Shown here one piece after another: positions 1-41,901 of a stretch of DNA of 41,901 nucleotides. The notes beneath the pieces were generated by a model that was not told where the DNA came from, ran no database searches, and was given only the letters and a program-made list of their open reading frames with translations. The first letter of the stretch is position 1; each line of letters opens with the position of its first letter. The position numbers and the translations under genes were made by a program. Source of the DNA: an uncultured Bacilli bacterium (GTDB lineage: Bacteria > Bacillota_I > Bacilli_A > RF39 > UBA660); NCBI GenBank assembly GCA_944358115.1, contig CALVQH010000005.1, positions 1 to 41,901 of the forward strand, in the 5' to 3' direction.

Positions 1-379
1 ACTTTTTTTGCATGTCCAATTTTTTATTTACGAACCTTTGTATGTAGTTATTTTGTTGAAAGCATTTTCCTATAAGACAAGAAAGTTGGCCCAGCGGGCC
101 AAGTATTGGGAAAGTTAAATAAAACTTTCTAAATCTTGATAAATTGGTATAATCATAGCCTTTTCCATAAAGCTTTGTTAATTTGATTGACCACTTTTTA
201 ATTAATTCATTTCCATATTTAGCATGTGAGGATCCACCTTGGGCCTCAATAATAATTCTTCCAATTTGCCAATATGTTGTTACAAGATCTTGATTTTCTT
301 CTAACTTTCTTACTCTTTTGTTAACTTCATTTTTCTTTATTAAATGCTCAATTTCTTCGTAATACTTTTCTTCTTTCAT
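1..379 (-). pseudogene. DUF1016/YhcG-type PDDEXK nuclease family gene, N-terminal part, apparently decayed
   Basis: The minus strand from an ATG at 377-379 reads a protein starting MKEEKYYEEIEHLI, followed by YWQIGRIIIEAQGG and YGNELIKKWSIKLTKLYG, the signature of the DUF1016 N-terminal domain that precedes a PDDEXK nuclease domain. A good SD (AAGGAG) sits six bases before this ATG; the frame stays open upstream to another ATG at 464-466 that has no SD. After FRKFYLTFPIL the family expects a LSWSHYR-like block. The open frame instead reads GQLSCLIGKCFQQ, while another frame over the same bases reads LSYRKMLSTK, and family-like sequence (NNYIQRFVNKKL) then returns in the first frame. This suggests two compensating indels. 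The gene runs off the window edge. Family assignment is fairly sure; inactivation is inferred. Confidence 0.6.
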
Positions 380-498
380 TGGAACTCCTTGTTCCTGTTT
401 TATAGCATATTTCTTCTGCTCTGTAAATACTTTAGCGGCTTTTTGGTCCCCGTTTTTTAGATTCATGACAAAATACAATAAAAAAGACAAGATTTCTC

Positions 499-1497
499 TT
501 ATCCATTTTCATTTGTTTCTAAAGCTTTTTGATAATCATCTAAAACTTTTAATAATTCTTCTTCTGCTTGGGCTTTACAAATTAAGTCTTTAACAGTTTT
601 AGCCTCTGGCATTCCTTTTAAATAGGCAAGGGCATGCGTTCTTATTTCTAATAAAGCTGCTCTTTTGCTTTTATCTTCTTTTAATAATTGGTAATGATGT
701 TTTATCATGGCGATTTTTTCTATGTTGGTTGGCTCATCTATTTGGCCATTCTCTAAATATTCATTGCATTCTTTAAATATCCAAGGATTCCCCATAGCGG
801 CGCGACCAATCATGACAGCGTCACATCCTGTTTGTTTCAGCATTTCTAGAGCTTTTTGTGGAGAAGTTATATCACCATTGCCAATCACCGGAATTGATAC
901 ACTCATTTTTACTTTTTTAATCATGTTCCAATCGGCAGAGCCGGTATAGCCTTGAGATCTAGTTCTAGCATGAATAGAAATAGCACTTGCTCCTGCTTCT
1001 TCACAAATACGAGCAATTTCTGGGGCATTAATATGCTTTTCATCCCAACCACTACGTATTTTTACAGTCACAGGAACATCTACAGCTTCGACAACCGCTT
1101 TTACAATTTCTCTTACTTTTTTAGGATCCTTTAATAAGGCACTACCTGATGCAGCTCTTAGGGCTACTTTAGGTACTGGACAACCCATGTTGATATCAAT
1201 TATTTTTATCGGATAAAGATTGGTTAATATTTTGGCAGCAGAGGACATTACTTCGGGATTGGATCCAAATATTTGTACCCCAACGGGTATTTTGATTTTT
1301 TCTAAACCTTTTAACATTTCTAATGTTTTCTTGTTGCCTCTTACAGTTGCTTCTGCACTTATTAGTTCGGTAAATGCTAGACCACACCCTATATCTTCAA
1401 CAATTTTTATATAAGAAGGATCGGATATGCCAGCCATAGGAGCTAATACAAAACGACTAGAGATTGGGATATCTTTAATCGTAAAACTATTTTTCAA
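499..1497 (-). CDS. dusB: tRNA-dihydrouridine synthase, DusB type
   Basis: FMN-dependent enzyme that reduces uridine to dihydrouridine in tRNA D-loops. The N-terminal LAPMAGISDPSYIKI and the NMGCP motif with the catalytic cysteine are present, followed by SGSALLKDP, VKIRSGWDE, ISIHARTRSQGYTG and the phosphate-binding VIGNGDI and MIGRAAMGNPWIF segments of the TIM barrel. The helical C-terminal domain follows. The start is uncertain: a TTG at 1495-1497 preceded by AGGT gives 332 residues, close to the usual length; an ATG at 1507-1509 is possible but has no room for an SD. It overlaps the end of the upstream PduL-like gene by about 11 bases, so the two are likely cotranscribed and translationally coupled. 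Confidence 0.9.
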   Translation of the reverse strand: MKNSFTIKDIPISSRFVLAPMAGISDPSYIKIVEDIGCGLAFTELISAEATVRGNKKTLEMLKGLEKIKIPVGVQIFGSNPEVMSSAAKILTNLYPIKIIDINMGCPVPKVALRAASGSALLKDPKKVREIVKAVVEAVDVPVTVKIRSGWDEKHINAPEIARICEEAGASAISIHARTRSQGYTGSADWNMIKKVKMSVSIPVIGNGDITSPQKALEMLKQTGCDAVMIGRAAMGNPWIFKECNEYLENGQIDEPTNIEKIAMIKHHYQLLKEDKSKRAALLEIRTHALAYLKGMPEAKTVKDLICKAQAEEELLKVLDDYQKALETNENG

Positions 1498-2065
1498 TCT
1501 CGACCTCATCACCGGTTTTAAGAAGGAAACAGTTGGCATCATCTTTATCAAGGTGAATTTCAAAATAGCCGTTGCTACTTACTTTTACAAACGCTTCCAT
1601 GATACCACCTTTATCATTATCAACAATTAATTTTACCATATCTTCATGTTTTAATCCTAATTCGTCGGCTTTTGCTTGGTTCATATGAACATGTCTTTCG
1701 GCTTGAATACATGCATCTTTTAGGGTTACTTCGCCTTTAGAACCGACAATAGTGATAGCCTCACTATCTTCTAAATCTCCACTTTGGCGAACAGGAGGAT
1801 TTAAGCCTAATACATAAGCATCACTTCTTGATATTTCTACTTGATTATATTTTCTTAAAGGTCCTATTAATCTTACATTGGGAATTTCCCCTTTTTCAGT
1901 TTTTAAGGTAACTGTTTGAAAAGAAGCAAACTCTCCTATTTGATTTAAAGGCCTTTTGATAGAAAGTGGTTCATCAAAAAGTTCATCATATACTTCTTTT
2001 GTTAAATGTAAATGTCTATTACTAACAGCAACTTTTCCTATTATTTTTTCTTTTTTCTTTTCCAT
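1487..2065 (-). CDS. pduL: PduL-type phosphate propanoyltransferase / phosphotransacylase
   Basis: Interconverts acyl-CoA and acyl-phosphate, linking CoA thioesters to acetate or propionate kinase. The duplicated PduL barrel is visible: VSNRHLHLT near the N-terminus and the matching RHVHMNQ in the second half supply the metal-binding histidines, with PLRKYNQVEISRSDAY between them. It has no encapsulation-type N-terminal extension and no microcompartment genes nearby, so it probably serves as the housekeeping phosphotransacylase. The ATG at 2063-2065, preceded by an AGTGATGAAT ribosome-binding stretch, is preferred over ATG 2071 or GTG 2074. The gene lies behind the murE terminator and directly upstream of dusB. 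Confidence 0.85.
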   Translation of the reverse strand: MEKKKEKIIGKVAVSNRHLHLTKEVYDELFDEPLSIKRPLNQIGEFASFQTVTLKTEKGEIPNVRLIGPLRKYNQVEISRSDAYVLGLNPPVRQSGDLEDSEAITIVGSKGEVTLKDACIQAERHVHMNQAKADELGLKHEDMVKLIVDNDKGGIMEAFVKVSSNGYFEIHLDKDDANCFLLKTGDEVEIEK

Positions 2066-2107
2066 ATTCATCACTCTTTTCTATTCTTTATTTTAACATC
2101 TTTTCTT

Positions 2108-2138
2108 GAAAAAAAGAAGATTATTTTAAATTCTTCTT
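2108..2138 (-). terminator. Intrinsic terminator of the PLP enzyme-dapF-murE operon
   Basis: On the minus strand AAGAAGA pairs with TCTTCTT (7 bp) and a run of T follows. The left arm lies inside the last codons of murE, so the hairpin overlaps the gene end. Confidence 0.65.
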
Positions 2139-3584
2139 AATTTCTTCTAAAACATCTAGTTCACTAAAGTAATATTTTACGCCTTTTATATCTTGATATT
2201 CTTCATGGCCTTTACCAACTAGAAGAATTAAATCTCCTTCCTCTGCATTTGCACAAGCATATTTAATAGCATCGGCGCGATCGGGAATTTCAATATACTT
2301 AGCACCTACTTTATCAAGTCCTACTTTTATATCTTGATTAATACTACTTAGTTCTTCAAATCTAGGATTATCTTCTGTTATGATACAAAAATCAGATGCT
2401 CCCCCAATTATTTCACCTAAGTTATATCTTCGTTCTTTGGGACGATTCCCTCCGCCACCAAAAACACTAATAAGTCTTTTCGGTTTATAAGCTCTTAATG
2501 TTTTAACAAGGCCTCTCATCCCATCTTCGGTATGAGCATGATCAATCAATACTCTAAACTTTGGTATTGATAAAGCAATTTCCATGCGACCTCTAACCTT
2601 TATTGTTTTTAGGGCTTCTTTTGCTACTTTGGGATCTACTCCTAATTTGTAGGCAACAAGTATAGCACAAATTGAATTATATACATTAAATTCACCTGGC
2701 ATACAAGTTCTAAACGTTTCCGCAATTAGGCCTTCCGTACTAAATTCAGTTCCAAAAAAGTCTTTATTATTAATTAAATGAATTTTGGTTACTTTTAAAT
2801 CAGCACTATTATTTACACCATAAGTCGTCATTGGTACAACCGATCCTTTTAGTACTTCTTTTAAATATTCAGAATCACTATTTACTACTATTTCTTTACT
2901 GTTTAAAAATAGTTTGTTTTTACAAGATACATATTCTTCATGAGAGGCATGTTCTCCTGGAGCAATATGATCTGTTGTTACATTAGTTAAAACACCAATA
3001 TCAAAAATAATTCCGGCCAAACGATTTAATTTAAATGCTTGACTAGAAGCTTCCATTACTACGTGAGTAATTCCTTCTTCTAACATTTCTTTAAAAGCTT
3101 TATGAACATCATAAGATTCAGGAGTGGTATTGTCAGTATGTATGACTTTATCTTTATATTTAATTCCTTGACTACCAATTAAGCCACATGGTATGCCGGC
3201 TGCTAAAAGCATATCTCTAATCATATGGGTTGTTGTTGTTTTTCCCGTTGTTCCAGTTAAGGCAATTAATTTCAGTTTTTCGGCAGGATGATCAAAATAG
3301 TTAGCAGATGCATAAGCTAGCGCTAATCTTGTATCATCTACTTTAATTACCGTAACTTTTTCCTTAATTTCAATCATTTTGGAAACCATGATTACTTTGG
3401 CACCATTTTTAATTGCATCAGGAATATAGTCATGACCATCAGAAGTATAACCTATTAAAGCTACATATAGATCATTTTCTTTTACTTTTCTACTGTCAAA
3501 TTTAATATCACTAATCTCTAAATCGTCACTTCCTGCTAAAACTTGATAAGTAATACCTTTTAAAACATCTTTTAACTTTTTCAT
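2121..3584 (-). CDS. murE: UDP-MurNAc-L-Ala-D-Glu:meso-diaminopimelate ligase
   Basis: Cytoplasmic Mur ligase that adds the third stem-peptide residue of peptidoglycan. It shows an N-terminal uridine-binding domain (FDSRKVKENDLYVALIG), the ATP loop LTGTTGKTTTTH near residue 110, the central-domain HTDNTTPES and SSQAFKLNR blocks, and the C-terminal ITEDNPR motif. DNPR rather than a lysine-type motif indicates meso-DAP as substrate, in agreement with dapF immediately upstream. At 487 residues it is full length. ATG overlaps the dapF stop (ATGA) and has its own SD, GGAAGG. Third gene of the PLP enzyme-dapF-murE operon. Confidence 0.95.
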   Translation of the reverse strand: MKKLKDVLKGITYQVLAGSDDLEISDIKFDSRKVKENDLYVALIGYTSDGHDYIPDAIKNGAKVIMVSKMIEIKEKVTVIKVDDTRLALAYASANYFDHPAEKLKLIALTGTTGKTTTTHMIRDMLLAAGIPCGLIGSQGIKYKDKVIHTDNTTPESYDVHKAFKEMLEEGITHVVMEASSQAFKLNRLAGIIFDIGVLTNVTTDHIAPGEHASHEEYVSCKNKLFLNSKEIVVNSDSEYLKEVLKGSVVPMTTYGVNNSADLKVTKIHLINNKDFFGTEFSTEGLIAETFRTCMPGEFNVYNSICAILVAYKLGVDPKVAKEALKTIKVRGRMEIALSIPKFRVLIDHAHTEDGMRGLVKTLRAYKPKRLISVFGGGGNRPKERRYNLGEIIGGASDFCIITEDNPRFEELSSINQDIKVGLDKVGAKYIEIPDRADAIKYACANAEEGDLILLVGKGHEEYQDIKGVKYYFSELDVLEEIKKNLK

Positions 3585-4438
3585 TTTTTCCTTCCTATAA
3601 TATGAGAAACATCAATCTCACTTTCAAAGACAAAGTGACTTGGTCCTTTCATGTATAATTCGCCATTATCCGCATATTCTATTTCTAAAATACCACCGAT
3701 TTGTTCAACCTCACATTTACGATTTGTAAGGCCTAAGGTACTTGCAATAACAACTGCTGTTGAGCAACCAGTTCCACAACCAATCGTCTCGCCAGTTCCA
3801 CGCTCCCATTCTCTTATTTTAATATGATCTTTGTCTACTATTTGAGCAAAAGTTACATTGGTTCTATTTGGAAAAACTTCACGGTCATTTTCAATTGCTG
3901 GACCATATTTTAAAACATCAAAGTTCATCACGTCATCAACAAATAAAACAGTATGAGGATTTCCCCAAGACAAGCTACTTAACTTGAAGGTTTGATCTAG
4001 GATTTTAACACTTTCCATAATAAATTTATCTTTATCTGTATTTACTGGTATTTGTTTCGGATCAAAAATAGGTTTGGAAATATTGGCTCTAATATTAGAA
4101 ACAACACCGTCTGTTATTTCTAATTCAAGCGTTTTAATACCTCCTAACGTTTCAATTTTTAAAACGGTTTTATCAGTTAATTTATGATCATAAACATATT
4201 TACCAACACTACGAATGGCATTACCACACATTTCGGCTTCAGTACCATCGGGATTAAAAATACGCATTTTAAAGTCAGCTACCTCACTAGGACAAATCAG
4301 TACCATGCCATCACTACCAATGCCAAAGTGACGATCAGATACGAATCTCGCCAGTTCCGTCAAATTATCTAACTTTTGATTGATGGCATCAATATAAACA
4401 TAATCGTTGCCATAAGCTTGCATTTTTGTAAATCGCAT
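3581..4438 (-). CDS. dapF: Diaminopimelate epimerase
   Basis: Cofactor-independent epimerase converting LL-DAP to meso-DAP for lysine synthesis and for MurE. Both active-site cysteine regions are present: EMCGNAIR near residue 75, and ERGTGETIGCGTGCS near residue 215, with the N-terminal KMQAYGNDYVYID block. At 285 residues the length is typical. A strong SD (AGGAGG) precedes the ATG. The preceding PLP enzyme ends nine bases upstream, and the gene ends in a 4-base overlap with murE, so all three are surely cotranscribed. Confidence 0.95.
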   Translation of the reverse strand: MRFTKMQAYGNDYVYIDAINQKLDNLTELARFVSDRHFGIGSDGMVLICPSEVADFKMRIFNPDGTEAEMCGNAIRSVGKYVYDHKLTDKTVLKIETLGGIKTLELEITDGVVSNIRANISKPIFDPKQIPVNTDKDKFIMESVKILDQTFKLSSLSWGNPHTVLFVDDVMNFDVLKYGPAIENDREVFPNRTNVTFAQIVDKDHIKIREWERGTGETIGCGTGCSTAVVIASTLGLTNRKCEVEQIGGILEIEYADNGELYMKGPSHFVFESEIDVSHIIGRKK

Positions 4439-4447
4439 AAGATCCTC

Positions 4448-5626
4448 CTATTCTAGAGCTTGGGCCAAATCATTAATAATGTCTTCAGCATCTTCAATTC
4501 CAACTGAAAGTCTTAGTAAACGATCATTAATTCCTAATTTTAGACGTTCTTCCTCTGGTACTTCATGGTGAGTTACAACAACTGGATAACAAATTAAACT
4601 TTCAACTCCACCTAAAGAGCCAGCAAAAATAATCATGTTTACTTTTTCTAACACTTTTAGGGCTGTTTCCTTTGTATCTACTTCAAAAGATAATAAGCCA
4701 CCAAAACCAGTTGTTTGTTTTAATGTTGTTTGATAATCTTTATGGTCTTTTAATCCTGTATAATAAACTTTTGTTACTTTCGGATGATTTTTTAAGAACT
4801 CAGCTACTTTTAAAGCATTTTCATTATGTCTTTGCATACGTACTTCTAACGTTTTAATACCTCTTAGTGTTAACCAAGCATTCATTGGCGCTAAGCAGGC
4901 ACCTTGATAAGTTAAGAAAGCGCGCATGGGAGTAAAGTATTCCTCCTTATTGGTTACAACTAGTCCAGCCATTGTATCATTGTGTCCTGCTAAATATTTA
5001 GTACCACTATGAATGACAATATCAGCACCCAAATTAAGTGGTTTTTGATAATATGGAGTAAGCAAGGTATTATCGACAACAACAATAATGCCTTTTTCTT
5101 TGGCAACTTTGCAAATTTCGGTAATATCTGCTACTTTCATGGTTGGATTAGTTGGACTTTCAATGAAAATCATCTTCGTATTTTCTTTAATACTTGCCTT
5201 AAATAATTCAAAATCACTTAAGTCAACAAAATTTGTTTCTACTCCACGATCTACCAATTCAGTTTTGGCAATTTCATAGGTACCGCCATAAATATCATCA
5301 CTTGATATTAAATGGTCTCCTCTTTTTAAAAGAGAAAATGCACACATAACGGCAGCCATACCACTAGATAGAGCTAACGCATGCGTACCGTTTTCTAGCA
5401 TAGCTATGGTACGCTCCAATTCTTCTACTGTTGGATTTTGAAGTCTAGTATAATCGTAGCCAAAGGAATCTTGTAAGGCACGGAAACGAAAAGTTGCTGT
5501 TTGGAAGATTGGAAAACTAACAGAACCTGTAAAAGGATCATGTCCTACTGCCCCGTGAACCACTTTAGAACCCATCTTTAAATTCTCTTTCTTATCATAT
5601 TCTTTGTAGTTTGTAAAATTTTTCAT
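4448..5626 (-). CDS. Cys/Met-metabolism PLP-dependent enzyme (trans-sulfuration family)
   Basis: Fold-type I PLP enzyme of the cystathionine gamma-synthase/lyase group. The family blocks are YTRLQNPTVEELE, ALSSGMAAV, FIESPTNPTMKV, VVDNTLLTPYYQKPL and HSGTKYLAGHND with the Schiff-base lysine near residue 205, then GSLGGVESLICYP and RLSVGIED. Sequence alone does not decide between cystathionine gamma-synthase, cystathionine beta- or gamma-lyase and methionine gamma-lyase. It leads the operon with dapF and murE, so a cystathionine beta-lyase or synthase role feeding amino-acid supply is plausible. ATG has an AGGAGG SD. Its leader is only about 30 bases, too short for a SAM riboswitch or T-box. 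Confidence 0.85.
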   Translation of the reverse strand: MKNFTNYKEYDKKENLKMGSKVVHGAVGHDPFTGSVSFPIFQTATFRFRALQDSFGYDYTRLQNPTVEELERTIAMLENGTHALALSSGMAAVMCAFSLLKRGDHLISSDDIYGGTYEIAKTELVDRGVETNFVDLSDFELFKASIKENTKMIFIESPTNPTMKVADITEICKVAKEKGIIVVVDNTLLTPYYQKPLNLGADIVIHSGTKYLAGHNDTMAGLVVTNKEEYFTPMRAFLTYQGACLAPMNAWLTLRGIKTLEVRMQRHNENALKVAEFLKNHPKVTKVYYTGLKDHKDYQTTLKQTTGFGGLLSFEVDTKETALKVLEKVNMIIFAGSLGGVESLICYPVVVTHHEVPEEERLKLGINDRLLRLSVGIEDAEDIINDLAQALE

Positions 5627-5659
5627 ATGAACCTCCTATACAAACATTTATTTAATTTT

Positions 5660-5687
5660 AGTATAACATCTCTTTATAAATTGTCAA
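5660..5687 (-). promoter_or_regulatory. Promoter of the PLP enzyme-dapF-murE operon
   Basis: Minus strand: -35 TTGACA at 5682-5687, 16-base spacer, -10 TATACT at 5660-5665 with an upstream TGT (extended -10). The SD lies about 25 bases downstream. Confidence 0.85.
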
Positions 5688-5705
5688 TAAATGTAGTTTG
5701 TACTT

Positions 5706-5719
5706 TACACTAAAGTGTA
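5706..5719. promoter_or_regulatory. 14-bp palindrome upstream of the operon promoter, possible operator
   Basis: TACACT-AA-AGTGTA is a perfect palindrome about 20 bp upstream of the -35 box at 5682-5687. The position suits a regulator, but no cognate protein can be named. It also lies just beyond the tmk terminator. Confidence 0.35.
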
Positions 5720-5721
5720 TG

Positions 5722-5758
5722 AAAAAAAGAAGCTATTTATTAAATTTTAACTTCTTTT
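5722..5758 (-). terminator. Intrinsic terminator of dfr-tmk
   Basis: AAAAGAAG and CTTCTTTT form an 8-bp stem with an 18-base loop; on the minus strand it ends in a T run. It lies about 100 bases past the tmk stop. Confidence 0.55.
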
Positions 5759-5858
5759 GGGCGTTTCTTCTAATTTGGCAAGTAATTTTTGCAAATAAAT
5801 CGTTTCATCATCTTTTGTACTTTGGTCTAATGTTGCTTGTAATTCTTCTTAAATTCAT
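5747..5858 (-). pseudogene. Possible frameshifted small gene downstream of tmk
   Basis: On the minus strand, a 33-codon open frame from 5848 to a stop at 5747-5749 reads EELQATLDQSTKDDETIYLQ and then KLLAKLEETPKRS, an acidic, leucine-spaced sequence with a plausible protein composition. It has no start codon: a stop directly precedes it. An ATG at 5856-5858 lies one base out of frame, so a single-base deletion would give a protein of about 36 residues. It may be a broken gene, a sequencing indel or chance. I do not recognise a family. Confidence 0.3.
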
Positions 5859-5861
5859 GCC

Positions 5862-6554
5862 CTATTTTTTTCTTACTAATCGATAGACATCATCTGATAT
5901 TTCTTCTACTGTCCTTATTTTATTATCTTCAACGCAATTTACAATATCATAATGATAAAGTTCGGCAAGTTCTAGGTAAGCTTTTTCACCTCTTTTTAAA
6001 TGGTTTTCATCTTTTTCGGCTTCATCTAGTTTTTCTTTTCTATTTTGTTTTAATTCATAAGCATACTCGTATGGCATGTAAAGAAGAATGACTTGATCGG
6101 GTCTAGGTAGTTCCATTAACTCATATTCTAGCGTATCTATTTTTTGATACATCTTTAAACGTTCTTCTTTTGTAGCAAGCATTCCTCCCCTGTGAGCAAG
6201 ATTACTTGGAACATAACGATCTAATATTAAAGTATAACCGTCTTCAATGTACTTTTTTATTGTCGGTAGGTTATAGCGACGGTCTGCCGCATAAAACAAA
6301 AGAGCTGTCAAGCTATCTACTTCGCCACCACCTTCAGGAAAAAAGCCGTGACTTTCCTTTAAATATTCTTCACACATTTGGGGTTTACCAAGGAGGCAAG
6401 CACCAATAATTCTTCCGGTTGGTGATGCATAGACTGGGAAAGACATCGTTGCTACTTTTTCGCCACTTGCTTTTAGTTTTTCCACTAGTAATTTACTTTG
6501 CGTTTCTTTTCCTGAACAATCCGTTCCTTCAATTACAATAATTTTACCTTTCAT
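5862..6554 (-). CDS. tmk: Thymidylate kinase
   Basis: Phosphorylates dTMP to dTDP. The P-loop IEGTDCSGKETQSKLL is at residues 8-23, with the substrate-binding LDRYVPSNLAHRGG near residue 110 and a lid region rich in Arg and Lys (KQNRKEKLDEAEKDENH). At 230 residues it belongs to a slightly longer Tmk variant than the usual 205-215. ATG overlaps the dihydrofolate reductase stop by 4 bases (ATGA) and has an SD, GGAGG. With the upstream dihydrofolate reductase and the divergent thyA it forms a dTMP supply block. Confidence 0.9.
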   Translation of the reverse strand: MKGKIIVIEGTDCSGKETQSKLLVEKLKASGEKVATMSFPVYASPTGRIIGACLLGKPQMCEEYLKESHGFFPEGGGEVDSLTALLFYAADRRYNLPTIKKYIEDGYTLILDRYVPSNLAHRGGMLATKEERLKMYQKIDTLEYELMELPRPDQVILLYMPYEYAYELKQNRKEKLDEAEKDENHLKRGEKAYLELAELYHYDIVNCVEDNKIRTVEEISDDVYRLVRKK

Positions 6555-7033
6555 TTTATCCTCCTATATCTAACATGTTTATAACTAATATCATTTTCTT
6601 TGTGTTCATCAATTATTTCTTTATGGTATTTTTTCTTATCAAACTTTGGAAAATAGGCATCAGCAAGAGCCTCACTATCGATTTCAGTTAAAACCAGTTC
6701 ATCAGCAACATTTAAGAATAATTTATAAATAGAAGCCCCACCAATGACATATATTTCTTCATCTAGTGTTTTTAAATAATTTAATAATTCTTCAAAGTTA
6801 GAAAATACAATTACCTCTTTATCATCAATTTCATGATGAGTTAAAACAATATGCGTTCTACCTGGAAGTAATCTTGGTAAAGATAAAAAAGTGTTATATC
6901 CCATTACTATTTTATGACCTGTTGTTTCTTCTTTAAAAAATTTTAAATCTTCTTTTAAATGCCATATTAAATCATTGTTTATACCTAGTTCGTTATTTTT
7001 CCCTATTGCCGCGATTATTTTTATTGAAACCAT
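6551..7033 (-). CDS. folA: Dihydrofolate reductase
   Basis: Regenerates tetrahydrofolate from the dihydrofolate that ThyA produces. Landmarks are IAAIGKNNELGINNDLIWHL at residues 6-25, the catalytic acid in LKEDLKFFKE, the NADPH-binding IVMGYNTFLSL and PGRTHIVLT, and EIYVIGGASIYKLFL. Length 160 is normal. ATG has an SD (GGTGG) 4 bases upstream. It is first in the two-gene unit with tmk and is divergent from thyA across about 210 bases. Confidence 0.93.
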   Translation of the reverse strand: MVSIKIIAAIGKNNELGINNDLIWHLKEDLKFFKEETTGHKIVMGYNTFLSLPRLLPGRTHIVLTHHEIDDKEVIVFSNFEELLNYLKTLDEEIYVIGGASIYKLFLNVADELVLTEIDSEALADAYFPKFDKKKYHKEIIDEHKENDISYKHVRYRRIK

Positions 7034-7048
7034 ACTACCACCATTTTT

Positions 7049-7077
7049 AATTTACACAAAATGGGTGCTATTGTCAA
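7049..7077 (-). promoter_or_regulatory. Promoter of folA-tmk
   Basis: Minus strand: TTGACA at 7072-7077, 17-base spacer, TAAATT at 7049-7054. The -10 box is imperfect. Confidence 0.6.
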
Positions 7078-7197
7078 GTAATCTTTGATTATAAATTTTT
7101 AAAGTTCTTTTGAATTCTTTTAAAAATGAATGTAAACTAATTGACATTAAAATTTTTCGGTGATTTCTTCCTTTTTCTTCTTTTTCTTTATCATTTA

Positions 7198-7225
7198 TTG
7201 ACTTCTAATTAAATTATTTTATAAT
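7198..7225 (+). promoter_or_regulatory. Promoter of thyA
   Basis: TTGACT at 7198-7203, 16-base spacer, perfect TATAAT at 7220-7225. An AGGAGGT SD follows at about 7233, leaving a very short leader. Confidence 0.8.
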
Positions 7226-7245
7226 AATAGTTAGGAGGTAGTTTT

Positions 7246-8103
7246 ATGCATGGAACAAAAGGTGATCAATATACCAAAGAAATTATTGAAAGAATTTTAA
7301 ATGAGGGTTGTCTAGATAAGAACCCTAGACCTAAATATAGTGATGGAACACCTGCTCACACTTTGAGTGTTAATCATGGTATGTGCACTTATGATTTAAC
7401 TAAGGGCGAAAGTCCTCTTATTACTCTTAGACCAATTGCAGTTAAAAGTGCTATTGGGGAACTTTTGTGGATTTATCAAGATGAATCTAACAATTTGGAT
7501 GTTTTAAAAGATAAATATGGTGTTACTTGGTGGGATGAATGGGATATCGGTAATAGAACGATTGGCTCTTGCTATGGAGAGACAGTAAGAAGACATACTT
7601 TAGTAAAAGATTTACTAGACGGACTTAAAAATGATCCTGATGGTCGTAGACATATTATTAATATGTGGCAAGTAGATGATTTTAAAGAAAAGCATGGTTT
7701 AAAACCTTGTGCCTATCAAACGGTATGGAATGTTAGACATGGGCGTGATGGCGTGGATTATCTAGATATGTCTTTATTTCAAAGAAGTAGTGATTTTTTA
7801 ACAGCTGGTTGCATTAATCAAGTTCAATATATGGTCTTTCTTTACCTTGTAGCAAGACATACAGGGTATACTCCAGGAAGATTTACTTGGTTTTATAATA
7901 ATATTCAAATCTATGATAGACATATTGAGCAAGCTCATGAAATGTTAAAAAGAGAGCCTATTGATTGTAACCCAACAATATGGCTAAATCCAGAAAAAGA
8001 GAATTTTTATGATTTTACACAAGATGATATTAAAGTAGAAGGATATCCAAGAATGTTAATTAAAGAAAAAAATCCCCAAATGAAATTTGATTTGGGAATA
8101 TAG
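7246..8103 (+). CDS. thyA: Thymidylate synthase (ThyA)
   Basis: Methylates dUMP to dTMP using methylene-tetrahydrofolate. The catalytic cysteine is in LKPCAYQTVWNVR near residue 160, with the dUMP-binding FQRSSDFLTAGCINQVQYM, the RRHIINMW arginines and FTWFYNNIQIYDRH. At 285 residues it is a standard ThyA. It has its own consensus-like promoter and an AGGAGGT SD. Its TAG stop is part of the terminator stem. Together with the divergent folA-tmk pair it forms a complete dTMP module. Confidence 0.96.
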   Translation: MHGTKGDQYTKEIIERILNEGCLDKNPRPKYSDGTPAHTLSVNHGMCTYDLTKGESPLITLRPIAVKSAIGELLWIYQDESNNLDVLKDKYGVTWWDEWDIGNRTIGSCYGETVRRHTLVKDLLDGLKNDPDGRRHIINMWQVDDFKEKHGLKPCAYQTVWNVRHGRDGVDYLDMSLFQRSSDFLTAGCINQVQYMVFLYLVARHTGYTPGRFTWFYNNIQIYDRHIEQAHEMLKREPIDCNPTIWLNPEKENFYDFTQDDIKVEGYPRMLIKEKNPQMKFDLGI

Positions 8104-8121
8104 GTCCTTAGGACCTTTTTT
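8102..8121 (+). terminator. Intrinsic terminator of thyA, overlapping the stop codon
   Basis: AGGTCC-TTA-GGACCT followed by TTTTT. The first two bases of the stem are the AG of the thyA stop. No T run exists in the other direction, so it does not serve the convergent ClpC-like gene. Confidence 0.9.
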
Positions 8122-8133
8122 GTTTGCTAAAAA

Positions 8134-10272
8134 TTATTTTGTTCCTACTTTTATCTTATATTTATCAATCACTTTATTCATATAACGGAATCCATATTTT
8201 TCAAAAGAAGAATCCGTTAATAATTGTTCATAATTAGCGCTTGGATCTTTAATTTTTTCTTGTAAATAAGAGAGAGCTTGGTCTTTTGTTAATGGCTTAA
8301 ACATAATACAATCATCAAATCTTCCTAAGAATTCTTCACTAAATTCTTCCGTTAAATCTTTTTCTTGGGAAATAAATCCAACACTATTATTTTTATAAGC
8401 ATTTGAGGTCATGATAATGAGCGTGTGAGAAAAATCAATTGCTTCCCCATGAGCATCATGAATTACTCCTTCATCCATAATTTGTAAAAATAAATTCATT
8501 ACACTTGGATGAGCTTTTTCTAATTCATCTACTAAAATAATAGAATATGGGTTATATTTTACTTCTTTTAAAATGAAGGGATCATCATAGCCAACATAAC
8601 CACCATGGGTACCAATTAATTTACTTAGAGAAGTTTGATCTTTATATTCACTCATATCTAGGCGAATTAAATGATTTTTAGTTACTTTGCTTAAAATTTT
8701 TACACAAGAAGTTTTTCCAACCCCGGAAGGACCTATAAGAAGAAGTTTGATACTACGCTCTTTTTCATAGAAAATGGTTATATTTTCAATGATTTTATTT
8801 AATGCTTCATCTTCATATAAAATATTAGTATATAATTCATTTTTAATTTTTTTTATTTGTTCTTTTTTATTCATAAAAAGTGGAATATTACTTTTATGTT
8901 CAATTACTTTTAGAATATCTTCTGTCGTTATTTTTATCTCTTTTATTTCTTTTAACTTCTTCATTTGCTCTTCCATGTCATTTATTGTTAAACAAGTATC
9001 AAGTGCTTTATCAAATTTACTATCTAAAACGTACTTTTCTTTTAATCCTTTTAGTTCTTTTACCTTTTTTTCTAAACTAACTAATTCTTCTTTTTCCATG
9101 TTTTTTCTTTTTACATATGCACAAACACTATCTAATAAATCAATCGTTTTATCAGGATTTTTCTTTTTAAATAGATATTTACTTGCAAGGTTGGTAATAT
9201 CTGAGATATTTTTTTCTGTTATCTTGATGTTATGATGATTTTCATAACTGGATTTTAGCCCTATTAATATTTCTTTTGTTTCTTCTAAGGTCGGTTCTTC
9301 CACTAAAATGGTTTCAAATCTTCTTTCTAATGCTTTGTCTTTGGCTATAAAGCGTTCATATTCTTCGGTTGTGGTGGCACCAATTACTTTTAAGTCACCT
9401 CTTGCTAAGTATGGTTTTAAAATATCACCAGCATTAATCGCACCTTCAGCACCACCGGCGTTTACCATCGTATGAACTTCATCAATAAAAAGAATGATAT
9501 TTTTATTTTTGATGACTTCTTTAATAATTTTGGTTAATCTCTCTTCAAATTCCCCACGATATTTAGTACCACTTACTAAATCTCCCATAGGTAATTCTAT
9601 TATTTTTTTATTTATTAAGCTGAAAGGAACTTCCTTGTTTTTGATTCTTCTAGCTAGTTCTTCGACAATTGCTGTTTTTCCAACTCCAGCAGGGCCAATT
9701 AATAAAGGATTGCTTTTCTTTTTGCGAAGCAATACTTCAATCACTTCATTTATTTCTTTGTCTCTTCCTATTACTTCATCAAATTCATCTACTACGTCAT
9801 TTAAAACGCGGCCGATATTTAAAATTTCTAATTTTTCATTTTTAATATCTTGTGGTCTTACTTTTAACTCATCATATAAGTCATCTAAATTAATATTCAT
9901 GCCGATCATGATACGAATTGCAATTCCTTCTCCTTCATCTAACATGGCAATCATTAAATGACTTTCGGTTACTACCCCTTTATTATTTTCTTTCGCATCA
10001 CTTAAGGCTGTTGATAAAATTCTTTTTAATAACGGAGTATATAAATTTACTTCGATATTTTTTTTGGGAATTCCGACAATATTAATGAGTTCACTTCTAA
10101 ACTTTTTATATGTTAGTCCTGCATCTTCTAATACCTCTTTTGTTTTACTATCCCCTTTTAATATTGCTAGTAATAAATGTTCACTACCTACATAAGGGTG
10201 TGATAATTCTTCTCTTTCTTTTTCTGCTTCTTTTAATAATTTACTTCCTATAAATCCAAAGTTATTAAACAT
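8134..10272 (-). CDS. ClpC-like AAA+ unfoldase (HSP100), short form
   Basis: Double-ring ATPase that feeds proteins to ClpP. An N-terminal Clp_N repeat pair (GSEHLLLAIL, TESHLMIAML) spans residues 1-145. D1 has Walker A GPAGVGKTA near 193-201, pore loop KYRGEFEE, Walker B ILFIDEVHT and arginine fingers ALERRFE. A short ClpC-size middle domain follows. D2 has Walker A GPSGVGKTS, pore GYVGYDD and Walker B IILVDELEKAH. A VGF tripeptide after the D2 Walker B region matches the ClpP-docking loop of ClpC/ClpX. At 712 residues it is shorter than the usual 810: the D2 small domain is eroded, and the sensor-2 GAR motif reads GFR. SD is AGGAGG. No CtsR operator was seen upstream. Confidence 0.85.
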   Translation of the reverse strand: MFNNFGFIGSKLLKEAEKEREELSHPYVGSEHLLLAILKGDSKTKEVLEDAGLTYKKFRSELINIVGIPKKNIEVNLYTPLLKRILSTALSDAKENNKGVVTESHLMIAMLDEGEGIAIRIMIGMNINLDDLYDELKVRPQDIKNEKLEILNIGRVLNDVVDEFDEVIGRDKEINEVIEVLLRKKKSNPLLIGPAGVGKTAIVEELARRIKNKEVPFSLINKKIIELPMGDLVSGTKYRGEFEERLTKIIKEVIKNKNIILFIDEVHTMVNAGGAEGAINAGDILKPYLARGDLKVIGATTTEEYERFIAKDKALERRFETILVEEPTLEETKEILIGLKSSYENHHNIKITEKNISDITNLASKYLFKKKNPDKTIDLLDSVCAYVKRKNMEKEELVSLEKKVKELKGLKEKYVLDSKFDKALDTCLTINDMEEQMKKLKEIKEIKITTEDILKVIEHKSNIPLFMNKKEQIKKIKNELYTNILYEDEALNKIIENITIFYEKERSIKLLLIGPSGVGKTSCVKILSKVTKNHLIRLDMSEYKDQTSLSKLIGTHGGYVGYDDPFILKEVKYNPYSIILVDELEKAHPSVMNLFLQIMDEGVIHDAHGEAIDFSHTLIIMTSNAYKNNSVGFISQEKDLTEEFSEEFLGRFDDCIMFKPLTKDQALSYLQEKIKDPSANYEQLLTDSSFEKYGFRYMNKVIDKYKIKVGTK

Positions 10273-10306
10273 AAAGTGCCTCCTATTTATTCTATTCTAA
10301 ATATGT

Positions 10307-10338
10307 AAAAAAAAGACCTAGTTTATTCAAACTAAATC
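10307..10338 (-). terminator. Intrinsic terminator of the Nudix/aaRS-like operon
   Basis: GATTTAGTTT and AAACTAGGTC form a 10-bp stem with G-T pairs around a GAAT loop, followed by eight T on the minus strand. It separates the five-gene operon from the ClpC-like gene. Confidence 0.8.
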
Positions 10339-10799
10339 TTATCTTTGTTAATTATATGGAAAAATTCTTTATCATTTAAGTGTTTGAAGGCAATTTCTGG
10401 TTTACAGTTATTTAACTCATGCTGCTTTTTCCAATAAAATTTGGCATTTTCTTTTTCTTCTTGATTAATGATACCATTTTGTTCATAAACTTGAGGATTC
10501 TTAAATTTTAATTCATGAATAATTAATATTTCGTGATAAGGCGTATGTGTATAACGCGAAATAAAGAAATTTTCAATCATGCCTACACTTCTAATATATT
10601 CTGTTTCTTCACCGGTTTCTTCTAATATTTCTCTTTTAAGAGCAGAAATACTGTCTTCTCCTAGTTTACATCTACCACCTACTAGGCCATAATAATCTAC
10701 TTGATCGTTTTTCTCTACTAATATTTTATTTTTATGGCGAATTAGGGCGGCAACACGGAAATTAAAAGTATAGTCTTTCTCTTTAAAATTAATATCCAT
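10332..10799 (-). CDS. Nudix hydrolase (last gene of a five-gene operon)
   Basis: Nudix pyrophosphohydrolase fold. The Nudix box is complete: GGRCKLGEDSIS then ALKREILEETGE, matching GX5EX7REUXEEXGU, near residues 40-65. The substrate cannot be read from sequence. The start ATG abuts the stop of the S51 peptidase gene with no gap. Its residues outside the box (NFRVAALIRHKNKILVEKND, and a Trp-Lys segment near the C-terminus) resemble Nudix proteins of the 150-residue class that act on nucleotide sugars or dNTPs. A second Nudix gene opens the same operon. Confidence 0.88.
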   Translation of the reverse strand: MDINFKEKDYTFNFRVAALIRHKNKILVEKNDQVDYYGLVGGRCKLGEDSISALKREILEETGEETEYIRSVGMIENFFISRYTHTPYHEILIIHELKFKNPQVYEQNGIINQEEKENAKFYWKKQHELNNCKPEIAFKHLNDKEFFHIINKDKI

Positions 10800-11489
10800 T
10801 TACTTTTCTCCTTTTTCATAACTAATTTTTTTTACATTACCAAGAAGTTGATAAGCTAGTGTTTTTCTATTTAGAATCATTGCTCCGTCATCATAAATGG
10901 CATAGATGTCTTTTTCTTTTTCCTCGGCAATCTTCTTTAATTTTTCTAAATACTGTTTATTATTAGATGTGTGAACATCAATGTAGAATGGATCTTTTAA
11001 TATGCCAAAGCCATCATAGAAAGCAAAATATTGGTAATAATTATTTTTGGCAGTAATAAAATAGCGTTCTAAATGTAGGACAGCTCCAGCACTTTCGCCA
11101 ATTATTAATCCTTTAAAATATTTGATATCATATAATAAATCAAATTTATGAACGACTAAATTAAAAAACATTTCGGGATTACCACCAGGAAGGATTAAGC
11201 AATCCGCTTCTTTTATTTTTGCTTTTAAATAATTTTTTTCTTCATCATAAGGGTTACTAATATAAATATTTTCCTTTTTTACTTTTAATTCCAATAAAGG
11301 ATTTACATATTTATTATATTTTGGTTCTCCTTCTTTAAAGTATTCTTCACTAAAACGCTTCTTATCTAGTTTTGTAGGAAAAGCCCAGGGTAAGATGACT
11401 ATTTTACTTTTTTCATTTAGTTTGGTTTGTAAAAAGTCATGACTTAATTCATAACCTTTGGCAATCTTACTTACTAATACACTATCCAT
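10800..11489 (-). CDS. Peptidase S51-like protein (dipeptidase E / cyanophycinase superfamily)
   Basis: A class I glutamine-amidotransferase-like fold with the nucleophile elbow GESAGAV (serine near residue 136), the oxyanion-side LILPGGNPE near residue 100, and a candidate catalytic histidine in YIDVHTSNN. Members cleave Asp-X dipeptides or cyanophycin. This copy lacks the usual Arg pair after the histidine. SD GAGGA precedes the ATG, one base after the previous stop. It sits between the aaRS-like gene and a Nudix gene, suggesting a role on a peptidyl or aminoacyl product rather than general peptide turnover. Confidence 0.75.
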   Translation of the reverse strand: MDSVLVSKIAKGYELSHDFLQTKLNEKSKIVILPWAFPTKLDKKRFSEEYFKEGEPKYNKYVNPLLELKVKKENIYISNPYDEEKNYLKAKIKEADCLILPGGNPEMFFNLVVHKFDLLYDIKYFKGLIIGESAGAVLHLERYFITAKNNYYQYFAFYDGFGILKDPFYIDVHTSNNKQYLEKLKKIAEEKEKDIYAIYDDGAMILNRKTLAYQLLGNVKKISYEKGEK

Positions 11490-11490
11490 T

Positions 11491-12552
11491 TTATTTTCCT
11501 CTTTTCAAAATTCTTAATTGTTCTTGCATATTAAACCGCTTCATCGCAGTTGCTAAATCTTTTTCTAAACTCTGATGAACTTTAATTTCTTCTTTTAAAT
11601 TATATAATAGCTCTCTCTTTTTTTCTAGCGGTAATTTAGCAATTCCTTTAAAGATGGAGTCTTCATATTCTTTTTCTTTTCTAGGCCATTTAATATTCAT
11701 TAGAATACCAATCTTTTTAATTAATAATTGTTCTTCACTAGAAATACTAGAAGGTAAGGCATTTAATCCCGTTAAAAAAGGTGTTCCTACTAAAATGGTT
11801 TTGCTTTCTTCTCTCAAACTTTTTTCAAGTAATCCAACTAGATATAATTGGTACATTTCATGATTTCCACAAATTACTACTTTTTCTGGTTCCTTAAATA
11901 ATAATAAATATAATCCCCATAAGAAATCAATGTCAATATGATAATTTTTATGTTGATAAGTAATGGAAATTCCTGTGTTTCTTGTTCTTGAAATAACTTG
12001 ATAACTATTATTTAACATATTTTTAAATGTCTTGGCATCTTTGTTTAAATAATCTGGCATAAAAGTGACTTGAGGATTTTTAATTTTGGCATAATTCATT
12101 ACTAAAGCATCCTTTTGGGCTAAAGTACAGATGGTTTTACAATGAGGGCAAAAGATTTTTCCGTCTTGCATAATAAAGTCCTTTTTATTAGGATTCATTG
12201 TTGCTAGATTCTTTTCTTCCATATCAATGATTCCGCAAGCACACGTATAACTTTTTATTTTTCGCTCTTCAATGAACCCTTTTGAAATTAGCTTGTTTAC
12301 TAAATCTAATAATTCTTCTTGATGAAGCTTATCTAACCAAATTTGGCCATCTAATTTGAAGGATGCGTATACTTTTAGATACTCTTCTAAATCTTTTTGG
12401 CGATTATGATAGGAATCTAGTGCGTTGATAGCAAGATAAAAGTTAGCGCCTAATACACTTGCTAGCTCATTCCCAATTATGGGTACAGTAAATCTTGCTA
12501 ATTCATAGTATTTTCTGGGTGATAATGGTAATGTGATTACTGCTCTATTCAT
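11491..12552 (-). CDS. Class I aminoacyl-tRNA synthetase-like protein without HIGH/KMSKS
   Basis: I do not recognise an exact family. The N-terminal segment (SPRKYYELARFTVPIIGNEL then GANFYLAINALDS, followed by EEYLKVYASFKLDG and LVNKLISKGFIEE) follows the spacing of Glu/Gln-type class I synthetases, with the HIGH position reading YELA. A zinc-finger-like insert has CACG and CPHC near residues 103-140. A central VISRTRNTGISI and VVICGNHEMYQLYLVGLL resemble the second half of the class I Rossmann fold; the KMSKS position reads ALPSSIS. Catalysis by the standard mechanism is doubtful. A strong SD (AAGGAGG) is present, and the start overlaps the nucleotidyltransferase gene by 8 bases. It could be a paralog acting in small-molecule synthesis. 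Confidence 0.45.
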   Translation of the reverse strand: MNRAVITLPLSPRKYYELARFTVPIIGNELASVLGANFYLAINALDSYHNRQKDLEEYLKVYASFKLDGQIWLDKLHQEELLDLVNKLISKGFIEERKIKSYTCACGIIDMEEKNLATMNPNKKDFIMQDGKIFCPHCKTICTLAQKDALVMNYAKIKNPQVTFMPDYLNKDAKTFKNMLNNSYQVISRTRNTGISITYQHKNYHIDIDFLWGLYLLLFKEPEKVVICGNHEMYQLYLVGLLEKSLREESKTILVGTPFLTGLNALPSSISSEEQLLIKKIGILMNIKWPRKEKEYEDSIFKGIAKLPLEKKRELLYNLKEEIKVHQSLEKDLATAMKRFNMQEQLRILKRGK

Positions 12553-13678
12553 TTAGTTTCCTCCTTAATCTATTTAAGATGCTCTTTAATTCTGTTTGAA
12601 TTTCTTCATATGCTTTAATTAAATCCTTATTTACATATTTTTTTATATCATTATCGTAATGAATACTAAATATTTCCCCTGCTTGTTCTAAGGTGTAGGC
12701 AAGATGCTCTACTTGATCTAAGTAGGCATATATTTGCTCAAATTCTTCTTTGGAAACAATTTTTAAAAATTTCTCATTTTTTAGAAAAGCGATTAGGTTA
12801 AAATATGGTATTTCCTCATGATTAAAAATTAAATAACATCTTACTAATTCTAAAGTATTATAAATATGATAGTACATATTGGTTTGATATCTTTTTTTCA
12901 CATTTTGTTCTGTATCATTTTCTATTCTTTTTTCTAGATTAATAATCTGTTTTTTTAACTTTTGTTTCGTTATTCGCTTCTTTTCATAATGAAGTAGGGA
13001 TGTATAAACTTGATTCCAAACTTCTTCTTTGTTAATAGCTAAAAAATTATGGGCCCATTCTCTATTTTGATTTTTGATTTCTTTTTTAAGATAATGGGTA
13101 AATGCTCTTAAGCTTTTGGAATTTTGGTAGTTTAAATAGAACCTTTTTTTCGTGGTTGGATAAAACAGATAGGAACGAGACCAATCTTGATATCTTAAAG
13201 TTACAGTTAATTCTTTCTTAGTTTGAACTTTCATACATTTCTTAAGATTTTTCTTACTTAATTTGGTAGTAATAACGGCATGAATGCGATTTCTTTTGAT
13301 GTGAGATAAAACGGAAGCTAGATAAAGATATATTTCTTCTTCAATTGCGAGATGTTTTTTTAAGTGATTGGGATAAATAAAATGAAGATCTAAATCACTA
13401 TCAAAGCGGTTAGTTCCTCTAGCAAAGCTTCCTGTTATTACAATAAGCACAGGATATTTATCAAAATCTGGAAATTCTTTTAGAAGGTCTTTTAGCAATT
13501 GGATTGTTTTTACTTTTTCTTCTTCAATTGTTTTTATTTTATGATTAAATACAAAATGGGACTCTTCTTCTTTTACGGTGATTGGTTTTATGGTATTTAA
13601 AACATGATCAATTTGGGCTTTTTCTTTTTCTTTTAATTCTAAAATGATATTATCATCATTAAATTTTATTTTCTTCAT
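12545..13678 (-). CDS. Pol-beta-fold nucleotidyltransferase domain protein
   Basis: The motif ITGSFARGTNRFDSDLDLHF near residue 82 is the GS...DxD signature of the polymerase-beta nucleotidyltransferase superfamily, so it probably transfers NMP to a protein, RNA or small molecule. The 377-residue protein also has a basic central part and a long helical C-terminal half rich in Tyr, Lys and Glu that could bind substrate, similar in layout to DUF294/GlnD-type proteins. The start ATG overlaps the preceding Nudix stop (ATGA) and has no SD, so translation is coupled. Second gene of the operon. Confidence 0.7.
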   Translation of the reverse strand: MKKIKFNDDNIILELKEKEKAQIDHVLNTIKPITVKEEESHFVFNHKIKTIEEEKVKTIQLLKDLLKEFPDFDKYPVLIVITGSFARGTNRFDSDLDLHFIYPNHLKKHLAIEEEIYLYLASVLSHIKRNRIHAVITTKLSKKNLKKCMKVQTKKELTVTLRYQDWSRSYLFYPTTKKRFYLNYQNSKSLRAFTHYLKKEIKNQNREWAHNFLAINKEEVWNQVYTSLLHYEKKRITKQKLKKQIINLEKRIENDTEQNVKKRYQTNMYYHIYNTLELVRCYLIFNHEEIPYFNLIAFLKNEKFLKIVSKEEFEQIYAYLDQVEHLAYTLEQAGEIFSIHYDNDIKKYVNKDLIKAYEEIQTELKSILNRLRRKLNE

Positions 13679-14085
13679 GATTTTAGTAGAAGTTCTTTTA
13701 AGGATGCTGGATAGATGTTTAATTCTTTTATTTTATCTTTCTTTATCCAAAAGAGTTCTTCTTTTCCCTCCTTTGTTTTATGCCCATTTAACTTTTTAGA
13801 ACAATTCATATGAAAGATAAAGAAGTATTCATGAATGGGAATCTTTTTTTCGTAAAAATTTTCTAAAAAAGTATAATAAGTTGGACTTACCTTTATACCT
13901 AATTCTTCTTTTATTTCTCTTTTGATACTTTCTTTGATTTTTTCACCAAATTTTACATGACCGCCTGGTAAGACATAATAGTCATTTTCCATCTTTTTTA
14001 AAAATAATATTTCTTCTTGATAAGTTAAGATAAGACCCACGCGAACATTGATTTTGTGGTTATGATGAATAAATGCTAAATCCAT
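13675..14085 (-). CDS. Nudix hydrolase (first gene of the five-gene operon)
   Basis: 136 residues with a canonical Nudix box, GGHVKFGEKIKE then SIKREIKEELGI, near residues 42-65, and the short beta-strand framework typical of MutT/ADP-ribose-type family members. The substrate is unknown. A strong SD (GGAGGGG) precedes ATG 14083-14085. It is 20-30% different in layout from the second Nudix gene at the operon end, so the two are probably not a recent duplication. A near-consensus promoter starts the operon just upstream. Confidence 0.88.
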   Translation of the reverse strand: MDLAFIHHNHKINVRVGLILTYQEEILFLKKMENDYYVLPGGHVKFGEKIKESIKREIKEELGIKVSPTYYTFLENFYEKKIPIHEYFFIFHMNCSKKLNGHKTKEGKEELFWIKKDKIKELNIYPASLKELLLKS

Positions 14086-14105
14086 AGAACCCCTCCGTTT
14101 TTCGT

Positions 14106-14134
14106 ATTATATCACTAAGTCATTCACTTGTAAA
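14106..14134 (-). promoter_or_regulatory. Promoter of the Nudix/NTase/aaRS-like/S51/Nudix operon
   Basis: Minus strand: TTTACA at 14129-14134, 17-base spacer, perfect TATAAT at 14106-14111 with TGA before it (extended -10). It gives the operon expression independent of pyk. Confidence 0.85.
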
Positions 14135-14139
14135 TGAAA

Positions 14140-14168
14140 AGAAATTAGGGTTTTATTCACTAATTTCT
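14140..14168 (-). terminator. Terminator-like hairpin at the end of pyk
   Basis: AGAAATTAG and CTAATTTCT form a 9-bp perfect stem that includes the last pyk codons, followed by TTTTC on the minus strand. The T run is short. Confidence 0.6.
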
Positions 14169-15559
14169 TCTATTTTTAAAAAGTTGGTTAATCTGATATT
14201 ATTAATTGCAGGTAAGCCGCCAGTAATAATAATTTTATCCCCATTTTCTAGTTTGAAATACTCAATTGCTTTTTCTCTTACTAAATTTACAAGTTCATCT
14301 GTGTCATCCATTAGAGGGACAAGAGTTGTGTATACACCATAATTAAGAGCTAGGCTTCTCGCAACACTTGCCGTTGTACAAGTAGCTAAAATTGGACATT
14401 TTGGTCTAAAATTACTAATCATGCGCGTGCTATATCCACTGATGGCTTCCGCAACAATTGCTTTTACATCAACATAACTAGTTAAATCAACAGCTCCTTT
14501 GGCAATACACTCCGTACGACCAATTTTGCCTAAATAGCTAAAGTGATTTTCACTATGTTCTTCGGCATCTATGGCAATACTAGCCATATATTTAACTGTT
14601 TCAACGGGATAAGCACCTACCGTTGTTTCGCCACTTAGCATGACTGCATCTGTTCCATCCAAAACCGCGTTGGCAACATCAGTAACTTCGGCACGAGTAG
14701 GTCTTGCATTTTTCTTCATACTTTCTAACATTTCTGTTGCGACAATACAAAATTTGCCATGTTCTCTTGCTTTTCTAATGATACGTTTTTGATATACAGG
14801 TAAAAGAGAAATTGGTACTTCTTCCCCTAAATCACCACGTGCTACCATAACGCCATCCGAAACTTCTAAAATTTCATCTAAATGATCAATTCCCGTTTTA
14901 CTTTCAATTTTAGCAATAATTTTCATTTGGCTATTTTGCTCATTAATGATCTTTCTTGCTTCTAACACATCTTCTTTGGTTGATACGAATGATAAAGCTA
15001 AAAAGTCACCGTTATTCTTACAAGCATAGATAATATCTTCTTTATCTATTTCACTAATAAATGGAATATCAAGTTTTACGCCGGGAACAAATAAACTTTT
15101 TCTACTTTTTAAAATACCGCCATTTATAACTTTGCAAGTAACACCATCACTCTCTTTAGAAATTACTTCAATTTTCATTAAACCATTTTCAAGTTGAATA
15201 ACACTACCAATATTTAGACTATCTAAAGCTTCCGGATGATTAACACTAAAACGTTCATCATTACCTATGACACTTTCTTTTACAACACGAATTGTATTAC
15301 CTTCTATTAGATTAATTCCTTCTTCTACAGCTTCACCGCTTCTAAATTCTGGCCCTTTGGTATCATAAAGTAAACCAATATTTAAATTTTCTTCTTCATT
15401 CATCCATGAAACTAAATCACGAACCGTTTCTCTTTCCTCAATCGTAGCATGAGAAAAGTTTACTCTTGCTACATTCATACCTGCATGAGCAAGACTTCTA
15501 AATACCTCTTTGGTGTTTGTAGCGGGTCCAATACTACAAATGATTTTTGTTTTTTTCAT
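14153..15559 (-). CDS. pyk: Pyruvate kinase
   Basis: Last ATP-forming step of glycolysis, PEP + ADP to pyruvate. Seen: KIICSIGPATNT and GMNVARVNFSH at the N-terminus, LLYDTKGPEFRSG opening the B domain, IIAKIESKTGIDHLDEI with the catalytic lysine near residue 215, GVMVARGDLGEEVP, IVATEMLESM and VMLSGETTVGAYPVE. At 468 residues it has the C domain but not the extra PEP-utiliser-like domain of Bacillus pyruvate kinase. ATG has a GGAAGGGG SD. The upstream neighbour is the pseudo-signal-peptidase, whose terminator lies between them. Confidence 0.96.
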   Translation of the reverse strand: MKKTKIICSIGPATNTKEVFRSLAHAGMNVARVNFSHATIEERETVRDLVSWMNEEENLNIGLLYDTKGPEFRSGEAVEEGINLIEGNTIRVVKESVIGNDERFSVNHPEALDSLNIGSVIQLENGLMKIEVISKESDGVTCKVINGGILKSRKSLFVPGVKLDIPFISEIDKEDIIYACKNNGDFLALSFVSTKEDVLEARKIINEQNSQMKIIAKIESKTGIDHLDEILEVSDGVMVARGDLGEEVPISLLPVYQKRIIRKAREHGKFCIVATEMLESMKKNARPTRAEVTDVANAVLDGTDAVMLSGETTVGAYPVETVKYMASIAIDAEEHSENHFSYLGKIGRTECIAKGAVDLTSYVDVKAIVAEAISGYSTRMISNFRPKCPILATCTTASVARSLALNYGVYTTLVPLMDDTDELVNLVREKAIEYFKLENGDKIIITGGLPAINNIRLTNFLKIEEISE

Positions 15560-15614
15560 CTAAAAATCCCCTTCCTTAAAACGTACAGGATATCATTTTA
15601 CTACAAAATCCGAC

Positions 15615-15646
15615 AAAAATAAAGACAAAGTTTATGATTCTTTGCC
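15615..15646 (-). terminator. Intrinsic terminator after the signal-peptidase-like gene
   Basis: GGCAAAG and CTTTGTC form a 7-bp stem with one G-T pair, then TTTATTTTT on the minus strand. It ends the surface-protein/signal-peptidase-like unit before pyk. Confidence 0.7.
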
Positions 15647-16188
15647 TATACTAGATTATTGTAATTTTTAAAATCTGGTTTTTTTAGTTTACCTTGAGCT
15701 TTATTTAATATATATTGCATGATACTTGTAAATACTATAATGACTATAGCAATAATTAAAACATTGGTGGATAATAATCTTGATATTACATCACCTAAAT
15801 TATGAATTGTTTTTATATTAGTACCTATAATTTGTTCATTTGTAGTTTCTATTTTGGCATCTTCTGTTTCTAATTTCATCCCCTCATATGTCATCTCTGC
15901 TACTTTGGCTAATTCTATTGTTCCATTATTATTAAATAAAACTATTTCTTCTTCCATTGGCGTTCTATTTAAATCAATTAAAATAAAATCACCTTTTTTA
16001 AAATTAAAATAATCATCATCTTCATATATAATTCTATAAGTATAATCTAAAAAAGTAATATAACTATTTCCTTGAATACCAGATAATATTAAATTAAATA
16101 AATTTAAAACAATTATTATGATTAAAAATATGTTAATAATTCCAATTAATTTTTGGATAATAGCAGTTATTATTCTTAGAGCTTTCAT
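15646..16188 (-). CDS. Signal-peptidase I (SipW-like) fold membrane protein lacking the catalytic dyad
   Basis: 180 residues with an N-terminal membrane helix (IIQKLIGIINIFLIIIIVL), an extracellular beta-rich middle part and a C-terminal membrane helix (VLIIAIVIIVFTSIMQYIL), the topology of SipW/archaeal-type signal peptidases. The middle follows the family's order (KKGDFILID, EEEIVLF, then NEQIIGTNI). Where SGSMEPT with the catalytic serine should be, the sequence reads ITFLDYTYR; the His/Lys-box positions are also unrelated. It is therefore probably inactive as a peptidase and may act as a chaperone or adaptor. Start ATG 16186-16188 follows AGGTGATAAC. It lies directly downstream of surface protein A. 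Confidence 0.5.
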   Translation of the reverse strand: MKALRIITAIIQKLIGIINIFLIIIIVLNLFNLILSGIQGNSYITFLDYTYRIIYEDDDYFNFKKGDFILIDLNRTPMEEEIVLFNNNGTIELAKVAEMTYEGMKLETEDAKIETTNEQIIGTNIKTIHNLGDVISRLLSTNVLIIAIVIIVFTSIMQYILNKAQGKLKKPDFKNYNNLV

Positions 16189-16215
16189 GTTATCACCTAT
16201 TATCATTATAAAGTA

Positions 16216-16248
16216 TAGTTGTAAATAAGCGGTTAATATTTACAACTA
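16216..16248. other. 12-bp perfect hairpin between surface protein A and the signal-peptidase-like gene
   Basis: TAGTTGTAAATA and TATTTACAACTA pair around a 9-base loop. On the minus strand no T run follows, so it is more likely an RNA-processing or stability element than a terminator. Confidence 0.5.
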
Positions 16249-16256
16249 TTTTACAT

Positions 16257-17513
16257 TCAATTTACAATATAAGGGTTAGAGATAGTTCCGTTTCCACTTG
16301 AAAAGGTGATATCAGCACTTAGATTTAATACTGGACGAACACCAAATGTACTATTTACTAGTGTATTGCTAATGTCTCCTGAAGAATCAACATAAAACAC
16401 ACGTGCAGTACGGTCCGAGGTAGCATAAGCTGGCGATATTGTCCAAAAGTGATTTCCTGTATAAAGATAATAACTACTATTATTACCGATTCCACCAGCA
16501 AATATTACTTCATCCGCTGTAATTAAGCCTATTTTTGTAGTATATGTATCATTTGTACGACTGCATTTTAATGTTGGGCTCTGTGTTGTATATACTCTTT
16601 CATATGGTGCATAACGAATATTACTAGCTGGTTGTATGCTCCAACTATATCCATTTGCCATATTTCGGTCGTTACAAAATCCAGCTGTATTTATTACTCT
16701 ATCATCTAAGCTTAGATTTGTGATATTGGTTGTATACCAGTCATCTAATACTTCTTTAATGGTACTTGCTGTTCCTCCATTTTGGGTACTTGGCCTTTGC
16801 GCTTTTGTATAAGTGTATCCTACATAGTAAGTTTGATTCATGCCATCATTATATTTACTAGTTTGAATTCTTCTATCTGTACTAGACTCCCCATTCGCAT
16901 GGGTACTTGTTCCGTCATAGATAATTCTGATCGAACCATCACCATTGATTCTTATGATCCGCCAATAATATCCCGCAAATTTAACATAATTATTAGTTAC
17001 TGCTCCTCTAAAATAATAACTTGTCCCCAAATTATCCTCTGCTGCATACATGGCTTCATCTGTTGTGGCCACTTGACTAAAATCCGGGGTTTCTTCATTA
17101 ACCGTTACATTTGCAAGGATTGTTTCTCCAGCACTTGCTTTTTTAGTAAAATCTAAATAGCATTTCGTTCCTTTCGTTGTAAAAGGAATTACTTGTAAAG
17201 TTTGAGTACTACTATCATAATTTAAGCTAATAGTATTATCTTTTTCGCCATTTACTGTACAATAACTCTCTTCTGTTAATTCATAATTACCTTCGGGTAT
17301 GGTATCAGATGGCTCTCCATCAACAGTTATTGCTACTATATTCAAATCTGCCAAACTATAATTGATTGTTCCATTAACCAAAGGTATTGATTCTGTTACT
17401 CGGTATTTTGCTCTTGTAAAATTTAATACTATTGCACTAATTATTAATACTATCCCTACTATAATAAATATATTTCTTTTTAAATGACTTTGCTTTAAAA
17501 CCTCAAATTCCAT
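16257..17513 (-). CDS. Membrane-anchored surface protein with a C-terminal DUF6273-like domain (copy A)
   Basis: 418 residues. A single N-terminal membrane helix (FIIVGIVLIISAIVLNF) is followed by TRAKYRVTESIPLVNGTINY, a short beta-domain with paired cysteines, and a large extracellular domain with WRIIRINGDGSIRIIYDG near residue 165, EVLDDWY, and a C-terminal FGVRPVLNLSADIT. The last motif is typical of DUF6273-like domains; their biochemical function is unknown. The second copy at 35918-37249 shares the anchor, linker and C-terminal signature. ATG at 17511-17513 follows AAAGGTG. It has its own promoter and about 90 bases of structured leader, and is divergent from a tandem-HTH regulator that probably controls it. 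Confidence 0.7.
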   Translation of the reverse strand: MEFEVLKQSHLKRNIFIIVGIVLIISAIVLNFTRAKYRVTESIPLVNGTINYSLADLNIVAITVDGEPSDTIPEGNYELTEESYCTVNGEKDNTISLNYDSSTQTLQVIPFTTKGTKCYLDFTKKASAGETILANVTVNEETPDFSQVATTDEAMYAAEDNLGTSYYFRGAVTNNYVKFAGYYWRIIRINGDGSIRIIYDGTSTHANGESSTDRRIQTSKYNDGMNQTYYVGYTYTKAQRPSTQNGGTASTIKEVLDDWYTTNITNLSLDDRVINTAGFCNDRNMANGYSWSIQPASNIRYAPYERVYTTQSPTLKCSRTNDTYTTKIGLITADEVIFAGGIGNNSSYYLYTGNHFWTISPAYATSDRTARVFYVDSSGDISNTLVNSTFGVRPVLNLSADITFSSGNGTISNPYIVN

Positions 17514-17538
17514 AACTAACACCTTTCTATATGATGCT

Positions 17539-17597
17539 AGGCTTCATTTTAATTATCATCAAAAGAGCTTATTATATTTATGATGAGTTTCCTAGCT
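17539..17597. repeat. Nested inverted repeats in the leader of surface protein A
   Basis: GCTAGG pairs with CCTAGC at the outside, and ATCATCA with TGATGA inside. In RNA this would fold the 5' leader of copy A and could affect translation or stability. Confidence 0.4.
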
Positions 17598-17606
17598 TAT
17601 AGTTAA

Positions 17607-17635
17607 ATTATAATTTGAGCTAGACTGAAAGTCAA
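17607..17635 (-). promoter_or_regulatory. Promoter of surface protein A with flanking dyads
   Basis: Minus strand: TTGACT at 17630-17635, 17-base spacer, TATAAT at 17607-17612. TAGCT (17593-17597) and AGCTA (17618-17622) flank the -10 box, and the palindrome AAATAT-AG-ATATTT lies at 17638-17651. Both are candidate sites for the divergent HTH protein. Confidence 0.75.
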
Positions 17636-17710
17636 GAAAAATATAGATATTTCTGACACATAATTTTTATTTAATTTAATTAATGAGAAAATTCTATGTA
17701 GGTGATAAAT

Positions 17711-18163
17711 ATGTTTAGTACGGATAGAATAAAAGCTTTACGATTAAATAAAAATATGTCTCAAAGTGAAATGGCAAATATATTAGGTGTTTCTAGAAGT
17801 AGTTATGCTATGTGGGAATCCAATAATAATATTATTCCTCTTAAGCGATTAATTACAATATGTGATTATTTTCATACAAGTATTGATTATATTTTTGGTT
17901 TTGTAAATATTAACTCTTCTGTCAATGTTTCTTATGATCTTTCTCTTTGTTCTAAGCGACTAAAAGAAATAAGAAAGGAAAATAAGTTAACACAACAGCA
18001 AATGGCCGCTTTCTTACATATTGACCAACCTACTTGGAGTATTTATGAAAATGGTAAAAGTCTGATAGGTACCCCTTTCTTATATGATCTATGCAAGAAA
18101 TATCATGTATCTGCTGATTATTTACTTGGTAAAACTGATAGTCCAAAACATCTAGATAAATAG
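17711..18163 (+). CDS. Tandem-HTH (XRE family) transcriptional regulator, copy A
   Basis: 150 residues with two complete XRE/Cro-type helix-turn-helix domains: RIKALRLNKNMSQSEMANIL with SRSSYAMWE at residues 4-55, and RLKEIRKENKLTQQQMAAFL with DQPTWSIYENG at about 82-130, each ending in a (I/A)DY(I/L)(F/L)G-type helix. No other domain is present, so it may bind two half-sites as a monomer. The start is ATG 17711, seven bases after AGGTGAT, rather than GTG 17702. It is divergent from surface protein A; the same gene pair recurs at 35918-38006. Confidence 0.85.
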   Translation: MFSTDRIKALRLNKNMSQSEMANILGVSRSSYAMWESNNNIIPLKRLITICDYFHTSIDYIFGFVNINSSVNVSYDLSLCSKRLKEIRKENKLTQQQMAAFLHIDQPTWSIYENGKSLIGTPFLYDLCKKYHVSADYLLGKTDSPKHLDK

Positions 18164-18171
18164 ATATTTTT

Positions 18172-18206
18172 TTCGACATAGATGGCAAAAAGCGTCGAAC
18201 TTTGCC
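18172..18206 (+). other. Two interlocked 6-bp stems after the HTH gene (switch or pseudoknot candidate)
   Basis: TTCGAC (18172-18177) pairs with GTCGAA (18194-18199), and GGCAAA (18184-18189) with TTTGCC (18201-18206). The order A-B-A'-B' allows a pseudoknot on paper, but the 1-base last loop makes two exclusive hairpins more likely. Confidence 0.4.
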
Positions 18207-18218
18207 CTCCGCACATTC

Positions 18219-18247
18219 TTGCTTTTTTATGAGTCTTATTTCATAAT
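18219..18247 (+). promoter_or_regulatory. Candidate promoter for the small toxin-like ORF
   Basis: TTGCTT at 18219-18224, 17-base spacer, CATAAT at 18242-18247. It would give a leader of about 100 bases before ATG 18352. Confidence 0.5.
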
Positions 18248-18293
18248 AAATAATCGTTATTTACTGGTGGTAGCGCCTGCTTTCTTTTTTATT

Positions 18294-18309
18294 AGTAGTT
18301 TAAACTACT
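18294..18309. repeat. 16-bp perfect palindrome in the leader of the toxin-like ORF
   Basis: AGTAGTTTAAACTACT. In RNA it could form a small hairpin upstream of the ribosome-binding site or promote dimerisation. Confidence 0.5.
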
Positions 18310-18351
18310 TGAGTATTCAGGGGGTTTTTACGAAAGTAGGAGGGGGTGTAA

Positions 18352-18426
18352 ATGAGTGATATGACTTTATTGCTTATTATAATAATCATGCTTATCCAAA
18401 AAGATAATTATGAAAAAAGACGCTAG
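18352..18426 (+). CDS. 24-residue hydrophobic peptide, candidate type I toxin
   Basis: The ORF encodes MSDMTLLLIIIIMLIQ followed by the charged tail KDNYEKRR: a short acidic start, one membrane-length hydrophobic stretch and a basic C-terminus, as in Fst/BsrG/TxpA-like type I toxins, although it is shorter and I see no family-specific motif. A very strong SD (AGGAGGGGG) lies six bases before ATG. A long structured leader, a palindrome and a convergent antisense RNA with its terminator over the ORF's 3' end complete the picture. The leader segment 18269-18280 can pair with 18452-18463 beyond the ORF (12 pairs, two G-U), the kind of 5'-3' closure seen in type I toxin mRNAs. Confidence 0.55.
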   Translation: MSDMTLLLIIIIMLIQKDNYEKRR

Positions 18427-18484
18427 CCAAAAGGCATAGCGCTTAGCAATCGCAGGCGTTATCCACTTAGTGAATAACACTTAC
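18412..18484 (-). ncRNA. Candidate antisense RNA antitoxin overlapping the 3' end of the toxin mRNA
   Basis: On the minus strand an extended -10 (TGT-TATATT, -10 at 18491-18496) would start an RNA of about 73 bases. It contains a 9-bp hairpin (18458-18466 with 18470-18478) and ends in an intrinsic terminator: CGCTA(T)GCC-TTTT-GGCTAGCG, then TCTTTTTT. The terminator lies on the last codons of the 24-residue ORF, so the RNA is fully complementary to the 3' part of the toxin transcript. The -35 box is weak (TTGTTT). Confidence 0.5.
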
Positions 18485-18549
18485 AAATTTAATATAACAT
18501 ATTTTTAATATACAAACAATTTACATTTATTTTACATTTTAAATATTAC

Positions 18550-18840
18550 TTACTTATCTATTATTTTTTCTATTGAATTATAATCTTTTGATATTAATGC
18601 TTCTTTTATTTTATTATTTTTTTCTAATATATGTAGTTTAGATTCATAGTCTTTTAATTTTTGTTCTGCTCTTTTAACAATCATTCCTATATTACTTTTT
18701 GATACATTTAAATTATCCGCTATTTCTTGCATAGATAAATCTTCAATATAGTGTTCACTAAAAGCTTGTTGTTCTTTATTTGTTAATAATTCTTTATAAA
18801 TATCAAATAAAGAATTTAAGTATTCTCTATTTTCCATCAT
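18550..18840 (-). CDS. ylxM: YlxM-like putative SRP-pathway HTH protein (UPF0122)
   Basis: 96-residue sigma-factor-like HTH protein: LSMQEIADNLNVSKSNIGMI resembles a sigma region-4 helix-turn-helix, preceded by LFDIYKELLTNKEQQAFSEH. In Firmicutes YlxM is encoded next to ffh or ftsY and affects signal recognition particle GTPase activity. Here it follows ftsY with a 14-base overlap, supporting the assignment. Two adjacent ATG codons at 18835-18840 are possible starts, with AAGGAT upstream. The protein ends in a Lys-rich helical tail. There is about 120 bases between its stop and the toxin-like ORF. Confidence 0.85.
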   Translation of the reverse strand: MMENREYLNSLFDIYKELLTNKEQQAFSEHYIEDLSMQEIADNLNVSKSNIGMIVKRAEQKLKDYESKLHILEKNNKIKEALISKDYNSIEKIIDK

Positions 18841-19816
18841 CCATCATATCCTTAAATAAACCATAAATATAATTTTCAATATCAAATGGTTTTAAATCTT
18901 CCATGGCCTCACCTAAACCAATAAATTTAACAGGTATGTTTACACTTTCTTTTATAGCAAGAACAATACCACCTTTGGCTGTTCCGTCGAGTTTTGTTAA
19001 AACAATTCCGGTAATATTGGTGATTTCTTTGAAGCTTTCCGCTTGCAAAATACCATTTTGGCCAGTTGATGCATCAATTACTAATAAAGTTTCTTGTGGT
19101 GCTCCTTCAATATGGGTAGCAATGACTTTGTTTATTTTTTCGAGTTCTTTCATTAAGTTTACTTTATTTTGAAGACGTCCGGCGGTATCTACTAGAACAA
19201 TATCAATATTTTCTTCTTTGGCTTTTACAAGGCCATCATAGATCACACCAGCTGGATCCGTATTTTCTTTGCCAAAAAACATGGAACCTGTTTTTTCAGC
19301 CCACTCTTTTAATTGTGGAACAGCTCCAGCTCGGAAGGTGTCACCAGCAATCATCATGACGCTTTTTCCTTCTTTTTTATATTTGTAAGCAAGTTTAGCA
19401 ATCGTTGTTGTTTTCCCAACACCATTTACCCCTACCATTAAAATAACTGTTGGCCCATTTGGATTCATGTTAATCTTATCACTTAAAGATTCACCACTAA
19501 CATAAATAATAAATAATTCATCCACAATTACTTCTTGTAAATATTTGGTGTCGGTAATATTTTCTTTTTTTACTCTTGCCTTTAATCTATCAATAAAATC
19601 CATTACAGTATTGACACCAATATCTGCCATGATTAAAATACTTTCTAACTCATCAAAATATTCATCGCTAACTTTTGTATATTTATGGCCTAAAATACTT
19701 AATTCATTTACAAATTCTTTTCTTGTTTTTTCCAGTCCTTTTTCATATGTTTCTACATCTTCTTTGTTTTCTTCTTTTTTAGCAAAAACTTTCTTAAATT
19801 TATCAAATAATCCCAT
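18827..19816 (-). CDS. ftsY: Signal recognition particle receptor FtsY
   Basis: SRP-family GTPase that docks ribosome-SRP complexes at the membrane. The N domain is at residues 20-110, and the G domain has GVNGVGKTTTIAKLA near 130, the GDTFRAGAVPQL insertion-box segment, DTAGRLQNKVNLM, LVIDASTGQNG, LTKLDGTAKGG and FIGLGEAMEDLKPF. At 329 residues it has only a short charged N-terminal A domain (KKVFAKKEENKEDVETYEKG), as in Gram-positive bacteria. SD AGGAGG lies close to the ATG. It is cotranscribed with ylxM. Confidence 0.96.
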   Translation of the reverse strand: MGLFDKFKKVFAKKEENKEDVETYEKGLEKTRKEFVNELSILGHKYTKVSDEYFDELESILIMADIGVNTVMDFIDRLKARVKKENITDTKYLQEVIVDELFIIYVSGESLSDKINMNPNGPTVILMVGVNGVGKTTTIAKLAYKYKKEGKSVMMIAGDTFRAGAVPQLKEWAEKTGSMFFGKENTDPAGVIYDGLVKAKEENIDIVLVDTAGRLQNKVNLMKELEKINKVIATHIEGAPQETLLVIDASTGQNGILQAESFKEITNITGIVLTKLDGTAKGGIVLAIKESVNIPVKFIGLGEAMEDLKPFDIENYIYGLFKDMMDDGK

Positions 19817-19979
19817 AGCAATCCTCCTGTTACTTAATTATATAATAAAAATTTAGAAAAGAAAAGGCTTGAGTTCTATCTCTAACCTACTTTTTTAAGT
19901 TTCAATTTATTTGGTTGGATTTACCAACATTTCATATTTATTTTATTATAAAACTAATTAGGAAACAATGTTTGACTTT

Positions 19980-20630
19980 TTATTTTTTTCTGGTTCTTCC
20001 TTTTCCAATATCATGATTGATAGCATAACTAGAAACAGCTTTAAAGTTATCGTCATATGGATAAACTTGTTGGCCAAATTTTAGCCACATTGTAGACCAA
20101 GATGCTCCTTCATTGAGAAGTGCTTTTACTCTTTTATCTTCCATTGTTTTATTGCCATCTTGTTTATTTAAATCGACACATCCCTCTTCATCATATAATT
20201 TACTTTGCAAATCACATTCTAATTTATCACATTGATAAGCGAAAAGTGATTCTTTAGTTTGGTGAGAATCAAATTCTAAAAATAATTCTTCAATCAAATT
20301 GCCATCTAATAAACTGCCTAATATTTTGTGAACTGCCGCATGCTCTATTTTTTCTTTTTCTTCTTTGGATATTTCAAATTGGGTTAAATCCCCAATAATG
20401 GTTTCTCCTAGTTCATGAATTGCTAACATAAATATGACTTTCATAATATTAACATCATATTGATATTCTGATTTCATGGCTATCGCAAGCATTTGGACAC
20501 CAAAGATATGTTCTGCTACACTTTCTAATCTTTCTTTTTTTACATGCCAATCTTTCCAACCTGTTCTAATTACATTTTTTAATTGATTACATAATACATA
20601 ATACTTTATGACATTTTCTTCTTTTGACAT
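19980..20630 (-). CDS. HD-domain phosphohydrolase (YfbR/HDDC2-like)
   Basis: 216 residues. SVAEHIFGVQMLAIAM near residue 37 and LAIHELGETIIGDLTQFE near residue 70 supply the metal-binding histidines and acids of an HD_3-type domain; the second motif reads HE instead of HD, a known variant. AYQCDKLECDLQSKLY provides the later conserved Asp. Relatives are 5'-deoxynucleotidases or nucleotide pyrophosphohydrolases; the substrate here is not established. It overlaps the small GNAT gene by 25 bases and is likely translationally coupled. About 120 bases between it and ftsY hold no gene. Confidence 0.75.
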   Translation of the reverse strand: MSKEENVIKYYVLCNQLKNVIRTGWKDWHVKKERLESVAEHIFGVQMLAIAMKSEYQYDVNIMKVIFMLAIHELGETIIGDLTQFEISKEEKEKIEHAAVHKILGSLLDGNLIEELFLEFDSHQTKESLFAYQCDKLECDLQSKLYDEEGCVDLNKQDGNKTMEDKRVKALLNEGASWSTMWLKFGQQVYPYDDNFKAVSSYAINHDIGKGRTRKK

Positions 20631-20881
20631 AATTTCTCCTTATGATGCTCTACCCAATTTTTGGCATAAGAGCAAGTACATTTTACTTCTATGTTATTTT
20701 CTTCAAAATATTCAAACGCTTTTTTTAACATTTGATCGGCAATACCTTGTCCTCTTAGGGATGGATCTACGAAAGTATGCGTGATATTCACTGTTTTATC
20801 ATCTATATGAGGATAATCAACTTCACCCATGATTTTATCATCTACTTTATAAACAGTTTTATTTTCTTCTACTTGAAACAT
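20606..20881 (-). CDS. Small GNAT-family acetyltransferase-like protein (YjdJ/COG2388 type)
   Basis: 91 residues, the size of the minimal GNAT fold. THTFVDPSLRGQGIADQMLK near residue 40 is the acetyl-CoA pyrophosphate-binding loop (Q/RxxGxG/A form), and VKCTCSYAKNWVEHH at the C-terminus is the characteristic ending of the small COG2388 acetyltransferases. The acceptor is unknown. The start is ATG 20879-20881 after AGGTGATAAAA, not the upstream GTG. First gene of a two-gene unit with the HD hydrolase. Confidence 0.8.
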   Translation of the reverse strand: MFQVEENKTVYKVDDKIMGEVDYPHIDDKTVNITHTFVDPSLRGQGIADQMLKKAFEYFEENNIEVKCTCSYAKNWVEHHKEKLCQKKKMS

Positions 20882-20969
20882 TTTTATCACCTAAATTTTA
20901 TTATATTTGTTTTTTTCTCTTAAAGCAATTACTTTTACAAATAATCTTTTCATTTAAGCGAATATTTAT

Positions 20970-20998
20970 TTGCATTAAGTTCAAGAGTAAGTTATAAT
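20970..20998 (+). promoter_or_regulatory. Promoter of ftsK/spoIIIE
   Basis: TTGCAT at 20970-20975, 17-base spacer, perfect TATAAT at 20993-20998. The leader is about 15 bases. Confidence 0.75.
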
Positions 20999-21015
20999 TA
21001 TTATGGTGAAGTAAG

Positions 21016-23244
21016 ATGGCAAAGAAGAAAAAAACAAAAAAAGATGAAACAGAAAAAGTAGGATTTAGTGTCGAGCTTACTGGTCTTATATTAATATTAA
21101 TTGGTATTATTGGATTTGGGTTTGGTCCGGTCGGTTCTATTATTAAAAAATTTGCAATGTTTTTAGTAGGAGGTTGGGCTTGGATTTTCCTTTTAATTTT
21201 TATTCTTATATTAGGAATTTATATGTTAATTAAAAGAAGCTTACCTAAATTTTTAGGTCAAAGACTGATTGGATTATATGTCATTATTATTGTTGTATTA
21301 GTTGCTAGTCACTTTGGTTTTGTTGAAAATTGTAGTGGAGCTGGGGATATTTTTCAATCGACGATCGATCAGTATATGGAGCGAATTTCGACAATTGGAT
21401 CAAATACGGCTTTATTTACAAGTGGAGATACTTCGGTAGAGATTGGTGGTGGAATACTAGGTGCCATATTCTCTATTGGGCTTAGCAGTTTATTTGGTTT
21501 AACTGGTACAAAAATTGTGGCAGTTATTCTTACTATCTTTGGTTGTATTCTATTCTTTAATATTACGTTTGCTGATATTGTAAGTAAATTAAAAGCATTC
21601 TTCCAAAAACTAAAGAATACAACGCCAAAAGAAAAACATGAAAAGCAAGAAGAATATGTATATGCGGAAGATCAAGAATTTGAAGAGAAAAAGAATGATA
21701 AGATTGTCATTACTAGTATGGAAGAATTAAAAACAATGAAAGAACCTCAAAAAGAAAATCTAGAAACAAATAAAGAAAGTATTTATGAAGCGAATAGTAA
21801 TTATACACTTCCTCCTTTATCCCTTTTAGATGATGTTACCCCTCCTAAGAAAAACGCTGCTTCCAATAATTTTATTCGCAGCAATAAAGAGAACTTAGAA
21901 AGAGTACTTAAAGATTTCCAAATTAATGGTCAAGTGGTTGAAATTCATATTGGACCGGCAGTAACACAATATGAGGTTAAAGTACCAAGTGGTACGAAGG
22001 TATCTAGAATTGTTGGTATCAATAAAGAAATTGCTTTGGCACTTGCTGCGAAAGATGTCAGAATTCAAGCTCCTATTCCAGGTAAAAGTACCATTGGTAT
22101 AGAAATTCCTAATCCAAGTATTAGTGCTGTTAAATTTAAAGAAGTGCTTGCTCATGAATCCAAAGCGATGAGTGATGCTAAAATTGTTGTTGCGTTAGGT
22201 AAAGATATTATGGGTAGACCACAGCTTGCTGATATATCCAAGATGCCTCACCTTTTAATCGCTGGTTCTACTGGTTCTGGTAAATCAGTTTGTACCAATA
22301 CAATGATTTGTTCTATTTTAATGCGATATAAACCAGATGAAGTTAAACTGATGTTAGTGGATCCAAAAAAAGTAGAACTTTCTAATTATAATGGTGTTCC
22401 TCACCTTTTATGTCCGGTTGTAAGTGATCCTAAGAAAGCTAGTATTGCTCTTCAAAAGTTGGTTTCTGAAATGGAAAAACGCTATGATCTGTTTAGCGAA
22501 AAAAATGTTAAGAATATTGCTGGTTATAATGACTGGGTTGTGAAAGAGAATAAAAGTAATAATACTAATATTCCGAAAATGCCTTATATTGTTGCAATTA
22601 TCGATGAACTTGCAGATTTAATGCTTGTAGCAAGTAAAGAAGTAGAAGATTCTATTATGAGAATTACGCAAATGGCTCGTGCTGCCGGAATTCACTTAAT
22701 TGTTGCAACGCAAAGACCTTCAACTGATGTTATTACTGGTGTTGTTAAAGCAAATATTCCTTCTCGTATCGCTTTTGCTGTAGCATCCAATATCGATTCC
22801 AGAACAATATTAGATATGAGTGGTGCTGAAAAACTACTTGGTAAAGGTGATATGCTCTACTTACCAATGGGTGAAAATGTGCCAATTCGTATTCAAGGTT
22901 GCTTTATTAGTGATGATGAAATTAAGAGAATTATTGATTATGTTTGTAAAGAACAAGTCGCTCACTATAGTGAAGAGATGCAAAATTTAGATGCAACAGG
23001 TAGTGGTATTCATGGGTTACCTGATGAAAAAGAAGAATATGATGATCCACTTTATAATGAAATTGTTGAGTTTGCTATTCAGACTGGTAAAGTTAGTACT
23101 AGTCTATTACAAAGAAGATTTAGACTTGGATATAACCGAGCTGCCAGAGTGGTTGATTTATTGGAAGAACGAGGAATTGTTGGTCCTCCAAATGGATCAA
23201 AACCAAGAGAAGTTTTGGTTAAATTAGAAGATAAAAATGAATAA
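21016..23244 (+). CDS. ftsK: FtsK/SpoIIIE-type DNA translocase
   Basis: Membrane-anchored motor that pumps chromosomal DNA through the division septum. The N-terminal 185 residues hold about four membrane helices (TGLILILIGIIGFGFG, WAWIFLLIFILILGIYM, LIGLYVIIIVVLVASHFG, IVAVILTIFGCILFFNI). A charged linker of about 90 residues follows. The alpha/beta motor then has Walker A LIAGSTGSGKSVC, DPKKVELS, Walker B IVAIIDELADLM and LIVATQRPSTDVITG. The C-terminal gamma winged helix is VSTSLLQRRFRLGYNRAARV, which reads orienting DNA sequences. At 742 residues it is full length for a Gram-positive FtsK. Confidence 0.96.
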   Translation: MAKKKKTKKDETEKVGFSVELTGLILILIGIIGFGFGPVGSIIKKFAMFLVGGWAWIFLLIFILILGIYMLIKRSLPKFLGQRLIGLYVIIIVVLVASHFGFVENCSGAGDIFQSTIDQYMERISTIGSNTALFTSGDTSVEIGGGILGAIFSIGLSSLFGLTGTKIVAVILTIFGCILFFNITFADIVSKLKAFFQKLKNTTPKEKHEKQEEYVYAEDQEFEEKKNDKIVITSMEELKTMKEPQKENLETNKESIYEANSNYTLPPLSLLDDVTPPKKNAASNNFIRSNKENLERVLKDFQINGQVVEIHIGPAVTQYEVKVPSGTKVSRIVGINKEIALALAAKDVRIQAPIPGKSTIGIEIPNPSISAVKFKEVLAHESKAMSDAKIVVALGKDIMGRPQLADISKMPHLLIAGSTGSGKSVCTNTMICSILMRYKPDEVKLMLVDPKKVELSNYNGVPHLLCPVVSDPKKASIALQKLVSEMEKRYDLFSEKNVKNIAGYNDWVVKENKSNNTNIPKMPYIVAIIDELADLMLVASKEVEDSIMRITQMARAAGIHLIVATQRPSTDVITGVVKANIPSRIAFAVASNIDSRTILDMSGAEKLLGKGDMLYLPMGENVPIRIQGCFISDDEIKRIIDYVCKEQVAHYSEEMQNLDATGSGIHGLPDEKEEYDDPLYNEIVEFAIQTGKVSTSLLQRRFRLGYNRAARVVDLLEERGIVGPPNGSKPREVLVKLEDKNE

Positions 23245-23299
23245 AAAAGACATTTACAAATAAGATTATTATATGTTAAAATATTATTGGAGGGATGTT

Positions 23300-23833
23300 A
23301 TGGCAAGTAGTAAAATAAAATATAAAAATCAGACATTAAAAAAGTATTTTATTGGACTTTGTATTATTTTAGCCATAATTTTTCTTGCGTTATATTTTCA
23401 TAAATGGGATACTGTTAAAGAACAAGAAAAATATTATAATAGCTATTTAATTAGTACGAATACAATTAGTCTAGAAATGACAGATATTGATGAAATTAAT
23501 GCTGTTTTATCAGAGACACCTAGTTATTATTTCTTATATATTAGTTATACTAATGATGAAGATGTTTACACTCTAGAGGAAGAATTAAAACCTTTAATTG
23601 ATGAATATCAATTACAAAATAATTTCTATTTTCTAAATGTTACCGATTTTAAAGATACAAATACGAATTATAAAGAAGATATTGCCAATGCTTTAGATAT
23701 TGATTCTAATATTATATCTAAGGTTCCTATTATTCTTTATTTTAAAGATGGTGAACTTGCTACTACTCATGGAATATTCACCGCTTCTGAATTTGAAGAT
23801 TTATTAGAAACACAAGATATTAAATCACAATAA
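23300..23833 (+). CDS. Membrane-anchored thioredoxin-fold protein without CxxC
   Basis: 177 residues: a basic N-terminus (SSKIKYKNQTLKKYF), one membrane helix (IGLCIILAIIFLALYF) and an extracytoplasmic domain. The order YYFLYISYTNDED, a helix, NNFYFLNVTDF, then SKVPIILYFKDGELATTHG with a proline before the strand, looks like a thioredoxin fold, but there is no CxxC, so it is not a redox enzyme. Function unknown; possibly a substrate-binding relative. Start ATG 23300 follows GGAGGG. It lies about 55 bases after ftsK on the same strand and probably shares its transcript. Confidence 0.6.
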   Translation: MASSKIKYKNQTLKKYFIGLCIILAIIFLALYFHKWDTVKEQEKYYNSYLISTNTISLEMTDIDEINAVLSETPSYYFLYISYTNDEDVYTLEEELKPLIDEYQLQNNFYFLNVTDFKDTNTNYKEDIANALDIDSNIISKVPIILYFKDGELATTHGIFTASEFEDLLETQDIKSQ

Positions 23834-23860
23834 AAATTACTCATTTATGAGTAATTTTTT
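23834..23860. terminator. Bidirectional intrinsic terminator between the thioredoxin-fold gene and nth
   Basis: AAATTACTCA-TTTA-TGAGTAATTT is a perfect 10-bp stem followed by T on the plus strand; the minus strand gives a T run as well. It contains the TGA stop of nth. Confidence 0.9.
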
Positions 23861-24473
23861 TGTAGTATTTACAATTATTTTTAAATAAGCATTCTTCACA
23901 TTGGGGATTTCTAGCTGTACAATTATATCTACCAAATAAAACAAGTTGATGATGTAATCTACTCCATTTATCTTTAGGAAACTTCTTCATTAGTTTTTGC
24001 TCAATTGTAGATACATCATCCTCTTCCTTGGCAAGTCCCAGTCTTTTGGATACTCTAGCTACATGAGTATCTACAGCGATCGCAGGTACATCATAAATAT
24101 TTGATAAGACAACATTACACGTCTTTCTTCCTACTCCTGGTAAACTTTCTAAATACTCTCGATTATTTGGAACGATTCCGCTATAATCATCTAATAGTTT
24201 AGTAGCAATTGTTTTGATATAAGCGGCTTTTTTCGTATGAGAGCCACAAGGTCTAATGATATTTTCAATGTCATGAATATCAGCTTTTTTTAAACCTTTT
24301 AAATCATACCTTTTAAATAATTCTTTTGTTACCATATTGACTCTTTTATCGGTACATTGGGCACTTAGAACGGTTGCAATTAAAAGTTCATAATCTTTAG
24401 TGTAATTCAGCTCACATCTAGCATCAGGATAATACTTATCTAGGATCTTTATTAAATCTTCACTCTTCATCAT
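23841..24473 (-). CDS. nth: Endonuclease III (DNA glycosylase/AP lyase)
   Basis: Base excision repair of oxidised pyrimidines. The helix-hairpin-helix LESLPGVGRKTCNVV near residue 110 carries the catalytic lysine (GRKT), and AVDTHVARVSKRLGL carries the catalytic aspartate. The C-terminal iron-sulfur cluster ligands are CTARNPQCEECLFKNNC, matching Cx6Cx2Cx5C. Length 210 is standard. The start overlaps the dnaD stop by 14 bases, the same dnaD-nth order as in Bacillus. It is the last gene of the mscL-miaA-cca-dnaD operon. Confidence 0.96.
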   Translation of the reverse strand: MMKSEDLIKILDKYYPDARCELNYTKDYELLIATVLSAQCTDKRVNMVTKELFKRYDLKGLKKADIHDIENIIRPCGSHTKKAAYIKTIATKLLDDYSGIVPNNREYLESLPGVGRKTCNVVLSNIYDVPAIAVDTHVARVSKRLGLAKEEDDVSTIEQKLMKKFPKDKWSRLHHQLVLFGRYNCTARNPQCEECLFKNNCKYYKKITHK

Positions 24474-25092
24474 CTAACCAGTTATAATCAAATAACTCAC
24501 TATCCTCCTTCTTACCATCATTATTTTTCAAATGGCTATTTACATCATTCATTGTTTTAAATCCTTTTTTACTCCATTCATATAAAATTCTGTCAATATA
24601 TCTTAGATTTTTTACACCATTATAAACAGCTTCTTTTAGAGCACCTACAATTAATTCTTCACTATAATTATGTTCTAACCAAGCATTAATAATTTCGTAT
24701 TCCATACTAGTAATAGGACGGCCAAATTCCTGCTCAAATTCCGAATAAATATCTGTTTTTATTTCTTTTTTCTGTTCTTTGGTTTCTTCTTCAACAATTA
24801 GCATATAAAATCCATCTAAACTTACTTTTTCAATTAATCTTCCTTCGATATCTTTATCTGTTTTTACATCAATTAATTTTTTTGATAATAAACTATTAAA
24901 GACTTCATAAGACTTATCTAGAGGTAAGCCAATATTTTTACTTAATTCTTCAATATTTAAATAACTATTGTAATCATTATCAAAATAAGTTATCATCAAA
25001 AACTCTTCTAAAGATAGTTTTAATTCTAGACATTTTTTGATAAATAAGCTGTTTGTTATGTATTTTTTACATTTTAATAGTTCAATATTCAT
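24460..25092 (-). CDS. dnaD: DnaD-family replication initiation protein
   Basis: 210 residues. An N-terminal winged-helix DDBH1-type domain (LSLEEFLMITYFDND, LNIEELSKNIGLPLDKSYEV) is followed by the DDBH2 domain, ending in the diagnostic YIDRILYEWSKKGFKTMNDV (YxxxIxxxW). DnaD acts with DnaB and DnaI in primosome loading at oriC and at restart in Bacilli. ATG 25090-25092 follows GGTGAAC, close to the stop of cca, so translation is probably coupled. The position upstream of nth supports the assignment. Confidence 0.9.
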   Translation of the reverse strand: MNIELLKCKKYITNSLFIKKCLELKLSLEEFLMITYFDNDYNSYLNIEELSKNIGLPLDKSYEVFNSLLSKKLIDVKTDKDIEGRLIEKVSLDGFYMLIVEEETKEQKKEIKTDIYSEFEQEFGRPITSMEYEIINAWLEHNYSEELIVGALKEAVYNGVKNLRYIDRILYEWSKKGFKTMNDVNSHLKNNDGKKEDSELFDYNWLDDEE

Positions 25093-25094
25093 GT

Positions 25095-26183
25095 TCACCA
25101 CTCACTTTTATGTTCTTTTAAATATTTGATAATATCCCCTTTTCTATTTCTTATCTTACCACTTATAATTAAATTTTCAATCTCTTTTAAAATAATTCCT
25201 ATTTTTTTAGAATAATCAATTTCTAAAACATTTACAATTTCGTTTGCTTTAATATTTATTTCTTTTTTATCATGGATGGGTAATTCTTTATTAATTTTAT
25301 TAATTTTCTTTTTATCGATATTTAATATTTCACCAGCGACTAAAGATAAGTATAAGCCGTAATGATAAACTGTAAATTTATCAACATGATTGCTGCCTAT
25401 AATTCTTCTTATGGCTGCGATATTGTTTTTTTCTTCTTTCGTAAAAGGAAGCTCTAGATTCATTTTAAATTGAGCGTACATCCCTTCTAAGTTTTTTACA
25501 GGTACAATTTCTTCCCATGAAGTAATTTCTAAGATATTTAATATGCCTAAATCATTTAATAAATTAAAGCCTTTTTTTACATTATTTGATAATAGAATTT
25601 TATCTAATTCTTCTTTTATTCTTGTTTTAGACAAAGTAAGAAGCAAATCTTTATGAGCAATGATTTCTTTATAAAAAATAGAATCTAAATTAAAGTTTAG
25701 GATGGTAGCAATACGGATTCCTCTTAATATTCTTAGAGGATCTTCTTCTATTTTTTTCTTAGTATCACCAATCATTTTTACTTTGAGATTACTTAAATCA
25801 TCAATTCCACCTACTAAATCAATCATTTCACCTTTAGAATTCATACAGATTGCATTAATTGTAAAATCTCTTCTTTGTAGGTCTAAAACTAAGTTATTAA
25901 TATAATTAAATTCTACTGGTTTTCTTCCCTTGTATTTTATTTCTTCCCGATAAGTTGTGATTTCTATGTGATATTCTTTTATTTTAAATTCAATGCCACC
26001 TAGATTTTTAGAAGAAGCATTTGGAAATATTGTTAGTAGTTCTTTTGGGGTTGCATTGGTACAAATATCAATGTCATAAGAAAAAATACCGGCGAGTAAA
26101 TCTCTCACATATCCCCCTACTACATAAGCTTCGTATCCTTCCGTTTCTATTTTTGTTAAAACATTTTTAATTATTTTGTTCAA
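25095..26183 (-). CDS. cca: CCA tRNA nucleotidyltransferase
   Basis: Adds or repairs the 3' CCA of tRNA without a template. Class II features: YVVGGYVRDLLAG with the G-rich motif near residue 20, the DID catalytic aspartates, LQRRDFTINAIC, and EEDPLRILRGIRIAT for head-domain RNA binding. At 362 residues it matches short Firmicute CCA enzymes without an HD domain. The start is a TTG at 26181-26183 directly after GGGTGATAAGA, the same arrangement found at several ATG starts here; an upstream GTG lies within that ribosome-binding site. Confidence 0.92.
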   Translation of the reverse strand: MNKIIKNVLTKIETEGYEAYVVGGYVRDLLAGIFSYDIDICTNATPKELLTIFPNASSKNLGGIEFKIKEYHIEITTYREEIKYKGRKPVEFNYINNLVLDLQRRDFTINAICMNSKGEMIDLVGGIDDLSNLKVKMIGDTKKKIEEDPLRILRGIRIATILNFNLDSIFYKEIIAHKDLLLTLSKTRIKEELDKILLSNNVKKGFNLLNDLGILNILEITSWEEIVPVKNLEGMYAQFKMNLELPFTKEEKNNIAAIRRIIGSNHVDKFTVYHYGLYLSLVAGEILNIDKKKINKINKELPIHDKKEINIKANEIVNVLEIDYSKKIGIILKEIENLIISGKIRNRKGDIIKYLKEHKSEW

Positions 26184-26202
26184 TCTTATCACCCATTTAA
26201 TT

Positions 26203-26610
26203 TTATTTGTTTATTAGTTTTTTTAATCTTTTTATTACATCCTTTTTGTCATGACCATCATATTCATATTTTGATTTATCATATTCTGGTATTTTAAATA
26301 AATCCCAATATTCCAGTTTATAATGGTTACTGATTTGGCCTGTTGGTAACATAGCGACAACTATAAAAGTGTCACTATCAAAACATTCTTCACCATTAAA
26401 ATGTTTTTTACTTTTATATACTTCGTATTTTCCTGCTTCATACCACTCATTAAACAATAAAGCTTGATATAATGCTCGAAATTCATATAAATCTTTAAAA
26501 TTATGATGAGTATCACTAATCATTTTCCCATAAATCATATCTTTCTTTTTTAAAAATTTAATTACTTTATTTAAATATTCAGTTAATTTTAACTTATTTT
26601 CTTCTTTCAT
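26203..26610 (-). CDS. Conserved protein of unknown function (135 residues)
   Basis: Not recognised with confidence. A basic helical N-terminus precedes FRALYQALLFNEWYE, FDSDTFIVVAMLPTGQISNH and HYKLEYWDLFKIPEYDKSKY, then DGHDKKDVIKRL. The last block (WD-F--PE then DGH---DV) resembles a domain often seen in phage-borne and bacterial hypothetical proteins. There is no membrane segment. It overlaps miaA by 17 bases and precedes cca by 19 bases, so it is expressed with tRNA-processing genes; whether it shares that function is unknown. Confidence 0.75.
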   Translation of the reverse strand: MKEENKLKLTEYLNKVIKFLKKKDMIYGKMISDTHHNFKDLYEFRALYQALLFNEWYEAGKYEVYKSKKHFNGEECFDSDTFIVVAMLPTGQISNHYKLEYWDLFKIPEYDKSKYEYDGHDKKDVIKRLKKLINK

Positions 26611-27454
26611 TAATATATTTCTCTACTTCCTTAATTGTGTTATTAAAGTTTTTAAAATCTACATTAAACCAAGTAATATCCATTTGATTATTGAACCAAG
26701 TATATTGCCTTTTAGCGTAGTGCCTTGAATTCTTCTTAATTAAGTCTTTGGCTTCCTCTAGCGAAATGCTACCTTCAAAATACTGGTATAATTCTTTATA
26801 ACCAATTGCTGTTTTGATAGCTTTGGAATTGATGTTTTGATCATAAAAGGATTTTACTTCTTCTACTAGACCTTCTTTAAACATTTCATCTACACGATTA
26901 TTAATGCGGTCATATAGGACGTTGCGATCACAAGTAAGACCGATGTAAATAGCTGGATATAGAGGCTCTGCTTTTTTTGTATTTTCTGTTTCTTTATTTA
27001 GAAAGCGAACTAATCTTTTGCGATTATTTTTATGAATGTTCATATTTGGATCTTTTTTTAGGGCAAGTGCATAGATTTCATCGTTTGTTAGGTCTTCATA
27101 ATTATTTTTGGTAGTATCTTCTTTCCTAAATTCATAACTATATAAAGCGGCTTTTAAATAAAGTCCAGTTCCGCCAACAAAGATGATATTTCTATCCTTA
27201 AATTTTTCTATTAATTCTCTGGCATCTTGTTGATAATCATATACCGTATAATTATCTCTTACATCACTCTTATCAAACAAATAATGGGGAATTCCTTCCT
27301 TTTCTTCTTCTTTGATTTTAGCTGTACCAATATCCATGCCAATATACACTTGCATAGCATCTGCGTTTATTATAATTGCATTATATTTTTTAGCAAGTTC
27401 AATACTCAGTTTGGTTTTCCCAACTCCAGTAGGTCCAACGATTGCTACAATCAT
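26594..27454 (-). CDS. miaA: tRNA dimethylallyltransferase
   Basis: Adds the isopentenyl group to A37 of tRNAs reading U-starting codons. The P-loop [14 protein letters not shown] is at residues 4-17, then [35 protein letters not shown], and C-terminal [10 protein letters not shown] and [11 protein letters not shown]. At 286 residues it is slightly short but complete. The later i6A-modifying enzyme MiaB is encoded nearby at 29753-31168, so the window has the full i6A to ms2i6A pathway. The start overlaps mscL by 4 bases. Confidence 0.95.
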
Positions 27455-27849
27455 TTTTCTTCCTTCTTTTCCTTTAATAAATCACGAATTTCTTCTAATA
27501 ATAAGACTTCGTCACTCTTCTTTGGAGGTGCACTTTCTTCTTCTTTCTTTTTGTGATGAGTGATTTTATTAATAAATTTAATAATAATAAAGATGCATAT
27601 AGCAATAATAAGGAAGTCAATTACGCTTTGAATGAAAGCTCCATATTCAATCTTAGTATCACGGAAAGTAATTGATAAGTTAGAAAAATCAACACCACCT
27701 AAAATTAAACCTAAAATAGGAGTTAAAATATTATTTACTAGACTTGTTACAATTGATGAGAAAGCGCCACCAATAATGACACCGACTGCTAAATCTATGA
27801 CATTTCCTCTTGCTATAAATTTTTTAAATTCACTTACTTGTTTTTTCAT
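27451..27849 (-). CDS. mscL: Large-conductance mechanosensitive channel
   Basis: 132 residues, homopentamer in the membrane that opens under osmotic downshock. The N-terminal amphipathic helix and first pore helix are [20 protein letters not shown] followed by [19 protein letters not shown]; a short periplasmic loop and the second helix ([19 protein letters not shown]) follow, then a charged helical bundle tail ([13 protein letters not shown]). Start ATG follows AGGTGAAGT. First gene of the mscL-miaA-unknown-cca-dnaD-nth run. Confidence 0.95.
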
Positions 27850-27893
27850 ACTTCACCTACTTCGTTAAGAATATTTTACCATACTTTTTCAGC

Positions 27894-27929
27894 AAAAAAA
27901 AGTTAATCTATCATTCATGACAAATTAAC
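27894..27929 (-). terminator. Intrinsic terminator after TasA-like protein 1
   Basis: GTTAAT and ATTAAC pair around a 16-base loop, followed by eight T on the minus strand. The left arm includes the end of the coding sequence. Confidence 0.7.
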
Positions 27930-29010
27930 CATTGATTAATGTTGTTCCTTCAAAGAAAGGAATATTTTCATCGCACCATGACTTCGTTGGTTCATTACCA
28001 GCACCAAAACTGGCGGTAAGATCTATTAACATGACGCCATCGTACCAAACAGAAGTTGTGGCATTGTTATTATTATAATCGAGTCGCAATGGATAAGATC
28101 CACTTGTAAAAGAAGAACGGTTATTGACGGCAGATACAATATTCCAAGAACCACTACTTCCTATGGATTGACCTTCCACAAAGGCCGGTTCAGCGATAGG
28201 CCAATAAATTCCTGCTGTTCCACTTGCTCCTTCGTGATATACTTCATATCTAGCATAATAAGTATGACTTGGATCTAAAGCAATACCAGTTGCATTGGAA
28301 GCAAGAATTTCAGGAGAAGAGCTTGTTCCGGTTAATTTATAGGAATAATTGTCATATTTGGCATGAGCAGAATCAAAGGTTCCTCCTGACCAGGTATTAC
28401 TATTTTCAAAGCTTGGATTGGTAATTAAATTGGTTAACTCTATTTGTACCGGACTTGCTACATTATAAACCATGACTTCAGCTTCAAAAGTACTACCCAT
28501 AATATCATTTCCAGCTTCTTCGTCTATCCATAAATATAAATTAAATGTTTTGGTACTGTTTATATTAGGTAAGCTTCCCGTTTCAATAATATAAGAACTT
28601 TTGATATTGCTTGATGATACACCTGATGGTAGACTTGCTGGGGTTAGTGAACTAAGAGCTGTGGCAGTCTCTTTATCTAATGAGAAATTAATATGAGATA
28701 ATAATTCATCGGATGTACTATTTAAAATATTTAGATATATTTGATAGCTATTACCAATTGCACAATTATTTGTAATTGTAAATGTATATGGGGTTAGCGT
28801 CTTAAATGCAGTTTCATTACTCATTGGGTAACTTGTTATATTGATAAAATCACTATCTTGAAAGCTAATATTATAACAAGCTGTATTTAAAACATTGGTT
28901 CCCTCTTGACTACGGTTAAAAGATAAGTAGGCATAGGTAATACTAATTGTTGCAACAACTACAATTAGAATCGAGGATATTAATAGCGCTATATATTTTT
29001 TGTTGTTCAA
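27925..29010 (-). CDS. TasA/camelysin-like surface protein with a C-terminal carbohydrate-binding/tail-like domain
   Basis: 361 residues. Signal or anchor helix YIALLISSILIVVVATISIT followed by YAYLSF, as in SipW-dependent TasA-like proteins. A TasA-type beta domain (residues 30-190) has YPMSNETAFKTLTPYTFTIT, NNC and LYLWIDEEAGNDIMG. The C-terminal part begins TNLITNPSFENSNTWSGG, a jelly-roll-like carbohydrate-binding start, and ends DLTASFGAGNEPTKSWCDE, a segment I associate with phage tail and gut surface proteins. Start: TTG 29008-29010 after GGTGATAAAA. The adjacent 195-residue gene is a paralog of the first half only, suggesting a filament subunit and a decorated or adhesive variant. Confidence 0.65.
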   Translation of the reverse strand: MNNKKYIALLISSILIVVVATISITYAYLSFNRSQEGTNVLNTACYNISFQDSDFINITSYPMSNETAFKTLTPYTFTITNNCAIGNSYQIYLNILNSTSDELLSHINFSLDKETATALSSLTPASLPSGVSSSNIKSSYIIETGSLPNINSTKTFNLYLWIDEEAGNDIMGSTFEAEVMVYNVASPVQIELTNLITNPSFENSNTWSGGTFDSAHAKYDNYSYKLTGTSSSPEILASNATGIALDPSHTYYARYEVYHEGASGTAGIYWPIAEPAFVEGQSIGSSGSWNIVSAVNNRSSFTSGSYPLRLDYNNNNATTSVWYDGVMLIDLTASFGAGNEPTKSWCDENIPFFEGTTLING

Positions 29011-29077
29011 TTTTATCACCACTATCTCACTATATTACATTATATAGTATTTTTTTGTTTTTGAAAAGTAGTTAATG

Positions 29078-29101
29078 AAAAAAACTTCCAATTTGGAAGT
29101 T
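29078..29101 (-). terminator. Intrinsic terminator after TasA-like protein 2
   Basis: AACTTCC-AAATT-GGAAGTT then TTTTTT on the minus strand. The gene's TAA stop is inside the stem. Confidence 0.85.
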
Positions 29102-29687
29102 ACATATGATAATAAACTAATACTCTACCCGTAAAGGTATTACCCATAATAGAATTGTCAGCACTTTCATCTATCCATAGATATAAATTAAACGTTTCTT
29201 TTGCTCCTGGTGCAAGAGAACCAGAGGCAATCATATAAGTAGTATCTAATCCCTCTTCATTCTTAATTGATCCTAAATCATAAGGAGATGCCGAAGAAAG
29301 CATAGAACTGGTATTATCATTTACTTTATATCTTAAGTATGGTGTTAAATTGGATGGTGTGCTTGTTAGGGTACTTAGTGTTACAACATAGTTTACTGGA
29401 TCTGTTGCATTTGAAGTATTACAATTATTTGTGACGGTAAAAGTATAAGGCTTTAATTTCGATAATGCATTGGCCTCACTCATGGGATAGGCATAACTGC
29501 CATCAGCATTTAAAGCAATTGAGTTACTTCCCTCACTAAAGTCAACATCAAAGCATGTTGTAGATAGTTCATTGGGGTCAGTTTGGGTACTTGCTATTGA
29601 ATAATAAGAATAACTAGTTCCAATGGTAATTGTCACTAAAATCATGATTGTAAGTATTCCTAAAGTTATTTTATAACCACTTCTCAT
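29100..29687 (-). CDS. TasA/camelysin-like surface protein 2
   Basis: 195 residues, a single TasA-like domain. The N-terminal helix LGILTIMILVTITIGTSYSY is followed by a Ser/Thr-rich domain with YPMSEANALSKLKPYTFTVT, NNC, SMLSSASPYDLG and LYLWIDESADNSIMGNTFTG. The same order of motifs is found in the first domain of the neighbouring 361-residue protein. Cleavage by a SipW-type peptidase and assembly into fibres is inferred from the family; no active SipW is in this window. ATG follows AGGTGATAAT. Its own terminator separates it from the downstream paralog. Confidence 0.7.
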   Translation of the reverse strand: MRSGYKITLGILTIMILVTITIGTSYSYYSIASTQTDPNELSTTCFDVDFSEGSNSIALNADGSYAYPMSEANALSKLKPYTFTVTNNCNTSNATDPVNYVVTLSTLTSTPSNLTPYLRYKVNDNTSSMLSSASPYDLGSIKNEEGLDTTYMIASGSLAPGAKETFNLYLWIDESADNSIMGNTFTGRVLVYYHM

Positions 29688-29752
29688 ATTATCACCTATT
29701 TTACTATTTATAATTATAAGATATTTTTATCATTCCCACAAGTCTTTTTTGA

Positions 29753-31168
29753 TTAATTTTGTACAAATATTGCTTTTTTTCCATCAAGGCTAAAACTTTT
29801 AGCATCTGTAATTTGAACAGGAATTAGCTTTCCAATATCATCTTGGGCATCATCAATGTTTACTAACTTCATGGTTTTGGTATAACCATATACTTTATTT
29901 TGGCCTTTTTCACTTGGACCTAACACTAGTACTTCTTCGGTCTTACCAATATATTCTTTATTATGCATCAAACTATAAGCATTGATTAATTCATTTAACT
30001 CATGTAAACGATGCTCTTTTACTTCAAGAGGAATGCTATCTTTTATTTTAGCAGCTGGGGTTCCTTCTCTAGGTGAGTAAATAAATGTAAAGGCTCCGTC
30101 AAATTTACAAGTATTTACTACTTCTAATGTCTCAGCAAAATCCTCATCTGTTTCATTAGGAAAACCAACGATAATATCAGTTGTAATGCTTACTCCTTTG
30201 ATTTTTTCTTTAATTTTGTTATAAAGAGTAATGTATTCTTCTTTCGTATATCTTCTTCCCATTAATTTTAGGATTTTAGAGCTGCCACTTTGAAGCGGTA
30301 AATGGATATATGGCATGATATTTGGATATTTAGCAATCACATCAATCATTTCATCAGTAAAATCCCAAGGATGAGAAGTTACAAAACGAATTCTTGGAAT
30401 GTCAGTTTTAGCTACTTCCTCTAAAAGGGTTGCAAAATCATAGCCTTCTTCTAAATCTTTACCATAAGCATTTACATTTTGACCTAGAAGTGTAATCTCT
30501 AAATATCCTTTCTTTTTTAAATCTTCTACTTCTTTTATAATTTCTGGCATTTTACGGCTTCTTTGTTTACCTCTTGTAAAAGGAACAATACAATAAGTAC
30601 AGAATTTATCACAACCATACATGATGTTTACCCAAGCCGTAATTTTAGAATCTCTAACATAATCCATATGTTCATAGACATCTCCTTCAATTGAATAAAC
30701 TTCAATTTGTTGATGCTTGTCTTCTTCTAGTATCATTGATGCCAATTCATCAATATTATGAGTTCCAAAAACAATATTTACAAAGGGATATTTCTCTTTT
30801 AGTGTCGTTGCGATGACTTCTTCTTGAGGCATACAGCCGCCAATACAAATGATTAAATTAGGATTTTCCTTCTTTAAGTGTTTTAATCTACCTAAAAAGC
30901 CAAATACTTTATCATGAGCATTTTCTCTAATCGCACAAGTATTTAAGACAACAATGTCGGCTCTTTCTAATTCTTCTGTTTCTTTAAAACCTAAATTTTC
31001 TAATATTCCTTTGATTTCTTCGGAATCATGAACATTCATTTGACAACCATAGGTTCTTAAATAATATTTTTTGTTTTTAAATTTATCACTCTTTATATTT
31101 TGGGCATCTTTATATTCTACTTTTTTATCTGTTCTTAATCGTGCCTGTTTCATATCTGGTAAATTCAT
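29753..31168 (-). CDS. miaB: tRNA-2-methylthio-N6-isopentenyladenosine synthase
   Basis: Radical-SAM methylthiotransferase acting on i6A37 made by MiaA. N-terminal UPF0004 cluster ligands: YGCQMNVHDSEEIKG, LNTCAIRENA and IGGCMPQEE. Radical SAM ligands: GCDKFCTYCIVPFTRG near residue 190. Then GQNVNAYG, LPLQSGSSKILKLMGRRY, TDIIVGFPNETDEDF, and a C-terminal TRAM domain. The ATG 31166-31168 is preferred to an upstream GTG because GGTG lies six bases before it. An extended -10 promoter precedes it. Confidence 0.95.
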   Translation of the reverse strand: MNLPDMKQARLRTDKKVEYKDAQNIKSDKFKNKKYYLRTYGCQMNVHDSEEIKGILENLGFKETEELERADIVVLNTCAIRENAHDKVFGFLGRLKHLKKENPNLIICIGGCMPQEEVIATTLKEKYPFVNIVFGTHNIDELASMILEEDKHQQIEVYSIEGDVYEHMDYVRDSKITAWVNIMYGCDKFCTYCIVPFTRGKQRSRKMPEIIKEVEDLKKKGYLEITLLGQNVNAYGKDLEEGYDFATLLEEVAKTDIPRIRFVTSHPWDFTDEMIDVIAKYPNIMPYIHLPLQSGSSKILKLMGRRYTKEEYITLYNKIKEKIKGVSITTDIIVGFPNETDEDFAETLEVVNTCKFDGAFTFIYSPREGTPAAKIKDSIPLEVKEHRLHELNELINAYSLMHNKEYIGKTEEVLVLGPSEKGQNKVYGYTKTMKLVNIDDAQDDIGKLIPVQITDAKSFSLDGKKAIFVQN

Positions 31169-31191
31169 TTTATACACCGTCCTTAGGCTCT

Positions 31192-31197
31192 ATTATA
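31192..31197 (-). promoter_or_regulatory. -10 element of the miaB promoter
   Basis: Minus strand TATAAT preceded by TGT (extended -10). No clear -35 box. It lies in the short gap after the YjbA-like gene. Confidence 0.6.
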
Positions 31198-31205
31198 ACA
31201 GATTT

Positions 31206-31850
31206 CTAAACCTTATGGTATGATAATTTAATAATATAGTAAAGTTTTAATATTTCTTTATTAAATTTGGTATCTAAATCATGCATAATATTTTCATAAA
31301 TATAATTAATATCTTCTACTTTTTCCTTTTTATATTCATAATATAAATATTTTAATTTAGCAACTTCTTTGTTTTCATATAAATTCTTTATTTCTATTTC
31401 TATTAATCTTTTGGCTTCTTTTTCTTGTCTTAGTGTGTGATCTATTGGCAATCTTTCTTCTAATTCATATTCAATATTTGTTTCTTTTAAACCATAAATC
31501 ACTTCTAAGACATTTAATTCATCATCAAGTAATAATTTACTTCGGCTTATACTTTTTCCTTCTTTATTAAATTCAATAGCAAAAACATTTTTAGTATCCG
31601 TAAAAAGAGCCGCATATTCAATTCTTTTTAAATCTTTTTTATCACTAATTAGTGTTTTATCTTTTATCATTTCTAGAAAATCAGGATCTACTTTGATATT
31701 ATGCGTTAGAAAATCAAGAAATGTTTTATGCTTTATTTTTATTAAAGGAATTTTTCTCATCAATTCCAAAGAATCAAAATCATTCCATTCATAAAAATCG
31801 TAGGCTCTCAGTTCATTCCAATTTAGAATGACGTCGTAGTAATAATTCAT
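31206..31850 (-). CDS. YjbA/UPF0736 (DUF3603)-like protein
   Basis: 214 residues, cytoplasmic, function unknown. The start YYYDVILNWNELRAYDFYEW followed by LELMRKIPLIKI matches the pattern of UPF0736 proteins ([21 protein letters not shown], then LLDQVPLLKV). The middle (EYAALFTDTKNVFAIEFNKE then SRSKLLLDDE) and the Lys/Glu-rich helical C-terminus (EIEIKNLYENKEVAKLKYLY) also fit. The start overlaps the small membrane gene by 38 bases. It is divergent from, and separated by that small gene from, uppP. Confidence 0.7.
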   Translation of the reverse strand: MNYYYDVILNWNELRAYDFYEWNDFDSLELMRKIPLIKIKHKTFLDFLTHNIKVDPDFLEMIKDKTLISDKKDLKRIEYAALFTDTKNVFAIEFNKEGKSISRSKLLLDDELNVLEVIYGLKETNIEYELEERLPIDHTLRQEKEAKRLIEIEIKNLYENKEVAKLKYLYYEYKKEKVEDINYIYENIMHDLDTKFNKEILKLYYIIKLSYHKV

Positions 31851-32049
31851 TTTTTATCCACCTTTCTAATGATACAGCGATACAAATTATTCCTATTATG
31901 AATAACCAAACTTCTAACCTTCTACTAATAAATTTAACAAAATCTAGGAAACTATACCCGATTGTTAGTAAATTTAAATAAATGATGATAAAAAATAGAC
32001 CAATACTGGTAAAAATAATACCTAAAATGTAAAGTAATATACGAAACAT
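31813..32049 (-). CDS. Small two-helix membrane protein
   Basis: 78 residues with two predicted membrane helices, LLYILGIIFTSIGLFFIIIY and LEVWLFIIGIICIAVSL, joined by a short loop (FLDFVKFISRR), and a basic C-terminus. No family recognised. ATG has a GGGGAG SD. It overlaps the YjbA-like gene by 38 bases, an unusually long overlap that suggests translational coupling, and is divergent from uppP. Confidence 0.7.
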   Translation of the reverse strand: MFRILLYILGIIFTSIGLFFIIIYLNLLTIGYSFLDFVKFISRRLEVWLFIIGIICIAVSLERWIKNELLLRRHSKLE

Positions 32050-32117
32050 GAGTAACTCCCCTATTATTTTATTTCTTAAATTTAAAATTTATTATATAAT
32101 TAAATAGGTGAAGCAAA

Positions 32118-32930
32118 ATGAATTATTTAATTTATATTATTTTAGGTATTATTCAAGGATTTACAGAGCCAATACCAGTATCGTCTAGTGGACATATCTT
32201 TCTATTTAAAAATATTTTTAATTCCGATATGTTTAATGATCTTAATTTTGAGATTGTTTCAAATTTTGGATCCTTCCTTGCTATTTTATTCATTTTTAGA
32301 AAAGAAGTGTGGGATTTATTAAAGGCTTTCTTTTCTTACCTTTTTAAAAAAGAGACGAGAAGTGCAAACAAGAAAAAGTTTAAATACTGTTTGTATATTA
32401 TTGTATCAACAATTCCAATTGGACTTGCGGGAGTACTATTAAAAGATACGATTGAAAGTAAACTACAAAATATTACGCTTTTAGGATTTGCTTTTTTATT
32501 TACAGCACTTATGCTTCTTTTAGTAAAAAACAAGAATGGCAAAAAAGAAGATGGGGATATTACTTTAAAAGATGCCATTATCATTGGTATTTTCCAAATT
32601 GTTGCTTTATTCCCAGGAATTAGTCGTAGTGGTACTACATTAGTTCTCTGTTTACTGGTTGGTATGAGTAGAAGTACAGCCTTAAAATATACTTTCATTT
32701 TATATTTTCCTATTAGTTTAGGTACGATGATTCTTGGTGTTAAAGATATCGTAGAAGCTGGTAATTTAGCAAGTGTTGCTCTTCCTTACTTTTTAGGAAT
32801 GGTAGCTGCTTGTATTGTAACTTACTTTTCTTATCGTTGGTTAAGCGAAATCGTTAAACGCGGTAACTTATGGAAGTTTAGTATTTACTGTGTTTGTTTA
32901 GCAATATTTATCTTTATTTATTTTAGATAG
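32118..32930 (+). CDS. uppP: Undecaprenyl-diphosphatase (BacA/UppP)
   Basis: Integral membrane phosphatase that recycles undecaprenyl pyrophosphate to the lipid carrier of wall synthesis; it also confers bacitracin tolerance. The active-site motifs are IIQGFTEPIPVSSSGHI at residues 11-27 and FPGISRSGTTLV near residue 170. About eight hydrophobic segments are present, and the length of 270 is standard. ATG follows AGGTGAAGCAA. The TAG stop begins the terminator stem. Confidence 0.95.
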   Translation: MNYLIYIILGIIQGFTEPIPVSSSGHIFLFKNIFNSDMFNDLNFEIVSNFGSFLAILFIFRKEVWDLLKAFFSYLFKKETRSANKKKFKYCLYIIVSTIPIGLAGVLLKDTIESKLQNITLLGFAFLFTALMLLLVKNKNGKKEDGDITLKDAIIIGIFQIVALFPGISRSGTTLVLCLLVGMSRSTALKYTFILYFPISLGTMILGVKDIVEAGNLASVALPYFLGMVAACIVTYFSYRWLSEIVKRGNLWKFSIYCVCLAIFIFIYFR

Positions 32931-32950
32931 TCTCAATATGAGGCTTTTTT
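32929..32950 (+). terminator. Intrinsic terminator of uppP
   Basis: AGTCTCA-ATA-TGAGGCT then TTTTT. The stem begins inside the uppP stop codon. Confidence 0.8.
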
Positions 32951-32956
32951 CTTGCA

Positions 32957-32980
32957 AAAAAAAAAATTCCTTACGGAATT
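32957..32980 (-). terminator. Intrinsic terminator of the HD-domain gene
   Basis: AATTCC-GTAA-GGAATT followed by a long T run on the minus strand. It overlaps the end of the HD-domain gene and is convergent with the uppP terminator. Confidence 0.85.
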
Positions 32981-33524
32981 AATTTTTAAATAAGATAATG
33001 TTAAATACTAATAGAACAGCTACATTAAAAGCATAGGTAAATTGGAATCTTTCACATTCTACTAGAGAAACAAGAAGATCTGATAAACAAATAATCCAAC
33101 CCTCTTTGCTCTTTGGTTTAAATTCTTTTATACTTGCTTTTTCATGTCTATTAATAAATGGAAATATCTTTTTTATTAATACTTGATGAAACATGTGGGT
33201 TTTAATTGCTTCACTTTCTAATTCTGTTACATTAAAATATTTCTTGGCATTATTTGCTGCAGTAACCGGATGTCTAAGATAAGAATTTTCTGGTGAATCT
33301 TTACGAGTACCAAAGAAAAAATCATGAAGTAGACCTGCTCTTGATACACTTCTTAAATCTGCCTTAAAAAATCTTCCTAATCGATAACTTAATTTGGCAA
33401 CCCTAAGGGAATGCTCGTATTTACTTGTACCATGATGTAAATCTTTTTTTGTTTCTAAAAAATGTTCATCTTCTAATATATCACATACAAATCCGTCAAA
33501 CTCACATTTTAAACGTTTTGTCAT
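32979..33524 (-). CDS. HD-domain phosphohydrolase with a hydrophobic C-terminus
   Basis: 181 residues. HHGTSKYEHSLRVAKLSYRL near residue 40 and SRAGLLHDFFF near residue 70 give the H...HD metal-binding motif, with RHPVTAANNAKKYF and EAIKTHMFH adding the later histidines. The C-terminal 20 residues (FNVAVLLVFNIILF) are hydrophobic and may tether it to the membrane. Substrate unknown. Start ATG 33522-33524 is chosen because AGGAG lies 8 bases before it; an upstream ATG at 33543-33545 precedes that SD. It has its own consensus-like promoter. Confidence 0.75.
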   Translation of the reverse strand: MTKRLKCEFDGFVCDILEDEHFLETKKDLHHGTSKYEHSLRVAKLSYRLGRFFKADLRSVSRAGLLHDFFFGTRKDSPENSYLRHPVTAANNAKKYFNVTELESEAIKTHMFHQVLIKKIFPFINRHEKASIKEFKPKSKEGWIICLSDLLVSLVECERFQFTYAFNVAVLLVFNIILFKN

Positions 33525-33559
33525 CTCTTCAACTCCTACACTCATTTGCGACTATTAAC

Positions 33560-33588
33560 ATTATAGTAAATTATACTCTTTTTGTAAA
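33560..33588 (-). promoter_or_regulatory. Promoter of the HD-domain gene
   Basis: Minus strand: TTTACA at 33583-33588, 17-base spacer, TATAAT at 33560-33565. Confidence 0.8.
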
Positions 33589-33610
33589 GGATGAATGCTT
33601 ACTTTTTTAT

Positions 33611-33674
33611 TAAAAAATAGCCCCAAGTGGGACATAAAAACAATGTTATTCGTAACCCCCTAATTACTCAAAAC
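33611..33674 (-). ncRNA. Candidate orphan small RNA, about 64 bases
   Basis: Between clpB and the HD-domain gene a complete transcription unit is visible on the minus strand: a promoter at 33681-33709, about 35 bases with TTAGGGGGTTACGAATAAC (a GTTA-CGAA-TAAC mini-hairpin), and a terminator stem GTCCC-ACTT-GGGGC at 33620-33633 followed by TATTTTTT. No ORF with an SD fits in it. The G5 run could be the seed for pairing with C-rich or ribosome-binding regions. It matches no RNA family I recognise (not 6S, SRP or tmRNA). Confidence 0.55.
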
Positions 33675-33680
33675 ACGAAG

Positions 33681-33709
33681 ATTATAGCACAATTTACCAT
33701 AAAAGTCAA
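33681..33709 (-). promoter_or_regulatory. Promoter of the small RNA
   Basis: TTGACT at 33704-33709, 17-base spacer, perfect TATAAT at 33681-33686 with TGC before it (extended -10). Confidence 0.8.
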
Positions 33710-33734
33710 AAAAAGCCAGGAGTTATTCCCGACT
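33708..33734 (-). terminator. Intrinsic terminator of clpB
   Basis: AGTCGGGA and TCCTGGCT form an 8-bp stem with G-T pairs, then seven T on the minus strand. It immediately precedes the small RNA promoter. Confidence 0.75.
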
Positions 33735-33740
33735 TTTTGA

Positions 33741-35849
33741 TTATTTTTCTTTAATAATTAAATGATCATCTTTCACATCAACTATGATTGTTTCATTATA
33801 TTTAATTTCATCTTTAATAATTTTATCAGCGATTAAGGTTTCAATATTATGTGTTACATACCTTTTAATTGGTCTTGCACCATAAGCCTCTTCATAAGAG
33901 TGATCGATGATAAAATCTTTGGCTTGTTTGGTTAATTCAAGATGTATGTTAATATTTTTAAGTCTAGATTCCGTTTCATGGATAATTTTATCAAGAATAC
34001 TATAAACAACATCTTTACCTAATGATTTAAATATAACAATTTCATCAATACGGTTGATAAATTCAGGACGGAATGTTCTTTTTAGCGCTTCCATTACTTT
34101 TGATTCACTATTTTCTTCATTATCAAGGATATATTCGCTTCCTAAGTTAGAAGTCATGATAATAATTGTATTTTTAAAGTCAACAAGTTTACCAGTACTA
34201 TCCGTAATACGACCATCATCTAATATTTGAAGTAGAATATTGAATACATCAGGATGAGCTTTTTCAATTTCATCAAATAAGACAATACTATATGGATTAC
34301 GTCTTACCGCTTCAGTAAGTTCCCCTCCTTCATCATAACCAACATATCCTGGAGGAGCTCCAAGAAGTCTAGATACATTGAATGCTTCCATATATTCAGA
34401 ACAGTCAATCCGAACCATATGACGTTCATCATCAAATAATTCGTAAGCTAGAGCTTTTGCTAGTTCGGTTTTACCTACACCAGTTGGACCCATGAATATA
34501 AAGGAACCGATTGGTCTATTTGGATCTTTGATACCACTTCTTGCCCGAATAATGGCATCACTTACAACTTTTACTGCTTCATCTTGACCAATTACCCGTT
34601 TCTTTAAATTACTTTCTAGGTTTAGTAGTTTTTCTTTTTCACCACTTACTAGTTTTTGAACTGGTATATTCGTCCATTTAGCAACAATTCTTGCAATATC
34701 TTCTTCCGTTACGGTATCACTTAACATTTGAGAATCAATTTTACTTCTTAAATTCTCTAGTTCACTCTCTAGTTTTGGAATCTCACCATGACGAAGTCTT
34801 GCTGCAGTCTCTAAGTCATAATTGTTCTCTGCTGTTTCAAGTTTAAATCTAGCTTGATCTAATTCTTCTTTTTTCTTGTTGATATCATCATTTAGTGTTT
34901 TTTCTTCTTCCCATTTAGAGCGCATTTTGGCTTCTTCTTCTTTTAGACTTGCTATTTCCGTATCTAGTTCTTCTAGGCGTTTTTTTGATAAGTCGTCTTT
35001 TTCTTTCTTTATTGCTTCTCTTTCAATCTCTAAACTCATAATTTTACGAGTTAAAGTATCTAGTTCTACTGGAACAGAAGCCATTTGCATCTTTATCGTA
35101 GCACATGCTTCATCCACTAAATCAATCGCTTTATCTGGTAAGAATCGATCGGTAATATAGCGGTCACTAAGGGTAGCAGCACTAATTAGCGCACTATCTT
35201 TGATATTGACACTATGGAATAATTCAAATTTTTCTTTTAATCCACGAAGAATTGTGATTGTATCTTCGACATTTGGCTCTTTTACAATGATTTTTTGTAA
35301 ACGTCTTTCTAGAGCACCGTCTTTTTCGATGTATTTACGATACTCATTTAAAGTTGTTGCACCAATTAATCTTATCTCACCACGGGCTAGCATTGGTTTT
35401 AACATATTACCAGCATCCATGGCACCTTCAGCACCAGCACCAACAATCATGTGTATTTCATCTATGAATAATATAATATCCCCGTTAGAATCACTAATTT
35501 CTTTTAGAACTTTTTTAAGACGTTCCTCGAATTCGCCACGATATTTAGCACCTGCAATTAGGGCACCTAAATCAAGGGACCAAATTCTTTTACCTTTTAA
35601 AGTACTTGGAACATCGCCTTTTACAATACGAGCTGCCAAGCCTTCCACAATCGCTGTTTTACCAACACCAGGTTCACCAATTAAAACGGGATTATTTTTT
35701 GTTTTTCTTGATAAAACACGAATAATACTACGTATTTCTTCATCTCTACCAATAACAGGATCAACCTTATTTTGTTTTACAGCCTCGGTAATATCACGTC
35801 CATATTTTTCTAAAACATTTTCGTTTTCTTCTTGCATATTAGGATACAT
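33741..35849 (-). CDS. clpB: ClpB disaggregase, short form without the N-terminal domain
   Basis: HSP100 chaperone that works with DnaK to dissolve aggregates. It starts almost directly at D1: [20 protein letters not shown] at residues 13-32, Walker [10 protein letters not shown], pore KYRGEFEE, Walker [11 protein letters not shown] long coiled-coil middle domain (about 270-390) is typical of ClpB. D2 has [39 protein letters not shown] and [12 protein letters not shown], with YGARPIKR as sensor 2. There is no ClpP-docking tripeptide. At 702 residues it lacks the roughly 145-residue Clp_N domain, like the alternative-start ClpB form. ATG follows AAGGTG. A CIRCE operator and perfect promoter precede it. 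Confidence 0.93.
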
Positions 35850-35879
35850 ATTAACACCTTCTTTCTATTAACATGTATG

Positions 35880-35908
35880 ATTATAGCATAAAAATTAGCA
35901 CTTGTCAA
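35880..35908 (-). promoter_or_regulatory. Promoter of clpB
   Basis: Minus strand: perfect TTGACA at 35903-35908, 17-base spacer, perfect TATAAT at 35880-35885. The -35 box lies in the spacer of the CIRCE element. Confidence 0.92.
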
Positions 35909-35921
35909 GTGCAAGTGCTAA
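35895..35921. promoter_or_regulatory. CIRCE operator (HrcA-binding site)
   Basis: TTAGCACTT-N9-AAGTGCTAA, a perfect 9-bp inverted repeat with the exact 9-base spacer; the consensus is TTAGCACTC-N9-GAGTGCTAA. It covers the clpB -35 region, so HrcA would repress clpB until heat shock. One arm overlaps the stop codon (35918-35920) of the upstream surface-protein gene. Confidence 0.93.
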
Positions 35922-37249
35922 TTTACTACATATGGGTCAGTGACAGTTCCGGAACCAGTCAATGTAACATCTGATTTTAAATTAATGACTGGTCTTACCC
36001 CGTGTGAATTTTGACTACTAGTTGCGCTTAAATGTCCAGCACTTCCTAATAAGCAACTTCCACTCCATGCTGAACTAGTATATCGATGAGGAGTCATTGT
36101 CCAGTAAGCTATGTCCCCAATGTATAAATAGAAGCCATAATTATACTTATTTTCATCATTGTTCCAAATCCCTCCAGCATATGATATTTCATCGGCGGTA
36201 ATTAATCCTATTGGATACGTTAAAGCTCTGTTTCCATTATTTGCTTCAGAAACAGTGTATAAATCACGATTAGGATTTGAACATTTTAGCGTTGGTTTTT
36301 TTTCTAAATGTGCAAATAGCCTATCATATGCTGCATAGTCGGTTTCATTTTTTCCATAGCCTAACCCACTACTTATTTCTCTGTCTCCGCAAAAACCACT
36401 ATTTTTGTCTATATATGAATCATAACTCAATAAATTATTCTTATACCATTCATCTACAACCTCTTTTATGTTGCTATCGTTCGTATTAGCATGAGCTTCT
36501 TCATAATTATTACTTATTACTGTTCCATACATATATCCTACATAAGCATTATCCCTTAATTCTGTTGTGACAACATTAAATGCTACACTTGCATTAATGA
36601 CATTATCTTTACCCTTTGCATCTGGCGTTTTCCCTTGGTAAATCATACGCATACTTCCATTACCATTAATTCTTATGATCCGCCAGTAAAATCCGCCAAA
36701 TTTCACATAATTATCATCCACTGCTCCCGCAAAATAATAACTAATTCCATCATCATCTTCTGCTTTAAATAAAGTTCCTGTTGTATTAGAAGCTAAAGTA
36801 CTATCAAAATCTGTTCTTTGATCAATTATTTTGCTTTCTATTAATTCCGGAATAGTATGAGGATAACGAAAGTATAAATAACATTTTGTCCCTTTTGTTG
36901 TTAAAGGGGATATACTTAAACTTTGATTGTCTGCATCATAACTAACTGTAATATTACTATCTTCTTCACTATTTACTGTACAATAGCTTCTTTCTTCATT
37001 AAATGTGTATCCACTTGAAGGAATGGTATCACTTTTGAAATAGTTATCTCCTTCCTGGATATAAACTGCTACAGCATTTAAATCTGCTGAGTCATAGTTG
37101 ATTGTTCCATTTACTAGAGGAATACTTTGCGTTACACGGTATTTAGCTCTGGTAAAATTAAGTACGATTGCACTAATAATTAATACTACCACTACTCCAA
37201 TTATGATATTTCTTTTTAAGTGACTTCTTTTTAAGGTTTCAAATGGTAT
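35918..37249 (-). CDS. Surface protein with a DUF6273-like domain (copy B), abnormal start
   Basis: Paralog of the protein at 16257-17513. The frame homologous to copy A begins IPFETLKRSHLKRNIIIGVV, then LIISAIVLNFTRAKYRVTQS and IPLVNGTINY; the extracellular domain has WRIIRINGNGSMRMIYQG and ends GVRPVINLKSDVT. The codon at the position of copy A's ATG is ATA (37247-37249), five to six bases after GAGGA. The next standard start in frame is GTG 37190-37192, which would remove most of the cytoplasmic part and crowd the SD. An ATG at about 37273 is in another frame. It may use ATA, may be silenced, or may have a frameshift. Divergent from tandem-HTH copy B. Confidence 0.6.
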   Translation of the reverse strand: MPFETLKRSHLKRNIIIGVVVVLIISAIVLNFTRAKYRVTQSIPLVNGTINYDSADLNAVAVYIQEGDNYFKSDTIPSSGYTFNEERSYCTVNSEEDSNITVSYDADNQSLSISPLTTKGTKCYLYFRYPHTIPELIESKIIDQRTDFDSTLASNTTGTLFKAEDDDGISYYFAGAVDDNYVKFGGFYWRIIRINGNGSMRMIYQGKTPDAKGKDNVINASVAFNVVTTELRDNAYVGYMYGTVISNNYEEAHANTNDSNIKEVVDEWYKNNLLSYDSYIDKNSGFCGDREISSGLGYGKNETDYAAYDRLFAHLEKKPTLKCSNPNRDLYTVSEANNGNRALTYPIGLITADEISYAGGIWNNDENKYNYGFYLYIGDIAYWTMTPHRYTSSAWSGSCLLGSAGHLSATSSQNSHGVRPVINLKSDVTLTGSGTVTDPYVVN

Positions 37250-37367
37250 ACTCTTCCTCTTTTCTTATGCATATTAACATATTTTCTTTTCTATTTCATT
37301 CGTTTCGACAAAACTTGTCAAAACTTCCTAATTATATATATCATAGGCATATTTTAACTATTTTATA

Positions 37368-37393
37368 TTATAAATATACATTATTATTTATAA
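37368..37393. promoter_or_regulatory. Dyad operator candidate over the surface protein B promoter
   Basis: TTATAAATA-N8-TATTTATAA, perfect 9-bp arms. It spans from the -10 to just short of the -35 of the copy B promoter, a repressor-like position for the divergent HTH protein. Confidence 0.5.
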
Positions 37394-37401
37394 TTAGTCA
37401 A
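37373..37401 (-). promoter_or_regulatory. Promoter of surface protein B
   Basis: Minus strand: TTGACT at 37396-37401, 17-base spacer, TATATT at 37373-37378. The same -35 sequence is used at copy A. It leaves a leader of about 115 bases. Confidence 0.6.
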
Positions 37402-37481
37402 TATTTTTGTGATTATTAAGGTCAATTATTCGCATAAATTCTGATAATATGAAACAATGATAATCGAAGTGAGGATTTGGT

Positions 37482-38006
37482 ATGGAAAACAATAAAACAA
37501 TTGTTGAAGAAAGAATTCGATTTATCGGAGAAAGAGTTGGATATACCCAAAAGCAAGTAGCAAGTGCACTTAAAATATCGAGGAGTTTAGTTAATAATTG
37601 GGAACATGGATTTGCTAATATTAGTTTAAAGCAGATCATTAAACTTGCTTATTTTTATCAAGTCCCTATTGATTATTTACTGGGTATTATCGATGAAGTT
37701 GATTCTTATCCTTATCATTATGTTAAAGATATGGATTTAAAAAGTATCGGAATGAAATTAAAGGCCTTAAGAAAAAATCTTGGTTTTACCCAAGAGAAAT
37801 TTGCTCAAAGACTCGATACGAAAAGAAGTAGTATTAGCTATTATGAAATTGGAAGAATGATGATTAGTACGGCTGATTTAAAACAAATTTGTGAAACATT
37901 TGGAATTAGTGCTGATTATCTTGTTGGTAATTTAGAGCAAAATATTAAGAGAGAGCAAAAAATAAAAATTAAAGCAAAAGAAATTAAAGAAAAAATAAGT
38001 ATATAA
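37482..38006 (+). CDS. Tandem-HTH (XRE family) transcriptional regulator, copy B
   Basis: 174 residues with two XRE-type helix-turn-helix domains: ERVGYTQKQVASALKISRSL with VNNWEHG at about residues 15-50, and LRKNLGFTQEKFAQRLDTKR with SSISYYEIG at about 95-130; each is followed by a (I/A)DYL(L/V)G helix as in copy A. A basic Lys/Glu tail follows. SD GAGG precedes the ATG. Divergent from surface protein B, repeating the gene order of copy A although the two regulators are only moderately similar. Regulation of the neighbouring surface gene is inferred from this conserved order and the dyad at 37368-37393. Confidence 0.85.
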   Translation: MENNKTIVEERIRFIGERVGYTQKQVASALKISRSLVNNWEHGFANISLKQIIKLAYFYQVPIDYLLGIIDEVDSYPYHYVKDMDLKSIGMKLKALRKNLGFTQEKFAQRLDTKRSSISYYEIGRMMISTADLKQICETFGISADYLVGNLEQNIKREQKIKIKAKEIKEKISI

Positions 38007-38007
38007 A

Positions 38008-38028
38008 AAGCTTTCATGATGAAAGCCT
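38008..38028. terminator. Hairpin terminator between HTH copy B and deoD
   Basis: GCTTTCA-TGA-TGAAAGC with TTTTT on the minus strand, serving deoD; the plus side is weaker (CTATTTTATT). Confidence 0.75.
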
Positions 38029-38752
38029 ATTTTATTATGGATTCTAATCCTAGTTTTATCATATCATTTAATTTAGTTTGTCTTTCTTCTGGAGTTAATA
38101 CTTTGTCAGAATATTTAGAATCTGATACTGTCATAAGAGTCGTTGCTTCTACATTCATGGTATTGGCAACATGACAAACACCAAATCCTTCCATTTCTTC
38201 ACCAAGAATTTCATAACTTTTAGGAATCCGATTTAATACTCTATCATAATCAATGTATGGTCCAAATACATCCATGGTTGTAGTCATTCCATAATGTACA
38301 TTTATATTTAATTCTTTAGCTGTATCTAATATTATTTTATTTAAATTTTCGTTTGCTTCCACTACATTTCCAACATAGTCATTATAGGTATAAGCAAAAT
38401 TAGATTCAGAATAAATATTTTTGGTAAGAATTACATCACCGACATCAGCTTTTTTACTTACTGCTCCGCAAGTACCAATCCGGATAATCTTTTTTACATG
38501 GAAGAAATGAATAAGTTCAAAAACATAAATACTAGCACTAGGCATTCCCATTCCATGAGCCATGATGGTTACTTTTACGCCTTTGTAAGTTCCTGTATAC
38601 CCAGACATATTTCTAATATTGGTAACTAATTTGGCATCGCTTAAAAAATTTTGTGCTATATATTTGGCTCTTAAAGGATCGCCTGGCATTAAGACAAGCT
38701 CTGCTATATCAGCATTACTTTCAATATGAATTGGATTTTCTCCTATAAACAT
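38027..38752 (-). CDS. deoD: Purine-nucleoside phosphorylase, DeoD type
   Basis: Phosphorolysis of purine nucleosides in salvage; trimeric/hexameric NP-I family. Seen: ELVLMPGDPLRAKYIA near residue 20, the phosphate loop IRNMSGYTGTYKG, IMAHGMGMPSASIYVFEL, IIRIGTCGAV with the conserved Gly-Thr-Cys-Gly, and EEMEGFGVCHVA with the purine-site acid, then VSDSK carrying the catalytic Asp. The start is ATG 38750-38752 after AGGTGATCATA, an exact match to the 16S tail region, rather than the upstream GTG. Confidence 0.95.
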   Translation of the reverse strand: MFIGENPIHIESNADIAELVLMPGDPLRAKYIAQNFLSDAKLVTNIRNMSGYTGTYKGVKVTIMAHGMGMPSASIYVFELIHFFHVKKIIRIGTCGAVSKKADVGDVILTKNIYSESNFAYTYNDYVGNVVEANENLNKIILDTAKELNINVHYGMTTTMDVFGPYIDYDRVLNRIPKSYEILGEEMEGFGVCHVANTMNVEATTLMTVSDSKYSDKVLTPEERQTKLNDMIKLGLESIIK

Positions 38753-38801
38753 TATGATCACCTATTATAATATTACCACAGATTGTGCTAACTATTAATA
38801 C

Positions 38802-39329
38802 TTAAAATGATGTCTTGACACTTCTTTGTAACATTTTTTTATCTTCTTTTAGGTAATCGCGATATTCGGAATGATTTAAATCTTCTATGTAAGTACTAAA
38901 GTATTTACCCTCGCTAGCAAATAATAGACTATAAATATTTCTTTTGATATTTTCACTTATTCTTAACTCGGATAAGATACTCCATAAATACGCTGGATTT
39001 ATTTTGTAAATAGCAAATAAATCTATATCATAAAGATAACTTAAATAAATAAGATAGGTTTGTAATGTTAAATTATTTGCTTTGAATGGTATGATTTTAT
39101 CTGCTATAGGTGCAATTAAGTGCATTCCTTCTAATAAATACACATCTTCTAAACCAAGACTTGATAAAGTTAAACCTTCCTTATTTAAAGCGATAATATC
39201 TTCATCTAACTTTAATATGTGAAGTAGCTTTAGTTTTGTTTTTATGAGTTTTTTCTCTTCTATTACTCTTTTTAAAGTCATTCCTTCCTTTTTTAATTCT
39301 TCTTTTGTTAAATTATCTAGTTCATACAT
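38802..39329 (-). CDS. Protein of unknown function (175 residues)
   Basis: Not recognised. The N-terminus is charged and helical (NLTKEELKKEGMTLKRVIEE), followed by LKLLHILKLDEDIIALNKEG, a hydrophobic middle (LIAPIADKIIPF, LTLQTYLIYLSYLYDIDLFA) and a basic C-terminus ending RSVKTSF. No signal peptide. It follows enolase on the same strand; its SD (GAGAGG) is the 3' arm of the enolase terminator, so read-through and translation would compete with hairpin formation. Confidence 0.6.
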   Translation of the reverse strand: MYELDNLTKEELKKEGMTLKRVIEEKKLIKTKLKLLHILKLDEDIIALNKEGLTLSSLGLEDVYLLEGMHLIAPIADKIIPFKANNLTLQTYLIYLSYLYDIDLFAIYKINPAYLWSILSELRISENIKRNIYSLLFASEGKYFSTYIEDLNHSEYRDYLKEDKKMLQRSVKTSF

Positions 39330-39330
39330 G

Positions 39331-39360
39331 AAAAAAGCCTCTCTTTCTTTATAAGAGAAG
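39331..39360 (-). terminator. Intrinsic terminator of eno, containing the SD of the next gene
   Basis: CTTCTCTT and AAGAGAGG form an 8-bp stem with one G-T pair, then CTTTTTT on the minus strand. AAGAGAGG is also the only SD for the 175-residue gene starting at 39329. Confidence 0.75.
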
Positions 39361-39377
39361 TTTATGTTCTTTTTTTA

Positions 39378-40610
39378 TTATTTATGCAATAAATCACTTT
39401 CTATTTTCATTAAGCGATTATATTTAGCAATTCTCTCGCCTCGTGACATAGAACCAGTTTTAATAAAGGGAATGGAAAGGCCAACAGCAAAATCAGCAAT
39501 AAAAATATCTTCGGTTTCCCCACTACGATGGGAGATAATCATTTTATAATTATTTTTTCTGGCAAGTAAAATTGTTTTGATCATTTCTGTTACAGTACCA
39601 ATTTGATTTGCTTTTAATAATATAGCATTGCCGGCTTTTAGTGATATTCCCTTTTCTAAATATTTAGAATTGGTACAAAAGTAATCGTCACCTACTAACA
39701 TAATTCTTTCACCAATAAATTTGGTTAAAACAGCAAGTGATTCAAAATCATTTTCTTCAAAAGGATCTTCAATACTGATAATTGGATATTTATTTACAAG
39801 AGCAATATAATATTTAATCAATTCATCACTCGTTAAATTTCGGCCATCTATTTTATAAGTATTAGACTCTTTATCATAGAGTTCTGATGCCGCAACATCA
39901 AGAGCAATAAACACGTCGACTCCAGGATTATAACCACTTTTTTCTATTGCTTCCATGATTAAATCTAATGCTAAATTATTATATTCTAAATTAGGAGCAA
40001 AGCCACCTTCATCACCAACAGCAGTTGAAAGTCCTTGCTTTTTTAAAATGTCTTGTAAAGTATGAAAAATTTCGCTTGCAACTCTTACCCTTTCTTTCAT
40101 TCCTTTGACGGTTGGTACAATCATAAATTCTTGAATATCTAAATTATTGTCAGCATGCACACCACCATTAATTATATTTACCATAGGTAGAGGCATACTT
40201 ACCCGGCCACTAGATAAATAAGCGTATAATTCTTTTTTTTCTAACATAGCAGAAGCTTTAATACTCGCTAGAGATACCGCTAAGGTTGCATTGGCTCCTA
40301 AATTACTCTTATTTTCAGTACCATCTAAACTGATTAATAATTTATCTATCATTACTTGCTCTAATTCTTGTCCTACTAAATGTTCTTTTATAACACTATT
40401 AATATTATTTACAGCTTTTAATACTCCTTTTCCATGATAACGTTTGTCATGATCGCGAAGTTCTAAGGCTTCTTTTGAACCAGTTGATGCACCAGAAGGT
40501 ACGGATGCGGTAGCAGTTATGCCATTATCTAGAAAAATGGTTGCTTCTACCGTAGGATTTCCTCTACTATCTAATATTTCTCTTCCTATTAAATTTGTAA
40601 TTTTTGCCAT
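39378..40610 (-). CDS. eno: Enolase
   Basis: 2-phosphoglycerate to PEP in glycolysis; Mg-dependent. Seen: EILDSRGNPTVEATIFLDNG at the N-terminus, ASTGSKEALELRD, GGVHADNNLDIQEFMIVP, AVGDEGGFAPNLE, the Mg ligand in VFIALDVAASELYD, SIEDPFEEND, LVGDDYFCTN, the catalytic lysine in ILLKANQIGTVTE, and ISHRSGETEDIFIADFAVG. At 410 residues it is about 20 shorter than average, mainly at the C-terminus, but all catalytic blocks are intact. The LVGDDYFCT variant replaces the common LVGDDLFVT. SD AGGTGA precedes the ATG. Confidence 0.96.
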   Translation of the reverse strand: MAKITNLIGREILDSRGNPTVEATIFLDNGITATASVPSGASTGSKEALELRDHDKRYHGKGVLKAVNNINSVIKEHLVGQELEQVMIDKLLISLDGTENKSNLGANATLAVSLASIKASAMLEKKELYAYLSSGRVSMPLPMVNIINGGVHADNNLDIQEFMIVPTVKGMKERVRVASEIFHTLQDILKKQGLSTAVGDEGGFAPNLEYNNLALDLIMEAIEKSGYNPGVDVFIALDVAASELYDKESNTYKIDGRNLTSDELIKYYIALVNKYPIISIEDPFEENDFESLAVLTKFIGERIMLVGDDYFCTNSKYLEKGISLKAGNAILLKANQIGTVTEMIKTILLARKNNYKMIISHRSGETEDIFIADFAVGLSIPFIKTGSMSRGERIAKYNRLMKIESDLLHK

Positions 40611-40638
40611 TTTTCATTCACCTGCTTCTTTAATTATA

Positions 40639-40668
40639 AGTATACCAAAAATTATCCTTTCTTATCAA
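40639..40668 (-). promoter_or_regulatory. Promoter of eno
   Basis: Minus strand: TTGATA at 40663-40668, 18-base spacer, TATACT at 40639-40644 with TGG upstream (extended -10). Confidence 0.7.
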
Positions 40669-40695
40669 TCTTTTTACATTATTCGCGATTATTTT

Positions 40696-40724
40696 TTGAC
40701 TTCACTTTACTATTTTGTTACAAT
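40696..40724 (+). promoter_or_regulatory. Promoter of the racemase-like gene
   Basis: TTGACT at 40696-40701, 17-base spacer, TACAAT at 40719-40724 preceded by TGT. It is divergent from the eno promoter. Confidence 0.75.
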
Positions 40725-40742
40725 TTAGATATGGTGAATAAC

Positions 40743-41753
40743 ATGAATGATATCAATTATATAAAAATAAATACACAAAATCTATTAGATAATATTAATT
40801 ATCTGAAAAATCACTATCATTATGAGCATTATATTGTAAATGTTAGTAATGATGCTTTTTGCCATGGAATGTATTTGATTCAATATATTAAGAAATATGC
40901 TCATTATCTTTATGTGAATGATTTTCATGATTTATTACTAATTAGAAAATATGATCCAGATATTCCAGTAATCTATGATGGAGCTATTTATGAAGATAAT
41001 ATTTATGATTTAATTATAAATAATGCCATTGTTGTTATTCATGATTTCCAAATTTTACAACAAATTAGAGATTTAAAGATCAAAGATACGCTTTCATTTC
41101 TTTTTTATATTGATCCTACTGGTTATTTTGGTATTCATAGTAAACAAGAAATCCTTGATTTTTTAGAATGGGATCAAACGCATTTTCATCTTTTAGGTGT
41201 AATAGCTCAAATCAATGAAGAAGATTACGATGATTTTAAATATATCATACGTCCTATTATCCATTCCGAGCTAATGATTTTAAATCAGGAAGAAGATAAG
41301 AATAAAATACAAGGATCAAATGCAATTATTCTTGATCGCTCTATTTACGGAATTCAAGAATGTAAGAAAAAATTATTTCAAAAAAAAGAACAATCTTTTA
41401 AACAAGTCTTAACTTTGTATTCAAAGATTATTCATATAAAGAAGGAACAACATAATAAAAAAGTGAAGTATATCGCGGTTATTCCTTTTGGATATCATCA
41501 TGGAATGAGTGAGAAAATAAAAAATGTTTATATCAATCATCAACTTTACTCTGTTCAAAAAATTATGAATGAGGTTACTTATATTGAAGTAGATGAAATA
41601 GTTGAAGAAGGTATGAAAGTAGAAATTACTTCTTCTCATAATCCTCTAGATCAATATTTTTCTTCACAAACTTTAAATTATTTTTCTTTCTTTCATTCTA
41701 ATATTTCAATTGTCTATGACGATTATGTTTTAGATGTAGCATCTATGTATTAA
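40743..41753 (+). CDS. Alanine racemase-like protein without the PLP-binding lysine
   Basis: 336 residues with the two-domain layout of alanine racemase. The N-terminal barrel start YIKINTQNLLDNINYLKNHY corresponds to the usual V-I-L-AL--N---LR block. The PLP motif VKANAYGHG reads VSNDAFCHG, so the Schiff-base lysine is replaced by Ser. The second domain has YIAVIPFGYHHGMSEK in place of the usual IPIGYADGY and a late VTYIEVDEIVEEGMKVEITS block. A canonical racemase activity is therefore unlikely; a binding or regulatory role is possible. ATG 40743 follows GGTGAATAAC; an ATG at 40731 lies upstream of that SD. Many His, Tyr and Asn residues suggest fast divergence. Confidence 0.65.
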   Translation: MNDINYIKINTQNLLDNINYLKNHYHYEHYIVNVSNDAFCHGMYLIQYIKKYAHYLYVNDFHDLLLIRKYDPDIPVIYDGAIYEDNIYDLIINNAIVVIHDFQILQQIRDLKIKDTLSFLFYIDPTGYFGIHSKQEILDFLEWDQTHFHLLGVIAQINEEDYDDFKYIIRPIIHSELMILNQEEDKNKIQGSNAIILDRSIYGIQECKKKLFQKKEQSFKQVLTLYSKIIHIKKEQHNKKVKYIAVIPFGYHHGMSEKIKNVYINHQLYSVQKIMNEVTYIEVDEIVEEGMKVEITSSHNPLDQYFSSQTLNYFSFFHSNISIVYDDYVLDVASMY

Positions 41754-41789
41754 TAATAGATGCTTTTATATTGAAAAAATTTTACTTTA

Positions 41790-41807
41790 TGCCACTAAAA
41801 TGCCACT
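41790..41807. repeat. TGCCACT direct repeat, 11-base period
   Basis: TGCCACT at 41790-41796 and 41801-41807, separated by AAAA. The copies are one helical turn apart, as expected for a protein bound to one face, for example integrase arm sites. No integrase is visible inside the window. Confidence 0.4.
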
Positions 41808-41834
41808 TTTTTTCAAAAAAAGAACATAAAAAAA

Positions 41835-41869
41835 GATATAAATAATTGAAGTAGTCAATTATTTATATC
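41835..41869. other. 15-bp perfect hairpin
   Basis: GATATAAATAATTGA pairs fully with TCAATTATTTATATC around the loop AGTAG. It stands directly before the terminator at 41871. Confidence 0.6.
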
Positions 41870-41870
41870 G

Positions 41871-41897
41871 CCAAACACTTTGTGTTTGGTATTTTTT
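41871..41897 (+). terminator. Intrinsic terminator at the window end
   Basis: CCAAACAC-TTT-GTGTTTGG then TATTTTTT. It lies about 120 bases past the racemase-like gene, so it may end that transcript or a small RNA containing the 15-bp hairpin. Confidence 0.8.
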
Positions 41898-41901
41898 GTT
41901 G

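Follow-up and report, generated by a model that had tools for sequence, protein, structure and literature searches.

The window, a 41,901-nt stretch of contig CALVQH010000005.1 from an uncultured gut Bacilli bacterium (GCA_944358115.1), carries five open reading frames (ORFs) on the minus strand within 10332–14085 (Table 1). Their presence and their overlapping or abutting arrangement, as described in an initial annotation made from the sequence, were confirmed: in gene order from Nudix-2, the junctions are a 4-nt overlap, an 8-nt overlap, a 1-nt gap, and direct abutment. The assignments of two Nudix proteins, a nucleotidyltransferase (NTase), and an S51 peptidase also held, with Pfam Nudix, NTP_transf_2, and Peptidase_S51 all scoring above cut-off. 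The signals proposed to bound the genes fared less evenly. The candidate promoter (14134–14106) is a good match and the joint top match in the region, although such matches occur in this A/T-rich sequence at chance level (44 observed versus 44 expected). The candidate terminator has the fold and the T tail in its favor, but it is G+C-poor, and its A/T-rich stem explains why the terminator scanner made no call there.

Table 1. Features of the window locus and of selected related loci
Feature	Location	Strand	Description
Candidate extended -10 promoter	14106-14134	-	TTTACA-17-TATAAT with TG, 11/12 consensus match
Nudix-2	13675-14085	-	136 aa, complete Nudix box; accessory, optional; Pfam Nudix above cut-off
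NTase (core gene 1)	12545-13678	-	377 aa, GlnE/DrrA-like nucleotidyltransferase, GS-x9-SDxD; Pfam NTP_transf_2 2.6e-08
aaRS-like (core gene 2)	11491-12552	-	353 aa, MetRS-derived, five invariant Cys (zinc-knuckle-like), HIGH and KMSKS absent
S51 (core gene 3)	10800-11489	-	229-aa serine hydrolase, Ser133 and His173 invariant; Pfam S51 1.1e-07
Nudix-1	10332-10799	-	155 aa; accessory, optional; Pfam Nudix above cut-off
Candidate terminator hairpin, then T8	10307-10338	-	Fold -12.5 kcal/mol, z -3.5
Short RSH	L029:5347-6834		Directly upstream of trio
Short RSH	L035:5415-6848		Directly upstream of trio
Short RSH	L123:6123-7565		Directly upstream of trio
Short RSH	L096:6962-8434		Directly upstream of S51
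Short RSH	L097:2299-3735		Directly upstream of S51
Related-looking cluster	L099:662-7462		RSH, AsnA/AsnRS-like protein of 343 aa, methyltransferase, unknown protein of 365 aa, kinase, S66 peptidase, S51

The label of a self-contained five-gene operon proved overstated, as the conserved core consists of the middle three genes (NTase, aaRS-like, and S51) and the Nudix genes lie outside it; the exact five-gene set was seen in the window genome only. The searches recovered relatives of the aaRS-like protein in three overlapping sets: the genomes G009, G026, G036, and G318; uncultured Bacilli/Tenericutes MAGs (26 loci); and same-family genomes (13 of 386). The order NTase, aaRS-like, S51 on one strand was present at about 20 loci, nearly all of those with enough sequence. 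A neighborhood search thus found the trio recurring together in relatives rather than scattered or singly, which supports a cluster that is not accidental. Strong matches among the 386 genomes numbered 13 for the aaRS-like protein, 14 for the NTase, and 18 for S51. The aaRS-like protein and the NTase occurred together in 12 genomes (0.5 expected; p = 6e-20) and the aaRS-like protein and S51 in 11 (p = 4e-15), the joint counts within the trio being 12, 11, and 10 against 0.5–0.65 expected. At one locus (L039), which has no S51, a single 742-aa ORF fuses the NTase (11–392) and the aaRS-like protein (400–739). Other variants place S51 ahead of the aaRS-like gene (L033) or the NTase last (L048/L105), separate the aaRS-like gene from S51 by a radical SAM RlmN-like gene (L024, L025), or carry an inserted GNAT gene (L103). 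In these mostly draft MAGs, where gene absences at contig ends are uncertain, members also occurred apart: S51 without the other two (G022, G514, G592, G594, G658, and G744, with a broken S51 in G571), the aaRS-like protein without S51 (G432, G539), and the NTase without the aaRS-like protein (G591, G636). By our own reading of the sequences, the five window genes are flanked by pyruvate kinase upstream and a ClpC-like ATPase downstream. The pyruvate kinase genes that adjoin the trio in two genomes (window 14153–15559; L037:8136–9545) lie on opposite sides of it, one upstream and one downstream.

The aaRS-like family was found in the window genome only in a phylum-wide sample (177 genomes) and, besides weak matches, in the window's bacterial family only in a class-wide sample (395 genomes). 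Two of these weak class-wide matches were ordinary MetRS and GlnRS. In the genome collections, which were sampled and not exhausted, the family seems to be restricted to a single bacterial family, and a search of viral, phage, and plasmid collections and IMG/VR yielded no relatives. The literature, incompletely covered, yielded no paper on the combination. The trio is a real system and apparently one that has so far gone undescribed.

Pairwise protein distances within the trio correlate strongly with one another (r = 0.93, 0.86, and 0.82; 0/2000 permutations). This co-variation is not mere host inheritance, because distances correlate little with those of the housekeeping Rel of the same genomes (r = 0.06 for the aaRS-like protein and 0.32 for S51) and highly similar trio proteins occur in divergent hosts. 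The Rel proteins of G036 and G723 are 54% identical, yet their aaRS-like proteins share 93% and their S51 proteins 92% identity; likewise, Rel is 56% identical between G533 and G658, yet S51 is 93% identical. From these comparisons, the module is transferred horizontally as a unit, also among distantly related bacteria, at times beside recombinases, with large serine recombinases after the cluster at L024 and L032. Mob_Pre genes occur at L015 and L021, and the surroundings of L018 and L019 hold a PrimPol-helicase and an IS1595-type transposase, respectively. Values of dN/dS in close pairs (0.10–0.21 for the aaRS-like protein, 0.16–0.32 for the NTase, and 0.09–0.14 for S51) indicate that all three are maintained as proteins by purifying selection, S51 most strictly, and the NTase and the aaRS-like protein diverge faster than S51. 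Decaying copies were also evident. The NTase is truncated or split at three loci (L016:6773–7690, L017:5074–6299, and L104:5104–6273) at which the aaRS-like gene, and S51 where present, is still open, which suggests that the NTase tends to go first; at L030, the aaRS-like gene is broken. About 2 kb beyond the trio of L016 (G036), a MetRS-like gene is split into ORFs of 131 and 419 aa (L016:12029–13674), perhaps a frameshifted MetRS copy.

The aaRS-like protein matched no Pfam, NCBIfam, or PADLOC family; Pfam gave chance matches only across 22 members, and prion protein matches in a PDB sequence-profile search were likewise attributed to chance. An AlphaFold2 model built on the 22-sequence alignment (pLDDT, 90.2) retrieved MetRS as the top Foldseek matches (E = 4e-11), along with the PyrN MetRS-like domain, which was solved with a glutamyl-adenylate analogue. 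VIA-align superposed it on Thermus MetRS with a Z of 22.4 over 320 residues, LeuRS and ValRS following closely. The predicted structure has the HUP/Rossmann catalytic fold of class I aaRSs, and we predict a compact MetRS-type (class Ia) fold including a zinc-knuckle-like insertion. The initial annotation had suggested comparison with GluRS/GluQ-RS and MshC, kinships set aside here since the structure search ranks MetRS first, then Leu/ValRS. In hhalign, the N-terminal half of the profile aligned with that of MetRS from the same organisms (E = 3.7e-06), with ELAR falling at the HIGH site. The HIGH motif is absent in all 22 members (ELAR in the window protein, NIGM or similar in relatives), and no KMSKS-like motif occurs anywhere in any of the 22 sequences; the putative KMSKS site was placed by secondary-structure order, hhalign of the second half having given no placement. 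With both motifs missing throughout, the aminoacyl-type activation earlier attributed to this protein is unlikely. Invariant positions (five cysteines, S188, R191, T193, G194, D207, D209, W212, and N230) point to some conserved site, though not the classical ATP-activation site. As to a full anticodon-binding domain, the protein (353 aa) is shorter than the ordinary 509-aa MetRS that the window genome encodes elsewhere, and its short helical C-terminus aligns to residues ~415–432 of MetRS in the structural comparison. Cyclodipeptide synthases are TyrRS/TrpRS-related and are not known to carry the zinc insertion. They resemble the aaRS-like protein, hereafter pseudo-MetRS, in having a class I aaRS-like fold from which HIGH and KMSKS are missing (PMC2922099), and differ from it in their partners.

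The NTase model (pLDDT, 91.8) gave weak Foldseek matches (best E, 0.007). Its two-part architecture, compared with VIA, aligned to both halves of GlnE (1v4a; Z, 17.6 and 16.3) and to DrrA (6yx5; Z, 13.3), the next rows reaching at most 9.8. An NTase domain plus a helical domain and the GS...DxD signature, the GlnE/DrrA-type combination, were both found. G83, S84, S94, D95, and D97 are invariant, so that the metal aspartates are retained, and the candidate position for a third acidic residue holds His in most members and Asp in a subgroup. On the model, the protein is likely an adenylyl- or nucleotidyl-transferase, and the structural relatives, and they only, suggest a protein as its acceptor. 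Unlike GlnE and DrrA, with which it shares 9–12% identity, it has no glutamine synthetase or Rab link, and its partner is the pseudo-MetRS. Against MntA of the type VII toxin-antitoxin system, NCBIfam gave 27.3 bits (cut-off, 60), and the neighboring gene is not a HEPN toxin. A possible HEPN RNase motif in the C-terminus (RCYLIFNH), noticed on visual inspection of the window protein alone, was rejected as it shows no conservation. At L102:2023–4969, a gene distantly related to that of the NTase directly borders one for a radical SAM protein resembling viperin, and an IucA/IucC-like protein is encoded next.

In S51 (32.2 bits in Pfam; cut-off, 23.9), Ser133 and His173 are invariant across alignments, the segment RYFITAKNNYYKYFAFYDG is nearly so, and a near-invariant Asp pair (200–201) lies where the third triad residue may sit; the profile gave no meaningful match to a solved structure in the PDB. 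Yagmurov et al. 2022 (PMC9239234) proved that MccG, an S51 peptidase, cleaves microcin C's toxic aminoacyl-nucleotide, and the S66 peptidase MccF and the GNAT acetyltransferase MccE2/MccE are further immunity enzymes against this compound (PMC9239234). With S51 peptidases proven to hydrolyze aminoacyl-nucleotides (PMC9239234), the aminoacyl-nucleotide theme of the initial annotation remains the best lead, even though its activation step is unlikely. The module resembles microcin C immunity in its S51 Ser/His hydrolase and in the S66 and GNAT genes at relatives' loci, and differs from it in that no mcc biosynthesis genes were recognized at module loci. Its S51 subfamily is a putatively distinct one. 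The L099 cluster has the look of another aminoacyl-nucleotide cluster of this kind, one whose aaRS-like protein belongs to class II, and GNAT genes adjoin the NTase or aaRS-like gene at L103 and L104. The GNAT and S66 families are both large, and coincidence may account for these genes.

Other neighbors are optional. The Nudix box (GX5EX7REUXEEXGU) of Nudix-1 deviates at the last hydrophobic position only; a Nudix gene also lies beside the core in the sister genome G026 (L005), and most loci have none. A second RelA/SpoT protein of ~480–495 aa (short RSH; HD, synthetase, and TGS domains), encoded besides the 703–738-aa Rel, lies next to the trio or S51 at several loci and within the L099 cluster (Table 1). 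Between G533 and G658, the short RSHs are 91% identical, close to the value for S51 and far above that for Rel, and by these identities the short RSH has moved together with S51 in at least this one case. It is an associate and not a core member, since it is also found away from the cluster in several genomes. In the window genome itself, a divergent RSH-like protein of 488 aa is encoded at a site apart from the trio (L121:6693–8159, G000:C3; 36–40% identity to other short RSHs).

Tentatively, and at odds well short of even, we explain the trio as a horizontally mobile module that handles an aminoacyl-nucleotide-like molecule, a mimic of the tRNA-charging intermediate. The pseudo-MetRS, which would keep the aminoacyl-adenylate binding fold while having lost the adenylate-forming residues, would capture this molecule or the charged tRNA end that it mimics. 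The NTase, in complex with the pseudo-MetRS, would add a nucleotide, and the S51 hydrolase would cut the bond between amino acid and nucleotide, as MccG does on processed microcin C. Nudix, HAD, short RSH, GNAT, and S66 proteins could be interchangeable helpers that cut or modify the nucleotide or aminoacyl parts. We infer the complex as a general rule, as well as the substrate and the protective role. This explanation is the best at present because of the MccG precedent and the S66 (L099) and GNAT (L103, L104) genes at relatives' loci, and mobility of the kind usual for resistance or conflict genes also counts for it. It further draws on the co-occurrence statistics, the shared gene order and strand, the L039 fusion, the predicted MetRS fold with its PyrN match, the GlnE/DrrA fold of the NTase, and the retained Ser and His of S51. 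No exporter or precursor peptide was recognized at the loci, making a producer role unlikely. Against it, the strongest structural relatives of the modeled NTase act on proteins and not on small molecules, and S51 is absent at L039, G432, and G539.

The main rival is a protein- or tRNA-directed conflict system resembling phage defense or toxin-antitoxin modules, possible in our view though rather unlikely. The NTase would adenylylate a protein or the tRNA 3' end, with the pseudo-MetRS as targeting or inhibiting partner and S51 as effector or reset enzyme. The protein adenylylases GlnE and DrrA as nearest NTase folds and the weak MntA antitoxin match are consistent with this, as is a trio that is patchy, mobile, often decayed in its NTase (L016, L017, L104), and quick to diverge, more so in the NTase and pseudo-MetRS than in S51, amid recombinases, Mob_Pre, PrimPol-helicase, and Bro-N/RhuM genes. 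However, no known defense model fits the core proteins well, housekeeping genes often flank the loci, the trio is missing from phage and plasmid collections and IMG/VR, and S51, the best conserved member, also occurs alone.

The original proposal of a module for intracellular synthesis of an aminoacyl- or peptidyl-nucleotide, a metabolite or signal that S51 and Nudix enzymes would turn over, we regard as unlikely. Nucleotide-phosphate enzymes (Nudix, HAD, short RSH) do recur beside the trio, and MetRS-like domains do have roles other than translation, both in hydrazine synthetases (PMC11705231) and in predicted peptide ligases (PMC2922099). The Spb40/PyrN hydrazine synthetases (the Iyer 2010 family) offer the parallel of a MetRS-derived protein in a horizontally mobile, non-translation operon (PMC2922099, PMC11705231), whereas the partners here are an NTase and S51, and no cupin or N-hydroxylase/lysine N6-monooxygenase was recognized beside the trio in profile scans covering part of the flanking ORFs. 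The accessory enzymes vary between loci, and the MetRS paralogues of PMC2922099 retain the adenylation residues that the pseudo-MetRS has lost. A sensor of amino acids or tRNA charging tied to the stringent response, with the pseudo-MetRS detecting the charging state, the NTase targeting a metabolic enzyme for adenylylation, and (p)ppGpp tuned by the short RSH, is quite improbable: metabolic adenylylation has its paradigm in GlnE, and the short RSH lies beside the trio or S51, or within the L099 cluster, and traveled with S51 in G533/G658, but an RSH neighbor is missing from the majority of trio loci, the window among them, several genomes carry it elsewhere, and regulators of core metabolism are seldom so mobile. 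Chance neighbors or decaying housekeeping genes, which the five-gene set unique to the window genome and the broken copies elsewhere might bring to mind, are scarcely credible given the co-occurrence, co-divergence, fusion, and low dN/dS of all three genes.

At odds somewhat short of even, we place the broader reading of a mobile system that is new in category. In it, a GlnE-like NTase and a catalytically erased MetRS would work as a single enzyme whose target is an aminoacyl-nucleotide, a charged tRNA, or a translation protein, a dedicated S51 would reverse or complete the reaction, and a short (p)ppGpp synthetase/hydrolase would be an optional traveler. The pseudo-MetRS represents a MetRS-derived family without activation motifs, unrecognized by the libraries used, with a near-constant NTase partner and clear signs of horizontal transfer. 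Under either reading, the question is directly testable with three small proteins. If tRNA or protein adenylylation were true, the trio would be a new conflict system; if aminoacyl-nucleotide handling were true, gut bacteria would face undescribed natural tRNA-synthetase poisons, to which they would have evolved a multi-enzyme answer.
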